From assembly GCF_003863365.1 (NCBI RefSeq), contig NZ_RQXT01000009.1, forward strand, positions 62,001 to 126,000: a stretch of 64,000 nucleotides of DNA, given 5' to 3'. The stretch is from Mesorhizobium tamadayense (GTDB taxonomy: Bacteria; Pseudomonadota; Alphaproteobacteria; Rhizobiales; Rhizobiaceae). The notes beneath the pieces are model-generated. The model saw only the letters and a list, made by a program, of their open reading frames with translations, made no database searches and was not told the origin of the DNA. The position numbers were made by a program, and so were the translations under genes. Position 1 is the stretch's first letter. Each line of letters starts with the position of its first letter. Positions 1 through 64,000 of this stretch are shown here, piece by piece.

Positions 1-568
1 CAGGCATGGTGAGCGCGGCGATCGCCGCCATCACGGCGGCATGGGTGCCAAGCGTCGGCACGATGGAATCGGGCGAGGGGCTGAAGGAATTGCGCTTGAG
101 CCAGCGGCTGCCCGCCTCGTACCAGCGTTCCGGGAAATCCCTCGTGTAGCTCGAAATCTCATGCGGATGCTCCTCAGCCGTCCTCGCCAGCAGTTCGGCA
201 ATGATTGCCCCCTGGCCGACATCGGGTGCGGCGGTGCTGTCGAAACGCAGCTTGCCGCTCGGCGCATCGATGAGGCGTGTACCTAGCGCGGCGGGCTCCA
301 GCTCGGGCTTCGGGCTCTCCGCGGTTTGTGCGAGCACATAGGTCCCGCGCCCGACCTCGCCGCTCACCAGGCCGCGTTCGCGCAACAATTGATAGGCCCT
401 GCCAACAGTGCCGACAGTCGTACCGATGTCATAGGCGAGGTCACGTTGCGGCGGCAATTTTGCACCGGCATCGATCACGCCCTTGTCGATATCTGACTCA
501 ATGCTGTCAGCAAGGCGCTGATACAGGGGGCCGGAGCCGGAAGACAGGTCTGGGAGCCAATTTGTCAT
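1..568 (-). CDS. MocR-type GntR regulator / PLP aminotransferase, N-terminal part (cut by left edge)
   Basis: About 189 codons are visible, reading leftwards off the window. The start is ATG at 568 (MTNWLPDLSSGSGPLYQRLA). Residues about 13-75 form a GntR winged helix-turn-helix (LYQRLADSIESDIDKG, LPPQRDLAYDIGTTVGTVGR, LRERGLVSGEVGRGTYV). The following stretch (SSYTRDFPERWYEAG, then a GTHAAVMAAIAAL-like segment) fits the start of a fold-type I aminotransferase domain. This layout is that of MocR/PdxR-like regulators, which bind PLP or a PLP-amino-acid adduct and control transcription. The gene diverges from a DUF1127 gene, its likely target or neighbour. Family is fairly sure; the ligand is unknown. 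Confidence 0.85.
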   Translation of the reverse strand, partial: MTNWLPDLSSGSGPLYQRLADSIESDIDKGVIDAGAKLPPQRDLAYDIGTTVGTVGRAYQLLRERGLVSGEVGRGTYVLAQTAESPKPELEPAALGTRLIDAPSGKLRFDSTAAPDVGQGAIIAELLARTAEEHPHEISSYTRDFPERWYEAGSRWLKRNSFSPSPDSIVPTLGTHAAVMAAIAALTMP

Positions 569-579
569 GGTGACAATTT
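559..579. promoter_or_regulatory. Inverted repeat over the MocR start, possible operator
   Basis: AATTTGTCA (559-567) and TGACAATTT (571-579) form a near-perfect inverted repeat (one mismatch) with a 3-base spacer over the start codon of the MocR-like gene. ACAATT recurs at 573-578, 635-640 and 669-674 in the divergent intergenic region. This could be an autoregulatory operator; that is inference. Confidence 0.35.
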
Positions 580-662
580 TCTATATTGCACCGTGTGATG
601 AGTCAATCGATATGAAATCGCGGACGGCAAGGGTACAATTCATAAGCTTGGCAGATCGAAAG

Positions 663-905
663 ATGAATACAATTGATACATTCCGTTGCGATGGCGCCGA
701 ATTGCATGGCGGCCCTTTGGGTCGTCGCGGGTTCATCGACCGCGTCGTATTCGTGCTTCATTCCATCGCGAGCCAGATCGACCGGATGCTGGAGCGTCGT
801 CGCGGACGCCTTGCGCTGCTTGAGATGACCGACGAGCAGCTCAAGGACATCGGCATCTCGCGCTGCGACGCCCATCGCGAAGGCATCAGGCCGATCTGGG
901 ATTAA
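663..905 (+). CDS. DUF1127 small protein
   Basis: The C-terminal half carries the DUF1127 signature: a basic RRRGRLALLEMTDEQLKDIG stretch followed by ISRCDAHREGIRPIW. DUF1127 proteins are small, arginine-rich and abundant in Rhizobiales; some affect RNA turnover, phosphate or stress responses, but most have no assigned role. The chosen start at 663 gives 80 residues; an ATG at 612 is an alternative and neither has a strong Shine-Dalgarno. It is transcribed away from the MocR-like gene, so it may be controlled by it. Confidence 0.75.
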   Translation: MNTIDTFRCDGAELHGGPLGRRGFIDRVVFVLHSIASQIDRMLERRRGRLALLEMTDEQLKDIGISRCDAHREGIRPIWD

Positions 906-938
906 AGGCGCTGTCGGGTGAGGCGGCCGGTCCGCGGA

Positions 939-1539
939 CTACTTCCGCAGCCGACCGATGCCGTGGTCGACAAGCACGGCGAGCACGCACAGGCCGAGAA
1001 ACAATGCGGTAATGGTCAGCGCCGAGATGGCGACGCTGGCCGCGCCGTTCTTCGCCACGTCGAGGAACGGGTAGGGCACTTCGCCGGCGAATGGCGCCCG
1101 TATCAGCGCATAGGCGAGATAGGCCACGCCAGCGCGTGCTGCCGGCGGCGCTGGCGACCACCCACCACAGCACAAAGATCAGCGGCGCCACATAGTGCAA
1201 CAGGACGTCGCAGATGAAGAACAGACCCTCCGGCGCCCAAAGGCGCGCGAGCACCGTCGCGTACACGATGAAAACCAGCGTTATGGCGACCGCGACGCAG
1301 GCCCGCATGCGCTTCCCGGCAAAGGCGGGGAACCAGGCATAGCCGGCGGGCGAGACCAGAGAAGCATGCACCAGCACCGCGGCGATGTTGGTCAGGATGG
1401 TGAAGAAGCTGAAATAGAAGACGATCGAGCCGACTAGGCCGCGGCCCGCCGCCATCGACGCGGGTATGCTGATCGCGAATTGCAGCACAAGCGCGAAAAG
1501 TCCGATAATCAATCCCGCAATTTGCAGGAACCGGCCCAT
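939..1539 (-). pseudogene. Pr6Pr-family membrane protein, disrupted by frameshift/deletion
   Basis: From ATG 1539 the frame encodes several membrane segments typical of Pr6Pr proteins (GLIIGLFALVLQFAISI, FSFFTILTNIAAVLVHAS, LLHYVAPLIFVLWWVVASA). It then drifts into unrelated sequence after AAGSTRW. The rest of the family pattern (VAYLAYALIRAPFAGEVPYP, then FLDVAKNGAASVAISALTIT and the last membrane segment) continues in another frame and stops at 939. Homologues usually have about ten more residues at the junction, so a small deletion that is not a multiple of three near 1145-1160 is likely. It lies just downstream of a lipoprotein gene. The function of the family is unknown. Confidence 0.65.
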
Positions 1540-1546
1540 GGCGGGC

Positions 1547-1957
1547 TCACGCGGCAGCGGCGCAGGACGGATTGCCGGCCTGCCAGCGGGCGATGTCGGA
1601 GCCGATGCGCGCGCCGAGCGGCTCGGCCATCAGTGGCCCGAACGCATCCACCTTGCTGGAATTGCCCTGCGCCTGCACGACCAGCAGCGGCTTGCCGCCA
1701 TAATGCTTGGCGGGAACCAGCAGGAAACGCGGCGTGCCGCTGTAGGAGTTGAGCTCGTTGGCCATCTGGTAGGGCTTGAAGGCCGGGTCCTTGCTGGCGA
1801 TCCAGCATTTGTGCGCGGCTATCGCGACCTGTTCCATGGCAAGCAGCGAGGCGCTCTTGCCTGAGGGCGCCGGCGCGCTCTTCGAGCCGGACTGGCAAGA
1901 GGCAAGCGTCAGGCCGGCCGCAGCCAGCAGAGCAAGGCGAGCGATCGTCAGTCTCAT
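1547..1957 (-). CDS. Small predicted lipoprotein, unknown function
   Basis: The start at 1957 (MRLTIARLALLAAAGLTLAS) gives an n-region, a hydrophobic core and a lipobox ending L-A-S-C, so this is probably a 136-residue lipoprotein. The mature part is rich in Ser/Ala at first (SGSKSAPAPSGKSA), then has a compact region with KCWIASKDPAFKPYQMANEL and FLLVPAKHYGGKPLLVVQAQ. An upstream ATG at 2020 would add 21 residues before the signal and is less likely. It follows purQ on the same strand, but I recognise no link to purine synthesis. Confidence 0.7.
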   Translation of the reverse strand: MRLTIARLALLAAAGLTLASCQSGSKSAPAPSGKSASLLAMEQVAIAAHKCWIASKDPAFKPYQMANELNSYSGTPRFLLVPAKHYGGKPLLVVQAQGNSSKVDAFGPLMAEPLGARIGSDIARWQAGNPSCAAAA

Positions 1958-2016
1958 GGTCAGGCCGCCCCGGTTGGTCTGAAAGAATTGTTCTGAAGGA
2001 ATTGTCTGGAAAAGGA

Positions 2017-2685
2017 TCAAGCGGCGATGCCGAGGGCGCCTTCGAACAGCGCCCGGCCGTCGCTGCCGCCGTGTGCTGCTTCGATCAGGTTCTCCGGATG
2101 CGGCATGAGGCCGAGCACGTTGCCCTTCTCGCTGACGATGCCGGCGATGTCGTTTATCGAGCCGTTGGGATTGGTGCCTTCGGCATAGCGGAACATCACC
2201 TGGCCTTCGCCTTCGAGGCGCGCCAGCGTCTCGGCATCGGCGAAATAATTGCCGTCGTGATGCGCCACCGGCGAGCGGATGATCTGGCCAGGCTTGTAGC
2301 GGCGCGTGAACATGGTGTTGGCGTTGGCGATCTCGAGCTTCACCTGCCGGCAGACAAACTTCAGCGATGAATTGCGCATCAGGGCGCCAGGCAGCAGCCC
2401 CGCCTCGACCAGAATCTGGAAGCCGTTGCAGACGCCGATGACCATGACGCCCTTGGCGGCCTTTTCGGCCACTGCCCGCATGACCGGCATGCGCGCGGCG
2501 ATCGCGCCGCAGCGCAGATAGTCGCCGAAGGAAAAGCCGCCGGGAATGGCGATCAGGTCGACATCGGGGATCTCGGTGTCCGTCTGCCAGACGGTCGCCG
2601 GCGCCCGACCGGAAATCTTGGTCAGCGCAGCGATCATGTCGCGGTCGCGGTTGAGGCCAGGCAGGAGGACGACGGCTGATTTCAT
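2017..2685 (-). CDS. purQ: Phosphoribosylformylglycinamidine synthase, glutaminase subunit PurQ
   Basis: A 222-residue class I glutamine amidotransferase. The nucleophile elbow GVCNGFQIL has Cys86, the oxyanion region reads [14 protein letters not shown], and a C-terminal LMPHPEN supplies the catalytic His. PurQ releases ammonia from glutamine for PurL, which converts FGAR to FGAM in de novo purine synthesis; PurS bridges the two. It lies 3 bases after purS in the order purC-purS-purQ, the usual order in Rhizobiales. purL is not in this window. Confidence 0.97.
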
Positions 2686-2688
2686 TTG

Positions 2689-2928
2689 TCAGGCGATCTC
2701 CACCGCGTAATTCTCAATCACCGTGTTCGCCAGAAGCTTGTCGCACATGGCCTTGAGGTCGGCCTCGGCCTTGGCTTTGTCGGTTGCGGTGAGCTCGATA
2801 TCGAATACCTTGCCCTGGCGAACCTGGCCGACACCGTCGAAGCCCAACCCCGAGAGCGCATGCTCGATCGCCTTGCCCTGCGGGTCGAGAACGCCGTTCT
2901 TGAGGGTCACGGTGATACGAGCTTTCAT
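2689..2928 (-). CDS. purS: Phosphoribosylformylglycinamidine synthase subunit PurS
   Basis: A 79-residue PurS beginning MKARITVTLKNGVLDPQGKA, with the typical core ALSGLGFDGVGQVRQGK and FDIEL. PurS forms a homodimer that joins PurL and PurQ in the three-subunit FGAM synthase. The start at 2928 matches the family; a longer frame reaching 2952 adds eight non-conserved residues. It sits between purC and purQ in one operon. Confidence 0.95.
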   Translation of the reverse strand: MKARITVTLKNGVLDPQGKAIEHALSGLGFDGVGQVRQGKVFDIELTATDKAKAEADLKAMCDKLLANTVIENYAVEIA

Positions 2929-2989
2929 CGGTACTCCTGAGTGATCGGTCATGCGGGTGGCCTGCCGTTGCCGGCAGACCGTATGGTAG

Positions 2990-3784
2990 TCAGTGCTTCA
3001 TGCCCTTGGGCGGTTCGGAGGAGGCGACGAGCACCGGACCCGTCGGGCGCGGTGGCTCGTTCTCGTTCATGATGCCGAGCCGGCGAGCGACTTCCTGATA
3101 GGCTTCGACCAGGCCGCCCATGTCGCGCCTAAAGCGGTCCTTGTCGAGCTTGTCCTGCGTCGCGACATCCCACAGCCGGCAGGAGTCGGGCGAGATCTCG
3201 TCGGCGACGACGATGCGCATCATGTCGCCCTCGAACAGTCGGCCGCATTCAATCTTGAAGTCGACGAGCTGGATGCCGACGCCCAGGAACAGGCCGGAGA
3301 GGAAGTCGTTGACGCGGATGGCCAAAGCCATGATGTCGTCGATCTCCTGCGGGCTTGCCCAACCGAAGGCTGTGATGTGCTCTTCCGAGACCATCGGGTC
3401 GTCCAGCGCATCGGCCTTGTAGTAGAATTCGATGATCGAGCGCGGCAGCACCGTTCCTTCCTCGATGCCGAGGCGCTTTGCCAGCGAGCCGGCGGCGACG
3501 TTGCGCACGACCACTTCGAGCGGGATGATCTCGACTTCCTTGATCAGCTGCTCGCGCATGTTGAGCCGGCGGATGAAATGGGTCGGGATGCCCATGCGAT
3601 TGAGGTGGTTGAAGATGTGCTCGGAAATGCGGTTGTTGAGCACGCCCTTGCCGTCGACCACCTCGTGCTTCTTCTTGTTGAAGGCGGTGGCGTCGTCCTT
3701 GAAGAACTGAATCAGCGTTCCAGGCTCAGGCCCTTCATAGAGGATCTTGGCCTTGCCTTCGTAAATGCGGCGGCGATTTTTCAT
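2990..3784 (-). CDS. purC: SAICAR synthetase PurC
   Basis: A 264-residue phosphoribosylaminoimidazole-succinocarboxamide synthase. Characteristic segments are [14 protein letters not shown], the phosphate-binding [27 protein letters not shown], and [10 protein letters not shown] followed by [12 protein letters not shown]. It ligates aspartate to CAIR with ATP in purine biosynthesis. It is the first gene of the purC-purS-purQ unit. A short proline-rich tail ([17 protein letters not shown]) extends the C-terminus. The 276-base region upstream separates it from the divergent DUF1476 gene and should hold both promoters. Confidence 0.97.
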
Positions 3785-4060
3785 CTGATTTTTTCTCTGG
3801 ATTGGCGGTCAGGCGGCAAGCGACCGGTTTCCTGTCCGTCCGCCTAAATTAGTTGTGGCGACGGTGGCGTTCAATGCCGGTGTCTATAGCAATCGTAATG
3901 TTTGCTCAATCGGCAATCCTGCCGATCAACCGGTTTCGAGACCGAAATGCCGCAGCGCAGCATGCGACGTAGCATATTGACCGGCCCGCAGCCTTTTGGT
4001 TTGTGCAGGGTAAGCACACATATTCACCGCTAAGCGAATCGATTTGACCGGAGGGACGTC

Positions 4061-4381
4061 ATGAGCAGCATGAAAGACCGAGAAGAGGGCTTCGAGCGCA
4101 AATTTGTTTTCGACGAGGAGCTTCGCTTCAAGGCCTCGGCGCGCCGCAACAGGGCGCTCGGCCTGTGGGCCGCCGAAAAGCTGGGCAAAACCGGCGCCGA
4201 TGCCGAGGCCTATGCCAAGGAGGTCGTGGTCTCGGACATCGAGGAAGCTGGCGACCACGATGTCTTCCGAAAGATTCGCAAGGATTTCGATGCCGCGGGC
4301 GTCAACCAGTCGGACCACCAGATCCGTCGCACGATGGACGAGCTGATGGCGCAGGCGATCGAGCAGATCAAGAACAGCTAA
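4061..4381 (+). CDS. DUF1476 protein, F1Fo-ATPase zeta-type inhibitor
   Basis: A 106-residue DUF1476 protein: REEGFERKFVFDEELRFKAS, ARRNRALGLWAAEKLGKTGA, YAKEVVVSDIEEAGDHDV, then a charged C-terminal helix. In Paracoccus denitrificans this family is the zeta subunit, whose N-terminal helix blocks the F1 rotor and limits ATP hydrolysis. Here the strength of inhibition is unknown, since some rhizobial zeta proteins are weak inhibitors. Its RBS is GGAGGGACGTC before ATG 4061. It lies divergent to purC, a conserved arrangement in Rhizobiales, and a strong terminator follows. Confidence 0.9.
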   Translation: MSSMKDREEGFERKFVFDEELRFKASARRNRALGLWAAEKLGKTGADAEAYAKEVVVSDIEEAGDHDVFRKIRKDFDAAGVNQSDHQIRRTMDELMAQAIEQIKNS

Positions 4382-4398
4382 CATTCCTGGACCAATCG

Positions 4399-4425
4399 AC
4401 CGCCCGGCTCGGTCGGGCGGTTTTT
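4399..4425 (+). terminator. Rho-independent terminator after DUF1476
   Basis: ACCGCCCG pairs with CGGGCGGT around a short loop (stem arms 4399-4406 and 4414-4421), followed by a T tract. It isolates the DUF1476 gene from the aldolase gene downstream. Confidence 0.9.
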
Positions 4426-4483
4426 CTTTGCCTTTGCCGCCGTTTCCGGCTGAAACTGCGCATTGTTAACAAGGAAAGTTCAG

Positions 4484-5257
4484 ATGTCGCTCAAGTCCCG
4501 CCTGGCTACCGACGAAACGCTGTTCACCGCCTGGTCCGGGGTGCCGGACGCGCTGACGGTCGAAATCATCGCCAAGCAGGGTTTTGATGCCGTCACCCTC
4601 GACATGCAGCATGGCGGCCACCATGAGGACAGCGTGCTGCGCGGCCTTGTCCCGGTGCTTGCCGCCAACAAGCCGGCGCTGGTGCGCATTCCGGTCGGCC
4701 GCTTCGACATGGCGAGCCGCGCGCTCGATTTCGGCGCTGAGGCGGTGATCGCGCCGATGGTGAATTCGGTGGCGGATGCACGGCAGTTCGCGGCCGCGAT
4801 GAAATATCCGCCGATGGGCGAGCGCTCCTGGGGGCCGACCTATGCCTTCCCGCGCCACGGCAAGGGCGACCATGGCGAGTGGCTGCGCGACTCGAACCAA
4901 CGCACAATGGCCTTCGCGATGGTCGAGACGCGGGCGGCGTTCGAGGCGCTGGACGGCATCCTCGGTACGCCTGGCATCGACGGTATCTTCGTCGGGCCGT
5001 CGGATTTCTCGATCGCCTGGTCGAACGGCACAGCCGTCAATTCGACGCTGGAAAGCATGATGGAGACGGTCGCCTCGATCGCCGAGCGGACACGCAAGGC
5101 CGGCAAGCACGCCGCGATCTATGTCATCGAGCCGGCCGTTGCCGGCCGCGTCGTGTCGATGGGTTACCGGCTGCTCGCCCTGGGCTCGGACCACACGCTG
5201 ATCTCGCTCGGCGCCAAGACCCTTCTGAAAAGCATGCGGGATTCGATCGGCTCCTAA
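4484..5257 (+). CDS. HpcH/HpaI family class II 2-oxo-acid aldolase
   Basis: A 257-residue TIM-barrel enzyme of the HpcH/HpaI (2,4-dihydroxyhept-2-ene-1,7-dioate / 2-keto-3-deoxy-L-rhamnonate aldolase) family. Visible motifs are FDAVTLDMQHGGH, PALVRIPVGR, GAEAVIAPMVNS and the metal/substrate loop GIDGIFVGPSDFSIAWS; E of MVETRAAFEALD is the expected metal ligand. These enzymes cleave 2-oxo-4-hydroxy acids to pyruvate and an aldehyde. The start at 4484 follows AAGGAAAG at 4471-4478. No dedicated sugar-acid pathway surrounds it, so the substrate is not known. Confidence 0.88.
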   Translation: MSLKSRLATDETLFTAWSGVPDALTVEIIAKQGFDAVTLDMQHGGHHEDSVLRGLVPVLAANKPALVRIPVGRFDMASRALDFGAEAVIAPMVNSVADARQFAAAMKYPPMGERSWGPTYAFPRHGKGDHGEWLRDSNQRTMAFAMVETRAAFEALDGILGTPGIDGIFVGPSDFSIAWSNGTAVNSTLESMMETVASIAERTRKAGKHAAIYVIEPAVAGRVVSMGYRLLALGSDHTLISLGAKTLLKSMRDSIGS

Positions 5258-5261
5258 GCTG

Positions 5262-5284
5262 CAAAGCCGTATCGCTTTGATTTT
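5262..5284 (+). terminator. Probable terminator after the aldolase gene
   Basis: CAAAGC (5262-5267) and GCTTTG (5274-5279) form a 6-bp stem with a 6-base loop, followed by ATTTT just after the aldolase stop codon. The stem is weak. Confidence 0.45.
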
Positions 5285-5336
5285 GCTCGTGATCCTTTCC
5301 GGAAATAGATTCCCATCTCCGGGTCATGGGCCAGCC

Positions 5337-5894
5337 TCAGGGCTCCTTCAGCTCCGTCAGGAACCTGGCGAAGGTCATCGATCCTTCGGGCCACGGGCCG
5401 AAGCCTGAATCCGCGTTGAGGTGGCCGGCCTCGCCGGCATCGATGAACAGCGATCCCCAGGCGGCGGCAATGTCCTCGGCGACCTCGAAGGCGCAGAAAG
5501 GATCGTTGCGGCTGGCGATCACGATCGACGGGAACGGCAGGGGCTCGCGCGAATAGGGGCCGAAGGTCATCAGATGCCTCGGCCTGATCTCCGGATTGGC
5601 GACATCCGGCGGCGCCACGAAGAAGGCGCCCGCGACCGCTTTCTGGAATTGCGGGACGGCTTGCACCGCCGCCGCCACACCCAGCGAATGCGCGACGATC
5701 ACCACCGGCCGCTCGGCCTCGTTGACGGCTCTAGCCACACTTGCCGTCCAGTCCTCGCGGACCGGCTTCGTCCATTCCGTCTGCTCGACCCGGCGCGCCG
5801 TCGACAGCTTCGACTGCCAACGGGTCTGCCAGTGCTCGGGCCCGGAATTGGTATAGCCCGGCACGATGAGAATATCTGCGTCCTTGACTTTCAT
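5337..5894 (-). CDS. RBBP9/YdeN-type alpha/beta hydrolase
   Basis: A 185-residue single-domain serine hydrolase. It begins ILIVPGYTNSGPEHWQTRWQ, has nucleophile motif VIVAHSLG, an acid in IASRNDPFC, and a histidine in EAGHLNADSGFGPWPEG. All are typical of the RBBP9/YdeN family. The physiological substrate of bacterial members is generally unknown. It is a lone gene, convergent with the aldolase gene. Confidence 0.88.
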   Translation of the reverse strand: MKVKDADILIVPGYTNSGPEHWQTRWQSKLSTARRVEQTEWTKPVREDWTASVARAVNEAERPVVIVAHSLGVAAAVQAVPQFQKAVAGAFFVAPPDVANPEIRPRHLMTFGPYSREPLPFPSIVIASRNDPFCAFEVAEDIAAAWGSLFIDAGEAGHLNADSGFGPWPEGSMTFARFLTELKEP

Positions 5895-5952
5895 CGCGCC
5901 GATGTAGCGAGCGGCCTTGTCTCATGCAACCATGCCGGTGGACGCGGCAACA

Positions 5953-5964
5953 TCACAATTGTGA
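5953..5964. promoter_or_regulatory. Perfect palindrome TCACAATTGTGA
   Basis: A 12-bp perfect palindrome in the divergent intergenic region between the RBBP9-like hydrolase and the VOC dioxygenase-like gene, in an otherwise AT-richer stretch. It resembles an operator for a dimeric HTH regulator. The regulator is not identified. Confidence 0.4.
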
Positions 5965-6092
5965 ACAACCTGTTCGATTCTTTCCGTCTTGTGTGAACGA
6001 TCGTGATGGACGATCTGAGATGTGAAACAGGAAGACTAATAAAAACTGGCGCGGCTGCTCTTGGTGGGATCGGCGCCCTAACGGAGAGTTTG

Positions 6093-6905
6093 ATGAGCGA
6101 ACTGCCTTTTGCCGCGACCACCCCGGTCAGCGTCTCGCGTGTCGGATTGAAGGCGCGCGACGCCGAAAACCTTGCCGCCTATTACCGCGCCGTCGTTGGC
6201 CTGCAGGAATTGAGCCGTGCCGACGACGCGATCACGCTTGGCGCCGCCAACCGTCCGCTGCTGGTGCTGGAGCAGGATGCCTCGGCGAGGCCTGACGATC
6301 CGCGCAGCGCCGGCCTTTTTCACACGGCCTTCCTGCTGCCGTCGCGCGCCGATCTCGGCCGCTGGATCAACTATGCCGCCGCCAACCGGATCGGCATCGA
6401 AGGCGCGTCGGACCATCTGGTGAGCGAGGCGCTTTATCTGACCGACCCGGAGGGCAACGGCATCGAGATCTATGCCGACCGCCGTCCGCAGGACTGGAAA
6501 TGGGACGGCGACAAAATAGCCATGGCGACCGAGCGGCTGGACCTGCCCGCGGTCGTCGCCAGCGTGCCGGCGGGCGATGCCGGCTGGCAGGGCGCGCCGG
6601 AAAACACCATCGTCGGCCACGTGCATCTGCGTGTCGGCCGTCCCGAGGACGCCGAAGCCTGGTGGCATGACGTGTTCGGCTTCGACACGGTGGCCAAATA
6701 TGGTGGTCAGGCGGTGTTCCTGTCCTCCGGCCATTACCACCACCATATCGGCGCCAATGCCTGGCACAGCGCCGGTGCCGGCCGCCGCGACCCGGCCCGT
6801 TCGGGCCTCGCCTGGGTCGAAATGCGCTCGGACAATGTGGCTGGGGAAACGACCCGGGAGGATCCGTGGGGAACGGTGATCAGGACGGTGCCTGGGAAGG
6901 CTTGA
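6093..6905 (+). CDS. Two-domain VOC protein, catechol-2,3-dioxygenase-like (CatE type)
   Basis: A 270-residue protein with two VOC modules. Module 1 has VSRVGLKARDAENLAAYYRA and FHTAFLLPSRADLGRWI, ending in NGIEIYADRRP with the metal-ligand Glu. Module 2 starts IVGHVHLRVGRPEDAEAWWH and has a His-rich HYHHHIGANAWHS segment. This layout is that of CatE-like extradiol dioxygenases, which act on catechol or hydroquinone with Fe(II) or Mn(II). The start at 6093 follows ACGGAGAG; a GTG at 6003 opens the frame earlier but has no conserved N-terminus. The substrate is not known. Confidence 0.85.
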   Translation: MSELPFAATTPVSVSRVGLKARDAENLAAYYRAVVGLQELSRADDAITLGAANRPLLVLEQDASARPDDPRSAGLFHTAFLLPSRADLGRWINYAAANRIGIEGASDHLVSEALYLTDPEGNGIEIYADRRPQDWKWDGDKIAMATERLDLPAVVASVPAGDAGWQGAPENTIVGHVHLRVGRPEDAEAWWHDVFGFDTVAKYGGQAVFLSSGHYHHHIGANAWHSAGAGRRDPARSGLAWVEMRSDNVAGETTREDPWGTVIRTVPGKA

Positions 6906-6926
6906 TCGGGCGTCGGCATAGCTTCT

Positions 6927-6948
6927 TTCTCCCCGTAAACGGGGAGAA
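6927..6948. terminator. Perfect hairpin between convergent VOC and purB genes
   Basis: TTCTCCCCGT and ACGGGGAGAA form a 10-bp perfect stem separated by two bases. It sits between two convergent genes and could end both transcripts, although no long T tract follows. The sequence also resembles short palindromic repeats scattered in Mesorhizobium genomes. Confidence 0.55.
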
Positions 6949-6956
6949 GGAAAGGC

Positions 6957-8264
6957 TCAAGCCTCTCCGAACACCCGCTTGAAGATCGTATCGACATGCT
7001 TGGTGTGGTAGCCAAGGTCGAATTTCTCGCGGATCTCGGCCTCGGGCAGCGCCGCTGTGACTTCCTTGTCGGCAAGAAGTTCCTCAAGGAAATCAGCGCC
7101 TTGTTCCCATACTTTCATGGCGTTGCGCTGCACCAGGCGGTAGGCATCCTCGCGTGACACTCCGGCTTGCGTCAGCGCCAGAAGCACGCGCTGCGAATGC
7201 ACCAGGCCGCGGAACTTGTTCATGTTCTTCAGCATGTTGTCGGGATAGACGAGCAGCTTGTCGACGACGCCGGTGAGCCGCGAGAGCGCGAAGTCGAGCG
7301 TCACCGTCGCGTCCGGTCCGATCATGCGCTCGACGGAGGAGTGCGAGATGTCGCGCTCGTGCCATAGAGCCACATCCTCCATGGCCGGCATGGCATAGGA
7401 GCGCACCATGCGGGCAAGGCCGGTAAGGTTTTCCGTCAGCACCGGGTTGCGCTTATGCGGCATCGCCGACGAGCCCTTCTGGCCCGGCGAGAAATACTCT
7501 TCCGCCTCCAGCACTTCGGTGCGCTGCAGATGGCGGATCTCGATGGCCAGCCGTTCGACCGAGGAGGCAATCACGCCGAGCGTGGCAAAGAACATGGCAT
7601 GACGGTCGCGCGGGATGACCTGCGTCGACACCGGCTCCGGCTTCAGGCCGAGTTTTTTCGCCACGTGCTCTTCGACATAGGGATCGATATTGGCGAAGGT
7701 GCCGACGGCGCCCGAGATGGCGCAGGTGGCGATGTCTTCCCGCGCATGCACCAGTCGCTCGCGGCAGCGCGAGAATTCGGCATAGGCCTGCGCCAGCTTG
7801 ACGCCAAAGGTCGTCGGCTCGGCATGGATGCCGTGGCTGCGGCCGATGGTGATGGTGTCCTTGTGCTCGAAGGCGCGGCGCTTCAGCGCCGCAAGCAGGG
7901 CGTCGATATCGGCAAGCAGGATGTCGCTCGCACGGGTCAGCTGCACCGCAAGGCAGGTGTCGAGCACATCCGACGAGGTCATGCCCTGGTGGATGAAGCG
8001 GGCGTCCGGACCGACGAATTCGGCAAGATGGGTGAGGAAGGCGATGACGTCGTGCTTGGTGACGCGCTCGATCTCGTCGATCTTGTCGACGTCGAATTCG
8101 GCGGCGCCACCCTTTTCCCAGATGGTTTTCGCGGCTTCCTTGGGGATGACGCCGAGCTCGGCCAGCGCGTCGCAGGCGTGCGCCTCGATCTCGAACCAGA
8201 TGCGGAACCGGGTTTCGGGCGACCAGATGGCCACCATTTCCGGCCGGGAATAGCGAGGGATCAT
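6957..8264 (-). CDS. purB: Adenylosuccinate lyase
   Basis: A 435-residue fumarase/aspartase-superfamily lyase. It has the start [24 protein letters not shown], the general-base region [10 protein letters not shown], and the family signature [11 protein letters not shown] in the flexible catalytic loop (about residue 260-270). It removes fumarate from SAICAR and from adenylosuccinate, so it works directly after PurC and again in AMP synthesis. It lies about 3 kb upstream of purC on the same strand, separated by plus-strand genes. Confidence 0.97.
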
Positions 8265-8325
8265 CTGTTTCCGAGTCCTGCTGGGAGAAGCTTTGGCCGC
8301 GTCCTAACAGAGGCCGGGCCAATGC

Positions 8326-8844
8326 TCAACGCCGCTGGCGCGCAAACCAGATGCTGGTGACGGCAAGTGCTGCAAAGCCGAGCGGAAAATAGAGCCGGAT
8401 ACCCAGGACGACGAACTGGTAGAGCGCGGTGAGTATCGTGAACACGAATTCAAACGCCCAGGTCAGCGTCAAGGCCGGCGCATGCCACTCGGCGTAATAG
8501 GAACGGTATTGCAGGGCGAACAGGCCGCCGGTGAAAGCAAGCGTCGCGCCGAGCAGGCATACGAAAGCGGCGGCGAGAGTGGTTTCCCAGTGTCGGCCGC
8601 GCGACACCAGTCTGGCGAGCGTCAGCCCGACCGGAAAGGCAAGCCCGCCGCCAAGGGCATAGAGCAGCACGACGAAGCGGATCCTGCCCGGCATCTCCCA
8701 ATAATAGAGATTGAGAAAAGCGCTGGCCGCCATCGCCAGACCCCACAGCAAGGCGCCGGCAACAGCCGTGCCTGCCGAGGGCAGGGCATCGCGCAGGCGG
8801 TTTCCCAGGCGCAGACGCAAGGAGGTTGGCTGCAGCGGCGTCAC
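8326..8844 (-). CDS. Integral membrane protein, unknown function
   Basis: A 172-residue protein with about four membrane segments (AGALLWGLAMAASAFLNLYY, FVVLLYALGGGLAFPVGLTL, AAAFVCLLGATLAFTGGLFA, then FEFVFTILTALYQFVVLGI and LGFAALAVTSIWF) and a basic N-terminus (LRLRLGNRLRD). I recognise no family. It lies 61 bases upstream of purB on the same strand and may share its transcript. Confidence 0.6.
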   Translation of the reverse strand: MTPLQPTSLRLRLGNRLRDALPSAGTAVAGALLWGLAMAASAFLNLYYWEMPGRIRFVVLLYALGGGLAFPVGLTLARLVSRGRHWETTLAAAFVCLLGATLAFTGGLFALQYRSYYAEWHAPALTLTWAFEFVFTILTALYQFVVLGIRLYFPLGFAALAVTSIWFARQRR

Positions 8845-9059
8845 GGTCGAAAGGCCAGGTTCCGCGGCGGCTGGCGGTTCAGGCAGTGTGTCGTCGGCAA
8901 TGCTCCCTGTCTCATTGACGTTGTCTCATTCGCGTCATGCCTATCACGCCATGGTGAACGAGAGGTGCTGCCCGATGCATCCAATCCGGCCCTCATTTGT
9001 TATTGTCGGCCGCCTCATGTCGATAGGGACGCGCGGCCACCATCCAGCGGAGGACCAGC

Positions 9060-9317
9060 ATGACCACCGACCTCAGCAAGATACGCGAGCATATGGAAGT
9101 GATCGGCGCCGATGGCGTCCATATCGGCACCGTCGACAACGTCGACGGTCAGCGGATCAAGCTGACCAAGGCCGACAGCGGCATGGGCACGCACAAAGGC
9201 CATCACCATTATATTCCGCTCAGCCTTGTCGCGGAGATCGACGGAAAGAAAGTCCGGCTGTCGGCGAATTCGGATGTCGCGGTAACCTTCGAGGAAGAGA
9301 AGTCCGACCCGACCTGA
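9060..9317 (+). CDS. DUF2171 protein
   Basis: An 85-residue DUF2171 protein: IREHMEVIGADGVHIGTVDN, then IKLTKADS, HHHYIPLSLVAEIDGKKVRL and a beta-rich end. The fold resembles a PRC-barrel. The family is common in Alphaproteobacteria without a proven role. The ATG follows GGAGGACCAGC, a good ribosome binding site. It is a single-gene unit. Confidence 0.85.
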   Translation: MTTDLSKIREHMEVIGADGVHIGTVDNVDGQRIKLTKADSGMGTHKGHHHYIPLSLVAEIDGKKVRLSANSDVAVTFEEEKSDPT

Positions 9318-9337
9318 CAGCAGCGATTTGTTTTTAG

Positions 9338-9471
9338 GCAATTCCGGGCGGAAGGCTACGGCAAAGGCGCCGAGCCTAACCGCTGCACACCTTTCCTGGA
9401 ATTGCTCTAGGTCTTTGATTTTAAGCATGTCTTTGTCCCGAAACCGCGGCGCACTTTCGGGAGACATGCTT
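9338..9471. repeat. Rhizobial palindromic intergenic repeat, two hairpins
   Basis: Two nested inverted repeats. GCAATTCC (9338-9345) pairs with GGAATTGC (9398-9405). AAGCATGTC (9423-9431) pairs with GACATGCTT (9463-9471), and inside it CCCGAAA (9438-9444) pairs with TTTCGGG (9455-9461). Sequences of this type (GGAATTGCTCTAG followed by a hairpin with ACATGCTTTAG) are dispersed in Rhizobium and Mesorhizobium intergenic regions. The right end reaches the stop codon of the P1 peptidase gene. Confidence 0.7.
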
Positions 9472-10487
9472 TAGCGCGACGACCAGACCGGAAACAGATC
9501 GCCGTCGGCGGGCGTCGCCGCATGGACGCCGCGGCTGATGGCGCGCGCCATGGTGGCGCCGGCCGTCGCGAAAAGATCGATCGCCGCGTCGGCGCTGAGC
9601 TCGATGCCGCTCCTGCCGGTCGCCAGCGCAAAGACGAGATCGCCGTCGGCCGGCGTGTGAGTCGGCCATATGGCGCGCACGAATCCATCATGCGCCGAAA
9701 TCGCCAGCCGTTTGGCGGCCGCCTTGGAAAGCATGGCGTCGGTGGCAATGACGGCAATCGTCGTGCTGCCGCCCTCTGGCGGCTCCCCGACGTGCCTGTC
9801 GCGGTACTTCAAGAGTATTTTTCTGGCGTCTGCCGGCATCGGGGCGGGATAGCCCAGGCCGCCGAATTCGTCGCCGATCTCGAAGGGCGCCGCCCAGAAG
9901 TGCCGGCTGCGCCCGACCGTTACAGAGCCGGTCGGATTGACGGCGGCGAGCGCGCCGATGGTGACGCCGCTGTCGAGCACTGTCGAGGCCGAGCCCAGCC
10001 CGCCCTTCAGGCCGGAGGTCAACGCGCCGGTGCCGGCGCCGACCGTGCCGATCGGGAAGTCGGCCTTTGCCGCCTGAACCGCCTCATAGCCAAGCTCGCG
10101 ATAGGGCGGATAGCGGCCCCAATCCTTGTCGCCGCCATTGCGCAGGTCGAAGAGGATCGCCGCCGGCACGATCGGAACGCGAAAACCGCCGACCTCGACG
10201 CCGATGTTTTTCTCCCGCAGCGCAGCCTGGACGCCGGAAGCGGCATCGAGGCCGAAGGCCGAGCCGCCGGCCAGCACGACGGCGTGAATGGCCGCGATCG
10301 AGTTTTGCGGCTCGAGCAGATCGGTCTCACGCGTGCCCGGCGCGCCGCCCAGCACCTGGACGGCGGCCACTGCCGGTTCCTCGCACAACACCACCGTGAC
10401 TCCGGATTTCAGCCTGACGTCGGCGGTGTTGCCGACGCTCAAGCCCGCGACATCGGTGATCAGGTTACGTGGACCGGCGCGAAACAT
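9471..10487 (-). CDS. P1-family (DmpA/BapA-like) peptidase
   Basis: A 338-residue member of peptidase family S58, Ntn-hydrolase fold. It begins AGPRNLITDVAGLSVGNTAD; other conserved parts are HAVVLAGGSAFGLDAASGV, IGTVGAGTGALTSGLKGGLG and ATDAMLSKAAAKRLAI. The family self-cleaves to expose a catalytic Ser; here GGSTTIAVIATDA is the likely site. Members release N-terminal amino acids, including D- and beta-residues. The ATG at 10487 overlaps the stop of the upstream solute-binding-protein gene by one base (TGATG), so translation is coupled. Confidence 0.88.
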   Translation of the reverse strand: MFRAGPRNLITDVAGLSVGNTADVRLKSGVTVVLCEEPAVAAVQVLGGAPGTRETDLLEPQNSIAAIHAVVLAGGSAFGLDAASGVQAALREKNIGVEVGGFRVPIVPAAILFDLRNGGDKDWGRYPPYRELGYEAVQAAKADFPIGTVGAGTGALTSGLKGGLGSASTVLDSGVTIGALAAVNPTGSVTVGRSRHFWAAPFEIGDEFGGLGYPAPMPADARKILLKYRDRHVGEPPEGGSTTIAVIATDAMLSKAAAKRLAISAHDGFVRAIWPTHTPADGDLVFALATGRSGIELSADAAIDLFATAGATMARAISRGVHAATPADGDLFPVWSSR

Positions 10488-11557
10488 CACTTTTCCTCCA
10501 GTGGCACGAAATGCGTGCCGTCGAAGCGGAAGGCGCGGAACGGGTTCTGGCTGAGATCGCCCTTTTCGTCGAAGCGGATGGTGCCGATCGCGGTGGCGAA
10601 ATCATGCCCGGTCAGCGCCTCGGCGAGCGGCTTACCGGAGCTTTCCGCGTCCGCTGTTGCCGCCTTGGCGATCTCGACCCCGGCGTAAGCCGGCAGCGTG
10701 TAGCCGTCTGGAACAATGTTCCTTGCGCCGAAGGTCTGCACGACCTTGGGATCGGCGACTTCGGCCCATTCCGGCAATGCGATCATCAGCGTGTCAACCG
10801 CGTAAGGCACGTCGCCGCGCGGGGCGCGTAACGCCTCGCCGCCGGCAAAGGTGATGCCGGCATCAAGCTGCGCGGCGTCGCGCCCCATGATAGCGATGTC
10901 GTCGCCATCGCCGCCGGCGAACACCTTGGTCGCGCCTGCCTTCTTCAACCGACCGATCAGTCCGATCTGGTTGTCGAGCTGCGGCCGGAACGTGTCGACG
11001 AAGGTCGGCTTCAGCGCCGCCCGCTCGGCGGCGCTGCGAAAAGTCTCGGCGATCTCACGGCCATAAATGGTGCCGTCATCGATAATGGCGAACAATTCGT
11101 TTTGCCAATGCCGGGTGAGGATCGCGGCTGCCGCGTTGCGTTCGTCGTCGCCGCGCGGCCCGAGCCGGTAGACCGGCCAGCCGGTCTTGGCGCGGCGATC
11201 GGTCAGGCTCTCGGTGCGCACACCGATCGTGATGACCGGAATGTCGGCGTCCTTCAGGATCGGAAGCGCCGCCTCAATCGCGTCGGTGCAGAGGAAGCCG
11301 ACGACGATACTGACCTTGGCATCCACGAATTGCCTGGCGGCCGCTGCGCCGCCGTCGGCCGTGCAGGCGTCATCGACGCTCTTGACCGTGACGCCTTGGG
11401 CCTCAGCAGCCAGACCGGCGCCGTTCTCGATCTGCTGCCCGAGGATCGCCGATGGACCGGAGAGCGGCGTGGCGACGCCAACCAGAATATCGGCATTGGC
11501 GCTCGCGGCCAGCGACAGCCAGAACAGCGCGGCTATTGTCGTCGTGATATGGCGCAT
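10487..11557 (-). CDS. Branched-chain-amino-acid-type ABC solute-binding protein
   Basis: A 356-residue periplasmic protein. The start at 11557 gives a clean signal peptide (MRHITTTIAALFWLSLAASA, cleavage after ANA), while a longer frame to 11599 adds a polar leader. The mature protein begins DILVGVATPLSGPSAILGQQ, the usual opening of Leu/Ile/Val-binding proteins, with FLCTDAIEAALPILKDADIP and FAIIDDGTIYGREIAE further on. No permease or ATPase genes are adjacent, so it may use a distant LIV transporter or act as a sensor. It is coupled to the P1 peptidase, suggesting joint use of peptides or amino acids. Confidence 0.88.
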   Translation of the reverse strand: MRHITTTIAALFWLSLAASANADILVGVATPLSGPSAILGQQIENGAGLAAEAQGVTVKSVDDACTADGGAAAARQFVDAKVSIVVGFLCTDAIEAALPILKDADIPVITIGVRTESLTDRRAKTGWPVYRLGPRGDDERNAAAAILTRHWQNELFAIIDDGTIYGREIAETFRSAAERAALKPTFVDTFRPQLDNQIGLIGRLKKAGATKVFAGGDGDDIAIMGRDAAQLDAGITFAGGEALRAPRGDVPYAVDTLMIALPEWAEVADPKVVQTFGARNIVPDGYTLPAYAGVEIAKAATADAESSGKPLAEALTGHDFATAIGTIRFDEKGDLSQNPFRAFRFDGTHFVPLEEK

Positions 11558-11736
11558 TCGGGCGAAGAGGTCCTCCGTGCCGGACTTATAGTCCGACACT
11601 ATTCCAGCAAAGAGCTAAAGTCTGGCTAAGCCCCGCGCAACACGCGAATTTCAGGATTACGGTCAAGCACTTCGCTTGTGGCATGCAATATGTGGCCATA
11701 TATAACGGGCTGGTTTTTTGACAGGTGGATCATCGG

Positions 11737-12231
11737 GTGCTGAAGATCAACGACATCGGGCCCCAGGCCTATCGCGATGCGATGGCGCATTTTGCCGGCC
11801 ATGTGCATGTGGTGACCACCGACGGCCCGGCGGGCAAAAGGGGCGCCACGGTGATCGCTGCCTGCTCGGTCTCGGACACGCCGCCGACAGTCCTCGTCTG
11901 CCTCAATCGCGAAAATCCGAAGAATGAGCCGTTCATCAGGAACGGCAATTTCGCGCTGAACACGCTGGCCTCGGATCAGGAAGCACTGTCTGTCGGCTTT
12001 TCCGGCATCACCGGCCTGCCGCCGGAAGAGCGCTTCGCGCTCGGCGAATGGGATGTGATCTCGACCGGCGCGCCGACGTTGAAAGGCGCGCTCGCCGTGT
12101 TCGATTGCGAGATCATCGACAGCAAGGACTTGGCCACCCACCGTGTGCTTTTTGGCAAGGTGACAGGCCTGCGCATCGGCGATAATTTGCGGCCGCTGAT
12201 CTACCACAACCGCGACTACCACGTTCTGTGA
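11737..12231 (+). CDS. Flavin reductase-like FMN-binding protein
   Basis: A 164-residue flavin reductase-like domain: AYRDAMAHFAGHVHVVTTDG, RGATVIAACSVSDTPPTVLV, CLNRENPKN and LIYHNRDYHVL at the end, as in HpaC/RutF-type NAD(P)H:flavin reductases. These supply reduced FMN or FAD to a partner monooxygenase. I chose GTG 11737 because AGGTGG lies 8 bases upstream; GTG 11725 is also possible. Its stop overlaps the region just before the MoxR gene, so it may head the molybdoenzyme-maturation operon, though no flavin monooxygenase is nearby. Confidence 0.85.
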   Translation: MLKINDIGPQAYRDAMAHFAGHVHVVTTDGPAGKRGATVIAACSVSDTPPTVLVCLNRENPKNEPFIRNGNFALNTLASDQEALSVGFSGITGLPPEERFALGEWDVISTGAPTLKGALAVFDCEIIDSKDLATHRVLFGKVTGLRIGDNLRPLIYHNRDYHVL

Positions 12232-12260
12232 AACGGGTGCGCGGCATCCACGGAGACAAG

Positions 12261-13184
12261 ATGACCACGCCGCGGCCCGCGCCGAAGTCGATCGACGAGA
12301 CGCTCGATCTGCTGACCGGCGCGGATTATGTCGCGGATCGCTCGCTGGCGACGGTGCTGTTCCTTTCGCTGCGCATGAAGCGGCCGCTGTTCCTCGAAGG
12401 CGAGGCCGGCGTCGGCAAGACCGAGATCGCCAAGGTGCTGGCCGATGCGCTTGGCCGCCGGCTGATCCGACTGCAATGTTATGAAGGGCTCGACGTGTCC
12501 TCCGCCGTCTACGAGTGGAACTACGCCGCCCAGATGATCGAGATCCGCATGGAGGAGGCGGCGGGCAAGGTCGTGCGCTCCGACATGGAGCGCAACGTCT
12601 TTTCCGAAAAATACCTGATCCGCCGTCCGGTGCTCGATGCGCTGACCGGCAAGGCAGGGGCGGCGCCGGTTTTCCTCATCGACGAGCTCGACCGCACCGA
12701 CGAGGCCTTCGAGGCCTTCCTGCTCGAGATCCTGTCGGATTTCCAGGTGACGGTCCCGGAACTTGGCACCATCAAGGCCGAAGAGCCGCCGATCGTCATC
12801 ATCACCACCAACCGCACGCGTGAGATCCACGACGCGCTGAAGCGGCGCTGCTTGTATCACTGGGTCGATTATCCGAACGCCGAGCGCGAGCTGGAGATCG
12901 TGCGGCGCAAGGTGCCGCAGGCGAATAGCAGGCTGTCGGCAGAGGTCGTCTCCTTCATCCAGAAGCTGCGCCAGGTCGAGCTGTTCAAGGCGCCCGGCGT
13001 CGCCGAAACCATCGACTGGGCCGGCGCGCTGACGGAGCTCGACAAGGTGGCGCTCGATCCGGAGACCGTATCGGACACGATCGGCGTGCTGCTCAAATAC
13101 CAGGACGACATTGCCCGCATCGAACAAGGCGAAGGCCGGCGCATCCTCAATGAGGTGAAGGCCGAGCTTTCGGCCGCGGAGTAG
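12261..13184 (+). CDS. MoxR/CoxD-family AAA+ ATPase
   Basis: A 307-residue AAA+ protein. Walker A is GEAGVGKTE (about residues 47-55), Walker B is VFLIDELDR, and sensor-like IVIITTNRTREIHDALKRRC follows. The start at 12261 follows GGAGACAAG. In carbon monoxide dehydrogenase clusters the homologue CoxD acts as a chaperone in building the Cu-S-Mo centre, working with the VWA protein CoxE. Here a CoxE-like gene follows after 5 bases, and XdhC genes come next, so a role in maturing a molybdenum hydroxylase is likely. Confidence 0.9.
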   Translation: MTTPRPAPKSIDETLDLLTGADYVADRSLATVLFLSLRMKRPLFLEGEAGVGKTEIAKVLADALGRRLIRLQCYEGLDVSSAVYEWNYAAQMIEIRMEEAAGKVVRSDMERNVFSEKYLIRRPVLDALTGKAGAAPVFLIDELDRTDEAFEAFLLEILSDFQVTVPELGTIKAEEPPIVIITTNRTREIHDALKRRCLYHWVDYPNAERELEIVRRKVPQANSRLSAEVVSFIQKLRQVELFKAPGVAETIDWAGALTELDKVALDPETVSDTIGVLLKYQDDIARIEQGEGRRILNEVKAELSAAE

Positions 13185-13189
13185 GCGCC

Positions 13190-14440
13190 ATGCCATCGCC
13201 GAGCCCGGAACCCAGAGAGGCACTTGCCGACGGGCGCCTCGCCGACAACATCGTCTATTTCGCGCGTGCGCTGCGCAAGGCCGGCATGCGCGTCGGGCCG
13301 GCCTCGGTCAAGGACGCCATCGAGGCGGTGCTCGCCGCCGGCATCGGCTCGCGCGACGATTTCTACTGGACGCTGCATGCGGTGCTGGTCTCGCGGCACG
13401 AGGACCACCCGGTCTTCGACGAAGCCTTTCGCCTGTTCTGGAAGTCGCGCGAGCTGATCGAGAAGCTGCTGGCGATGTTTTCACCTGTCGCTCCCGACAA
13501 CGCTGAAAAGCAAAAGCCGCGCGCGGCCGAGAACCGCGTCAGCCAGGCGATGTTCGAAGGGCACCGCAAGAACCAGCCGGTGCGGGAAGTGCCCGAGATC
13601 GAGGTCGATGCGCGCTTCACCTTCTCCGGCAACGAGGTGTTGCGCGGCAAGGATTTTGCCCAGATGGATGCGGCCGAGATGGGCGAGGCCAAAAAGGCGA
13701 TCGCGGCCTTGCGGCTGCCATTCGACCTGGTGCGCACGCGCCGCTTCAAGGCTGACGCGCAAGGGCGCCGGATCGATCCGCGCGCCATGATGCGCTCCGC
13801 CGCGCGCACCGGCGGCGCGCTGATCCTTCCGAAATTCCGATCGCCGCGCGAAGCGCATCCGCCGCTGGTCGTGCTGGCCGACATTTCCGGCTCGATGAGC
13901 CAGTATACGCGCATCTTTCTCCACTTCCTGCACGCGCTGACGGAAAAGCGCCGGCGCGTCCACGCCTTCGTCTTCGGCACGCGGCTGACGAACCTCACCC
14001 GCCAGATGCGCCATCGCGATCCCGACGAGGCGCTGGCCGAATGCTCAACAGCCGTGAAGGACTGGTCCGGCGGCACCCGCATCGGCGACGCGCTCGCCGA
14101 ATTCAACCGGCTGTGGTCGCGGCGAGTGCTGGGGCAGGGGGCGGTGGTGCTTCTGATCACCGATGGTCTGGAGCGCGATGACGTCACCGGCCTGTCGGAG
14201 GAGATGGAGCGGCTGCACAAATCCTGCCGGCGGCTGATCTGGCTCAATCCGCTTTTGCGCTTCGACGGGTTCGAGGCGCGCGCCCGCGGCGTGAAGGCGA
14301 TGCTGCCGCATGTCGATGAGTTCCGCGCGGTGCATAATCTTGAGGCGCTGGCCGATCTTTGCGCCTCGCTCGACCGGCGGCCGGCGGCTTCGGTCGACCC
14401 GCGCCGCTGGCTGCAAACTGGCGAGAGGCGCGCCGCGTAG
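13190..14440 (+). CDS. CoxE-like VWA domain protein
   Basis: A 416-residue protein with a C-terminal von Willebrand A domain. The MIDAS motif D-x-S-x-S is visible in VVLADISGSMSQYTRIFLHF (about residue 225), with the conserved T in SGGTRIGDALAEF and the late VLLITDGLERDD. The N-terminal half has the CoxE-type LADNIVYFARALRKAGMRVG. CoxE proteins act with the MoxR ATPase in maturing CO dehydrogenase-type enzymes. It lies directly behind the MoxR gene. Confidence 0.9.
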   Translation: MPSPSPEPREALADGRLADNIVYFARALRKAGMRVGPASVKDAIEAVLAAGIGSRDDFYWTLHAVLVSRHEDHPVFDEAFRLFWKSRELIEKLLAMFSPVAPDNAEKQKPRAAENRVSQAMFEGHRKNQPVREVPEIEVDARFTFSGNEVLRGKDFAQMDAAEMGEAKKAIAALRLPFDLVRTRRFKADAQGRRIDPRAMMRSAARTGGALILPKFRSPREAHPPLVVLADISGSMSQYTRIFLHFLHALTEKRRRVHAFVFGTRLTNLTRQMRHRDPDEALAECSTAVKDWSGGTRIGDALAEFNRLWSRRVLGQGAVVLLITDGLERDDVTGLSEEMERLHKSCRRLIWLNPLLRFDGFEARARGVKAMLPHVDEFRAVHNLEALADLCASLDRRPAASVDPRRWLQTGERRAA

Positions 14441-14509
14441 CCATATGTTTCGCGGCTCTATATTTCTCAGGGATGTTTCCCGGGAAAAACAGACTTGTGG
14501 GAAGCGACG

Positions 14510-14848
14510 ATGGACGAGAGCATTTATCTCGATGAGGCCCGCGATCCTCTGATCATCGCGGAAGGTTGGATGAAGGACGGCAAGGATGTCGCCATCGCGA
14601 CCGTGGTCGAGACCTGGGGTTCGGCGCCGCGCCCGGTCGGCAGCCACCTGGTCATCGACGCCGAGGGGAATTTCCACGGCTCGGTCTCCGGCGGCTGTGT
14701 CGAGGGTGCGGTGGTGACCGAGGCGATCGATGTCATCGACAGCGGCAAGGCCAGGATGCTGGAATTCGGCGTTGCCGACGAAACCGCCTGGCAAGTCGGG
14801 CTGTCCTGCGGCGGCCGCATCAAGGTCTATGTCGAGCGGTTAGGTTGA
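14510..14848 (+). CDS. XdhC/CoxI N-terminal domain protein
   Basis: A 112-residue single-domain XdhC_CoxI protein: TVVETWGSAPRPVGSHLVID, GSVSGGCVEGAVVTEA, and LSCGGRIKVYVERL. The two cysteines in SGGCVEG and LSCGG are hallmarks of the family. XdhC binds molybdenum cofactor, helps add the terminal sulfur and delivers it to xanthine dehydrogenase-type enzymes. In most XdhC proteins this domain is fused to a Rossmann domain; here that domain is the next gene. Confidence 0.9.
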   Translation: MDESIYLDEARDPLIIAEGWMKDGKDVAIATVVETWGSAPRPVGSHLVIDAEGNFHGSVSGGCVEGAVVTEAIDVIDSGKARMLEFGVADETAWQVGLSCGGRIKVYVERLG

Positions 14849-14854
14849 TTACGG

Positions 14855-15559
14855 ATGGATCCGTACGTTCTCAAAACATTGAACGAAGAGCGCCGCGCAC
14901 GGCGCGCCGCAGTGCTGGTCACCGATCTCGGCGACGGCCGCGACCGCATCGTGCGCGAGGGCGACCGCGTTGCGGGCGAACTCGGGGCGGCGATCGCCAG
15001 TGCGTTCCGCACCGGCAATTCGAGGTCGGTGGAAGCGGAAGGGCGGACCTTCTTCCTCAACGCGCATCTGCCGCGCCCGCGCCTGGTGGTGATCGGCGCC
15101 GTGCATATCAGCCAGGCGCTGGCGCCGATGGCCAGGATCGCCGGCTACCCGGTCGAGATCGTCGATCCGCGCACGGCCTTCGCTACGCCGGAGCGCTTTC
15201 CCGATGTCGCGCTGCATGCCGAATGGCCGGAAGATGTGCTGAAGCGCGAGCCGCTCGACAGCTATACCGCGCTTGCCGCCGTGACCCATGACCCGAAGAT
15301 CGACGATTTCGCGCTCAAGGCGGCGCTCGATGCAAGGTGCTTCTATGTCGGAGCGCTCGGCAGCCGCAAGACCCACGCCAAGCGGGTCGAACGCCTGCTG
15401 GCTATGGGCGCCGGCGCCGACCAGATCGCCCGCATCCATGCGCCGATCGGTCTCGACATCGGCGCCGCCAGCCCGGCCGAGATTGCGGTCGCGGTGCTGG
15501 CGCAGACCATCCACGCCTTTCGCTCGCGTGGCCTGGAAAGCAAAGGCGCCGTGGCGTGA
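14855..15559 (+). CDS. XdhC family protein with Rossmann domain
   Basis: A 234-residue XdhC protein. The N-terminal third (LVTDLGDGRDRIVREGDRVA) resembles a second XdhC-type segment. The rest is the XdhC Rossmann domain: LVVIGAVHISQALAPMARIA, VEIVDPRTAFATPERFP, ALAAVTHDPKIDDFAL, FYVGALGSRKTHAKR and the typical GLDIGAASPAEIAVAVLAQ. It starts 6 bases after the first XdhC gene and its stop overlaps the next start (GTGA). It probably sulfurates or inserts Mo cofactor. Confidence 0.9.
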   Translation: MDPYVLKTLNEERRARRAAVLVTDLGDGRDRIVREGDRVAGELGAAIASAFRTGNSRSVEAEGRTFFLNAHLPRPRLVVIGAVHISQALAPMARIAGYPVEIVDPRTAFATPERFPDVALHAEWPEDVLKREPLDSYTALAAVTHDPKIDDFALKAALDARCFYVGALGSRKTHAKRVERLLAMGAGADQIARIHAPIGLDIGAASPAEIAVAVLAQTIHAFRSRGLESKGAVA

Positions 15560-17175
15560 AGTTCGGTCCGGTTCCGATCGAGCAGGCCGAAGGCGCGGTG
15601 TTGGCGCATGCGACCACCGCCGGCGAACGACGGTTCCGCAAGGCGCATCGGCTAAGCGGCGAGGACATTGCGGCGCTGAAGGCGGCCGGTATCGGCGAAA
15701 TCGTCGCGGCCGTCCTGGCTCCCGATGACCTCAGCGAGGATGCCGCGGCCGAAAAGATCGCGTTGAGCATGACTCATCGCAACGTCGAGACGGAGCCGGC
15801 TGCAACCGGACGCGTCAACCTGCATGCTGAAACCGCGGGCATCTTCACCGTCGACGCAAAGATGATCGACGCCATCAATGCCGTCGACCCGGCGATCACC
15901 ATCGCCACGCTGGCGCAGCACGCGCCGGTCGAGAAGGGCCAGATGGTGGCGACGGTGAAAATCATTCCCTTTGCCGTCGCCGCAAGCCTGGTTGATGCGG
16001 TGGTCAACATCTGTGCCGGCGGTGAGATCTTTGCCGTCAACGCCTACCAACCGGTCAATGTCGGCGTCATCCAGACGATGCTGCCCGGCATCAAGCCGAG
16101 CGTGCTCGACAAGACGCTGCGCGTCACCGAGGCGCGGCTGGCGCGCTCCGGCGGCCGGCTGACGGCGGAGCGGCGCACGCCGCATGAGATCGCGCTCGTA
16201 GCGGAAGCAGCAAGCGCGCTGGCGCGCGACAACGACATGGTGGTGATCTTCGGCGCCTCGGCGCTGGCCGACTTCGCCGATGTCATCCCTGCCGCGATCG
16301 AGAGGGCGGGCGGCAAAGTCATCCGAGCCGGCATGCCGGTCGATCCCGGCAATCTCTTGGTGCTCGGAACGCTCGACGGCAAGCGCGTCATCGGCGCGCC
16401 CGGTTGCGCCCGCAGCCCCAAGGAGAACGGCTTCGACTGGGTGCTGGACCGGCTGATCGCCGGGCTCGACGTGACGGCGGCCGACATCGCCGGCATGGGC
16501 GTGGGGGGTCTCCTGATGGAAATCCCGTCCAGGCCGCAGCCGCGCGAGCCACTGCCGCCTCAGTCGGCAAGATCGGAGCCGCGGGTCGACATCGTGCTTC
16601 TCGCCGCTGGCCGTTCCAGCCGCATGGGCGGTCCGAACAAGCTGCTGGCGCTGTTCGAGGGCAAGCCGCTGGTGCGCCGCACGGCCGAGCGCGCGCTCGG
16701 CTCGAAGGCGGCCAGCACCATTGTCGTCACCGGCCATCAGCGCGAGCGCGTTCGCTCCGCGCTTTCCGGCCTCGATGTTGCGCTCGCCGACAATCCGGAC
16801 TTCGCGGATGGTCTCGCTTCATCCTTGAAGGCAGGCATCGCGCGGGTCGCGCCCGAAGCGGCCGGCGCCATAATCGTGCTCGGCGACATGCCTGGCGTCT
16901 CGTCGAAGGATCTCGACAGCCTGATCGATGCCTTCCGCCGGTCCGGCGGCCGCGCGGTGGTGCGTGCCGCGCATCTCGGAAAGCGCGGCAACCCGGTGCT
17001 GTTGCCCCGTTCCTTGTTTGCCGCCGTCGCGCATCTCGAGGGAGACACCGGCGCGCGCCATCTGGTCGAGGCCGAGGGCCTCGACGTCATCGATGTCGAG
17101 ATCGGGCAGGGCGCTTCGATCGACGTCGACACGCGCGAGGCGCTGGAAGGGGCGGGCGGCGTCCTTCAGGATTGA
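15556..17175 (+). CDS. MoeA-like / MobA-like fusion, molybdopterin cytidylyltransferase type
   Basis: A 539-residue two-domain protein. Residues about 1-335 are a MoeA/MogA-like molybdopterin-binding domain (FGPVPIEQAEGAVLAHATTA, VVIFGASALADFADVIPAAI, MPVDPGNLLVLGTLDGKRVI, GAPGCARSPKENGFDWVL). From about 345 it is a MobA/MocA-type nucleotidyltransferase (IVLLAAGRSSRMGGPNKLLA, IIVLGDMPGVSSKDLDSLID, GNPVLLPRSLF). The C-terminal part should make MPT cytosine dinucleotide, the cofactor form of xanthine/CO dehydrogenase enzymes. The GTG start overlaps the XdhC stop by 4 bases; a longer frame upstream is a shadow of xdhC. Confidence 0.92.
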   Translation: MKFGPVPIEQAEGAVLAHATTAGERRFRKAHRLSGEDIAALKAAGIGEIVAAVLAPDDLSEDAAAEKIALSMTHRNVETEPAATGRVNLHAETAGIFTVDAKMIDAINAVDPAITIATLAQHAPVEKGQMVATVKIIPFAVAASLVDAVVNICAGGEIFAVNAYQPVNVGVIQTMLPGIKPSVLDKTLRVTEARLARSGGRLTAERRTPHEIALVAEAASALARDNDMVVIFGASALADFADVIPAAIERAGGKVIRAGMPVDPGNLLVLGTLDGKRVIGAPGCARSPKENGFDWVLDRLIAGLDVTAADIAGMGVGGLLMEIPSRPQPREPLPPQSARSEPRVDIVLLAAGRSSRMGGPNKLLALFEGKPLVRRTAERALGSKAASTIVVTGHQRERVRSALSGLDVALADNPDFADGLASSLKAGIARVAPEAAGAIIVLGDMPGVSSKDLDSLIDAFRRSGGRAVVRAAHLGKRGNPVLLPRSLFAAVAHLEGDTGARHLVEAEGLDVIDVEIGQGASIDVDTREALEGAGGVLQD

Positions 17176-17207
17176 CAAACCGAAGTCGAATTTCGCATGG
17201 CTTCGGA

Positions 17208-18098
17208 ATGTCCTTGCGCTTCCGATTTTTCCCTGCACTGCTGGCCGCGTCAGCTTTTTTCCTCTCGGCAACAGAGGGACAGACGCTGGAACTCAAACCC
17301 TTCAAGGACGACCTCTTCGCCTACCCGGCGACGCTGTCGAGCGGCGACAACGGCGCCTACACGGTCCTCGACTATCGCGAGATGCGCGACATCAACCAGC
17401 GCGACGAGGTGCCGGAAAAGCGCGTGCATGCGCAATATACCGACCCCGGCGTGCGCAGGGTGCAGCAGGACCTCATGCTGAAAACCGATGCCGGCGATGT
17501 CAGGCATGTCGCGATCGGCAAGACGGAAGGGGCCGCCATCATCGTGCTCTACCTGCACGGCCAGGGCGGCAGCCGCAAGCAGGGCGTCGACGACTTCACC
17601 TTCGGGGGCAATTTCAACCGCCTCAAGAATCTTATGGCCGAAAATGATGGCCTCTATCTTTCACCGGACTTTCCCGATTTCGGCGACAAGGGTGCCGCGC
17701 ACGTGGCGGCGCTGATCGATCACTACGCCGGGAAATCGCCCGGCGCCAAAATCTTCGTCGCCTGCGGCTCGATGGGCGGCATCCTCTGCTGGAAGCTGGC
17801 CGACCGCAAGGATACGGGCGACCGCATCAACGGGCTGCTGCTGCTCGGCTCGCTCTGGGACGAAAGCTTTTTGACCAGCCCCGCCTTCAAGCGTCGCGTG
17901 CCGGTGTTTTTCGGCCAGGGCAGCCATGACGTGGTGTTTGATGTGGCGAAGCAGGAAGCCTTCTTCCGCTCGATCCTCGCCAGGTCGAAGACCTATCCGA
18001 CCCGCTTCGTGCGCTTCGAGACCGGCACGCATGGCACGCCGATCCGCATGGTCGACTGGCGCGGCACGCTCAACTGGATGCTGACGAAAGCGCCTTGA
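17208..18098 (+). CDS. Secreted alpha/beta hydrolase
   Basis: A 296-residue protein with a signal peptide (MSLRFRFFPALLAASAFFLS). Hydrolase features are AIIVLYLHGQGGSRKQGVDD, a nucleophile elbow FVACGSMGGILCW in which the usual first Gly of G-x-S-x-G is Cys, an acid in GQGSHDVVFDVAK, and a histidine in FETGTHGTPIRMVDW. It is probably periplasmic; the substrate is unknown. The start at 17208 is the only one giving a signal peptide; the frame runs open much further upstream as a shadow of the MoeA-MobA gene. It is convergent with the DUF1176 gene. Confidence 0.8.
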   Translation: MSLRFRFFPALLAASAFFLSATEGQTLELKPFKDDLFAYPATLSSGDNGAYTVLDYREMRDINQRDEVPEKRVHAQYTDPGVRRVQQDLMLKTDAGDVRHVAIGKTEGAAIIVLYLHGQGGSRKQGVDDFTFGGNFNRLKNLMAENDGLYLSPDFPDFGDKGAAHVAALIDHYAGKSPGAKIFVACGSMGGILCWKLADRKDTGDRINGLLLLGSLWDESFLTSPAFKRRVPVFFGQGSHDVVFDVAKQEAFFRSILARSKTYPTRFVRFETGTHGTPIRMVDWRGTLNWMLTKAP

Positions 18099-18124
18099 CC
18101 GGCGCCTTGACCGGTCGCGCCGGC

Positions 18125-19174
18125 TCAAGGCGGCGTGTTGTAGTCCAGGACGGTTTCGGGGTTGATCTCGCCGTCATAGGACGCATCGACGTCGTACTGC
18201 ACCAGCGAGAAATTGCCGTTGCGGAACAGATAGGTACCGGTCGACGAAGCGTCGCCGACGCCGCGCCACTTGTTCATGGACGTGATCGTCCTGGTCTTGT
18301 CGTCATAGTCGGAATTTACCAGCTGGTCGTCGGTCTGGAAGCCGATGATGTGGACCCCCTCGACCTTGCCTTCGCTGTTGTTGTTCTCGTAGCGGATGTC
18401 GAGCTCCGGCGCCGCGAACTGCAGCTGCCGGACACCGGAGACATCGTCGTAGATGTAATAGACCGCGCTCTCATTGTAAGCGGCCATCGAGCAGAAGAAG
18501 CGGAATAGCCGCGTCTCGCGCTCCGGCTCGTCGGCTCCAGCATCCTTGTCCTTGTAGTGGATGGAATAAGCCTCGGGCTCGCCCACCGGTTTGCCTTCCG
18601 GATTCTCCTTGTCGCACTGTTCGCCGTAGGTGGCGAGGAAGGCCTTCTTGGCCTGTTCCTGTGCTTGGTCCTTCTTGGGCGGCGGCGGGCCGTCGCCGCA
18701 GCTCGCCGGCACGGCATCTTCGAAATCCGAAGTCGCCGGCTTCAATGCGCCCTTGTCGATGAAGATCGGCTGGAACGGCGGTTCCTGGATTTGCGCGTTG
18801 ACCTGGCGAAGCGTGTAGCAGCCGGCAAAGACCTTGGCCTCGCCCTTCTTGTCGGTCGCCTGGATGGCGACCGGAACGCTGTAGTAGATGCTGCCGGCAG
18901 CACCTTCGTCCGATACCGCGCCGGTCTTGACCTCGACCGCGTCGGTGTTGTCGTAGCCCTTGACAAAGACGTTGAAATCTTTTGCCGGCTTGGTATCGCC
19001 GAAATAGCCCCAGGCGCGGGCGAATTCATGCCGGCCGATGGCGCTGTAGAGTGAGCGGATGACTGCCTCGGCGCTGGACCGGTCGTCGATATAGGGCGCT
19101 TGGGCCGCAAGCGCCGCCCGGCCGATGCCGGCAAGGGAGAACAATGCCGTCGCTGCGAGAAGGACACGTCTCAT
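18125..19174 (-). CDS. Periplasmic DUF1176 protein
   Basis: A 349-residue protein with a signal peptide (MRRVLLAATALFSLAGIGRA, ALA cleavage). The C-terminal half matches DUF1176: FFCSMAAYNESAVYYIYDD, RQLQFAAPELDIRYENNN, TSMNKWRGVGDASSTGTYLF. The N-terminal half (AEAVIRSLYSAIGRHEFARA) is an SnoaL-like or NTF2-like segment seen ahead of DUF1176 in rhizobia. The biochemical role is unknown. Confidence 0.8.
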   Translation of the reverse strand: MRRVLLAATALFSLAGIGRAALAAQAPYIDDRSSAEAVIRSLYSAIGRHEFARAWGYFGDTKPAKDFNVFVKGYDNTDAVEVKTGAVSDEGAAGSIYYSVPVAIQATDKKGEAKVFAGCYTLRQVNAQIQEPPFQPIFIDKGALKPATSDFEDAVPASCGDGPPPPKKDQAQEQAKKAFLATYGEQCDKENPEGKPVGEPEAYSIHYKDKDAGADEPERETRLFRFFCSMAAYNESAVYYIYDDVSGVRQLQFAAPELDIRYENNNSEGKVEGVHIIGFQTDDQLVNSDYDDKTRTITSMNKWRGVGDASSTGTYLFRNGNFSLVQYDVDASYDGEINPETVLDYNTPP

Positions 19175-19318
19175 CGGGAATCTCCGCTCGATAACGAAAA
19201 TACTACCACGGCGATTGCGGCGACGCGGTGACGCCGGGGCAGGACGGCTTGAAGAATCGGGCCGGCAGGCGCTACGTCACCACCCGCGGCGCTGGGGCCG
19301 CCTGGAGAGATTACGCAC

Positions 19319-19822
19319 GTGACCATATCGATGTACGACATTTCCGTGGCCGTCTTTTCGGCTCGGCTGAAGGCGCTGGCCAGCGTGCTGGCGCTGGCCG
19401 AACAGAACGCTGCCGATCGCAAGATCGATCCGCAGGTGTTCCTGACCGCCAGGCTCGCGCCCGACATGTTCGCCTTGACCCGGCAGGTGCAGATCGCCAC
19501 CGACCATGCAAAGGGCGCGCCGTCGCGGCTTGCCGGTCGCGAGGTGCCGAAATACGAGGATAATGAATCAAGCTTCGAAGAACTGCACGCCCGAATAGCC
19601 AAGACGCTCGATCATCTGGCGACTTTCTCGGCCGCCGATCTGGACGGGTCGGAGGAGCGGATGATCGAACTCAGGCTCGCCGGGCGCGAGGTGTCGATGG
19701 GCGGGCTGCAATATCTGCTCAACGCCGCCATGCCCAACTTCTACTTCCACGTCACCACGGCCTACGACATCCTGCGGCACAACGGCGTGCCACTGGGCAA
19801 GGCGACGTTCCTGGGACGCTGA
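19319..19822 (+). CDS. DUF1993 protein
   Basis: A 167-residue DUF1993 protein, an all-helical DinB-like fold. It begins MTISMYDISVAVFSARLKAL with GTG at 19319 after GGAGAG; an ATG at 19331 would cut the conserved start. Other conserved parts are RLAPDMFALTRQVQIATDHA, KTLDHLATFSA and the end PNFYFHVTTAYDILRHNGVP. Function is unknown, although the His-rich end is reminiscent of metal-binding DinB proteins. Confidence 0.88.
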   Translation: MTISMYDISVAVFSARLKALASVLALAEQNAADRKIDPQVFLTARLAPDMFALTRQVQIATDHAKGAPSRLAGREVPKYEDNESSFEELHARIAKTLDHLATFSAADLDGSEERMIELRLAGREVSMGGLQYLLNAAMPNFYFHVTTAYDILRHNGVPLGKATFLGR

Positions 19823-19828
19823 AGATCA

Positions 19829-19859
19829 AAGAGGTTCCCCGTCCTGCGGGGAACCTCTT
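19829..19859. terminator. Perfect 12-bp hairpin after the DUF1993 gene
   Basis: AAGAGGTTCCCC and GGGGAACCTCTT form a perfect 12-bp stem with a 7-base loop 6 bases after the stop codon. The downstream gene is convergent, and the A/T ends allow it to work in both directions, though the T tract is short. Confidence 0.75.
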
Positions 19860-19871
19860 GTCATCGTTGAA

Positions 19872-20036
19872 TCAGCGCATCGACATTTCGCGGGCGATGC
19901 GCGGAAAATCCGCCGGCTTGATGCCGATATCGGCGCGGTCGGCGTTGCTCATCGCATTCAGAAGCGCGAGCGCCGAGCGGTAACGCTGCTGTTCCTGCGG
20001 CCGCGGCCGCGCGAACATTTCAGTGAAGAACCCCAT
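19872..20036 (-). CDS. 54-residue DUF1127-like small protein
   Basis: A short frame of good codon use: MGFFTEMFARPRPQEQQRYR, then ALALLNAMSNADRADIGIKP and FPRIAREM. The pattern L..M...D..DIG....F..IA is a DUF1127-like core. It lies between a hairpin terminator and a region with probable small-RNA signals. The function is unknown. Confidence 0.6.
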   Translation of the reverse strand: MGFFTEMFARPRPQEQQRYRSALALLNAMSNADRADIGIKPADFPRIAREMSMR

Positions 20037-20193
20037 ATCCCAGGCCCCAGTTTGCCCTCCACAGGCGAGACTATAGGTGATTTGTTACGATTGTGCACTG
20101 CAGCAATTGCATGGCAGCCAAACCCGGCGAATTGTTTTCCGGCACAATCGATTTTTCTGAAACTTTTGCGGAAGCCCGACCGTACGCCTCGAT

Positions 20194-20215
20194 GCTGGCC
20201 CATGGCCGGCTTTTT
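20194..20215 (+). terminator. Intrinsic terminator, first of a tandem pair
   Basis: GCTGGCC (20194-20200) and GGCCGGC (20204-20210) form a 7-bp stem with one G-U pair and a 3-base loop, followed directly by TTTTT. Confidence 0.6.
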
Positions 20216-20237
20216 CCTCGCCACTCCTGGCGACCCT

Positions 20238-20271
20238 GCCGGGCTGCACGAAAAACGCAGTCCGGCTTTTT
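20238..20271 (+). terminator. Intrinsic terminator, second of a tandem pair
   Basis: GCCGGGCTGC (20238-20247) and GCAGTCCGGC (20257-20266) form a 10-bp stem with one G-U pair, loop ACGAAAAAC, followed by TTTTT. No annotated plus-strand gene precedes it within 400 bases, which points to an unannotated transcript. Confidence 0.8.
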
Positions 20272-20348
20272 GTTATCGGCCAACGTTTGCAGCTTAAAAG
20301 CCCGCAATTGTTAAGGTTGCCGGCATTCATTTTTAACGAGAGCGATCT

Positions 20349-20885
20349 ATGGTCGACGGCGACAATGAATGCCGTCGCGACAGGGAGGTTGAGATCGGCA
20401 CCGGGAACAAGCTCGATTTCGCTTCGTTGCTCGACGACCTGATCGTCGCCTCGGAGAAGGGCGAGGAGGGGCACGCCCGACCCTCCATTCCGTTCGACTA
20501 TCTGTCGGTGGCGGACGAGCTTCACTCCGGCCGCATCAAGGTTGCCGGCGAGAGCGTCGCGGCCGAATACCGTGAGGCGGGCGCCGACCTTGCCGCCGAG
20601 TTCGCCGCGCTTCTCGACCAGGCCAAGCTGACCCTCGCCGAGGAAGAGCATCGCCCGGAGGAAAAACTGCCGCCGATCGATCCCGAATCGATTGCCGGCG
20701 AGCTTGGCCTCGACCGCCCGATCCAAAGCGGCGATTTCGGCCGCATCCGGCGCAACTTCGCCTTCGCCAACCATCCGGACCGCGTCGCCCCGCATCTGCG
20801 CCAGCGCGCCATGATCCGCATGCAGGTGGCCAACATGCTGATCGACGAGGCGAAGCGGCGCGCGTTGGCAGCAGCCCGGCGTTAG
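20349..20885 (+). CDS. J-domain-like protein with C-terminal HPD motif
   Basis: A 178-residue protein whose C-terminal part reads GDFGRIRRNFAFANHPDRVA, then MIRMQVANMLIDEAKRRALA. The HPD tripeptide sits between two basic helices, as between helices II and III of a J-domain, which stimulates the ATPase of DnaK-type chaperones. The rest is acidic and helical (DFASLLDDLIVASEKGEEGH, EEEHRPEEKLPPID) and is not recognised. Helix I of a full J-domain is not obvious. The start at 20349 follows GAGAG. Confidence 0.65.
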   Translation: MVDGDNECRRDREVEIGTGNKLDFASLLDDLIVASEKGEEGHARPSIPFDYLSVADELHSGRIKVAGESVAAEYREAGADLAAEFAALLDQAKLTLAEEEHRPEEKLPPIDPESIAGELGLDRPIQSGDFGRIRRNFAFANHPDRVAPHLRQRAMIRMQVANMLIDEAKRRALAAARR

Positions 20886-21004
20886 ATCAGCTCGCAATCA
20901 CGCAAAAGTCGGCGGCGACAGGGCTTGGAGAACCTCCGGCCTATGCTTTATGCTTGATCTGCTCCCCGCGCAGTCCGCGCAAAACCTCCCGCCGGAGACA
21001 TTCC

Positions 21005-22072
21005 ATGCATAAACGCCGCCTCGGTCGGACCGATCTCCTTGTTTCGCAAATCTGCCTCGGCTCGATGACCTGGGGCCAGCAGAACACCGAGGCCGAAGGC
21101 CATGCGCAGATGGACCTGGCCTTTTCGCGCGGGGTGAATTTCATCGACACTGCGGAGCTTTACCCGATTCCGCCCAGGGCGGAGACGCAAGGGTGGACCG
21201 AGAGGATCATCGGCAGCTGGATGAAGACGAAGGGCAATCGCGACAAGGTCGTCATCGCCTCGAAAGTGGTCGGCCGCACGGCCAACACCTGGTTTCGCGG
21301 CGACCGGCCATCGAAGCTCGTGCGCGCCGACATCTTCGATGCGATCGAAAAGTCGCTGGCGAAACTCGGCACGGACTACATCGATCTCTACCAGATCCAT
21401 TGGCCGGATCGGGACATTCCATGGGGCTCAAATCCGACGCGCGTCGGCGCGGTAGCACGGCGCGCCGATGCTGTCGGCGCTCCTGCCGGCGAGACGCCGG
21501 TCGCCGAGACGCTTGGCGTCTTCGAGGAGTTGGTGAAGGCCGGCAAGGTTCGCCATCTCGGCCTGTCGAACGAAAGCTCGTGGGGCGTCATGCGTTTCCT
21601 GGCCGAGTCCGACAAGGGCATCGGCCCGCGCGTCGCCTCGCTGCAGAACGCCTACAATCTCGTCAATCGCACCTTCGAGGTGAACCTGGCCGAGGTTTGC
21701 GAGCGCGAAGAGATCGCGTTCCTCCCTTATTCTCCACTGGCGCAAGGCTATCTGACCGGCAAATACGATCACGGCGCGCGGCCGCAAGGCTCGCGCTCGC
21801 AGCTCTTCAATCGCGGCCAGCGTTACGAGACACCGAATGCCGCGGAAGTGTTGCTCCAATACAATGAGCTGGCGCGCTCCTTCGGCATGGAGCCGGCGCT
21901 CTTCGCCAACGCCTATGTGACGAGCCGGCCGTTCGTGACCGCGAATATCGTCGGCGCCACCAGCGTCGCCCAGCTCGACATGGCGCTGTCCTCGGCCGAG
22001 GTCACCTGGACGGAGGAGATGCAGAAGGCGGTCGATGCCATCCACCAGCGCGTCGGCAACCCTTGCCCGTGA
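21005..22072 (+). CDS. Aldo/keto reductase, Tas-like
   Basis: A 355-residue AKR. It starts MHKRRLGRTDLLVSQICLGS after CCGGAGACATTCC. The catalytic Asp and Tyr are in GVNFIDTAELYP, the Lys in VVIASKVVG, and the His in IDLYQIHWPDRD. It has the insertion seen in Tas-like members around TRVGAVARRADAVGA. Such enzymes reduce aldehydes or ketones with NADPH; the substrate is unknown. It is followed after 33 bases by the class V aminotransferase-like gene, and the two may be co-transcribed. Confidence 0.92.
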   Translation: MHKRRLGRTDLLVSQICLGSMTWGQQNTEAEGHAQMDLAFSRGVNFIDTAELYPIPPRAETQGWTERIIGSWMKTKGNRDKVVIASKVVGRTANTWFRGDRPSKLVRADIFDAIEKSLAKLGTDYIDLYQIHWPDRDIPWGSNPTRVGAVARRADAVGAPAGETPVAETLGVFEELVKAGKVRHLGLSNESSWGVMRFLAESDKGIGPRVASLQNAYNLVNRTFEVNLAEVCEREEIAFLPYSPLAQGYLTGKYDHGARPQGSRSQLFNRGQRYETPNAAEVLLQYNELARSFGMEPALFANAYVTSRPFVTANIVGATSVAQLDMALSSAEVTWTEEMQKAVDAIHQRVGNPCP

Positions 22073-22105
22073 CCGGAAATCGCTGAGAAAAGAGGGCTGG
22101 AGACG

Positions 22106-23374
22106 ATGGCAGACTTTCCGATCGAGGCCGTGCGCGGAAAATTTCCGGCGCTTTCGCTGACCGACCAAGGCCGCCGCCGCATCTATCTCGACAATCCTGC
22201 CGGCACGCAGGTGCCGCAGGCGGTGGCGGACGCCGTGTCGCGCTGCCTCCTGACGACCAACGCCAATCTCGGCGGTTTCTTCGAAACGACGCTCGCCGCG
22301 CAGCAGGTGGCCGACGACGCGCATGCCGCGATGGCCGATTTCCTCGGTGCGGCAAGCGTCGAGGAGATCATCATCGGCGCCAATATGACGACGCTGACCT
22401 ACCATATGTCGCGCACGCTCGGCCGGACGATGAAACCGGGCGACGAGATCATCCTCACCCGCATGGACCACGAGGGCAATGTCTCGCCATGGCTGCAGCT
22501 TGCCGAGGACCTCGGTCTCGTCGTGCGCTTCCTGCCGTTCGACGAGCAGAGCTGGCAGGTCGAGGAAGCGGCCTTGCAGGCGCTGCTTTCGCAAAAGACG
22601 CGGCTCTTGGCGCTGAACTATGCCTCGAACCTCACCGGCTCGATCAACCGGGTGAAAGCACTGACAGCGATCGCCAAGCAGGCCGGCGCATTGGTCTATG
22701 TCGATGCCGTCCAGTTCGCGCCGCACGGATTGATCGACGTGCAGGCGCTCGGCTGCGATTTCCTGGTCTGCTCGGCCTACAAGTTCTTCGGGCCGCATAT
22801 GGGCATATTGTGGGGCCGCCGAGATGTCATCGATGCGCAGAAACCCTACAAATGCCGCTGCTCGTCCAACGGCCTGCCGGAGCGGTTCGAGCTCGGCACG
22901 CCGCAGATCGAGCTGATGGCGGGGTTGACCGCGGCCGTCGATTATTTCGCCGGTCTCGGCGCCGCGGCCGGCGAGGGCGGCTCGCGGCGGCAGCGGATCG
23001 CGAGAGCCTTCGAGGTGTCGATCGCTTATGAGAATGCGCTGGCCCGGCAGTTGATCGAGGGTCTGTCGGACATCGAGGGCCTGACCATCCGCGGCATTGC
23101 CGACTTGGACCGCCTCGGCGAGCGCGTGCCGACGGTCTCCTTCACGGTCGAAGGCATCGCGCCGGAAACGATCGTGCGGCAGACGAATGCCGAAAACATC
23201 TTCCTGTGGTCCGGCCACAATTATGCGTGGGAGATCGTCCACCAGCTTGGCGTTCCGCCGGAGCAGGGCGTCGTGCGCATCGGTATTGCGCACTATAACA
23301 CGGCGGCCGAGATCGACGAAACGCTGGAAAGCGTGCACCGCGTGATCGCGATGCTGAGGCAACAACGCGCCTGA
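22106..23374 (+). CDS. Class V aminotransferase / cysteine desulfurase-like protein (VC1184 type)
   Basis: A 422-residue PLP enzyme of the cysteine-desulfurase-like family related to Vibrio VC1184. Visible motifs are RIYLDNPAGTQVPQAVADAV, GANMTTLTYHMSRTLGRT, VYVDAVQFAPHGLIDVQALG and the PLP-lysine segment CSAYKFFGPHMGILWG. It lacks the Cys-rich active loop that would mark a typical IscS or SufS, so the reaction is uncertain. The ATG follows GGAGACG. Pairing with an aldo/keto reductase is seen here but its meaning is unknown. Confidence 0.88.
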   Translation: MADFPIEAVRGKFPALSLTDQGRRRIYLDNPAGTQVPQAVADAVSRCLLTTNANLGGFFETTLAAQQVADDAHAAMADFLGAASVEEIIIGANMTTLTYHMSRTLGRTMKPGDEIILTRMDHEGNVSPWLQLAEDLGLVVRFLPFDEQSWQVEEAALQALLSQKTRLLALNYASNLTGSINRVKALTAIAKQAGALVYVDAVQFAPHGLIDVQALGCDFLVCSAYKFFGPHMGILWGRRDVIDAQKPYKCRCSSNGLPERFELGTPQIELMAGLTAAVDYFAGLGAAAGEGGSRRQRIARAFEVSIAYENALARQLIEGLSDIEGLTIRGIADLDRLGERVPTVSFTVEGIAPETIVRQTNAENIFLWSGHNYAWEIVHQLGVPPEQGVVRIGIAHYNTAAEIDETLESVHRVIAMLRQQRA

Positions 23375-23375
23375 A

Positions 23376-24404
23376 CTATCCCTTCTTGCCGCCGAAGCCG
23401 GTCAGGAAAGCGGTGAGGTTGTCGCCCAGCGCATCGCAGAGATAGCCGCCTTCCTGGACGATGACCGTCGGCAGGCCGAGCCCGGCGATGGCTTCGCCGA
23501 TGCGCGAGAAGCCTGGCGTCGTCACCGAAAGGCCGCCGAACGGATCGCCCTCGAAGGCGTCCAAGCCTAGCGCTACAACCAGCGCATCCGGCGCGAAAGC
23601 CCGGATGCGCTGGAAGGCGGTGGCCAGCGCTTCTAGGAAGGCCGCATCCCCAGACTTTCGCGGCAGCGGCAGGTTGAGATTGTAGCCGAGGCCTGCGCCT
23701 TCGCCGCGCTCGTCGGCATGGCCCCAGAAGAAGGGATAGAAGCGCACCGGATCGGCATGCAGCGAGACGGTCAGCACATCGGGCCGGGCGTAGAAGATTC
23801 CTTGCGTGCCGTTGCCGTGATGCAGGTCGACATCGAGGATGGCGACGCGCGCCGCGTTCCTTCTCAGCACCTGGGCGGCCACCGCCGAATTGTTGATGAA
23901 GCAGAAACCGCCGGCCACGTCGGCAAACGCATGGTGGCCCGGCGGGCGGCAGAGAGCGTAGGCCGAAGGCGCCCCCGCCATCACGGCTTCGGCCGCCTCG
24001 ACCGCGCTCCAGGCGCTCCACAGCGCGCTGTTCCAGGTCTCGGCCGAGATCGGGCAGGCGGTGTCGGCCATGTGATAGCCGGCTTGGCCGACCGCCGATG
24101 CCGGGTAGGAGCCGTTGCGGGCGATCGGATGGATGTTCGGGATGACTTCCGCCGAAGCGCCTTCGATGCGCTGCCAGCGCGTGAAGATGTGCTCGAGGAA
24201 GTCGAGATATTCGGGCGTGTGCACGGCGGCGATCGGCCCAAGGCCATGGTCATTCGGCCGCTCGATCGTCAAGCCGCCCGATCTCGCGCCGGCTAAAAGT
24301 CTCTCGACGCGTTCCGGTTTTTCCTGGTTGGGCTGCGGCGCGCCGCTGGAGAGGAAGGCCTTGGGATTGTGGCGCTTCTGTTCCTCGGCATAGAAGGCTT
24401 TCAT
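23376..24404 (-). CDS. Histone-deacetylase-family amidohydrolase (acetylpolyamine amidohydrolase-like)
   Basis: A 342-residue HDAC-fold enzyme. The charge-relay His pair is in LCRPPGHHAFADVAGG, the zinc ligands are in AILDVDLHHGNGTQ (Asp and His) and in LVVALGLDAFEGDPFG (Asp), and the late Tyr is in VIVQEGGYLCDAL. It begins MKAFYAEEQKRHNPKAFLSS, like bacterial acetylpolyamine amidohydrolases that remove acetyl groups from acetylputrescine or acetylspermidine. The start codon overlaps the stop of an upstream GNAT gene (ATGA), which supports a link to acetylated amines. Confidence 0.9.
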   Translation of the reverse strand: MKAFYAEEQKRHNPKAFLSSGAPQPNQEKPERVERLLAGARSGGLTIERPNDHGLGPIAAVHTPEYLDFLEHIFTRWQRIEGASAEVIPNIHPIARNGSYPASAVGQAGYHMADTACPISAETWNSALWSAWSAVEAAEAVMAGAPSAYALCRPPGHHAFADVAGGFCFINNSAVAAQVLRRNAARVAILDVDLHHGNGTQGIFYARPDVLTVSLHADPVRFYPFFWGHADERGEGAGLGYNLNLPLPRKSGDAAFLEALATAFQRIRAFAPDALVVALGLDAFEGDPFGGLSVTTPGFSRIGEAIAGLGLPTVIVQEGGYLCDALGDNLTAFLTGFGGKKG

Positions 24405-24901
24405 CGTTCTTCCTCCGGCGCATCGGCAAAGGCGAAGAAAGCCTCGCCGACGATCTTTTGCACCTGCTCGTAGCTCGACCAGCCGATGCCCAGTCTCTCA
24501 TAGAAGGCCCTGGCGGTCTCGTTGTCGGTATCGACGGAGAGCCTGAGATAAACGCCGCCCGCCGCGCGGCACTCCCTGGCCACGCGCCGCAGCAGTTTCT
24601 CGCCAATGCGGCGGCCGCGAAACCGGTCCTCGACATAGAGGTCCTGCACATAGACGCCTGGACGGCCCATCCAGGTCGAGAAGATCGGGAAATGAAGGCA
24701 AAGCCCGGCGAACTCGCCGCCGACTTCGGCAATCAGGGTCGAGAAGGCGGGCTTTTCGCCGAAGCCGTAGCGGCGCAGGTCATCGGGTGTCGAGGTGATT
24801 TCCTGATGCGCGCCGACGTGGGTGCTGAGGCGGAGCAAGGCAGCGTGGATGGTTGCCACGTCGTCGATGGTGCCGGGGCGGAGGGTGACGGCCTTGCTCA
24901 C
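24401..24901 (-). CDS. GNAT acetyltransferase, possibly diamine acetyltransferase-like
   Basis: A 166-residue GNAT: VTLRPGTIDDVATIHAALL, then YVQDLYVEDRFRGRRIGEKL, which holds the acetyl-CoA pyrophosphate loop R-x-x-R-I-G, and LSVDTDNETARAFYERLGIG. The aromatic pattern FSTWMGRPGVYVQDLYVE resembles spermidine/spermine N1-acetyltransferases, in which the phrase before the motif contacts the amine. It overlaps the start of the deacetylase gene by 4 bases, so the pair may set an acetylation/deacetylation balance. Substrate is inferred. Confidence 0.85.
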   Translation of the reverse strand: MSKAVTLRPGTIDDVATIHAALLRLSTHVGAHQEITSTPDDLRRYGFGEKPAFSTLIAEVGGEFAGLCLHFPIFSTWMGRPGVYVQDLYVEDRFRGRRIGEKLLRRVARECRAAGGVYLRLSVDTDNETARAFYERLGIGWSSYEQVQKIVGEAFFAFADAPEEER

Positions 24902-24920
24902 GATAGGCAGGGCGCCCAGG

Positions 24921-25114
24921 CACCCCCCTCTGTCCTGCCCGTCCTCCGCAGCAGCTGCGCTGCAGCTGCGGAGGGTGGACCGGATCCCGCAAGGGGGGAG
25001 ATTGGCAGCTTCGAATGCGATGCCACTCCTTCAACGCCGGTGATTGGCGAAACCCGAAATGACATCCAATCTCCCGCCTTGCGGGGGAGATGGCCGGCAG
25101 GCCAGAGGGGGGTG
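24921..25114. repeat. Large intergenic inverted repeat, Mesorhizobium type
   Basis: The outer arms CACCCCCCTCTGTCCTGCC (24921-24939) and 25096-25114 match in 18 of 19 positions as an inverted repeat. The inner arms GCAAGGGGGGAGATTGG (24989-25005) and CCAATCTCCCGCCTTGC (25066-25082) match in 16 of 17. Between them is a further hairpin CTCCGCAGC ... GCTGCGGAG. Units of the form CACCCCCCTCTG...CTGCC...AGATTGG recur in Mesorhizobium intergenic DNA. The 245 bases between the GNAT and aminotransferase genes hold nothing else that I recognise. Confidence 0.7.
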
Positions 25115-25146
25115 GGACGGAACGCAAGCATCTCAGATCGGCTATC

Positions 25147-26529
25147 TTAGCCTTCCACCGGAAGGTCGAGCTCTGCAGCCAGCGCTTCCAGCGAGTCGCC
25201 GATGATGGCGATCATCTCGCCGATCTGCTCAGCTGTGATGATCATCGGCGGCGCCACCATGAAATTGTCGCCGTCGACGCCGCCCTTGACCTTGCGGCCA
25301 TAGATGATCAGGCCGCGCGCATAGGCGTGGTCGAGCAGGCGCTGTGTCGCCTTTTTCGCCGGCGCGATCGGCGTCAGCGTTTGCGGATCAGCGACCATTT
25401 CGGCGCCGAGCAGCAGGCCTTTGCCGCGCACGTCGGCGATGAAGGGGAAGCGCCTTTGCAGTTCCTTCAACTCGCCGATCAGCACGTCGCCCATCGCGGC
25501 GGCGTTGGCGATGAGATCGAGCCGGTCCATCTCGCCGAGCACGGCAAGTCCGGCGGCGCAGGCAAGCGGATTGCCGGCATAGGTGTGGCCGTGCTGGAAG
25601 CCGCCGGAGGCGAGCAGTGGCTCGACCAGCCGCATGGGTGCCGCCAGAGCGCCGAGCGGCGCATAGCCCGAGCCAAGCCCTTTCGACAGCGCGACGATGT
25701 CCGGCTTGCAGTTCCAGTGATCGCCGCCGAGGAATTTGCCGGTGCGGCCCGCGCCGCTCATCACCTCGTCATGGATGAGCAGAATGCCGTAGCGGTCGCA
25801 GATCTCGCGGATGCGCGGATAATAACTGTCGGGCGCGACAAGCGCGGCGGTGGCAGCACCCCCGACGGGCTCCATGATGAAGGCGAGAACGCTCTCCGGT
25901 CCTTCGGTCTGGATTTTCTCCTCCAGCATGTCGGCGTAGCGCAGCCCGCGCTGTTCCATCGACAGGTTGCCGCGGTCGCGCCAGGCAGCTGGCGCCGGCA
26001 CGGCCGGCATCACCTGCATCATCGGCGTGAAGGTCTCGGCCAGCGCATCGTCGCCGGTGACGGCAAGCGAGCCCAGCGTTCCGCCGTGATAGGAGGGGAA
26101 GCGGGTGATGACCTTCCAGCGCTTCGGCTGGCCGGTGGCGACCGCCCATTGCCGGGCAAGCTTGATGCAGGACTCCGTCGCTTCCGAACCGCCTGAGACG
26201 AAGAAGATGCGGTCCATGCCGGCCGGCAGTTTGTTTGCGAGTTCCCGAGCCAGTTCCTCGGCCGGCTCGTTCTCGAAATGCAGCCGGTAGGCGAAGGTCG
26301 CCTTGTCCATCTGCCGCTTCATGGCGTCGAGGACGTTGCGGTTGGAATGGCCGATATTGGCGACCATCGGCCCGCTCGAACCGTCGATGAAGCGGCGGCC
26401 GTCCTTGGTCCAGAAATAGATGCCTTCGGCGCGGTCGACGAGCGGCCGGCGCAGGCTGGAGAGATAGAACAGATGCGACGGCGATCGATCTTCTGATTGA
26501 GGCGAGGGCTGCGCTTCCGGTTTCGGCAT
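25147..26529 (-). CDS. Class III aminotransferase
   Basis: A 460-residue PLP enzyme of the class III (omega-amino acid/pyruvate, GABA-type) family. It has DGRRFIDGSSGPMVANIGHS, VSGGSEATESCIKLARQ, the PLP-Asp region LLIHDEVMSGAGRTGKFLGG, and the lysine in ALSKGLGSGYAPLGAL. The start at 26529 lies one base after the stop of the upstream dimethylformamidase-like gene; an earlier ATG at 26562 overlaps that gene. The tight coupling implies that the two act on one compound, for example an amine released by amide hydrolysis. The donor is unknown. Confidence 0.93.
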   Translation of the reverse strand: MPKPEAQPSPQSEDRSPSHLFYLSSLRRPLVDRAEGIYFWTKDGRRFIDGSSGPMVANIGHSNRNVLDAMKRQMDKATFAYRLHFENEPAEELARELANKLPAGMDRIFFVSGGSEATESCIKLARQWAVATGQPKRWKVITRFPSYHGGTLGSLAVTGDDALAETFTPMMQVMPAVPAPAAWRDRGNLSMEQRGLRYADMLEEKIQTEGPESVLAFIMEPVGGAATAALVAPDSYYPRIREICDRYGILLIHDEVMSGAGRTGKFLGGDHWNCKPDIVALSKGLGSGYAPLGALAAPMRLVEPLLASGGFQHGHTYAGNPLACAAGLAVLGEMDRLDLIANAAAMGDVLIGELKELQRRFPFIADVRGKGLLLGAEMVADPQTLTPIAPAKKATQRLLDHAYARGLIIYGRKVKGGVDGDNFMVAPPMIITAEQIGEMIAIIGDSLEALAAELDLPVEG

Positions 26530-26530
26530 G

Positions 26531-28171
26531 TCAGGACTTTCCGAGATAGCGGTCGAGAACATTTTTCGTCACGCGTTCGACCATGGCGTCCTGCCTTAGC
26601 AGTCCGGCGACCCATTCGCAGCTTCCGGCATGGAAGACCTCGCCCTTGCCACGCGGGAAGTTGACGATCATGCCATTGCCGCGCTTGACCTTGTCGAGAT
26701 TGGCGTCGCTTGCCTCGCCGAACAGCGTCTCGGCGGTGAAGCGGCCGTCCTCGTCGGTGAGGAACTGGTCTTCGATCGGGATGTCGGCGCTTTCCTCGAC
26801 TTGGCTCGCCATGCCGACGGCAAGCACTTGCAAGCCGTCCGGCGCGCCGCTGGTGGCGGTCGGGTAGGGCAGACCGCCGCGGATCTCGAAATCGAGCCCG
26901 TCGACCTCGTAGCCGTAGACATGGCTGTCGGCGCCGAGCAGGTCGCCATAGTAGATGCCGGTGCCGGCGAAGGCCCAGTGCTCGGGCCGGTAGACCGGGA
27001 AGCCGCGCACGCCGCGCGGCGCGCAGCCGCCCCAGCCGGCATAGACGCCCCTGGTCGCGTTGAGGCCGAAGGTGGCGCTGCCGGGGCGGCCGATCTCGGG
27101 CGCTTCCCAGGAATTGGTGGCGCGGGTGACGTCGTCGCCGCGATAGGCGGGGTCCTCGGCACGCGCTCGGTATTTGTAGCAGACCTGGCGGCGGCCTTCG
27201 TCCTCCAGCCTTGTCTGCCACATGAAATTGCCTGCAAAACGGGCGGCATGACCGCCGCGTTCAACATAGGCGTCGACCGCGTCGCGCATCTCCCAGGTCC
27301 AGTATTCGTCATGGCCGACGAAGACGACGCAGTCGTAGCCGTCAAGGATTTCGGGCGAGAAGTGCAGCTCGTGCTGGCTGGCGAGATCGATCTGATAGCC
27401 GGTGCGCTCGGCGAAACGGAAGAAATGGCTGTCATAGCTTGCCCAGCCGGACGAGGCGTATTTCTTCGAATGGCCGGTGGCGAAGGCCCATTCCATATGC
27501 GGATAACGCGGCACGGTTTTTGGCGGCACCGCGACTTCCAGCGGCACGCGCGGCGCGTCCTTGGGCAACACGACGAAGCCGCGGCACCAGGGGCGCTGCG
27601 TCGAAACCATCGTCGCGTACTGGTCGCGGTTCGGGCCGGTGATGCCCTGATAGTGGTTGGAGCCGCCCCAGGTGTTGTAGGCGAGCCATGTGCCGGTCGC
27701 CGCGACCTGCAGCACGCGACCGGGCTTGCGGCCGGGCAGGGGCGCGACGATGAAGAGATGATGGCTTTGGATCGGCTGACCGTCGCGGCCTTCGGCCGAG
27801 AGCGTGACGCGATAGGCGCCTGACGACCAGTCGTCACCGATGCGGAATTCGAACGAGGCTTCCCAGCCGCAGCCCTCGACCGAGCATTGGTCCGGCGTAT
27901 CCTGCCAACGCGCCGACAGGCCGGTCTTTTCGAAGACCTTGGTTTCGACGCGGCCGTCGCGGACGATGTGGATGCTGAATCGCGGCGCCGTCGAGCTGAT
28001 ATGAAGCACCACTGTCTCGCCTGGCCGATAGGAAAAGCGGTCGCCGTAGCACCAGATCTCGCCGCTCGAGCCATCGATTCCCGGCCATTCGTAATAGTGA
28101 CCGCGCACCGCCTCGCGGCGCTGCTCGGGCGTCAGTCCGAAATCGGGAAATTCGTTAGGCAGTTGCGTCAT
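26531..28171 (-). CDS. N,N-dimethylformamidase large-subunit-like protein
   Basis: A 546-residue member of the DmfA2 (N,N-dimethylformamidase beta subunit) domain family. Residues about 20-130 are a beta-sandwich (YRPGETVVLHISSTAPRFSI, DDWSSGAYRVTLSAEGRDG). The catalytic region follows: GTWLAYNTWGGSNHYQG, HELHFSPEILDGYDCVVFVG, HDEYWTWEMRDAVDAYVERG. In the Paracoccus enzyme a mononuclear iron is held by two Tyr and one Glu; Tyr of AYNTWGG and Glu of GHDEYW are plausible counterparts. It is shorter than the roughly 760-residue Paracoccus subunit, and I see no small subunit nearby, so the substrate probably differs. Confidence 0.82.
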   Translation of the reverse strand: MTQLPNEFPDFGLTPEQRREAVRGHYYEWPGIDGSSGEIWCYGDRFSYRPGETVVLHISSTAPRFSIHIVRDGRVETKVFEKTGLSARWQDTPDQCSVEGCGWEASFEFRIGDDWSSGAYRVTLSAEGRDGQPIQSHHLFIVAPLPGRKPGRVLQVAATGTWLAYNTWGGSNHYQGITGPNRDQYATMVSTQRPWCRGFVVLPKDAPRVPLEVAVPPKTVPRYPHMEWAFATGHSKKYASSGWASYDSHFFRFAERTGYQIDLASQHELHFSPEILDGYDCVVFVGHDEYWTWEMRDAVDAYVERGGHAARFAGNFMWQTRLEDEGRRQVCYKYRARAEDPAYRGDDVTRATNSWEAPEIGRPGSATFGLNATRGVYAGWGGCAPRGVRGFPVYRPEHWAFAGTGIYYGDLLGADSHVYGYEVDGLDFEIRGGLPYPTATSGAPDGLQVLAVGMASQVEESADIPIEDQFLTDEDGRFTAETLFGEASDANLDKVKRGNGMIVNFPRGKGEVFHAGSCEWVAGLLRQDAMVERVTKNVLDRYLGKS

Positions 28172-28313
28172 GAAACCCGAGACCAAGAGGCCGCCATTGA
28201 GACCATTGGCCGGTCAAGCGTCAAATGGAAACAATCGGGCCAGCAGGCGCTTGGCCGTATCCGGCAAACAGACTATGTCATGCCGAGGCGATGTTTCAGG
28301 ACCGGGAGCCAAG

Positions 28314-28562
28314 ATGCTGCGCGTGCAAAAGGTCAAGGTCGACGACATCTACGTGCCGACGGCGCGGCGCAAGACGCTGCATCCCGAGACCGTGCGCCAT
28401 CTCGCCGAGGACATTCTCGAAAACGGCATGAAGACGCCGATCCAGGTGCGCCACGACGGTAAGCGCCATGTCCTGGTCGAAGGGCTGCACCGGCTCGAGG
28501 CCGCCAAATGGCTGGGCGAGACCGAGATCGACGCCTATCTCGTCCAGGCGCGACGCCACTGA
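28314..28562 (+). CDS. Stand-alone ParB N-terminal-like domain protein
   Basis: An 82-residue protein consisting only of a ParB/sulfiredoxin-like domain: VDDIYVPTARRKTLHPETVR, LAEDILENGMKTPIQVRHDG, and HVLVEGLHRLEAAKWLGE, which is the counterpart of ParB box II (G-x-R-R-x-x-A-A). It lacks the helix-turn-helix and dimer domains of chromosome partition proteins, so it is not a partition factor. Such small proteins are conserved in rhizobia without known role. The start at 28314 follows GGGAGCC; an upstream frame extension is non-conserved. Confidence 0.78.
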   Translation: MLRVQKVKVDDIYVPTARRKTLHPETVRHLAEDILENGMKTPIQVRHDGKRHVLVEGLHRLEAAKWLGETEIDAYLVQARRH

Positions 28563-28682
28563 CGCAATCCTATTTGTTGCTGTATCACGACAACCGATCG
28601 CATCCCATCAAAGCTTTTCAATTGACGCTGCGATGCCGGCCGCTATTACCCGTGCCTGGCTTCCAATAAGCAGGTGCTTGCT

Positions 28683-29078
28683 ATGACGAAATACCAGGGC
28701 GGATGCCTGTGCGGCGCGGTGCGCTATCGCGCCGAGGCCGAGCCGATCAACGAACGCGTCTGCCATTGCCGAATCTGCCAGAAGGCGATCGGCGCCGCCT
28801 TCAATGCGCGGCTCTTGTACCGTATCGACGACGTGACCATCGAGGGGCTGGTGGCGACGGTCAATTCCTCGCCCGATCTCAAGCGCGGCTTCTGCCCGGC
28901 CTGCGGCACGACGATGTTTTCACGCCGCGATTCCAGGGGCATCCTCGGCATCACGTCCGGCTCGCTCGACGATCCGTCCGTGTTCAAGCCCGACATGCAT
29001 TTCTGGACCGCTTCCATGCAACCGTGGGTGCAACTTGATGACGGTCTGCCGCAATATGAAGGCGCGCCGCCAGCCTGA
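28683..29078 (+). CDS. GFA family protein (glutathione-dependent formaldehyde-activating fold)
   Basis: A 131-residue GFA/DUF636 protein with the expected zinc-binding cysteines: GGCLCGAVRYR, VCHCRICQKAIGAAF and GFCPACGTTMFSRRD. The fold is that of Gfa, but most members are not proven to act on formaldehyde. A GTG three codons earlier is possible, but ATG 28683 gives the usual TKYQGGCLCG start. It lies 120 bases after the ParB-like gene. Confidence 0.92.
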   Translation: MTKYQGGCLCGAVRYRAEAEPINERVCHCRICQKAIGAAFNARLLYRIDDVTIEGLVATVNSSPDLKRGFCPACGTTMFSRRDSRGILGITSGSLDDPSVFKPDMHFWTASMQPWVQLDDGLPQYEGAPPA

Positions 29079-29207
29079 CTCATTTCGGGCCAAGCCTGCA
29101 CAAAAATTTCATCTTCGATTCACGAGATAGCCGGCAAAGCGTCATTGGCGGGCCATCATTGGCTGCCTATTTAAGCGCCATGCGGGAAGGCATCGAGGAG
29201 GCGACGG

Positions 29208-29420
29208 ATGAGCGAGAGCATCAATTCCCTGGACGAGCTTTTGAACGACCCGATGATCCAACTCGTGATGGCGCGCGACCGCGTGCGCCCGGCCGAGCTG
29301 CGCATGCTCTTGGAAAAGGCTCGCGACAGGGCGGCCGATGATTCCCGCACCGATCGGATGATGGTGCCGCCGGCGCATGTGGTGGCCACAAGCTGCCTGA
29401 AGCAATGGCTGTACCGCTAG
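29208..29420 (+). CDS. Small conserved-looking protein, unknown function
   Basis: A 70-residue protein: SINSLDELLNDPMIQLVMAR, DRVRPAELRMLLEKARDRAA, and VPPAHVVATSCLKQWLYR. It is preceded by a strong ribosome binding site (GAGGAGGCGACGG). It is predicted to be mostly helical, with a charged middle. I recognise no family; codon use fits the genome. Confidence 0.65.
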   Translation: MSESINSLDELLNDPMIQLVMARDRVRPAELRMLLEKARDRAADDSRTDRMMVPPAHVVATSCLKQWLYR

Positions 29421-29438
29421 GGCCGTGCTCTCATTCCG

Positions 29439-30344
29439 TCAGCTCGAATGCGCCGGCAAATAGCTGTAATGGCTGCGCAAATAAGCAATCCTGAAACCGA
29501 GCCGCGCGTAGTTGCGGTAGGCCGGGCCGTCGCGTTCGGGGCGCGGCGCCTCTATATCGGCGACGAACAGTTTCGCGCCGGCGGCGATGCCGTCGCGGAC
29601 CAGCCTTTCGCCAAGCATGGCGTCGAGATCGAAGCTCGGCGCCATGATGCCCGGCACCGGCGCGTCGATGCCGCTCCAGGCGGTGCCGTCTGAGATGAAC
29701 AGGGAGCGCACCGCGGCCACCGCGCCGTCTCGCTTCAGCATGTAGTGATGCCAGCCTTTGCGGCCGACCAGTGCCAGGAGCCAAGGCGAGGTGGGCAGCC
29801 TGTACTTGCCATCGATGAAGGAAGCCCATTCGGGAGCCGTTTCAGGCGTAACCTCTTCGACCGACAGATCGTCGGCCGGGAACAGCGGTTCGGCCGCCAG
29901 CGGCGTCGCATCGCGAAAGATGCGTTCCCAGCCGCTCTGATGCTGCAGCCCGCGCGCCTCCAGCCAACATCTCAACCGCGACGGCTCGGTATGCGGGCTG
30001 GTATAGAACCACGGCCGCAAGATGCCGGCCGCGCGATAATGCGCCAGCAGCGCGTCGACCTCGGCCTCCGTGGCAGGGCCGTCCACGCCGATGTTTTTCA
30101 CGCAGTTGAAATGGATGAACGGGATCGTCGTGCAGGTGGTCCAGACGAGGTCGCCGTCGCGAGCGATCGACAGGCCGTGCCGCGCCGCGAAATCCGCGGG
30201 CGCAGCGTCGTAAAGGTCGAGCCACGCATTGACCTCGGCGTGCTCGATCGCGCGGCTCATATCGCGCGCGACCTCCTCGATCCCGATTTCCGGCTGGTGC
30301 GGCTCCGGCGGCGGCTGTAGTTCCGAGAGGGCGGCGGTCGACAT
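29439..30344 (-). CDS. GNAT-family acetyltransferase
   Basis: A 301-residue protein with a C-terminal GNAT-like domain (HHYMLKRDGAVAAVRSLFIS, VPGIMAPSFDLDAMLGERLV, then AYRNYARLGFRIAYLRSHYS, the usual end of a GNAT fold). The N-terminal half (AEVNAWLDLYDAAPADFAAR, FIHFNCVKNIGVDGPATEAE) is a second GNAT-like or substrate-binding region, so it could be a tandem GNAT. The acceptor is unknown. A perfect palindrome just upstream (30365-30377) suggests control by a TetR-type regulator. Confidence 0.75.
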   Translation of the reverse strand: MSTAALSELQPPPEPHQPEIGIEEVARDMSRAIEHAEVNAWLDLYDAAPADFAARHGLSIARDGDLVWTTCTTIPFIHFNCVKNIGVDGPATEAEVDALLAHYRAAGILRPWFYTSPHTEPSRLRCWLEARGLQHQSGWERIFRDATPLAAEPLFPADDLSVEEVTPETAPEWASFIDGKYRLPTSPWLLALVGRKGWHHYMLKRDGAVAAVRSLFISDGTAWSGIDAPVPGIMAPSFDLDAMLGERLVRDGIAAGAKLFVADIEAPRPERDGPAYRNYARLGFRIAYLRSHYSYLPAHSS

Positions 30345-30364
30345 GGTGGTCCTCCTCCGATTAC

Positions 30365-30377
30365 CTTACAGTGTAAG
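30365..30377. promoter_or_regulatory. Palindromic operator CTTACAGTGTAAG
   Basis: A perfect 13-bp palindrome (CTTACA-G-TGTAAG) 21 bases upstream of the GNAT start codon. The shape TTACA-n-TGTAA is common among TetR-family operators in Alphaproteobacteria. A second half site ACCTTACA occurs at about 30427-30434. No TetR gene is in this window. Confidence 0.55.
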
Positions 30378-30547
30378 ATTAGCGAAGAATAATATGACTT
30401 CGCCCGTTGTCAAGCAGGATTAGCGGCACCTTACAAATCCGTGAGTTGGATTCACGGGATCGTGCGGCTAAGCCTGTCTCGAGGGACTTCCGGAATGACG
30501 ATTGACTTCGCCCTGAAAACGACTGGGGCTCTGGGAAAAGGACTGGG

Positions 30548-31420
30548 ATGACCGACGTTTGCACGCAGGGACTGGACACCGGCTTTGTCGGCCTGGGTTA
30601 TGCCAAGGTGGCGTTTCTCGGCATCGTGCAAGGCATCACCGAACTGCTGCCGATCTCTTCGACGGCGCATATGCGCATCGTGCCCGCCGTGCTCGGCTGG
30701 CAGGATCCCGGTTCCGCCTTCTCGGCCGCCATGCAGCTTGCGGCATTGGCCGCGGTGATAAGCTATTTCTGGGGCGATATCAGGGAAGTCGCGGCGGGTT
30801 CGCTGTCGGCGCTCGCGCGACGCGATTACGCTAACCGCAACTTCCGCCTGGCGATCGGCATCGTGCTTGCGACCGTTCCGATAATCATGGCCGGCCTTGC
30901 GCTATCCAGCGTGCTCAATGCCTGCAATTCGCCGCTGCGCGGGCTGGCCGTGATCGGCTCTGCCTGCATCGTTATGGCGGTGCTGCTTGCGCTGTCCGAA
31001 ATCTATGCCAGCCACCGGCTGACGCTCGACAAGGTCTCTGTGCTCGACGCCTTGCTCGTCGGCGTTGCCCAGGTCGGCGCGCTCATTCCCGGCGTGTCGC
31101 GTTCGGGATCTACGCTGACGGCGGCGCTGGGTCTGGGCTACGCCCGGCCAGAGGCGGCGCGGCTCTCCTTCCTGCTCGGCCTGCCGGCGATCGCGCTTGC
31201 CGGCCTGAAGGAGCTTTGGGAGCTGCACAAGATCCACCTCGGTGCCTATGGCTGGTCGGTCCTGGCCGTCGGCCTCGTCGTCGCCTCGATCTCGGCCTTC
31301 TTCGCCATATGGGGACTGATGCGCGTGCTCGAGCGCTTTTCCGCCTGGCCCTTCGTCATCTATCGCGGCCTGCTCGGCATCGTGCTGCTTGTCGGCGTCG
31401 CAATCGGCTGGCTGAGCTAG
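30548..31420 (+). CDS. uppP: Undecaprenyl-diphosphate phosphatase
   Basis: A 290-residue membrane enzyme of the BacA/UppP family. It has both conserved motifs: GIVQGITELLPISSTAH (the (E/Q)xxxE motif) and IPGVSRSGSTLTAALGLGY (PGxSRSxxT). There are about eight membrane segments. It recycles undecaprenyl diphosphate to the monophosphate carrier for peptidoglycan and O-antigen synthesis at the inner membrane. Members confer low-level bacitracin resistance when overproduced. The N-terminal stretch (MTDVCTQGLDTGFVGLG) is a little longer than usual. Confidence 0.93.
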   Translation: MTDVCTQGLDTGFVGLGYAKVAFLGIVQGITELLPISSTAHMRIVPAVLGWQDPGSAFSAAMQLAALAAVISYFWGDIREVAAGSLSALARRDYANRNFRLAIGIVLATVPIIMAGLALSSVLNACNSPLRGLAVIGSACIVMAVLLALSEIYASHRLTLDKVSVLDALLVGVAQVGALIPGVSRSGSTLTAALGLGYARPEAARLSFLLGLPAIALAGLKELWELHKIHLGAYGWSVLAVGLVVASISAFFAIWGLMRVLERFSAWPFVIYRGLLGIVLLVGVAIGWLS

Positions 31421-31474
31421 AGCGATCCAGCGAATCCGCTATACCAGCACCTGACCTTCGCTTCGGGTGCCCAG

Positions 31475-32266
31475 ATGGATTTGGTGACGCTGCTGCAATC
31501 CGTGCCGTTGCTGGCGACGCTGGTGAAATCGGCGCTGCCGGCCGCCGTCGGCACGGGCATGGGTCTTGGCCAGTGGCTGGCGGCGCTGCCGCCGTGCCGC
31601 GACCACACCTTCGAGAGCGCGACCTATCTCGTCTGCGAGGCCGATCCGAAACACTATTCGATCGAGCTGTTCTGGAAGGACCCCGACGGCAAGCTCTACC
31701 AGTCGCTGCACAATCTTCGAACTGCGCAGCGGGCTGTCGGGCGCACCATGCTCTTCGGCATCAATGCCGGCATGTACCATCCCAATCTCGCGCCGGTCGG
31801 GCTCTATGTCGAGCGAGGGCAGCAGATCGCGTCGGCGAAGATCGGCACCGGCACCGGCAATTTTTCCATGCAGCCGAACGGCATCTTCTATCTTGGCGGC
31901 GGCAAGGCCGGCGTTCGCGCGACGAAGGATTATCTGAAGCGTCCGCCAAAGGTGGATTACGCCACCCAGTCCGGGCCGATGCTGGTCATCGACGGCAAGC
32001 TGCATCCGAAATTCCAGGCCGGCAGCTCCTCGCGAAAAATCCGCGACGGCGTCGGCGTGCGTGCCGACGGCGTTGCCGTCTTCGCCATCTCGAACGACGT
32101 CGTGACTTTCCACGAATTCGCGCGGCTGTTCCGCGACGAGCTCGGCTGCCCGAACGCGCTGTTCCTCGACGGCTCGATCTCCAGCCTTTACGCGCCGGCG
32201 ATCGGCCGCAACGACGATTTCTGGAATCTGGGACCGATGATCGGCGTGTTCAGGCGAGGCCGATAG
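31475..32266 (+). CDS. Phosphodiester glycosidase (NAGPA domain) family protein
   Basis: A 263-residue protein with an NAGPA/DUF2233 domain: MLFGINAGMYHPNLAPVGLY, FSMQPNGIFYLGGGKAGVRA, ATQSGPMLVIDGKLHPKFQ and NALFLDGSISSLYAP. The family is related to the enzyme that uncovers mannose-6-phosphate by removing GlcNAc from a phosphodiester. In bacteria it probably acts on cell-envelope phosphodiester sugars. A hydrophobic N-terminus (LLQSVPLLATLVKSALPAAV) may be a signal or anchor. It follows uppP after 54 bases. Confidence 0.85.
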   Translation: MDLVTLLQSVPLLATLVKSALPAAVGTGMGLGQWLAALPPCRDHTFESATYLVCEADPKHYSIELFWKDPDGKLYQSLHNLRTAQRAVGRTMLFGINAGMYHPNLAPVGLYVERGQQIASAKIGTGTGNFSMQPNGIFYLGGGKAGVRATKDYLKRPPKVDYATQSGPMLVIDGKLHPKFQAGSSSRKIRDGVGVRADGVAVFAISNDVVTFHEFARLFRDELGCPNALFLDGSISSLYAPAIGRNDDFWNLGPMIGVFRRGR

Positions 32267-32285
32267 GCGCCGCGGTGCCTTCGAT

Positions 32286-33257
32286 TCAGTTGGATGCGTC
32301 CTGGATTGCGGACAGCAGCCAAGGTCCGCCGGGTTCGCGGGTAAAAGTCCACAGTTCGGTCGTTTCGATCGGCTTGTTTGGATCGCCCTTTTCGACGGCG
32401 CCGGTCCGGCGGTTGCGCATGACATCGATGGCCGACCAGCGCATCGCCGCGGTGGCGTAGTCGCGCGAACCCTCTCGCCACGCCTCCGCAATGTCGGCTT
32501 CCAGCAGCTCAAGATCTGTCACGTCGTTCTTGAGGCCATGCGTCGCGTTGTCCGCCAGTTCCTCCGAGAGGTAGGAAACCATTTCGGGCGTCGTCAGCCT
32601 TCGCAATCCCTGGTGGTCCTCGCGACTGAACGCGGCCTGCACGTCGCCGAGGATACGTTCGAACGCGTCCCGGTCGGTGTCCGTGATGCCGATTTCGTCA
32701 GCGCCGGATGCGCCGGTCGCGCCCAAGCCCTGCGTGCCGGACCGATAGCCGGGTTGCGTGCCTCCCCAGCCTTGCCGGCCGAAGGGAAAGCCGGAGCTTC
32801 TCATATTGGCCGGCGCGGCATTGTCGCGGCCGAAAAATCGCATCGCCAGCATGATGAGCCCGCCGATCAGCAGCAGCTGGAAGATGAAGCTGAAGCCGCC
32901 GCCGATGCCGCCGAAGCCATGACCGAGCATCATGCCGAACAGGCCGTTGAAGAGCAGTCCGCCGACCAGCCCGCCGACAAGGCCGCCGCCAAACCCGTTC
33001 CAGAATCCCGGGCGCGCCCGGCCGGGGAACGATTGCGCCGGCGGGATCGACTGGGTGGTGTTCGGCGACATCGAGCGCCTCACGGGCGCGGTATAGGGTG
33101 CGGTGTTCGTCGGGGCGGGGGCTTGGAAAGTCCGGCTGCCGCGGCTGCCGAAACTGCCTCCCATGCGCGCCTCGGCCGGGCCTATAGACGCGCTGCCAAG
33201 CGCCATCAGCAGGATCAGGAAGATCGACGCGACCTTGGTCGTCCGTGATTTTGACAT
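32286..33257 (-). CDS. Tim44-like domain protein, membrane-anchored
   Basis: A 323-residue protein. It has a signal or anchor (KVASIFLILLMALGSASIGP), a low-complexity region (SFGSRGSRTFQAPAPTNTAP), a glycine-rich membrane region (GGGLVGGLVGGLLFNGLFGM and FIFQLLLIGGLIMLAMRFFG), and a C-terminal Tim44-like domain (AFERILGDVQAAFSREDHQG, VSYLSEELADNATHG, ELWTFTREPGGPWLLSAIQD). It is known in Alphaproteobacteria as a relative of the mitochondrial import protein Tim44; its bacterial role is unclear. Confidence 0.88.
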   Translation of the reverse strand: MSKSRTTKVASIFLILLMALGSASIGPAEARMGGSFGSRGSRTFQAPAPTNTAPYTAPVRRSMSPNTTQSIPPAQSFPGRARPGFWNGFGGGLVGGLVGGLLFNGLFGMMLGHGFGGIGGGFSFIFQLLLIGGLIMLAMRFFGRDNAAPANMRSSGFPFGRQGWGGTQPGYRSGTQGLGATGASGADEIGITDTDRDAFERILGDVQAAFSREDHQGLRRLTTPEMVSYLSEELADNATHGLKNDVTDLELLEADIAEAWREGSRDYATAAMRWSAIDVMRNRRTGAVEKGDPNKPIETTELWTFTREPGGPWLLSAIQDASN

Positions 33258-33550
33258 TGGTGACAGTCCCTGGGTCGGAGCGTTTCAAATGCATCTAGCG
33301 AGCCCCTATATGGGTATGAATTGGGGCAGGGTTAGACCATGTGTTTCAAGACGTCGGTTGTAGCGGGGCCTGCAACCGTCCAATCAAGGCCTTGCGGCTT
33401 CGGGATTCACGGCGGGGCCAGCCGCGAATCGCCCTGCCGGACCAAAAGTAAATTTTGATTCAAACTTTGTTGGTAATTTCTCATTAGGAATGGGGCTTCC
33501 GGCGGCGTCGTTCCTGCCTTCGGTCTGTTTTGTTTTGCGTACAGGTCAAG

Positions 33551-34711
33551 ATGCGGTTCTTCGGCGTCGTCAGTTTCGTGCTCGCAGCGCTTTGCCTTGC
33601 CGGCTGCTCGTCCACGTCGGGCGTCGATGCCTTGCAGATGCCGTCCAGCGAGACGACCAGCTCCGTCGTGCGGCCGAGCGCCCCGGTGACGAAGGCCGTG
33701 AGGGCGGCCGATACCGAGACAACCGTCGAGACCGCGTCGATGTCGGGCACCGCCCGCATCAGGCCGCCGGCGCCGCTGCCTGGCGATGAGAATGCGCGCC
33801 TCGGCGACGTTAATTCGCGCCTTGACGACGAGAATGCGCGTCCCGACGACGAGAATTCGCGTCCTTTCGGCCTCGCCGAGGAAGAGACGGTGGCGTTCCC
33901 AGCACCCGACCTGCCGGACAGCGTCGAGCCGCCGGTGGAGGAGGCGGCGCTGGTCTCGACGCCGAGGCGGCTGTCGCGCGCCGCGCCCGCGATGCTGGCC
34001 AGCCCGGTCACCCGCTATGCCTTCCGCGATGCCAAGCCGATCAATTTTGGCCGCTCTTCGCCCCGGCATCTTGCCGTCCACGGCGTCGACGTCTCGCGCT
34101 GGCAAGGCAACATCAACTGGCAGAAGCTGCGCGGCCAGGGCGCCAACTTCGCCTACATCAAGGCGACCGACGGCGGGGACCATCTCGACCCGATGTTCGC
34201 GAAGAACTGGCGCGGCGCGAACGCCGCCGGGCTGAAGCGCGGCGCCTATCATTTCTTCTACTGGTGCCGCACCGCCGGCGAGCAGGCCGACTGGTTCATC
34301 CGCAACGTGCCGCGGGTCGCGGGCGCGCTGCCGCCGGTGATCGACGTCGAGTGGAACGGCGACTCCTCCTGCAGGCGCAGGCCGTCGCGCGAAAAAGTGC
34401 TGGAGAAGATGCAGGTGTTCATGGACAAGCTGGAGCGCTACTACGGCCAGCGGCCCATCATCTACACCAGCCCCGACTTCTATCGCGACAATCTGCGCGG
34501 CGCCTTCCTCGACTATCCGTTCTGGCTGCGCGCGGTGGCCGCGCACCCGTCAAGGGTCTATCCGGGCCGCAGGTGGCTGTTCTGGCAATATTCGGGCTCC
34601 GGCCTATCGCGCGGCGTCAGCGGTCGCATCGACCTCAACGTCTTCCACGGCGACGAGCGGCAGTGGCGCGCGTGGCTGGGAGGCGGGCAGATGGTGGCTG
34701 ACGCGGAATAG
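33551..34711 (+). CDS. GH25 lysozyme-family lipoprotein
   Basis: A 386-residue protein. A lipobox (LAALCLAGCSS) implies a lipoprotein. A long low-complexity linker follows with about four 7-residue units (ENARLGD, VNSRLDD, ENARPDD, ENSRPFG). The C-terminal part is a GH25 muramidase: HGVDVSRWQGNINWQKLRGQ, ANFAYIKATDGGDHLDPMF, GAYHFFYWCRTAGEQADWFI, and LPPVIDVEWNG, whose Asp and Glu are the catalytic pair. It should cleave peptidoglycan beta-1,4 bonds in the periplasm. The start at 33551 gives the signal; an upstream GTG frame does not. Confidence 0.92.
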   Translation: MRFFGVVSFVLAALCLAGCSSTSGVDALQMPSSETTSSVVRPSAPVTKAVRAADTETTVETASMSGTARIRPPAPLPGDENARLGDVNSRLDDENARPDDENSRPFGLAEEETVAFPAPDLPDSVEPPVEEAALVSTPRRLSRAAPAMLASPVTRYAFRDAKPINFGRSSPRHLAVHGVDVSRWQGNINWQKLRGQGANFAYIKATDGGDHLDPMFAKNWRGANAAGLKRGAYHFFYWCRTAGEQADWFIRNVPRVAGALPPVIDVEWNGDSSCRRRPSREKVLEKMQVFMDKLERYYGQRPIIYTSPDFYRDNLRGAFLDYPFWLRAVAAHPSRVYPGRRWLFWQYSGSGLSRGVSGRIDLNVFHGDERQWRAWLGGGQMVADAE

Positions 34712-34868
34712 GCGGATCAGCTTCGGGTTCTGACTCCGGCGGCTGCCTTTGTCTGACCGGCGATCGGCGGCAATTTCAGCATTTCGCTAACAATCCGCTC
34801 ACCCTGCCTCTTAGCGGTGCGGCAACGGCTTTCCGGTAACGTAGCCGTGATCGCGTTTGGAGGGGCCG

Positions 34869-35396
34869 ATGCGCAATCCAGTTCTGGCAATCGTGTTCGC
34901 AGCCGCCGTCGGCTACGGGTTCTTCGGCCCGGGCAACAAGCCGGTCGCTATCCCGGAGGCCGCGCCCGGCGCCTCACCGACGGCGCCGCGCCCGGTGAAG
35001 GAAAATGTCGTCGCTTATTACACCGGCGACAAGGCGATGCAGAACGCCAAGGCGAAGGGCCGTTCGACGCTGCCGCGGTTCCATAAGCTGATGGCCGCCG
35101 GCACGCCCGGCACCTACACGGTGAAATTCCCGCTGACCCAGAACGGCGCCACCGAGCATATCTGGATGCAGCTTGTGGGCTTTAGCGACGGCCATTTCGT
35201 CGGCCTGCTTGCCGACGAACCGGTCAACGGCAATCAGTACAAGATGGGCGACCGCATGACGGTGGCCGAGGCCGATGTCGAGGACTGGATGATCCGCAAT
35301 GGTGGCGAAGTCTATGGCGGCTACACCGTGCGCCAGGCGTTTGCCGACATGCCGAAGGAACAGGCGGCAAAGTACGGGATTGCGTTCAAGGATTGA
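34869..35396 (+). CDS. DUF2314 (YegJ-like) protein with membrane anchor
   Basis: A 175-residue protein. The N-terminal MRNPVLAIVFAAAVGYGFFG is a signal or single membrane anchor, then a Pro/Ala-rich stretch. The rest matches DUF2314: NAKAKGRSTLPRFHKLMAAG, TEHIWMQLVGFSDGHFVGLL, YKMGDRMTVAEADVEDWMIR, GEVYGGYTVRQAF. The function of the family is unknown. The ATG follows GGAGGGGCCG; an in-frame start 12 bases earlier is less likely. Confidence 0.85.
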   Translation: MRNPVLAIVFAAAVGYGFFGPGNKPVAIPEAAPGASPTAPRPVKENVVAYYTGDKAMQNAKAKGRSTLPRFHKLMAAGTPGTYTVKFPLTQNGATEHIWMQLVGFSDGHFVGLLADEPVNGNQYKMGDRMTVAEADVEDWMIRNGGEVYGGYTVRQAFADMPKEQAAKYGIAFKD

Positions 35397-35429
35397 GCGC
35401 GCTTTCCCTTCTCCCCTTGTGGGCGTGCG

Positions 35430-35799
35430 CTACGCCTCGTTGATCATCGCCTCGATGTTGTACCCATCAGGATCGAGCACGAAGCCGGCGTAGTAATTCT
35501 CCGCGTAATCCGGACGCGGGCCGGGCGGGCCATTGTCCTTCGCGCCCGCCTCGAGCGCCGCCCGATAGAACGCATCAACCTCCGCCTTGCTCTTCACCCG
35601 AAACGCGACGTGCAGATGCGTGAGCGGCGGCTTCTCGCCCGTGCGCTGGATCTCGAACAGGCAGCCATTGCCGACATCGAAGGCCCAGAACACGACCTCC
35701 ACCGAAGGAGAGGCTGTAGCCCAACGGCGCAAAGGCCTTTTCGTAGAAGCGCCTGCTCTTATCGAGGTCACTCACTTCGATGGTGATGTGGTCGATCAT
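35430..35799 (-). pseudogene. VOC (glyoxalase) protein, frameshifted
   Basis: The first frame begins MIDHITIEVSDLDKSRRFYE, KAFAPLGYSLSFGG, the usual start of a VOC domain. It loses homology at 35698-35703, where the next frame takes over with VVFWAFDVGNGCLFEIQRTG, HLHVAFRVKSKAEVDAFYRA and DPDGYNIEAMI, which is the correct rest of the domain. Removing one G in the sense strand GGTGGAGG restores a single frame of about 122 residues. Either a recent pseudogene or an assembly error. Confidence 0.75.
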
Positions 35800-35863
35800 G
35801 GATTGTCTTGCAGAATCGCGACCAAGCTAATGCGGCCACTCACAACGGAGATGGCCGATGTGG

Positions 35864-36070
35864 CTATGCCTCTATGTATTCCGCCAGACTGACGCCTTTC
35901 GGCACATCCAGCCCGTCAGCGCGCAAGCCCTCGATATGGAAGCGAATTGCATCCCGGATTTCGGTTTCCACTTCAGCGACCGTGGCACCGGTGGCGATGC
36001 AGCCAGGCAGATCCGGCACATAGGCGGAAAAATTGTTTCCCGCTTTCTCAATGACTACGGCGTAACGCAT
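35864..36070 (-). CDS. hicB: HicB-type antitoxin
   Basis: A 68-residue protein with the HicB fold: YAVVIEKAGNNFSAYVPDLP, GCIATGATVAEVETEIRDAI, RFHIEGLRADGLDVPKG. HicB neutralises the mRNA interferase HicA. It lacks a C-terminal DNA-binding extension, so it is the short form. It lies directly downstream of the hicA remnant. If hicA is inactive, hicB is an orphan antitoxin. Confidence 0.88.
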   Translation of the reverse strand: MRYAVVIEKAGNNFSAYVPDLPGCIATGATVAEVETEIRDAIRFHIEGLRADGLDVPKGVSLAEYIEA

Positions 36071-36074
36071 GCCA

Positions 36075-36258
36075 TCACTCCTTTAGTCCGGACTGCTTGA
36101 GGATGCTGTTCAAATGTTCCTGGCGCAACCTCTTCAGACGGCTTGCCGGCCACGGTGACGCGGCCGGCTTTGATGTCATGCTTATATTGGCGATGGCTGG
36201 CTTTGGTTGCAACCAAATACCAGCCATCGGCTTCCAGCATGCGAATGACTTCGCGGAC
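36075..36258 (-). pseudogene. hicA: HicA mRNA-interferase toxin, start codon lost and frameshifted
   Basis: The frame REVIRMLEADGWYLVATKAS and HRQYKH, then GRVTVAGKPSEEVAPGT is a clear HicA, with the catalytic His in SHRQYKH. The expected tail LNSILKQSGLKE lies in another frame; deleting one T of the sense TTT (36112-36114) joins them. Upstream, an in-frame TGA precedes VREVIRM, so the normal start codon is missing, although an internal ATG at 36240 exists. It sits just after nrdJ on the same strand, with HicB after it. Confidence 0.8.
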
Positions 36259-36282
36259 TCAGCCCAGGGGCGGCATCGGGTC

Positions 36283-39200
36283 TCAGCTGCACCCGCTCGT
36301 CGACCCGCACGTGTCGCACTTCTCGCAGGTGCCGTTCCGCACCATGGTGAAGTTGTGGCACTCGGAGCATTCGTTGCCGGTGTAGCCTTGGAGCAACGAC
36401 TGCTGGCGCCTGGTGGCGGCGAGCTTCTTTGCCTCGGCGGCCTCGTTGGCGGCGGCGTCGGTGAAGAGCGCCTCGGCGCCGCCGGCGGCCTCGGCTTCCT
36501 GTTCCACCATCTCCTCGGCCAGTTCCCTGGCGCGGTCTTCATAGTCGCGCTTGTAGGCGATCGCCTCGTCGCTCGCCGGCTTCAGCGCCAGCACGTTGGA
36601 GCCGGCAAAGGCGGTCGGCGCTGCGCGGGCAGGGGCCGTCGTCGGGGTCGAGCCGCCAAAGCCCTTGGGCTCGCTGCCGATGCCAGACACCAGCTTCACC
36701 GGCGAGGCGCCGCGATAGAGGCCCTTGGAGAAGGGCGTCGCCTTGCCTTCGGTGATGCCGCGGCCAAGTGCTGTCTTGTCGAAATCCGACTGGTCGACAT
36801 GGGCGAGGTCGTGGCGGCCGAGATAGGAGACCGCAAGCTCGCGGAACACGTAGTCGAGGATCGACGTCGCGTTCTTGATCGCGTCGTTGCCCTGCACCAT
36901 GCCGGCCGGCTCGAACTTGGTGAAGGTGAAGGCCTCGACATATTCATCGAGCGGCACGCCGTATTGCAGGCCGAGCGAAATCGCGATGGCGAAGTTGTTC
37001 ATCATCGCGCGGAAGGCAGCACCTTCCTTGTGCATGTCGATAAAGATCTCGCCGAGGCGCCCGTCGTCGAACTCGCCGGTCCTGAGATACACCTTGTGGC
37101 CGCCGACGACGGCCTTCTGCGTATAACCCTTGCGGCGGTTCGGCAGCTTCTCGCGGTCACGATAGAGCCGCTCGATAACGCGCTCGACGATCTTTTCCGT
37201 CACCTGCACGGCGCGCTGCGCGGCGGGTGCCGCGATCAGCTGCTCGACCGCTTCGTCCTCATCCTCGTCGTCATCGGCGAGCAGCGAGGCGTTGAGCGGC
37301 TGCGAGAGCTTCGAGCCGTCGCGATAAAGCGCGTTGGCCTTCAGCGCCAGCTTCCACGACAGCATGTAGGCGTTCTTGGCGTCCTCGACCGTCGCCTCGT
37401 TCGGCATGTTGATGGTCTTGGAAATGGCGCCCGAGATGAAGGGCTGCGCCGCCGCCATCATCAGGATGTGGCTCTGGATCGAAAGCGAGCGCTTGCCGAT
37501 CTTGCCGCAGGGGCTGGCGCAGTCGAATACCGGCAGATGCTCGGCCTTGAGGAACGGCGCGCCTTCGAGCGTCATGGCGCCGCAGACATGGATGTTGGCC
37601 GCGTCGATCTCCTTTTTGGAGAAGCCCAGCGCAGGCAGCATCTCGAAGGAGAGGTCGCCGAGTTGCTCGTCGGTGAAGCCGAGCGTCTCCTTCACCCAGT
37701 CGGCGCCCAGTGTCCACTGGTTGAACACGAACTTGATGTCGAAGGCCGACTTCAGCGCCGCGTTCAGCACCGCGATCTTCTCGTCGGTGAAGCCCTTGGC
37801 CTTCAGCGAAGACGGGTTGATGGCCGGCGCCTGGTTGAGGTTGCCGTGGCCGACCGCGTAAGCCTCGATCTCGGCGATCTGGCTTTCGGAGTAGCCCAGC
37901 GTGCGCAGGGCTTCCGGCACGGCGCGATTGATGATCTTGAAGTAGCCGCCGCCGGCGAGCTTCTTGAACTTAACCAGCGCGAAGTCGGGCTCGATGCCGG
38001 TGGTGTCGCAATCCATCACCAGGCCGATCGTGCCGGTCGGCGCGATCACGGTCGCCTGCGCGTTGCGGTAGCCGTGCTCCTCGCCGAGCTCGATGGCGCG
38101 GTCCCAGGCGGCGCGGGCGTGCTCGGCCAGCGCCTGCTGCTTGAGGTCGGAAGCGACCAGCGACACCGGATTGACGGCGAGCTTCTCGTAGCCGTCCTTG
38201 TCGCCATAGGCGGCGCGGCGGTGGTTGCGCATGACGCGCAGCATGTTCTGCGCGTTGCGGTCATAGTCCGGGAAGGCGCCGAGCTCGGAGGCCATTTCGG
38301 CCGAGGTCGAGTAGGCGACGCCGGTCATAACAGCGGTGAGTGCTGCGCAGATGGCGCGGCCCTCGTCGGAGTCATAGGGGATGCCCGAGGTCATCAGCAG
38401 GCCGCCGACATTGGCGTAGCCGAGGCCGAGCGTGCGGTACTCGTAGGAGAGCTTGGCGATCTCCTTCGACGGGAACTGCGCCATCATCACCGAGATTTCG
38501 AGCACGATGGTCCACAGCCGCACCGTGTGCTCGTAAGCCGCGATGTCGATCGTGCCGTCGGCCTTGCGATAGGGCAAAAGGTTGATCGAGGCGAGGTTGC
38601 AGGCCGTGTCGTCGAGGAACATGTATTCCGAGCACGGGTTGGAGGCCCGGATCGCACCGGCCGAAGCGCAGGTGTGCCAGTCGTTCATGGTCGTGTTGAA
38701 GTGCAGGCCCGGATCGGCCGACGCCCAGGCGGCGTAGCCGATCTTTTCCCACAGGTCGCGCGCCTTCAGCGTCTTCAGGACCTTGCCGTCCTTGCGGGCG
38801 GTGAGCTGCCAGTCGCCGTCGGCCTCGACGGCGCGCAGGAAATTGTCCTGCAGCGACACCGAATTGTTGGAGTTCTGGCCGGAGACGGTGAGATAGGCGT
38901 CCGAATCCCAGTCGGTGTCGTAGGTCTTGAACGACATCGAGGTGTAGCCCTGACGGGCGAACTGGATGACGCGGTAGATGTAGTTCTCCGGCACGGCGTC
39001 CTTCTTGGCCGCCTTGATCTCGCGCTTCAGCGCGGTGTTGATGGCCGGGTCGAAGCAGTCGTCGTCATGGCCTTCGCAATTGACGCAGGCCTTCATGATC
39101 GCTTCGAGATGCTTCTTGACGATCTTCGAGCCGGTCACCAGCGAGGCGACCTTCTGCTCTTCATTGACCTTCCAGTCGATGAATTCCTCGATGTCGGGAT

Positions 39201-40059
39201 GGTCGGCGTCGACGATGACCATCTTGGCTGCGCGGCGCGTCGTGCCGCCCGACTTGATGGCGCCCGCGGCGCGGTCGCCGATCTTGAGGAAGCTCATCAG
39301 GCCGGACGAGCGGCCGCCGCCCGACAGCTTTTCGCCTTCGCCGCGCAGCATCGAGAAGTTCGAGCCAGTGCCGGAGCCGTATTTGAACAGGCGCGCCTCG
39401 CGCACCCACAGGTCCATGATGCCGCCCTCGTTGACGAGGTCGTCCTGCACGCCCTGGATGAAGCAGGCATGCGGCTGCGGATGCTCGTAGGCGGACTTCG
39501 ACTTGGTCAGCTTGCCGGTGAAGGGGTCGACATAGAAATGGCCCTGGCTCGGGCCGTCGATGCCATAGGCCCAGTGCAGGCCGGTGTTGAACCACTGCGG
39601 CGAGTTCGGCGCGACGCGCTGGGTAGCGAGCATATAGGCAAGCTCGTCGCGGAAAGCGCGCGCGTCTTCTTCCGATTTGAAGTAGCCGCCCTTCCAGCCC
39701 CAATAGGTCCAGGTGCCGGACAGCCGGTCGAAGACCTGGCGGGCATCGGTTTCCGAACCATAGCGTTCAGCTTCGGGGAGCTTGGCGAGCTCGGCCTCGT
39801 CGGCAACGGAGCGCCACAGGAAGGAGGGGACATCGTTCTCCTCGACTTTCTTCAGGCGTGCCGGCACACCGGCCTTGCGGAAATACTTTTGGGCCAGGAT
39901 GTCGGCCGCGACCTGGCTGAACTGGGCCGGCACATCGATGTTGTCCAAGCGGAACACCACCGAGCCGTCGGGATTTTTGATCTCCGACAGGGCCTTGCGG
40001 AATTCGATCTCAGCGTAAGCAGATTGTCCTGGCTTGGTGAAGCGACGCTCGATGCGCAT
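36283..40059 (-). CDS. nrdJ: Adenosylcobalamin-dependent ribonucleotide reductase (class II)
   Basis: A 1258-residue class II reductase. It begins [20 protein letters not shown], has [20 protein letters not shown], the [20 protein letters not shown] substrate loop, the [20 protein letters not shown] active-site cysteine region, and [21 protein letters not shown] cysteine-rich tail ([23 protein letters not shown]) should reduce the active site after each turnover. It converts ribonucleotides to deoxyribonucleotides using adenosylcobalamin, with or without oxygen. A leader of about 264 bases and an NrdR-type box precede it. Confidence 0.96.
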
Positions 40060-40323
40060 TGGTCCGGTCCTCTTTATCTACATATAGCGCTTTTCCCCAG
40101 GGATTTCTGCCCAAAAGGCGATAAGCGCGGTCCGCCGTTTGCCGGCACGCAAGGCATGCCGGCATTGTCCTGGTCGCGGGCGCCGGCATGCAGACGACAA
40201 AACGCCTTGCCCAAGCATCTTGCCCAGGCTGCAGACCGACCCTGCGGGTCCCTCAACTGAAACTTTGATCGATTCCCTCCGTAGAGGGAGGTTCACACTA
40301 TCTAGGGTCGAGCCTGCCTGCAA

Positions 40324-40339
40324 ACACTAAATATAGTGT
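40324..40339 (-). promoter_or_regulatory. NrdR-type box upstream of nrdJ
   Basis: ACACTAAATATAGTGT is a near-perfect 16-bp palindrome matching the NrdR box shape (ACAC-wAtATAt-GTGT), about 265 bases before the nrdJ start. A degenerate second site (ACACTATCTAGGGTCG) lies at 40295-40310, 29 bases away by site start, close to the tandem spacing usual for NrdR boxes. NrdR represses ribonucleotide reductase genes in response to ATP/dATP. Confidence 0.7.
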
Positions 40340-40781
40340 TAACAGATCATTTTTTCCAGCCCGACAATTCTCCCTTTCGCCACCCCAAGCCCTACATTCC
40401 CAACGCTTCCGCCGACCTCTTGAACAGGCGGAAATGCGGGCAAAACGCACAAAATCCGGGAAAAAAGACCGGCCTCTGAACTCTCCGGTCACGCTCGCAA
40501 ACAGAAGCGCATGGCCTATAAAAAGCGACTCGTTCTGACCCGTCAAGGATTCGTTTTTGTAGCTTTTGTGACCCCAATATGTTGTGTGTCACATATGTGG
40601 ATAACGGGGACAGAAAGGCACCTCGAAAAGCCCGGATCTGGAGGTCATTGGGCGCGGTTCGCCAGTGGCCGGAGGGTTGGCCCCGACGAGCGGCTTTTCA
40701 TTTTAGCTGGCTTGCACTATCTCTTGCGCTTGCGCGGGGGCGTGTCTTGTCAAGCCTAAAAGCATTCGCTACGCCCCGCTC
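40340..40781. other. 442-base intergenic region between nrdJ and gltX
   Basis: No convincing gene. Several short frames exist, but none has both a good ribosome binding site and family resemblance. I see a palindrome CACATATGTG near 40589 and a long-range inverted pair AAAAGCC (40626-40632) / GGCTTTT (40692-40698) followed by an AT-rich stretch, which could be a hairpin or part of a leader of gltX. The nrdJ promoter must also lie at its left end. Confidence 0.4.
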
Positions 40782-42155
40782 ATGACAGTTACCGTTCGTT
40801 TCGCCCCATCGCCGACCGGCCGCATCCATATCGGCAATGCGCGCACCGCGCTGTTCAACTGGCTGTTCGCCATGAACAACAAGGGCCGTTTCATCCAGCG
40901 CTTCGACGATACCGACGTTGCTCGCTCGACACAGGAATTCGCCGATTCGATTCTCTACGACCTGCATTGGCTTGGTATTTTCCCGGATGCTACCGAGTAT
41001 CAGTCGCGCCGCGTCGAGATCTACGATGCGGCGGTGGAGCGGCTGAAGGCGGCGCGGGTGCTCTATGCTTGCTACGAGACGCCCGAGGAACTGGATCTTC
41101 GCCGCAAGGTGCGCCGCACGCGCGGCCTGCCGCCGGTCTATGGCCGCGAGGCGCTGACGCTGACCCCGGAACAGGTGGCCGAATACGAATCCGACGGGCG
41201 CCGGCCGCACTGGCGCTTCCTGCTGCCGAACTTCACCGGCGATCCGCTGCAGCCGGAGCGGACCGAGGTGCGCTGGAACGACCTGGTGCGCGGCGAGGAG
41301 ACCGTCGACCTCGCCTCGCTGTCCGACCCGGTCCTGGTGCGCGAGGACGGCACCTATCTCTACACGCTGCCGTCGGTGGTCGACGACATCGAGATGGGCG
41401 TCACCCACGTTATCCGCGGCGACGATCATGTCACCAATACCGGCGTGCAGATCGCGCTGTTCCAGGCGCTGGGCGCCGAGCCGCCGGTCTTCGGGCACCA
41501 TAATCTGCTCACAACGGTCTCTGGCGAAGGACTGTCGAAGCGCACCGGCGCGCTGTCCATTCAAAGCCTGCGCGAGGACGGCATCGAGCCGATGGCGGTT
41601 GCTTCGCTGGCGGTGCTTGTCGGCACGTCGGAGAATGTCACGGCTGCGCATGACCTCAGCGAGCTTGCCGGGCACTTCGACCCCGCGGCGACGTCCAAGT
41701 CTGCAGCCAAGTTCGACCCGGATGAGCTGTTCGTGCTCAACCGGGCGCTGCTGCATCATATGCCGTTCGAGGAGGCGCGCGACCGGCTGATTGTGCTCGG
41801 CATTTCCGGCGACAAGGCCGAGCCGTTCTGGCTGGCGGTGCGCGGCAATCTGGACCGCTTGTCGGATGCGGTCGCCTGGTGGCGGATCCTGGGCGACGGC
41901 CCGCAGGAGCCGGCGGAGTTCTCCGGCGAGGACCGCGATTTCCTCGACCAGGCGTTCGATCTTCTGCCGGAAGAGCCATGGAACGGCACAGTCTGGAAGG
42001 ATTGGACCGGCAAGATCAAGCAAGCGACGGGCCGCAAGGGCAAGCCGCTGTTCATGCCGCTGCGACTCGCTCTTACCGGGCGCTCTTCCGGGCCGGAGCT
42101 TGCAGATCTATTGCCGCTGATGGGTCGGGAAGGAACGCTGGCCCGACGACCCTGA
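40782..42155 (+). CDS. gltX: Glutamyl-tRNA synthetase
   Basis: A 457-residue class I synthetase. HIGH motif is [19 protein letters not shown] and the KMSKS-type motif is [11 protein letters not shown], with [20 protein letters not shown] and [11 protein letters not shown] between them. It charges tRNA-Glu, and in bacteria lacking GlnRS also tRNA-Gln for later amidation. Rhizobia often have two gltX genes; I cannot tell which specificity this one has. Its 3' end overlaps the convergent DUF2865 gene by 83 bases. Confidence 0.95.
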
Positions 42156-43290
42156 CCTTGCGCTGTTCCGGCGGCAATGCTGAAACCGGCGATACCGGCG
42201 TCTCGGTGGTCAGGCGCTTGATAGCCTCGCGATCGAGCTCGCCTTCGGCATTTGCGAGCGTTTCGGGATCGGCGCCCGGATCGGGCTTGGCGGCCGGCAT
42301 CGGAATGAAGGGCCTCGCCTCGCGGTCGGGCTGCGACGGTTCCGGATTGGGCGGATTGCCGGCGATGATCGAGAAGTTTTCAGCCTGGGCGTTGCAACCG
42401 CATTGCGGCGGCCGCGAGAAGTTCGCGCTCTTGTAGAGATAGGCCGTCGGCAACTCGCTGTAGGGGCGGCCGGTCGCCGACGAGGTCATGTTGCCGGCGT
42501 CATCGTCCATGGCATGCGTGTAAAAAACCTGCATCTCGGTGCCGGGGCAGCTCGATTCGCAATTCTTCTGGTCGCGCTCGAAATCGCCGTAAGAGGCGGC
42601 GTTCGACATCGGGAAGAAATAGCCGTCGCAGGTGCGCACGCAAACCGTGCGGAACTCGCCGTTCATCCTCGGCAGATCCATGCCGTCCGGCTGGTTGATC
42701 ATGCGGCGGATGTTGCGCGCGCTGGGGTCGTCCGACGGAACATCGGGCGCTCCAGGCATATCGGTGTCGATCTCCTGATCGCTACGGCCGAAAAGCTGCT
42801 CGAACAGATTGCCGTTGCCACTGTCGCGCGCGGCCTCCTGAATAGGCGCGCGACGCGGCGCGACCTCGTCGTCGCGGCAGCCATTGGCGTCGAGCGCTGC
42901 AAGAATGCGGCTGCGATCGCGCCGCGTGCCGCCGCCGGCCAGCCGCTCGCGCTTGGCCTGCAAGGTATCGAGATTGGCGTTCATACGCTCAATCGAGGCA
43001 TTGATCGCCGCGCATTGGCTGACATTGCGCGAAAACAGCGTGAAGCCGCAATTAGCATCGCCGGCGCGGCTGCGCGCCTTCGCCAGTTGGTCGCGCTGGC
43101 GCGCGATCGCGTCGTCATATTTGCGGATCAGGCCCGGCCCGCCGCCACCGCCGCGAGTGGCGGCGAGCTCGGCTTCGAGCTGGCGGCACGTGCGGGAGGC
43201 TGCTTGCGGCTCGGTCACGGCTACGGCTGACCCCGCCAGCGCTGCAAGCACCGCCGCAAAATGGGTCAGCTTCAACCCCGCGCCTTTCAT
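42073..43290 (-). CDS. DUF2865 secreted protein
   Basis: A 405-residue protein with a signal peptide ([16 protein letters not shown]). It has a coiled-coil-like part with cysteines ([54 protein letters not shown]) and the DUF2865 core [55 protein letters not shown]. The many cysteines suggest disulfide bonds in the periplasm. Function is unknown. Its last 27 codons overlap gltX on the other strand. Confidence 0.88.
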
Positions 43291-43339
43291 TCGCCTGAAA
43301 CCCCGATTGCCTATGGCCGGAAGGCTACCGTGTTCGTGG

Positions 43340-43751
43340 TTAACTGTTCCCTAGTAAAGGCAAGACCGATGCCAGCAAAAGCAGGACGATTCCAAAAAAC
43401 GCAACGTTCCAAACGAGCGAGCGGAGTAGGGGAACGCCGAATGCATAGAGCGGAAGATAGACCAGCCTGGCCGAAAAATAGAGTCCGGCTCCCCATTTGC
43501 TGAGCGCGGCTTCGTGGCCAACCGCATGGACAAGAAAAACCGCCGCCACGAACACCGGAAATGTCTCGACGAAGCTCCGCAGTGCCCTTTCCAGGCGCCC
43601 CTGCCATCCCCGTGAGCGGAGGGACTTCGGCGTCTCGGGCGCTGGCCGTCCAGCGGTAACCTCGCTGAAAGCTCGCCGAATGCGAGGTGAGAACAATGTG
43701 AATGAAACAGAGCACGCAACTTGCGGCGAGCATGGCTAGTTCGAAGCTCAT
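43340..43751 (-). pseudogene. MAPEG-family membrane protein, frameshifted
   Basis: The first frame begins MSFELAMLAASCVLCFIHIV, LTSHSASFQRGYRW, DAEVPPLTGMAG, the usual N-terminus of short MAPEG proteins. The remaining domain (GRLERALRSFVETFPVFVAA, VFLVHAVGHEAALSKWGAG, VYLPLYAFGVPLLRSLVWN) is in the next frame and ends at 43340. Deleting one base from the run of four C at 43598-43601 restores one frame of about 136 residues. Either pseudogene or assembly error. Confidence 0.8.
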
Positions 43752-43871
43752 TCAACCCTCGCATTTGCCCATTCGTCTATTGCGTTTGAATGTCGAAGCG
43801 CAATGGCGTGGCCGCAATCGCCGCCACCAACCTGCAATGAGCGCCATCGGTGCTCGCAGCCAGAGTCATCT

Positions 43872-46196
43872 TCAACCCAAATGGGCGATCGCCTGCGCCT
43901 TGTGCGCCGCCTCGACCACCGCCAGCGCCGTCATGTTGACGACGCCGCGCGAGGTCACCGAAGGCGTCAGGATATGCGCCGGCTTGTCGGTGCCGAGCAG
44001 GATCGGCCCGACATGCAACGCGTCCATCATGGCACGCAGCGCCGTCAGCGTTATGTTGGCCGAATCGAGGTTCGGGAACACCAAGAGATTGGCTTCGCCC
44101 TTGAGCCGCGAATGCGGGTAGACGCGTTGGCGCAGATGCTCCGACAGCGCGGAGTCGGCATGCATCTCGCCGTCGCACTGCAAGTCCGGGGCGATGCGCG
44201 CCAGGATCGACGCCGCCTCGCGCATCTTCAGCGCGCCGGGCGAATCGCGCGAGCCGAAATCCGAATGCGATAGAAGCGCTGCCTTCGGCTCGATGCCGAA
44301 GCGCTGGATTTCCTCAGCCGCCAGCACGGTCATCTCGGCGATTTCCTCCGCCGTCGGGTCGACCGAGACGTGGGTGTCTGTCAGGAAGATGATGCCGCGC
44401 TGCGAGATCAGCATCGAAAGCGTCGACAGGTCCCGGTCCTTGATGCCGGGGCGGGCTCCGATGATCAGCGTCACATTGCGCAGATGCCGCTCGAAACGGC
44501 CCTCGAGGCCGCAGACCATGGCGTCCGCATCGCCGCGCTTCAGCGCAAGCGCGGCGATCACAGTATTGTTGGTGCGCACCATGGTGCGGGCGGCTTCCGT
44601 CGTTATACCGCGGCGGCCGGCAAGCTCGATCAGGAGATCGACATAGTGGCGGTAGCGCGGGTCGTCTTCCGGGTTGATCAGGCCGAAATCGACGCCTGGC
44701 TTGATGCGCAGGCCGTAGCGCTTCAGCCTCACCTCAACCACATGCGGGCGGCCGATCAGGATCGGCTCGGCGATGCCTTCCTCCAGCACCACCTGTGCCG
44801 CCCGCAGCACGCGCTCGTCCTCGCCGTCGGCATAGATGACACGCTTGGCGCTCGAGGCCTTGGCCGAGGAGAACACCGGCTTCATCACCAGCCCGGAGCG
44901 GAAGACGAAGCGGTTGAGCTTGTCGATGTAGGCCGAGAAGTCGGCGATGGGCCGGATCGCCACGCCGGTGTCACAGGCTGCCTTCGCCACCGCCGGCGCG
45001 ATGCGCAGGATGAGGCGCGGGTCGAAGGGCGAGGGGATCAGGAAGTCCGGGCCGAAGACCGGCGTCTCGCCGGAATAGGCGCGCGCGGCGACATCCGAAG
45101 GCTCCTCGCGGGCAAGGGCCGCGATCGCCCGCACCGCGGCCATCTTCATCTCCTCGTTGATGGCGCTGGCACCGCAGTCGAGCGCGCCGCGGAAGATGTA
45201 AGGAAAGCACAGCACATTGTTGACTTGATTGGGAAAATCGGAGCGCCCGGTGCAGATCATGGCGTCCGGCCGGGCAGCCCTTGCCACTTCGGGCATGATC
45301 TCCGGCGTCGGGTTGGCCAGCGCCAGGATCAGCGGTTTCGGCGCCATATGCTGCAGGAGCTCGGGCTTCAGTACGCCGGCGGCGGAGAGGCCGAGGAAGA
45401 CATCGGCGCCGGGTATGACGTCGGCCAGCGTGCGCGCTTGCGTGTCTTTCACATAAGGGTCTTTCCAGCGGTCCATCTCCTCGACGCGGCCCTTGTAGGC
45501 GACGCCGAAACGGTCGGTGACCCAGATGTTTTCCACCTTGGCGCCGAGCGAGACGAGGAGATTGAGGCAGGCGAGCGCCGCGGCACCCGCGCCGGAGGTG
45601 ACGATCTTGATGTCGGCAATCGTCTTGCCTGCGAATTCGAGCCCGTTGAGCACCGCCGCGGCAACGATGATCGCGGTGCCATGCTGGTCGTCATGGAAGA
45701 CCGGAATGCCCATGCGGGCCTTCAGCCGCTCCTCGACCTCAAAGCATTCCGGCGCCTTGATGTCCTCGAGATTGATGCCGCCGAAGGTCGGCTCGAGCGC
45801 CGCCACCGTTTCGACCATACGATCGATCTCGGGCGCGTCGATCTCGATGTCGAAGACGTCGATGCCGGCGAACTTCTTGAACAGCACCGCCTTGCCTTCC
45901 ATCACCGGCTTAGAGGCGAGCGGGCCGATATTGCCCAGCCCAAGCACGGCTGAGCCGTTGGAGACGACGCCGACCAGATTGGCGCGCGCGGTATAGTCGG
46001 CGGCGGTCGCGGGATCGTCGCGGATCTCGAGGCAGGGTGCTGCGACACCCGGCGAATAGGCGAGCGCGAGATCCCGCTGGTTGCCGAGCGGCTTGGTCGC
46101 CTGGATCTCGAGCTTTCCCGGGGTGGGGTGCTTGTGGAAGAAGAGCGCGGCCTCGTCGAGGTCCGACCGGGCCGTTTTCCTGCTCTCGCCGTCCAT
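43872..46196 (-). CDS. maeB: NADP-type malic enzyme with phosphotransacetylase-like C-terminal domain
   Basis: A 774-residue multidomain protein. Residues about 1-160 form the malic N-domain ([48 protein letters not shown]), about 165-430 the NAD(P)-binding domain ([37 protein letters not shown]), and from about 440 a phosphotransacetylase-like domain ([51 protein letters not shown]). It decarboxylates malate to pyruvate. Rhizobial DME and TME share this layout; which coenzyme is used here cannot be read off. Confidence 0.94.
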
Positions 46197-46370
46197 CGCG
46201 GCCCCTCCTTGCGCTTGCTGCTTTCGAGCCTTTTAGCATGCGGCGACGATTCTTCGCGACGTCAAATCGCGCTGTCGGCGTTCACATTGCCGAAGCTGAA
46301 ATAGCCAAGTTATTTCAGCCGTTTGGAGCGAGACTCTCCGGCCTGGGCGGCCGCCGCGGGATCGATCCGG

Positions 46371-47150
46371 TCAAAACGCGCTGACATAGAGGCCGCCATC
46401 CACCGGAATGTTCTGTCCAGTGAGATAGCCGGCATGGATCGAGCACAGGAAGGCGCAGATCTGGCCGAATTCCTCCGGCGTGCCGAGACGCTTTGCCGGC
46501 ACATCGGCGCTGATGCGGGCCTTGCGCGCGGCGGCCGCTGCGGGGTCTTCCTGCGTGCCGGCCTCATGCGGGCCGCGCAGCCGGTCGGTGTCCAGCTTGC
46601 CGGGCAACAGGCTGTTGATGGTGACGTTGCGGTCGATCACCGTGCGCGCCACGCCGGCGAGGAACGAGGTCAGGCCGGCGCGGGCGCCGGACGAAAGGTC
46701 GAGGCCGGGGATCGGGACATAGACCGACAGCGAGGTGATGTTGACGATGCGGCCGAAGCCTCGCTTGGCCATGCCGTCGATCACCGCCTGGATTAGCTCG
46801 ATGGGCGTCACCATGTTCTGGGTCACGCCTTCGAGGATCTTTGCGCGGTCGAGTTCGCGGAAATCGCGAAGCGGCGGGCCGCCATTGTTGTTGACCAGGA
46901 TGTCCGGGTTGGGGCAGGCGGCAAGCAACGCCTTCTGCACCTCCGGCTTGGAGACGTCACCGGCGATCTCGATCACCTCGACACCGAATTTTTCGCGGAT
47001 TTCCTGCGCGGTCTTCGCCAACAGCTCGGCGTTGCGGCCATTGACGACGAGGTCGACGCCGGCCTCAGCCAGCGCGATCGCGCAGCCGCGCCCCAATCCC
47101 TTGCTCGAGGCGCAGACGATGGCTTTCTTGCCGCGAATGCCGAGATCCAT
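46371..47150 (-). CDS. SDR-family protein lacking the usual YxxxK motif
   Basis: A 259-residue Rossmann protein: AIVCASSKGLGRGCAIALAE, ILVNNNGGPPLRDFRELDRA and the end GYLTGQNIPVDGGLYVSAF. The active-site Ser is in RIVNITSLSVYVPIPGLDLS, but the position of the catalytic Tyr-xxx-Lys reads LSSGARAGLTSFLAG, with no Tyr or Lys. This occurs in a minor branch of SDRs where Asn/Arg replace the pair. It may be a reductase of altered mechanism. It is divergent from the LpxH-like gene. Confidence 0.9.
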   Translation of the reverse strand: MDLGIRGKKAIVCASSKGLGRGCAIALAEAGVDLVVNGRNAELLAKTAQEIREKFGVEVIEIAGDVSKPEVQKALLAACPNPDILVNNNGGPPLRDFRELDRAKILEGVTQNMVTPIELIQAVIDGMAKRGFGRIVNITSLSVYVPIPGLDLSSGARAGLTSFLAGVARTVIDRNVTINSLLPGKLDTDRLRGPHEAGTQEDPAAAAARKARISADVPAKRLGTPEEFGQICAFLCSIHAGYLTGQNIPVDGGLYVSAF

Positions 47151-47204
47151 GGTGATTTCTCCTTTTTCGAGGGCGGCAAGCTAGCGCCTGGGCTGGACCA
47201 ACCG

Positions 47205-47221
47205 CAACCGTCATACGGTTG
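47205..47221. promoter_or_regulatory. Palindrome in the SDR / phosphoesterase divergent promoter region
   Basis: CAACCGT-CAT-ACGGTTG is a perfect 7-bp inverted repeat with a 3-base centre between two divergent genes. Plausible operator; no regulator is identified. Confidence 0.4.
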
Positions 47222-47268
47222 TTGCATGAATCGAGGCATAGGCACGCGAAAGAAAGGTGGAAATCGCG

Positions 47269-48099
47269 ATGTCCGGTCCAGAGCCCCGCACTTTTCGCAC
47301 CATGTTTGTTTCCGACGTGCATCTCGGCTCGAAAGCGGCCAAGGCCGATTTCCTGATCGATTTCCTGCGCCATCACGACGCCGACACCATTTATCTGGTC
47401 GGCGACATCGTCGACGGCTGGCGCCTGCGGCGCAACTGGCACTGGCCGCAGAGCCACAACGACGTGGTGCAGAAATTGCTGCGCAAGGCGCGCAAGGGTG
47501 CCTCGATCACATATATTGCCGGCAACCACGACGAGTTCGCGCGCCAGTTCCAGGGCGTGCATTTCGGCGGAATCGTCGTTGCCGATCGCGCCATCCACGA
47601 AACCGCCGACGGCAGGCGTCTGCTGGTCATCCATGGCGACCAGTTCGACACCGTCGTGCACAACCAGCGCTGGCTCGCCTATCTCGGCGACTACGCCTAT
47701 GACACGGCGATGCTGGTCAATCGGGCCGTGACCAAGCTGCGCCATCTGCTCGGGTTGCCTTACTGGTCGTTCTCGTCCTGGGCGAAGGTCAAGGTCAAGA
47801 AGGCGGTGAACTTCATCGGCTCGTTCCAGACGGTGCTCTCTGAAGAGGCGCGGCGCTCGCATGTCGACGGCGTCATATGCGGCCACATCCACCACGCCGC
47901 GATCGAAAACTACGGCGATGTGCAGTACATCAACACCGGCGACTGGGTGGAAAGCTGCACGGCGGTGGTCGAGCATTTCGACGGCCGCATGGAAATCCTG
48001 ACCTGGGCGCATGTGCTGCCCGAGGTTGCGTCCGGCAAGGGTGCGCTGGTGCCCGTCGATATCGTCGATCTCAAGGGCAGGGCGGTCAAGGCTGCCTGA
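47269..48099 (+). CDS. UDP-2,3-diacylglucosamine diphosphatase-like metallophosphoesterase
   Basis: A 276-residue calcineurin-type phosphoesterase related to LpxH. Metal-binding motifs are TMFVSDVHLGS, YLVGDIVDGWRLRRNWHWP, TYIAGNHDEFARQF, LVIHGDQFD and VICGHIHHAAIENYG. LpxH removes UMP from UDP-2,3-diacylglucosamine in lipid A synthesis, but Alphaproteobacteria mostly use LpxI, so this paralogue may act on another nucleotide lipid. The start at 47269 follows GAAAGGTGG; a GTG at 47257 is less well placed. Confidence 0.85.
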   Translation: MSGPEPRTFRTMFVSDVHLGSKAAKADFLIDFLRHHDADTIYLVGDIVDGWRLRRNWHWPQSHNDVVQKLLRKARKGASITYIAGNHDEFARQFQGVHFGGIVVADRAIHETADGRRLLVIHGDQFDTVVHNQRWLAYLGDYAYDTAMLVNRAVTKLRHLLGLPYWSFSSWAKVKVKKAVNFIGSFQTVLSEEARRSHVDGVICGHIHHAAIENYGDVQYINTGDWVESCTAVVEHFDGRMEILTWAHVLPEVASGKGALVPVDIVDLKGRAVKAA

Positions 48100-48249
48100 G
48101 CGCTCTCCCGCCTTCTCGGCTCCGAGAGTGCTTGTCCTTCAACAGCTTTAGCCTGATCGATTGATCCAGGCAGTTCCGCCGCGCCTTACCTCATGTTAGG
48201 GATCGTGACGCGTTGCGGGTCGTGGAATGCAGCGTAATTGGATCGATTC

Positions 48250-49464
48250 ATGTCGCTGCCGCCGCTATCGCCTGAACAACTCGTCAAGCCCGCCCATTTC
48301 GAACTGCGCATGAGCCTGATCTTCGCGACATTGTTCGTGTCGCAGGGCACGCATCTGCCTTATTTTCCGCTCTGGCTGCAGGCGAAAGGCTTCCACGCCG
48401 AGCAGATCGCCGTCATCCTGGCGGCGCCGATGTTCCTGCGCGTTGTGACGACGCCGATACTCACCGCGCTGGCCGATCGGGCAAAGGATCGCGCCAACGT
48501 CTATATCGCGCTTGTCGCGGCCACGATTATCATTTCGGCCGGCTATTTCCTGCCGGCGTCCTATGCGGGCGTGCTGGCCGTATCGCTGCTGCTCTCGATC
48601 GCCTGGACGCCGCATTCGCCGATGGCCGATTCGCTGGCCTTGTCGGGCGTGCGCCGCTTCGGCTCGAACTACACCGCCATGCGCAAATGGGGTTCGATCT
48701 CCTATTTCTGCACCAATGTGGCAGGCGGCTTCATCCTCGCAGCCACGGGTCCGCAAGCCGTTCCGGTGATCATCTTCGTGGCTCTTGCCGCAGCCCTTGT
48801 CGCAGGGTTGTGGGCGCCTCGCATGGGACGGCCGCGCAAGGCGTCGCCGCTGTCGGCGACCGACATCCAGCATTCGGCGCCGAGCCTCTTCAACGCCTAT
48901 TTCCTCTATTTCACCCTTGGCGTCGGCATCATCACCGCCAGCCATGCCTTCCTCTACGGCTTCGTGTCGATCTACTGGAAGTCGATCGGCATCAGTGATT
49001 CCGTCGTTGGGCTGCTGTGGGCCTGGGGGGTGGTGTCGGAAGTCTGCATGTTTTTGTTCTTCAACCGCATTTTCGCCTCGGTTTCCGTTGCCAAGGTGAT
49101 GGTGATCGCCGGCATCGGCTCGGTCGTGCGCTGGATCGCCTTTCCGCTGATCTGGCCGCTCGGCCTGGGCATCGCCGGCTTCTTCGGCGTCCAGACCCTG
49201 CATGCGGTGTCGGTGGCGATGGTGCTGATCGGCCTGCAGAAGATGATCGGCGAAACGGTTTCCGAAGAGCGCACGGGCGCCGCGCAAGGCATTGCCTATT
49301 TCTTCAACGGTTTCTTCATGGCCGCGGTGACGCTCGCCTCCGGCCCGCTCTACGACCGTCTCGGCGTCGATGGGTTCCTGGCTATGATCCCGATCGCGAT
49401 TGTCGGCCTGGCGTTGATCGGGCTTGCCGCACGCTCAGCCCCACAGCATCCGGTCAGGGGGTGA
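48250..49464 (+). CDS. MFS transporter, phenylpropionate-permease-like
   Basis: A 404-residue membrane protein with 12 predicted segments of the PPP (3-phenylpropionic acid permease) type. It has FATLFVSQGTHLPYFPLWLQ, the inter-helix ALADRAKDRAN, FGSNYTAMRKWGSISYFCTN, and AAQGIAYFFNGFFMAAVTLA. Substrate is not known. Its last 30 bases overlap the convergent epimerase gene. An in-frame ATG 12 bases upstream is possible, but ATG 48250 is the better choice. Confidence 0.9.
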   Translation: MSLPPLSPEQLVKPAHFELRMSLIFATLFVSQGTHLPYFPLWLQAKGFHAEQIAVILAAPMFLRVVTTPILTALADRAKDRANVYIALVAATIIISAGYFLPASYAGVLAVSLLLSIAWTPHSPMADSLALSGVRRFGSNYTAMRKWGSISYFCTNVAGGFILAATGPQAVPVIIFVALAAALVAGLWAPRMGRPRKASPLSATDIQHSAPSLFNAYFLYFTLGVGIITASHAFLYGFVSIYWKSIGISDSVVGLLWAWGVVSEVCMFLFFNRIFASVSVAKVMVIAGIGSVVRWIAFPLIWPLGLGIAGFFGVQTLHAVSVAMVLIGLQKMIGETVSEERTGAAQGIAYFFNGFFMAAVTLASGPLYDRLGVDGFLAMIPIAIVGLALIGLAARSAPQHPVRG

Positions 49465-50418
49465 CACCAGCGATCCCTGGTAGATGAGACCGGGATCGCG
49501 ATCGCGCGCCAAGAGCAGCGGCCCGTCGAGGTCGACGAAATCGGCATCTTGGGCAAGCAGCACTGCCGGCGCCATGGCGAGCGACGTGCCGACCATGCAG
49601 CCGACCATGATGCCGAAACCCAGCTCGCGGGCACGATCGCGAAGGCTCAGCGCTTCGGTCAGTCCGCCCGACTTGTCGAGCTTGATGTTGACGGCGTCAT
49701 AGAGGCCGACGAGCGCTTCGAGATTCCTCGCCTCGTGCACGCTTTCGTCGGCGCAGATCGGCACGGGATGCGCGATTTCGCGCAAGATGCCGTCACGGCC
49801 GGCCGGCAGCGGCTGCTCGATGAGCGCTATGCGGTGCTCCGCCGCGAATGCGAGATTCTCGACGATGTTGGTGTCCGTCCAACCCTCATTGGCGTCGAGG
49901 ATGATGCGGCTTTGCGGAGCCGCTTCCGTCACGGCGCGAATCCTCGCCATGTCGTCGTCGCCGCCGACCTTGACCTTGAGCAGTGGCCGCGAGGCATTGG
50001 CACGCGCTTGCGCGGCCATCGCCTCAGGTTCGGCGAGCGACAGCGTGTAGGCGGTTTCCAGCGCCTTCGGCGAAGCAGCGCCGATCGTGTCCGTCACCGG
50101 CCTGCCGCTCAGCTTGGCCTCAAGGTCCCACAGGGCACAGTCGATGGCGTTGCGGGCCGCGCCGGCCGGCATCGCGGCCAGCAGGGCGGCGCGATCGATG
50201 CCGCCGGCGATCTGGTCGCGCATGGCCTCGATTGCGGCGTGCACGCCCTCCATGGTCTCGCCGTAGCGCTTGTAAGGAACGCATTCGCCGCGGCCGGTGT
50301 GCCCATGCTCACCGATCGTCACCGTGATGACCTCGGCCTCGGTTTTCGATCCGCGCGATATGGTGAAGGTGCCCGCGATCGGGAATCGCTCCGCCTCGAC
50401 CGAAATGACACGCGCCAT
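49435..50418 (-). CDS. Enolase-superfamily epimerase (L-Ala-D/L-Glu epimerase or DgcA-like)
   Basis: A 327-residue enzyme of the MR/MLE enolase subgroup. The capping domain has FTISRGSKTEAEVITVTIGE and GRGECVPYKRYGETMEGVH. The barrel has PLLKVKVGGDDDMARIRAV (K-x-K), DANEGWTDTNIVENLAF (Asp ligand), IALIEQPLPAG (Glu), CADESVH (Asp) and INIKLDKSGGLTEAL (Lys base). Members epimerise Ala-Glu dipeptides from murein recycling; some alphaproteobacterial homologues racemise N-acetyl-glutamate (DgcA). No DgcN-like gene is nearby, so the substrate is open. A start 48 bases upstream is less conserved. Confidence 0.85.
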   Translation of the reverse strand: MARVISVEAERFPIAGTFTISRGSKTEAEVITVTIGEHGHTGRGECVPYKRYGETMEGVHAAIEAMRDQIAGGIDRAALLAAMPAGAARNAIDCALWDLEAKLSGRPVTDTIGAASPKALETAYTLSLAEPEAMAAQARANASRPLLKVKVGGDDDMARIRAVTEAAPQSRIILDANEGWTDTNIVENLAFAAEHRIALIEQPLPAGRDGILREIAHPVPICADESVHEARNLEALVGLYDAVNIKLDKSGGLTEALSLRDRARELGFGIMVGCMVGTSLAMAPAVLLAQDADFVDLDGPLLLARDRDPGLIYQGSLVSPPDRMLWG

Positions 50419-50495
50419 ATTTTTCTTCTCCGGCTGTGCGACACCGGTCTGCCGGCAAATCGACACGCCAGCGCCGTCACGCTAAACAGGACGCC

Positions 50496-51683
50496 ATGTT
50501 GACCATCCGCAAACGCGACGCAAGCCGCACGCCCGCCGGTGAAGCCAATCACCAGCCGCGCATTGCCGTCGGCGAGGAAGGCGGTGTGCTGGGCTGCGCC
50601 TTTTCCGGTGTCTGGACGACGCGGACGGTCGCCTCGGTCGACGGCGAGATGCGCAAGATCGAAAAGCGCGACAGCGCCAAGACGTTGATGCTCGACCTTT
50701 CCCAGATCGAGAAGATGGACACGGCCGGCGCCTGGGTGATCGATCGGCTGGCCAGCGCCTTCGAGAAGAAAGGCGTCGAGGTCCATGTGCAGGGGCAGAG
50801 CGAGATCGCCTCAATCCTGCTCGGCGCCGTCGGCGACGCGGTGCGGCGCGAGCCCGAATCGGGGCCGGCCGGCCCGCCCAACATCATCCTGCGCGCGCTG
50901 GAGCTGGTCGGCCGCCGCGTCTACGAGATGCGCGACGACTTCCTCGCCTCGATGAACATCCTCGGCGCCACCATCCGCGGCGCGCAGATGAAGCTTGGCC
51001 GCGGCCATGCCGTCAACCCGGCCGCGATCTTCAATCAGATCGACCGCATGGGCGTCGGCGCCATTCCCGTGGTGGTGCTGATGTCGGCCATCGTCGGCGC
51101 CATCGTTGCCCAGCAGGGCGCCTATCAGCTCAGCTACTTCGGCGCAGACATCTTCGTCGTCGACCTCGTCGGCGTGCTGATCCTGCGCGAGCTCGGTGTG
51201 CTGATGACGGCAATCATGATCGCAGGCCGTTCGGGGAGCGCCATCACCGCCGAGATCGGCTCGATGAAGATGCGCGAGGAGGTCGACGCGCTGAAGGTGA
51301 TCGGGCTCAACCCGATCGGCGTGCTGGTATTTCCAAGGCTCGTCGCGCTGGTGATCGCGCTGCCATGCTTGACGATCATCGCCAATTTTGCCGCTCTGGG
51401 CGGCGGCATCATCGCCGCATGGCTCTATTCCGACATTCCGCCGGCCGCGTTCATCGACAGGTTGCGTGTCGCCATCGACCTCAGCACCATCTTCGCCGGA
51501 CTGATCAAGGCACCGTTCATGGCCATGATCATCGGCACCATCGCGTCGGTCGAGGGCATGAAGGTCGGCGGCAGCGCCGAATCGCTCGGCCGGCATGTGA
51601 CCGCCTCGGTGGTGAAATCGATCTTCGTCGTCATCATCCTCGACGGGCTTTTCGCCATGTTCTACGCAGCGATCGAGTTCTGA
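50496..51683 (+). CDS. MlaE-type permease with N-terminal STAS domain
   Basis: A 395-residue protein. Residues about 25-125 form a STAS-like domain (KTLMLDLSQIEKMDTAGAWV, FEKKGVEVHVQGQSEIASIL). The rest is an MlaE permease (FNQIDRMGVGAIPVVVLMSA, AIVAQQGAYQLSYFGAD, LILRELGVLMTAIMIAGRSG, ALKVIGLNPIGVLVFPRLVA). MlaE with MlaF and MlaD forms an inner-membrane ABC complex moving phospholipids between the two membranes. In E. coli the STAS protein (MlaB) is separate; here it is fused to the permease. Confidence 0.93.
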   Translation: MLTIRKRDASRTPAGEANHQPRIAVGEEGGVLGCAFSGVWTTRTVASVDGEMRKIEKRDSAKTLMLDLSQIEKMDTAGAWVIDRLASAFEKKGVEVHVQGQSEIASILLGAVGDAVRREPESGPAGPPNIILRALELVGRRVYEMRDDFLASMNILGATIRGAQMKLGRGHAVNPAAIFNQIDRMGVGAIPVVVLMSAIVGAIVAQQGAYQLSYFGADIFVVDLVGVLILRELGVLMTAIMIAGRSGSAITAEIGSMKMREEVDALKVIGLNPIGVLVFPRLVALVIALPCLTIIANFAALGGGIIAAWLYSDIPPAAFIDRLRVAIDLSTIFAGLIKAPFMAMIIGTIASVEGMKVGGSAESLGRHVTASVVKSIFVVIILDGLFAMFYAAIEF

Positions 51684-51684
51684 G

Positions 51685-52503
51685 ATGGCAATCGCAAGCG
51701 GCAACGGGGTCAAGACGGCGCAGAGCGCGGGTGAGAACGAGATCGTGCTCTCGGTGCGGGACGTCACCGTCGCCATCGAGGACAAGCTGATCCTCGACAA
51801 GCTTTCCCTCGACATCAAGCGTGGCGAGATCCTGGGCTTCGTCGGCGCCTCCGGCGCCGGCAAGTCCGTCCTGTTGCGCACCATCCTCGGGCTGATGCCG
51901 AAGCAATCGGGAACCATCAAGCTGTTCGGCCTCGACGTCGACAAGGCAAGCGAGGTCGAGCGCCTGCGTGTCGACATGCGGCTTGGCGTCCTGTTCCAGC
52001 ACGGCGCGCTGTTCTCGGCGCTGACGGTGCAGGAGAACGTGCAGGTGCCGATGCGCGAATATCTCGACCTGCCGAAGAAGCTGATGGACGAGCTCGCCAT
52101 GCTGAAGGTCGAGCTGGTCGGGCTGCCGCCGGACGCGGCGCAGAAATTCCCCTCCGAGCTGTCGGGCGGCATGATCAAGCGCGCGGCGTTGGCGCGCGCG
52201 CTGGCGCTCGATCCGGACATCGTCTTCCTCGACGAACCGACCTCGGGCCTCGATCCGATCAGCGCGGCCGAATTCGACGAATTGGTCGTCAAGCTGCGCG
52301 ATACGATGGATTTGACGGTCTACATGGTCACGCATGACCTCGACACGCTGTTCACCGCCTGCGACCACGTGGCAGTTCTTGGCAAGAAGAGGGTGCTGGT
52401 CGAAGGCACGATCGACGACATGCTGAAGAGCGAGGAGCCGTGGGTCAAATCCTATTTCCGCGGAAAACGTGCCCGGCAGCTTGATCTTGCGGCGCGCGCA
52501 TAG
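51685..52503 (+). CDS. MlaF-type ABC ATPase
   Basis: A 272-residue ABC ATPase one base after the permease gene. Walker A is GFVGASGAGKSVLLRTIL, the signature is SELSGGMIKRAALARALAL, and Walker B is PDIVFLDEPTSGLDPISAAE. Its Q-loop reads LGVLFQHGALFSALTVQENV, typical of MlaF. It powers phospholipid transport through MlaE. Confidence 0.94.
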   Translation: MAIASGNGVKTAQSAGENEIVLSVRDVTVAIEDKLILDKLSLDIKRGEILGFVGASGAGKSVLLRTILGLMPKQSGTIKLFGLDVDKASEVERLRVDMRLGVLFQHGALFSALTVQENVQVPMREYLDLPKKLMDELAMLKVELVGLPPDAAQKFPSELSGGMIKRAALARALALDPDIVFLDEPTSGLDPISAAEFDELVVKLRDTMDLTVYMVTHDLDTLFTACDHVAVLGKKRVLVEGTIDDMLKSEEPWVKSYFRGKRARQLDLAARA

Positions 52504-52517
52504 CCATAAGTGAGGCA

Positions 52518-53891
52518 ATGGAAACCAGAGCCAACTACGTAATTGTCGGCATCTTCACACTGGCCGCGATCCTCGCGGCCTTCGCCTTCGTCTATTGGAC
52601 GGCCGCAATCGGCGAGCGTGGCGAGACGACTCTCCTGCGCGTGCGCATCCCGGGCTCGGCTTCGGGCCTCGGCCGCGGCAGCTTCGTGCTCTTCAACGGC
52701 GTCAAGGTGGGCGACGTCAAACGGGTCTATATCGACGTCGACAACCCGACCGTCGCCATCGCCGACACCGAGATCGACCGCATGACGCCGATCACCAAGT
52801 CGACGCAGGCCGATATCGGGCTTGCCGGCCTTACCGGCCAGGCCAATATCGAGCTGAAGGGCGCCGATCCCAAGGAAGTGAAGCTGCTCGACCAGGCCGA
52901 GAAGGAGGGCAGGGTTCCGGAGATCGTCGCCAACCCGTCGGCCGTGACGAACCTTCTGCAGACGGCGCAGAACATCTTCACCCGGGCCGACAAGGTGCTC
53001 TCCGAACTCGAGGGCTTCACCAAGGACGTTCGCGGTCCGCTGACGCAGACCGTCAAGAACGTCGAGACCTTCTCCAACGCGCTGGCCAAGAATTCAGACG
53101 GCATCGACAAGTTCCTGTCCGCCGTGAGCTCGCTTTCGGAGCAATTGCAGAGTGTGTCGGGCCGACTCGACAGCACTCTGAAGGCGGCCGAGGGCCTGCT
53201 CAACTCGGTCGACAAGGACCAGATCAAGAGCATCGTCGCCAACGTCGACACGGTGACCGCCAACCTCAAGGAAACCAGCAAGCAGTTCGATACGACCATC
53301 GAAAACGTCAACACGGCGGTCGGCTCGATCAACGATTTCGCCAAGCAGACGCAAGGGACGCTCGCCAAGGTCAACGGCGTGCTCGACGGCATCGATCCCG
53401 CGGATGTTCGCTCCGCGCTGGCCAATATCCAGAAGGCGAGCGACAACGCCAACAAGGCGGCCGCCGACATCGCCAAGGTCACCGACAAGATCGCCAACCG
53501 CTCCGACGACATCAATGAGACCATCAAGGACGCCCGCCAGCTCGCGCAGCGCCTAAACGACGCCTCGGAGCGCGTCGACGGCATCCTTGCCAAGGTCGAC
53601 CAGCTTCTCGGATCCGGCGAGGCCAATGGCGTGATGGCCGACGCCAGGGCGACGCTGAGATCCTTCAAGCAGGTTGCCGACACGCTGAACTCCCGCCTCG
53701 GCACTATCGTCGACAATCTGTCGCGCTTCTCCGGCTCGGGGCTGCAGAATGTGGAAGCGCTGGTGCAGGATAGCCGGCGCTCGATCAACCGCATCGAGGA
53801 AGCGGTGAGCGATCTCAGCCGCAACCCGCAGCGCATCCTGACGGGCGGCGAAGGAGAGGTCCGTCAGTTCGACGGCAGGGCGCGGCGTTGA
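52518..53891 (+). CDS. MlaD/MCE-family lipid-binding protein with long helical C-terminus
   Basis: A 457-residue protein. One N-terminal membrane anchor (NYVIVGIFTLAAILAAFAFV) precedes an MCE domain (RVRIPGSASGLGRGSFVLFN, GVKVGDVKRVYIDVDNPTVA, ADIGLAGLTGQANIELKG). The C-terminal 300 residues are a long helix-rich region (KFLSAVSSLSEQLQSVSGRL, VNTAVGSINDFAKQTQGTLA). MlaD binds phospholipid in the periplasm. The long helical tail is typical of rhizobial MlaD and may form a bridge or tunnel toward the outer membrane. Confidence 0.93.
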   Translation: METRANYVIVGIFTLAAILAAFAFVYWTAAIGERGETTLLRVRIPGSASGLGRGSFVLFNGVKVGDVKRVYIDVDNPTVAIADTEIDRMTPITKSTQADIGLAGLTGQANIELKGADPKEVKLLDQAEKEGRVPEIVANPSAVTNLLQTAQNIFTRADKVLSELEGFTKDVRGPLTQTVKNVETFSNALAKNSDGIDKFLSAVSSLSEQLQSVSGRLDSTLKAAEGLLNSVDKDQIKSIVANVDTVTANLKETSKQFDTTIENVNTAVGSINDFAKQTQGTLAKVNGVLDGIDPADVRSALANIQKASDNANKAAADIAKVTDKIANRSDDINETIKDARQLAQRLNDASERVDGILAKVDQLLGSGEANGVMADARATLRSFKQVADTLNSRLGTIVDNLSRFSGSGLQNVEALVQDSRRSINRIEEAVSDLSRNPQRILTGGEGEVRQFDGRARR

Positions 53892-53970
53892 CTTCGGCTG
53901 CCGTGGACGCCAAGAAGATGGGGTGCAGCTGTAAGTTGATCGTCAGATCCGGGGACAACGGGGATCGCGC

Positions 53971-54570
53971 GTGAAGTCGGTGAGAGGGTTGAAGTCGGTC
54001 GCTGCCGCGGCGCTCGTGTTGACGCTTGCTGGTTGCGCGGCACTGGGAGGCAAGCCGGCGCCGCTCGACACGTTTGAGCTTTCCGCTCCGCCGGTCGGCA
54101 TGCGCGGCCACAGCCGCCGTCAGATCCTGATCGCCCAGCCCTCGGCGCTGAAGGCGCTGGACAGCCAGAACATCGTCATCAGGCCGTCCGACCAGTCGAT
54201 CCAGTTCCTCAAGGGTGCGCAATGGGCGGACCGCCTTCCGCTGATCGTGCAGGCGAGGCTCGCCGAGACCTTCCAGCGCTCCGGCAGCTTCGCCGGCGTC
54301 GGCAAGCCGGGCGAGGGGCTGGCGATCGACTACCAGGTCATCGTCGAGGTCCGCTCCTTCGAAGTCCGGGTCGACGGCGGCGAACATGCCGATGTCGACC
54401 TGTTCGTGCGCATCCTCAACGACCGCAACGGCGAGGTGCGCGCCTCGAAGAGCTTCACGGCGAGCGCACCGGTGTCGGGCAGCGGCAACGCCGCCTATGT
54501 CGGCGCGCTCGACAGTGCGTTTGGGCAGGCGGCGAAGGATATCGTGCGCTGGACGGATTCGGTGATCTGA
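53971..54570 (+). CDS. ABC-type transport auxiliary lipoprotein
   Basis: A 199-residue lipoprotein (lipobox in ALVLTLAGCAAL) of the PqiC-like ABC_trans_aux family. It has PLDTFELSAPPVGMRGHSRR, QWADRLPLIVQARLAETFQR, and DYQVIVEVRSFEVRVDGGEH. It belongs with the MlaEFD genes 80 bases upstream and is probably an outer-membrane partner of the lipid transporter. It starts with GTG at 53971. Confidence 0.88.
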   Translation: MKSVRGLKSVAAAALVLTLAGCAALGGKPAPLDTFELSAPPVGMRGHSRRQILIAQPSALKALDSQNIVIRPSDQSIQFLKGAQWADRLPLIVQARLAETFQRSGSFAGVGKPGEGLAIDYQVIVEVRSFEVRVDGGEHADVDLFVRILNDRNGEVRASKSFTASAPVSGSGNAAYVGALDSAFGQAAKDIVRWTDSVI

Positions 54571-54606
54571 AGGCCAGCAAAGCCGCCGCTGTACTTGGAG
54601 GCAATG

Positions 54607-54924
54607 ATGGCCGTCAGTTTTGTTCAAAGGACATTTTCGGTCGATGGAGCGGAGGTGACCTGCCGGTTCTTTTTGCCCGAACCCGAGCAGGGCGGACATT
54701 TCCAGTGCCGGTATGAAATAGCATGGCCGGAAGGCTCACGTTTTCGAAAAGCTTACGCGGTCGACGAGGTGCAGGCGCTATTGCTCGCAATGCAAATGGC
54801 CCATGCTGAACTTTTGTCAGAACGCGAAAATAACGGACGCCAAGTACTATGGCTCGATCAGCGAAGCCTCGGATTGCCTATAGCCAATTCAATTCGTGAT
54901 TTGGATCCTGGCAGCAGTTTCTGA
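54607..54924 (+). CDS. DUF6968-like small protein
   Basis: A 105-residue protein: AVSFVQRTFSVDGAEVTCRF, HFQCRYEIAWPEG, AYAVDEVQALLLAMQMAHAE and WLDQRSLGLPI. The pattern (basic start, D-x-x-Q-A-L-x-L-A, LGLP end) resembles DUF6968. Function unknown. The start at 54607 is 5 bases after GGAGG; ATG 54604 is closer than normal. Confidence 0.65.
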   Translation: MAVSFVQRTFSVDGAEVTCRFFLPEPEQGGHFQCRYEIAWPEGSRFRKAYAVDEVQALLLAMQMAHAELLSERENNGRQVLWLDQRSLGLPIANSIRDLDPGSSF

Positions 54925-54933
54925 ACATGAGCC

Positions 54934-54972
54934 ATATGAAAAAAGCGGGCTTTCGGCCCGCCTTTTTCATAT
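54934..54972. terminator. Bidirectional terminator between DUF6968 and the GPR-like gene
   Basis: ATATGAAAAA-AGCGGGC, loop TTTCG, GCCCGC-CTTTTTCATAT. The 6-bp GC stem has A- and T-rich flanks that extend the inverted repeat, giving a T tract on both strands. It separates two convergent genes. Confidence 0.9.
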
Positions 54973-54988
54973 CCTCGATAGGCCCGGC

Positions 54989-57900
54989 TTACTGCAGGCG
55001 GCCGCTGGCGTGGGCTAGCATGGTGTAGACCTTGCCGGTATCCGACGTCAGATAGGTCTGCGCCATGATGTTGTCGCGGTCGTTGCGCGAGACATCCTTG
55101 AGCAGCTTCTCGAAATCGTCGCAGTAGCGGTCGACGGCGGCGCGGAACTCGGCCTCGGTCTGATACTTGCGGCGGATCTCGTCGAAGGTCTGCTGGCCTT
55201 TCAGCGTGTAGAGGCGGCGCGTGAACACGTCGCGCTCGCCGCGGCGATAGCGGTTCCACAGCTCGATCGAGGCGTCGTGGTCGATGGCGCGCGCGATGTC
55301 GACGGACAACGAGTTGAGCGATTCCATAACATGCAGCGGCGAGCGCTGGGCGGGGGCCGCGCGCGGCGCTTCCGCCGGCGCCGCCGGCTTCAGCTCTTCC
55401 TCGCGCGAAGCGTTGGTCAGAAGATCACGCACCCACCCCCCCTGCGCCGTGCGGCCGTTCGGATCGCGGCGTGGCGCCTCTGCGGGACGCTCGAGATCGA
55501 GCGCGCCGCGCAGGGTCGTCTCGCCGAGCGGCGCCTGCGGGGTCTGGCGCTCCGGCTGAGGCTGCGGCGGCGCCGCCGGGCGGCGCAGCGGCTGCTCGGC
55601 GGGGCGGGCAGGCGCCTGCGGCGCGGGACGCAGGCTGCGGGGCTCGCCGGCCTCGCTGCTGCCGCTGCGGCCGGATTTCGCAACGATATCCGACAATTCC
55701 TTGAGCGCGTTGATCTGCTCGGAGACGGCGCGGCGGATAGCCGAGGTCGACTCCTTGGCTTCTTCCGGCATCTCGATGACGCCCTTCTTGAGTTCGGCGC
55801 GGGTGAGGTCGAGCTCGCTCTTGATGGAGCCCGCGGTGCGCCGCATCTCCTCGGTGGCATCGGCGAAGCGACGCGTCGCCGAATCGACGACATCGGCGAT
55901 GGCCGTACGGATCTTCTCCGCCGATTCCATCGTCCGGCCCTCGGCGTTCTGCATCGTCTGACCGACAAGGCTCTCGAAGGAGCGCATGACCTTTTCGAGG
56001 TCTTCCGACTTCTTGACCAGGCCGACGGCGAGGTCTTCCAGCGAGGACTGCCGCTCCAGCGTGTGCTCGAGATTGCTCTGCGCGGAGCTCAGCAGGTCCG
56101 AGGCGCTCGACAGCAGACGGCTGTGCTCGTCGAACTTGGTCGCGATCGAGGCGACCTCGCGCAACGTCGCCGACGACAGATCGGTGAGCCGCGTCGTGTT
56201 GGAATCGACGAGACGCGCCGAGCTGGCAAAGGTCTGGGCTGCCTTTTCCGTGGTGGTGGCAAAGCTCTGCGTGCTGCCGGTGAGGCGTTCCTCTACATGG
56301 CCGAGATTGACGGCCGCCTGGTCGATCAGCTGGCCGAGCTGGGCGCTGGAGGTGGTCATGCGGCCGATGAGGTCGGCAACGCTGTCGGCCAGCGTCGAGC
56401 GCGCGCCCTCGACCGCCGAAAGCGTCTCGGCGGTGCGGCTGGCAAGCGCGTTGACGAGATTTGCGTTTTCGCTGCGCAGCTTCTCGGCCGCCCGTTCGGT
56501 GACTTCTTCCATGCTCCTCTGAAGTTCCGAGCCGCCCTGGGCGAAGCGCTCGACCAGGGGGCGCGCCGTCTCGTCGAGGATCCTCGACATTTCGGCGGAG
56601 CGCGCCGCGAGCATGGTGTTGAGCTCGCGGGTGTTGGCGCCGATGGTCTTTGCCGCCTCGTTGGTGCTCTGGCCGATATGCTGGCCGACCGCCGTGAAGG
56701 TTTCGGCGATGACGTTGGCGCGCGAGATGAGCTGCGCTTCGGCGCCGGAGACCTGCTCGTTGAGCTTCTGGCCCATCGTTTCGGCGGTGTAGGCGAGGCG
56801 GTTCTCGACGCTCGCCACTTGCTCCTCGACGCGGGCCGCCGCAGCAGCGGCGCTCGAGGCCAGCCGCTCGTCGGCACCGGCCAGCGCCTGCTCGATCTCG
56901 CGGGCGTGGACGGCAAGTTCCTGACCGGTCTGCCGGGCACGATCGGCGACGCGCTGCTCGGTGGTGGCGAACGCGCCGACAATGGTGTCGGCATGCTCGC
57001 CGATGGTCGAAGTGCTGCTGGCGATGCGCGACACCAGGCGGTTGTCCGCGTCGTCGAAGATGCGGGCAATTTCGGACGCCCGCGACGACAATGCTTCCGA
57101 ACCCTCGGCAATGCGCGAGATCAGATGCTGGTCGGCGGCATCGAAGATGCGGCCGAGATCGGAGGCGCGTGCGGCCAGCGCTTCGGCCGATTCGGTGATG
57201 CGCATGCCCAGCCGCTCGTCGGCGCCCTCGAAGTTGCGCAGGATGTCGCCGGCGCGCGCGGCAAGCGACTGCGCCGTTTCGACTGCCCGAGCGACCAGCT
57301 TCTGGTCCGCGGCGTCGAAAGTGCCGGCGATCTCGCCAGCGCGCGCGGCCAGCTTGTCGGCGGTTTCCTCGGCGCGGGCCATGAGCGCGTTGGACGCATC
57401 GTCGGCGCGGGCCATCAGCATGCTGGAGGTGTCCTGGGCGCGCTCGTGCAGGCGGCGGTCGGCCTGCTCGAAGGCGTTGGCAATGTCTTCGGCCCTGGCG
57501 AGCAGCGCGGCCGAGGTCTGCTCGGCGCGTTCGGCGATCTTGCGGTCGGCGTCGCTGAAGGCGGCTCCGGCCTGCTCGTGCAGCGCGCTGGTGACTTCCA
57601 TCACCTTGTCGCGCAGCGCGCCGGCAACGAAGACGGCGGTCTTTTCGAGAACGCCGCGGACATTGTCGACGCCGGTCGAGAGCGCACGCTCCATGGTGCT
57701 GGCGCGCTCTTCGATGATGCCGGTCTGGCGGCTGAAGGCCTGCTCTATCTTCTCGACATCGGCCGAGATCGCCGCCGAGATGTCGCCGCTTTTGGCGGCG
57801 ATCTGGTCGATGTGGCCGGACACCGAACGGTCGACGTCCTTGCGCGCTTCGGCGAGCTTGGCGAGATCCTCCTCGAGGGCGCGAGCTAGCGTGTTGCGGC

Positions 57901-60900
57901 CTTCGGACAGTTTGCCGACATGGCCGGCAATGACCTCGTCGATTTCGGAGCGGCTTTCGGCCAACTTCTGCAGGTCGGCTTCAAGAGCGCGCTTGAGGAT
58001 ATCGCGACCCTCGGCGAGCTTCTCGACCTGGCCGGAGACCAGCCCATCGAGACCGGCGCGGCTCTCGGCCAGTTTGGCAAGGTCGGCTTCCAGGGCACGC
58101 TTGAGGATGTCGCGGCCTTCGGCGAGCTTCTCGACCTGGCCGGCGACCAGGCCGTCGATGCTGGAGCGGCTTTCGGCCAGCTTGGCGAGGTCGTCCTCCA
58201 GGGCCTTGGACAGCATCGCGCGGTCTTGCGAGAGACTGTCGGCGTGGGTCTGCATGAGGCCGCTGGCATTGGCCATGTCGGCATCGAGGGCGCGTGACAG
58301 CTCGGCGCGGTGGTCGGTGATCTTCTGCGAATGATCGACGATGGCGCCCTGGATGGTGTTGAGGTCCGCTTCCAAGGCCCGCTTGAGGATATCGCGGCCT
58401 TCGGCGAGCTTCTCGACCTGGCCGGCGACCAGGCCGTCGATCGAGGAGCGGCTCTCGGCGAGCTTCGCCAGATCGTCTTCGAGCGACTTCGACAGCACCG
58501 AACGATCCTGCACAAGCCGGTTCTGGTGATCGGATATCGCGCTGCCGACAGTCTGCAGGTCGGCCTCCAGGGCCTTCGACAGTTGAGCGCGCTCTTCCAC
58601 CAACTTGTCGGAGTGTCCCGCAATGGCGCCCTTGATCGTGTTGAGGTCTGCTTCGAGCGCGCGCTTGAGGATGTCGCGGCCTTCGGCGAGCTTCTCGACC
58701 TGGCCGGCGACCAGGCCGTCGATCGACGCGCGGCTCTCGGCGAGCTTGGCAAGGTCGGCCTCCAGCGTCTGCGACAGCAGGCTGCGGTCGTCCGCGAGCT
58801 TGCCGGCGTGACTGTCGATCAGGTCGCGGATGCCGCCGAGGTCGCTCTCCAGGGCGCGGCTGAGCTCGCCCCGATCCTCGGCGAGCTTGGTCGAATGGGT
58901 CTCGATCAGGCTCCTGATGCCGACGATGTCGGTCTCGAGCGCCTTGGCAAGCACCGCACGCCCTTCGGCGATCTTCTCGACCTGGCCGGCGACGAGGCCG
59001 TCGATCGAGGCGCGGCTGTCCGCCAGCTTGCCGAGATCGGCTTCCAGCGCACGCGCCAGAATGTTGCGGCCCTCGGCCAGCTTGCCAACATGGCCAGCGA
59101 CCATTTCATCAATCATCGTGCGGGCTTGCACGAGTTTGCCCGAGTCTTCGTTCAATGCCTGGGAGAGGCGGTTGCGACCCTCTTCGAGCTGCTCGAGATG
59201 GCTGCCCAGCGAAGCGTCGATGGCGGCGCGCGATTCGTTGACCTTGCGCAGGTCCTCTTCCAGGGCGCGCGAGATCAGATTGCGGCCTTCCGCCAGCTTC
59301 TGCACCTGGTCGGTGACCGCGGCATCGATTGCCGCGCGGCCCTCGGCAAATTTCGCCAGATCCTCCTGCATGGCGGCAGCCATGCGGTCGCGGCTCTCGG
59401 AAAGCTTGAGGCTGTGGTTCTCGACCGCCTCCTCGATGCCGACGCGGGCATCGGCCAGCCGTTGGATGTCGGCGTCGAAGGAACGCGACACGACGTGGCG
59501 GGCGGCCTCCATGCGTCCGGCGAAATCGGTGGCGCGGGCTTCGAGCATGGACGAGGTCGACGAGATGATGTCGGCCATATCCGCGCCGATCTGTGTCTTG
59601 CCCTGGTCGATCATCGCCGACAGCGTATCCTTGCTCTCGGCAAAGGTGTTGGCGATCTCGCGCGCACGTTCGACCAGAGTCTCGTTGATCTGGCGGGCAC
59701 GCGCCTCGAGCGCGGCGTTGAGCTTCTGCGTGCCGGTATCGAGCGCCTCGGCACGGGTCTGGAACTCGCTGATCAACGCTTGGCCGCGCTCGGCCAGCGT
59801 CCGCTCGATGCCGTTGAGGCTCGCTTCGAATTCGGAGTTTAGCGTGCGCGCCGCTCCGCCGAGCAGCGAGACCATGCCGCTGGTGCGGTCGTCGAGCAGG
59901 TCTGTCAGCGAGCGGGTGAGGCCGTCGGTGGTGTCGGTCAGCTTGGCGATGCGGGTGTCGAGCAGGCTGGCGAAGGCTTCGCCGGAGGTCGACAGGCGGT
60001 CGGTGATCGAATCGAGCCGGGTTTCGACCGAATCGAAGATCGACGTCGAGCTTTCGTTGATGCGATCGATCAGCGTGTCGCCGGAATTGTTGATCGTCAT
60101 CGACAGCTTGGTCGAGGCATTGAGGATCGAGTCGCGAATGATGTCGCTGGCGGCGCCGATCTCGTCCCGCAGCGTCTCATGGGCGCCATGGATCGAAGCG
60201 CGCACGCGTTCGGCATGGGTGACAACCGCCTCGCGCTCGCTGCCGAGGCCGTCGACCAGCGAGCGGATGCGGGCCTCGTTCTCGGAATAGGAGCGCTCGA
60301 TCTGGCTGACTTCGCTGTGGACGAGCGTTTCGAGCTCGACGGCGCGCGCCAGCGTGCGCTCGATGCCTTCGCCCATGGCCGCTACCTCGCGGCGAACGGC
60401 CTGGCCGATCATCATGACGCGGTCCTGGGCCAGGTTTTCCGGCTCGGCGAGGCGGAAGGCCACTTCGGTCATCGATTGCGCGGCAATGCGCATTTCTTGC
60501 GCGCGCCGGATCATCGCGGCGAATGCCCAGAACAGAATGACCGGGATGATCACCGCAACCGCCAGGCCGATCAGCTCGGGGCGGGCGAAGAACTGGTCGA
60601 AGGTGCGGATCTTCCAGATGCTCGGACCGAACAGAAGGTTGGCGAGGCCGCCGGCGCCTGCGATCCAGGCAATCGAAACGAACGCTACGACCCAGTAGAC
60701 GGTGCTCGACGCACGCCGGTTGAGGCTTTGCAAAAGCGTCCGGTAATCCTTCTGGCGATCGTCATTGGCGGGCGTGAAACCGGCCGGCTGCGAACCGCGC
60801 GATTCGGCCGGGCGCAGCTCCGCCGGCTTTGACTGAGGCGTTGCCTTGGCGGCCTGAGGCTCATTTGCCGGCTCGATTCTCTGGCTGCGGCCTTCACGCG

Positions 60901-61063
60901 CCAATTCGTCCGCGGCCGCCGAAATCTGGGCCTCGAGATCTTCCATCGACGCCGCCATGTCGAGCCCGCCGTCGTCGCCGTTGAGGTCGAGGTCAAGCGC
61001 CTTTTCCAGTTCCGCGGCTACGTCGCTCTCGAGAGATTTGGTCGTCGTCGGTTTCTTAGCCAT
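54989..61063 (-). CDS. Giant coiled-coil membrane protein, Growth Pole Ring (GPR)-like
   Basis: A 2024-residue protein. Two membrane segments near the N-terminus (VYWVVAFVSIAWIAGAGGLA at about 121-144, IGLAVAVIIPVILFWAFAAM at about 165-184) follow a Pro/Ala cytoplasmic part. Residues 535-1086 are a helical repeat array (K-L-A-E-[GS]-R units), about 1160-1330 a second array (AARAGEIAGTFDAADQKLVA type), then more helix, a Pro-rich linker and a conserved-looking C-terminal domain (RAIDHDASIELWNRYRRGER, FTRRLYTLKGQQTFDEIRRK). Length and design match GPR of Agrobacterium tumefaciens, which forms a ring at the growing pole and is needed for polar growth and rod shape. Orthology is inferred. Confidence 0.85.
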   Translation of the reverse strand: MAKKPTTTKSLESDVAAELEKALDLDLNGDDGGLDMAASMEDLEAQISAAADELAREGRSQRIEPANEPQAAKATPQSKPAELRPAESRGSQPAGFTPANDDRQKDYRTLLQSLNRRASSTVYWVVAFVSIAWIAGAGGLANLLFGPSIWKIRTFDQFFARPELIGLAVAVIIPVILFWAFAAMIRRAQEMRIAAQSMTEVAFRLAEPENLAQDRVMMIGQAVRREVAAMGEGIERTLARAVELETLVHSEVSQIERSYSENEARIRSLVDGLGSEREAVVTHAERVRASIHGAHETLRDEIGAASDIIRDSILNASTKLSMTINNSGDTLIDRINESSTSIFDSVETRLDSITDRLSTSGEAFASLLDTRIAKLTDTTDGLTRSLTDLLDDRTSGMVSLLGGAARTLNSEFEASLNGIERTLAERGQALISEFQTRAEALDTGTQKLNAALEARARQINETLVERAREIANTFAESKDTLSAMIDQGKTQIGADMADIISSTSSMLEARATDFAGRMEAARHVVSRSFDADIQRLADARVGIEEAVENHSLKLSESRDRMAAAMQEDLAKFAEGRAAIDAAVTDQVQKLAEGRNLISRALEEDLRKVNESRAAIDASLGSHLEQLEEGRNRLSQALNEDSGKLVQARTMIDEMVAGHVGKLAEGRNILARALEADLGKLADSRASIDGLVAGQVEKIAEGRAVLAKALETDIVGIRSLIETHSTKLAEDRGELSRALESDLGGIRDLIDSHAGKLADDRSLLSQTLEADLAKLAESRASIDGLVAGQVEKLAEGRDILKRALEADLNTIKGAIAGHSDKLVEERAQLSKALEADLQTVGSAISDHQNRLVQDRSVLSKSLEDDLAKLAESRSSIDGLVAGQVEKLAEGRDILKRALEADLNTIQGAIVDHSQKITDHRAELSRALDADMANASGLMQTHADSLSQDRAMLSKALEDDLAKLAESRSSIDGLVAGQVEKLAEGRDILKRALEADLAKLAESRAGLDGLVSGQVEKLAEGRDILKRALEADLQKLAESRSEIDEVIAGHVGKLSEGRNTLARALEEDLAKLAEARKDVDRSVSGHIDQIAAKSGDISAAISADVEKIEQAFSRQTGIIEERASTMERALSTGVDNVRGVLEKTAVFVAGALRDKVMEVTSALHEQAGAAFSDADRKIAERAEQTSAALLARAEDIANAFEQADRRLHERAQDTSSMLMARADDASNALMARAEETADKLAARAGEIAGTFDAADQKLVARAVETAQSLAARAGDILRNFEGADERLGMRITESAEALAARASDLGRIFDAADQHLISRIAEGSEALSSRASEIARIFDDADNRLVSRIASSTSTIGEHADTIVGAFATTEQRVADRARQTGQELAVHAREIEQALAGADERLASSAAAAAARVEEQVASVENRLAYTAETMGQKLNEQVSGAEAQLISRANVIAETFTAVGQHIGQSTNEAAKTIGANTRELNTMLAARSAEMSRILDETARPLVERFAQGGSELQRSMEEVTERAAEKLRSENANLVNALASRTAETLSAVEGARSTLADSVADLIGRMTTSSAQLGQLIDQAAVNLGHVEERLTGSTQSFATTTEKAAQTFASSARLVDSNTTRLTDLSSATLREVASIATKFDEHSRLLSSASDLLSSAQSNLEHTLERQSSLEDLAVGLVKKSEDLEKVMRSFESLVGQTMQNAEGRTMESAEKIRTAIADVVDSATRRFADATEEMRRTAGSIKSELDLTRAELKKGVIEMPEEAKESTSAIRRAVSEQINALKELSDIVAKSGRSGSSEAGEPRSLRPAPQAPARPAEQPLRRPAAPPQPQPERQTPQAPLGETTLRGALDLERPAEAPRRDPNGRTAQGGWVRDLLTNASREEELKPAAPAEAPRAAPAQRSPLHVMESLNSLSVDIARAIDHDASIELWNRYRRGERDVFTRRLYTLKGQQTFDEIRRKYQTEAEFRAAVDRYCDDFEKLLKDVSRNDRDNIMAQTYLTSDTGKVYTMLAHASGRLQ
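57806..59461 (-). repeat. Repeat array in the GPR-like gene (54-base and 33-base units)
   Basis: Encodes residues 535-1086. It parses without gaps into 27 units of 18 residues (pattern K-L-A-E-x-R-x-x-[IL]) and 6 units of 11 residues. A 94-residue super-unit (282 bases) recurs at residues 773-866 and 867-960 and begins again at 961. The best units are near-identical at DNA level (for example around 58080, 58160, 58390 and 58690), so slippage or recombination could change the copy number. Confidence 0.85.
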
Positions 61064-61226
61064 GCCTTCGCTACCCTGTACTAGCTGCCGCGGGACTTAT
61101 GATTTTGGCCTGATTCTGGCTTGTCTGGTCCCAGACAGGAGGCTGAAAATGGACGTTCGTATCGTAATGACACACTGGGGTAAAGAAAACATGCATTCCG
61201 GGCGATACGTAAAACTTTAAATATAA

Positions 61227-61289
61227 GGTTAACGGAGGCGTGATTTGGGCTGCCTCCGTGACAACATTTTTCCCTGGCAACCGTTAACC
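61227..61289 (+). promoter_or_regulatory. Two overlapping, mutually exclusive inverted repeats in the Hpt leader
   Basis: GGTTAACGG (61227-61235) pairs with CCGTTAACC (61281-61289). ACGGAGGC (61232-61239) pairs with GCCTCCGT (61252-61259). Both are perfect, and they share bases 61232-61235, so RNA can form only one fully. This is the form of an attenuator switch. Alternatively the TTAAC-rich ends may be protein binding sites. Confidence 0.5.
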
Positions 61290-61293
61290 CGAT

Positions 61294-61318
61294 GGCGACG
61301 GGGATCGCCTATTTTTTT
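61294..61318 (+). terminator. Intrinsic terminator in the Hpt leader, first
   Basis: GGCGA (61294-61298) and TCGCC (61305-61309) form a short stem followed by TA and seven T. It is upstream of the Hpt gene, so a transcript from further left should end or be attenuated here. Confidence 0.7.
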
Positions 61319-61336
61319 GGCGGCTGACCGCCTTTT
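61319..61336 (+). terminator. Intrinsic terminator in the Hpt leader, second
   Basis: GGCGG (61319-61323), loop CTGA, CCGCC (61328-61332), followed by TTTT. It begins one base after the T tract of the first terminator and ends just before the AGGAG of the Hpt gene. Confidence 0.55.
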
Positions 61337-61348
61337 GTAGGAGTTGCA

Positions 61349-61723
61349 GTGCGTATGCGTGGCGAAAGTGGAGTTGCGTTTTCCATGCCCGGCGGCGACG
61401 TGTCGGGGACGGCAGGTTCGCGACCTGTGGATTTGGCCCATCTTGCGCGGCAGACGATGGACGATCGCGCGCTCGAGCAGGAAGTGCTGGCGATGTTCGT
61501 GCAGCAGGCGCTTTCGGTGCGCGACAAGATCCTCGAAGCCGATGCCAAGGAGCGGGTGCTCCTGGCGCACAGCCTGAAGGGCTCGGCGTGCGGCATAGGG
61601 GCCTTTGCCGTCGCCGAATGCGCGGCAGTCATCGAAAAGCAGCCCGAGGACGCCCGCACCCTGAAAAAGCTTGGGGTGCTGATCGAGGAAGTGCGGGACT
61701 TCATCGCCGCCATCAGCCGCTGA
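61349..61723 (+). CDS. Hpt-domain (histidine phosphotransfer) protein
   Basis: A 124-residue protein with a single Hpt domain (about residues 28-124). The phosphorylated His is in VLLAHSLKGSACGIGAFAVA, preceded by LEQEVLAMFVQQALSVRDKI. Such proteins pass a phosphoryl group between response-regulator receivers in a phosphorelay; the partner kinase is not in the window. Start GTG 61349 lies 5 bases after AGGAG; ATG 61355 is an alternative. It is divergent from the GPR-like gene and preceded by a structured leader with tandem terminators, implying regulated expression. Confidence 0.88.
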   Translation: MRMRGESGVAFSMPGGDVSGTAGSRPVDLAHLARQTMDDRALEQEVLAMFVQQALSVRDKILEADAKERVLLAHSLKGSACGIGAFAVAECAAVIEKQPEDARTLKKLGVLIEEVRDFIAAISR

Positions 61724-61804
61724 AACCTCGTGCTTGAGAAGATTCGAGCGACGCGCTTCCAGCCCGCCGCCGCGCCTCGGCGCCGGCGAACAGCCACCTT
61801 CTGA

Positions 61805-61827
61805 AAAACGCCATTTGGTGGCGTTTT
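61805..61827. terminator. Bidirectional-looking hairpin after the Hpt gene
   Basis: AAAACGCCA (61805-61813), loop TTTGG, TGGCGTTTT (61819-61827): a perfect 9-bp stem with A and T flanks, 82 bases after the Hpt stop. Confidence 0.75.
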
Positions 61828-61837
61828 CCCGCCGCAG

Positions 61838-61865
61838 TTGACTTGTGCGGTGGAGTGATTATCTC
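61838..61865 (+). promoter_or_regulatory. Sigma-70-type promoter before the ferredoxin gene
   Basis: TTGACT (61838-61843) and TATCTC (61860-61865) separated by 16 bases, 24 bases before the ferredoxin ATG. It matches the housekeeping consensus moderately; the -35 is strong. Confidence 0.5.
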
Positions 61866-61889
61866 CGCTGCGACTCCCTCAGGTGACCA

Positions 61890-62210
61890 ATGACCAAGCT
61901 GACTTACATCGCCCATGACGGGACCCAATTCGACGTGGAAGCCGAAAACGGCTCGACCGTCATGGAAAACGCGATCCGCAACGCGGTGCCCGGCATCGAG
62001 GCGGAATGCGGCGGCGCATGCGCCTGCGCGACCTGCCATGTCTATGTCGACGAGGCTTGGACGGCCGAAGTCGGCGAGCCGGAGGCGATGGAGGAGGATA
62101 TGCTGGATTTCGCCTACGAGGTCCGGCCGAACTCGCGCCTGTCCTGCCAAATCAAGGTGCGCGACGCGCTCGACGGGCTCGTCGTCCGGGTGCCCGAACG
62201 CCAGGGCTGA
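61890..62210 (+). CDS. [2Fe-2S] ferredoxin, adrenodoxin type
   Basis: A 106-residue ferredoxin. The four cluster cysteines are in [17 protein letters not shown] (C-x5-C-x2-C) and RLSCQIKV. The surrounding pattern ([36 protein letters not shown]) is that of adrenodoxin/putidaredoxin-type proteins. It could serve P450s or Fe-S and heme pathways. The next gene encodes a ferredoxin reductase-like flavoprotein, the likely electron donor. Confidence 0.94.
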
Positions 62211-63335
<1,125 letters not shown>

Positions 63336-63340
63336 TGCCG

Positions 63341-64000
63341 TCATTCGGCGAGCACGGGCGCGGCCTGCTCGTCCTTGCCGCGCAGCGGCTTTTCCGGCAT
63401 CAGCGCCAGCGCGATCAATGCCAGGACGAGCGTGATGCCGGCGGTGAGGAAGATCATCACGAACGGCATCGCAGATGTCAGCTCGATATGCGTCTGCGAG
63501 CCCTCGGCTGAGAGCGGCAGGCCGTAGCCGAGCGCGACGGCCCCGAGCAGGGCAACGCCAAGCGCGCCGCCCAGCGAACGCAGGAACGTCAGGACGCCGG
63601 TGGCGACGCCGAGATGGGCGCGATCGACCGCGTTCTGGACCGAGACGGTGCTGACCGGGAAGGTCGTGCCGCTGCCCAGGCCGATGAGGGTCGTCAGGAT
63701 TTCGACTTCGAGCAGCGAGGCTTGTCCCGCGATGGCGCTGAGCACGCCGATGCAGACGATCGCCAAGATGACGCCGACCATGGCGATGCGCTTGTAATGA
63801 ACGAAGCGCGGAATCATGCGGCCGCTGAATGTGGCGCCGGCGACGGTGCCGAGCAGGAGACCGAGCATGGCGGTGCCGGATTCGCTGACCGAGAGCCCGA
63901 CGACCGACTGCAGATAGACCGGCAGGTAGACCGAGGCGCCGATGTTTGCCGCCTGCAGCAGGAACATCGACAGCGTGCCGGCGAGCACGATCGGATTGCC
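63341..64000 (-). CDS. MFS transporter, C-terminal part (cut by right edge)
   Basis: About 219 codons of a DHA2/EmrB-like drug-type transporter, ending at 63341. Segments include YLPVYLQSVVGLSVSESGTA, MLGLLLGTVAGATFSGRMIP, ILTTLIGLGSGTTFPVSTVS, GVATGVLTFLRSLGGALGVA and VMIFLTAGITLVLALIALAL. The N-terminal half lies beyond the window. A 14-member efflux MFS is the most likely group; substrate is unknown. It is convergent with the ferredoxin reductase gene, with only 5 bases between the coding ends. Confidence 0.9.
   Translation of the reverse strand, partial: GNPIVLAGTLSMFLLQAANIGASVYLPVYLQSVVGLSVSESGTAMLGLLLGTVAGATFSGRMIPRFVHYKRIAMVGVILAIVCIGVLSAIAGQASLLEVEILTTLIGLGSGTTFPVSTVSVQNAVDRAHLGVATGVLTFLRSLGGALGVALLGAVALGYGLPLSAEGSQTHIELTSAMPFVMIFLTAGITLVLALIALALMPEKPLRGKDEQAAPVLAE

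Follow-up and report, generated by a model that had tools for sequence, protein, structure and literature searches.

The intergenic region 61064-61348 of the window, as we call the whole stretch of 64,000 nucleotides analysed here, probably consists of two DNA modules that together form a divergent regulatory region. The predicted promoter of an hpt gene would be activated through a TTAA box, with a CtrA-type regulator as the leading candidate, and the hairpins would be mostly by-products. The region lies between a minus-strand gpr/rgsE-like gene and a plus-strand single-domain hpt gene. The two modules are conserved among relatives, keep a fixed phasing and can be separated from each other, as comparison of the aligned loci indicates. 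Papers are cited by PMC number, each for the portion available.

Locus and genomes compared

The flanking genes and the start region of hpt are as follows.
54989..61063, minus strand: gpr/rgsE-like gene of 2024 aa, an open frame divergent from hpt
61340..61343, plus strand: GGAG, likely ribosome binding site of hpt, from the sequence
61349..61723, plus strand: hpt gene, single-domain histidine phosphotransfer protein, Pfam Hpt (PF01627) with E 6e-7

The product of the minus-strand gene has about 2000 aa and an apolipoprotein A1/A4/E domain (PF01442, E 1e-25, score 91 against a cut-off of 90), a domain likewise described for GPR/RgsE (PMC7327166), and it was assigned to this family from its size and domain. 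The Hpt product showed both the PF01627 profile and a conserved histidine, H74, invariant in 13 aligned sequences. Both Pfam matches agree with the divergent GPR-like and Hpt genes named in the preliminary description. The start codon of hpt is more likely ATG at 61355 than GTG at 61349, judging from sequence, and ATGCG was found in the start region (61349-61357) of 68 of the 84 genus loci. A 2Fe-2S ferredoxin gene lies downstream of hpt in the window (61890-62210).

Hpt was detected in all 146 genomes of the genus (Mesorhizobium) and in 211 of the 247 genomes of the family sample. The nearest named relative according to this protein was M. loti UFLA 01-765 (96% identity), records very near the window being possibly excluded. 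We read the regions of 84 of the 146 genus genomes, window included, together with loci from other genera, comprising 34 that share the gene order, one in which it differs (G177) and 20 more distant; these genomes were chosen by hand and are not a random sample. L001, a duplicate of L002, was dropped before counting, and L115 (the G177 locus) was left out of the family alignment. The divergent gpr-hpt order was present in 119 of 120 loci (L001 and L002 being the same locus) and in all 11 of the more distant regions checked for gpr. Of the 36 family genomes that gave no Hpt match, 14 were checked. The close clade is defined as the 14 loci, window included, with an Hpt identity of at least 88%. 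It must be noted that all expectations from shuffled sequences ignore the relatedness among loci.

The gpr-side module

Three conserved elements lie on the gpr side of the region.
61064..61084, minus strand: conserved block immediately upstream of the gpr start codon, with at least 95% conservation in 20 of 21 columns of the 84 genus rows and in 7 of 21 columns of the 34 family rows
61157..61198, minus strand: gpr core element TTTACC-N12-TACGAT, with TTTACC at 61179-61184 and the candidate -10 TACGAT at 61161-61166
61203..61234, no strand assigned: AT-rich gpr-linked box with TTAA-N8-TTAA (61217-61232), holding most of the left arm of inverted repeat I4 (see below)

The last two elements form block A, the left module (61157-61234), which would serve gpr, read the opposite way from block A. 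Conservation of at least 95% was found in 65 of its 74 columns in the genus (37 of 42 in 61157-61198 and 28 of 32 in 61203-61234) and, in the family, in 12 of 42 and 20 of 32 columns, respectively. TTTACC-N12-TACGAT occurred on the gpr strand of 84/84 genus and 24/34 family loci, and TTAA-N8-TTAA in 84/84 and 34/34, while shuffled sequences gave about 1 and 0.3. At 0-1 mismatch, a 17-base core of the gpr box was found once per genome, at the gpr-hpt locus, in 12 of 12 genomes; two mismatches added three further places in the 12 genomes, with control counts of up to 2. Across the order, the 24-base gpr box was matched at no more than 3 mismatches in 10 of 297 genomes, eight of them in the genus; the remaining two (G441 and G637) matched at 3 mismatches, reversed controls also gave two matches, and no match appeared in five other genomes of the same family within the 297-genome sample.

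Two further observations concern block A. CGTATCG and CGATACG constitute a spaced inverted repeat within it (61157-61209), and a GTATCGTA-type core was retained in 16 of the 20 distant loci. In addition, 61139-61220 holds a 23-codon frame, equipped with a good ribosome binding site (MDVRIVMTHWGKENMHSGRYVKL) and convincing at first sight in the window, but relatives do not preserve it in frame. The idea that block A is itself a 23-codon gene (61149-61220), conserved and served by a ribosome binding site of its own, has a negligible probability: the frame is open in the window and AGGAGG precedes its ATG, but an in-frame ATG was present in only 48 of 118 loci (one of the 34 loci from other genera), a stop came first in 38 of 118, and codons such as CGT ATC GTA showed, by eye, almost no synonymous change. 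This small ORF was rejected as a gene, its start and frame not being kept across the 118 loci.

The same conservation could be explained by a small RNA gene located upstream of hpt and ending at the terminator-like hairpins T1 and T2 described below. This reading, which the preliminary description had offered, would account for a segment (61157-61234) conserved far above the neighbouring bases in the genus and for a 17-base core confined, at 0-1 mismatch, to this locus. We nevertheless regard it as very improbable, given that the conserved block stops before the variable middle and T1/T2, and that the box keeps its place ahead of gpr in loci with a different right side. Furthermore, Rfam gave no match at gathering score in the whole window, and in 61000-61450, at E values up to 5, two low-scoring matches of virus or phage type, far below the cut-offs. 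RNAalifold, run on five stretches, on both strands and on genus and family alignments, gave z values of -0.8 and -1.8 for block A in the genus and nothing in the family on either strand.

Separation of the two modules

In G177, hpt stands beside another gene and carries a TTAACG box followed 21 bases later by TAGCGT, while gpr lies about 10 kb from hpt and retains block A next to a different neighbour. A second GTTAAC is located 64 bases from the gpr box of this genome, so gpr may account for some of the box pair. Of 14 Hpt-negative family genomes checked, 13 carry gpr, and 7 of these 13 have TTTAAA-N6-GGTTAAC upstream of gpr in a locus that lacks an hpt match (for three of the seven, the gpr match begins about 90 residues in, so the exact distance of the box is uncertain). 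An intact hpt-side module was found in none of the seven genomes with a gpr box and no detectable Hpt; L274 has TTTGTCCACA without TTAAC. The gpr box was not found in the other six gpr-bearing, Hpt-negative genomes, one of which, L281, gave a weak Hpt-like match (E 5.7e-5). We also observed that L274, L275 and L276 have no hpt match to the right of the gpr box, where the longest frame resembles, by eye, the 2Fe-2S ferredoxin of the window; they look as if hpt had been lost. At the level of sequence, then, the gpr-side and hpt-side modules are separable, the separation of hpt from gpr itself having been seen in one genome (G177).

The hpt-side module

The second module is located on the hpt side.
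61284..61315, plus strand: hpt promoter module, TTAACC (61284-61289), 20 bases and the -10 TATTTT (61310-61315), recognized by phased motif conservation

The spacing from TTAAC to TANNNT was counted in 81 genus loci, leaving out three without a second TTAAC. TTAACN-N20-TANNNT was present in 71 of them, to which four with N21 are added (75 in total), and in 21 of the 34 family loci, with six more at N21 (27 in total). Among the remaining spacings between 10 and 31, there were one genus match (25) and four family matches (15 twice, 19 and 31). The usual distance from a -10 box to the transcription start is 6 bases (PMC8407463), so that a -10 at 61310-61315 predicts a start of hpt near 61321-61324 and places the TTAA box near -38. 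As a point against this reading, a simple sigma-70 scan called no promoter in 61064-61348. The right module (61284-61315) would serve hpt, with TTAACC taking the place of a normal -35 element. Because TTAACC stands where the -35 would be, 20 bases from TANNNT, a TTAA-reading activator probably recruits RNA polymerase here; the leading candidate is CtrA or another response regulator of its type.

Searches of 12 genomes with an exact 16-base hpt-box pattern found matches in eight, always at this locus (the genome of the window itself gave none), and one match in a reversed control. The hpt TTAAC box is followed by RTCCAY in 30/34 family, 40/84 genus and 2/20 distant loci, and by the full RTCCACA in 18/34, 10/84 and 1/20, respectively; this part is missing from all 14 close loci, window included, and from 18 of the 20 distant ones. 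Upstream of hpt, GTTAACCAT was found in nine of the 20 distant loci. The gap between the two TTAAC boxes (61229-61284) was 54 in 67 of the 84 genus loci and 66 in three. As a side observation, gaps in the family include 44, 65-67 and 73, roughly in steps of helical turns, but also 57, 58, 62 and 70.

Inverted repeats and terminator-like hairpins

Four potential stems overlap the right half of the region.
61227-61235 / 61281-61289, plus strand: inverted repeat I4, arms GGTTAACGG/CCGTTAACC, perfect, two facing GTTAAC boxes
61232-61239 / 61252-61259, plus strand: inverted repeat I5, arms ACGGAGGC/GCCTCCGT, perfect
61294-61309, plus strand: T1, terminator-like stem followed by TATTTTTTTG, a terminator-pattern match inside the hpt module
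61319-61332, plus strand: T2, terminator-like stem followed by TTTTG, a terminator-pattern match where the hpt mRNA is predicted to begin

These stems were the basis of the preliminary description, and its observations on them were accurate: I4 and I5 are both perfect and have 61232-61235 in common, and both T1 and T2, its tandem terminators before hpt, fit the terminator pattern. It had proposed from them either attenuation before hpt or the small RNA considered above. With attenuation, a leader RNA started upstream of 61227 would fold I4 or I5, and the choice would decide whether T1/T2 stop transcription before hpt. Several findings speak for such a mechanism. The two overlapping perfect repeats exceed chance for so short a stretch: when 61190-61348 was shuffled 500 times, 0.4% of the shuffles held two repeats of at least 8 bases and 1.6% a perfect repeat of at least 9 with a loop of no more than 60. 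The full T1 stem is kept in 12 of the 14 close loci. An alignment-free scan of the last 90 bases found terminator-like hairpins in 37 of the 84 genus loci, where shuffled sequences gave 10.4 (sd 2.6), and two or more in 3 genus loci against 0.5 expected; all 14 close loci had one or more. This excess in the genus speaks against the promoter reading. It is not counted as attenuation, since the genus loci share ancestry and the T-run that follows T1 coincides in part with the -10 of hpt, but these two points do not fully dispose of it.

Against attenuation stands, in the first place, the lack of conserved pairing. The preliminary description had suggested looking for covariation of the leader across Mesorhizobium and had named missing conservation of the pairing as grounds for refutation. 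In the genus, the full stems of I4 (all 9 bp), I5, T1 and T2 were found in only 25, 4, 27 and 7 of 84 loci, and in none of the 34 family loci; the full T1 stem is thus missing from 57 genus rows. The four loci with I5 are all among the 14 closest and the seven with T2 are likewise in the close clade (7/14), and I5 seems to have arisen by chance in the clade of the window. Paired fractions for I4/I5/T1/T2 were 0.86/0.61/0.69/0.41 in the genus against 0.86/0.59/0.64/0.36 expected under independence, and 0.73/0.29/0.47/0.28 in the family against 0.73/0.30/0.45/0.26. I4 and I5 are therefore at or within 0.02 of independence and all four stems within 0.05, with T1 and T2 paired slightly above expectation in the genus. 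Conserved or covarying, mutually exclusive I4/I5 pairing was absent across the 84 genus and 34 family loci. None of the 14 columns of T2 reached 95% conservation, and T2 (mean majority 0.49) and the hpt leader (0.55) were the least conserved of ten segments in the genus.

Moreover, terminator-like hairpins in the family were present in 1 of 34 loci against 1.9 expected, and 59000-64000 of the window contains three such sites, T1 and T2 among them, against 4.0 expected. RNAalifold returned no consensus structure for T1/T2 in either alignment. In the genus it gave a 3-bp helix in the I4 span (z -3.5, or -2.9 over a longer span) and a minus-strand fold of the gpr leader (z -5.0), neither of which is kept in the family. 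The family minus-strand signal in the I4 span corresponds to the pairing of the two GTTAAC palindromes, and its z has no meaning, the shuffles having shown no variation. As a single strand, the sequence folds with mild stability (z -1.69, 13 of 200 shuffles being as good), and the best structure includes I5 and T2 and leaves out I4 and T1.

Finally, the gene on the left is divergent, so there is no read-in, and the phase-locked -10 comes after I4, I5 and the T1 stem. The start predicted from it falls inside T2, downstream of I4, I5 and T1 but upstream of 61336, the position beyond which a start would have refuted the preliminary reading. Taken together, these comparisons make attenuation before hpt quite unlikely, and the proposal of a regulated or small RNA ending before hpt did not hold up, its pairing being unconserved and its T1/T2 structure not recovered by RNAalifold. 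Under the divergent promoter reading, the hairpins would instead follow from the facing GTTAAC palindromes in the case of I4 and from local sequence in the case of I5, T1 and T2. In this regard, GTTAAC is its own reverse complement, and any two copies of it pair automatically.

Candidate regulators

The preliminary description had noted that TTAA-N8-TTAA at 61217-61232 is near but not equal to the CtrA consensus with N7, and this was borne out across relatives: N8 spacing was found in 118/118 loci and the exact full site TAA-N7-TTAAC in 0/118. CtrA consensus motifs have N7 spacing (PMC3616915, PMC7200025). This constant departure, together with a 17-base core unmatched elsewhere in 12 genomes at 0-1 mismatch, leaves it possible, although we lean the other way, that the same divergent promoters have TTAA boxes read by a regulator other than CtrA. 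On the other side, TTAA half-sites suffice for CtrA in Caulobacter, and activator-class half-sites are found there near -35 (PMC4287350). A box near -38 of the predicted start was found in 75/81 genus and 27/34 family loci, and the hpt box thus fits, by its position, an activator-class half-site. CtrA sites with one mismatch to the N7 motif exceeded the shuffles (84/84 genus loci, 20.4 expected; 29/34 family loci, 9.7 expected), and the occurrence of GTTAACCAT in distant loci points the same way.

With respect to DnaA, motifs such as ATCCACA and GTCCACA are located upstream of some Caulobacter cell-cycle promoters, and the RTCCACA after the hpt box matches these motifs (PMC4287350). The DnaA box TTATCCACA (consensus from PMC8203912) was absent from all 84 genus loci, window included, and present in 15 of 34 family loci (0.1 in shuffles). 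In many relatives, DnaA could supply a second input to the hpt promoter. GANTC occurred in 71/84 genus loci (45.4 expected) and 15/34 family loci (15.5 expected). The CenR-type motif TGA-N8-TGA (PMC9275681) was found in 36/84 (4.9 expected) and 1/34 (1.6 expected), respectively, and in the window it stands at 61100, within the variable part of the gpr leader. The available portions of PMC10746171 and PMC10538546 offered no usable motif. Cell-cycle control of the gpr-hpt region, which the preliminary description had put forward, is a plausible hypothesis.

A wider conjecture can be put forward, although we consider it unlikely: an orphan Hpt and the polar-growth ring protein GPR would be kept together throughout the family behind a shared, cell-cycle-timed region of CtrA/DnaA type, and this Hpt would be the missing relay from an orphan hybrid kinase controlling cell shape, such as RdsA, to polar growth. 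For RdsA of Rhizobium etli, no Hpt was found in the vicinity, according to the portion of PMC9022086 available. Were CtrA or DnaA to act at this locus, both the polar-growth ring and a little-known phosphorelay protein would have their timing coupled to the cell cycle in a large part of the family. A tempting RNA reading is replaced by a testable promoter map, with bases for gpr, bases for hpt and the base changes that would discriminate between the RNA and promoter readings.

Comparison with known systems

Leader-RNA attenuators consist of overlapping hairpins followed by a hairpin with a U-run. The window has such a layout, but its pairing is unconserved, and transcription is predicted to start past the competing hairpins. 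EcpR1 (PMC4414408), a cell-cycle small RNA of alpha-rhizobia, is alike in being rhizobial and linked to the cell cycle; the likeness is by description and not by sequence, and no sign of a conserved structured RNA was seen at our locus.

GPR of Agrobacterium and RgsE of Sinorhizobium meliloti (SMc00190) are polar-growth genes whose products resemble that of the window in large size and in apolipoprotein A1/A4/E similarity. The portions of the GPR/RgsE literature available do not describe the regulatory region or a neighbouring Hpt, and a literature search found no paper on this Hpt. The CtrA sites of S. meliloti (TAA-N7-TTAAC) have the TTAAC half-site in common with the gpr-hpt region (PMC3616915). 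One of five verified sites in that species departs from N7 and has a spacing of 6, whereas the spacing conserved in our 118 loci is 8 (PMC3616915).

The CtrA half-site promoters of Caulobacter are similar to the gpr-hpt region in their TTAA half-site near -35; they differ in that the start of hpt is predicted here from sequence and that the window's clade lacks the DnaA-like part (PMC4287350). Divergent promoters with CtrA-type boxes are an already known kind of region, and the constancy of such a promoter at the gpr-hpt pair may be new.
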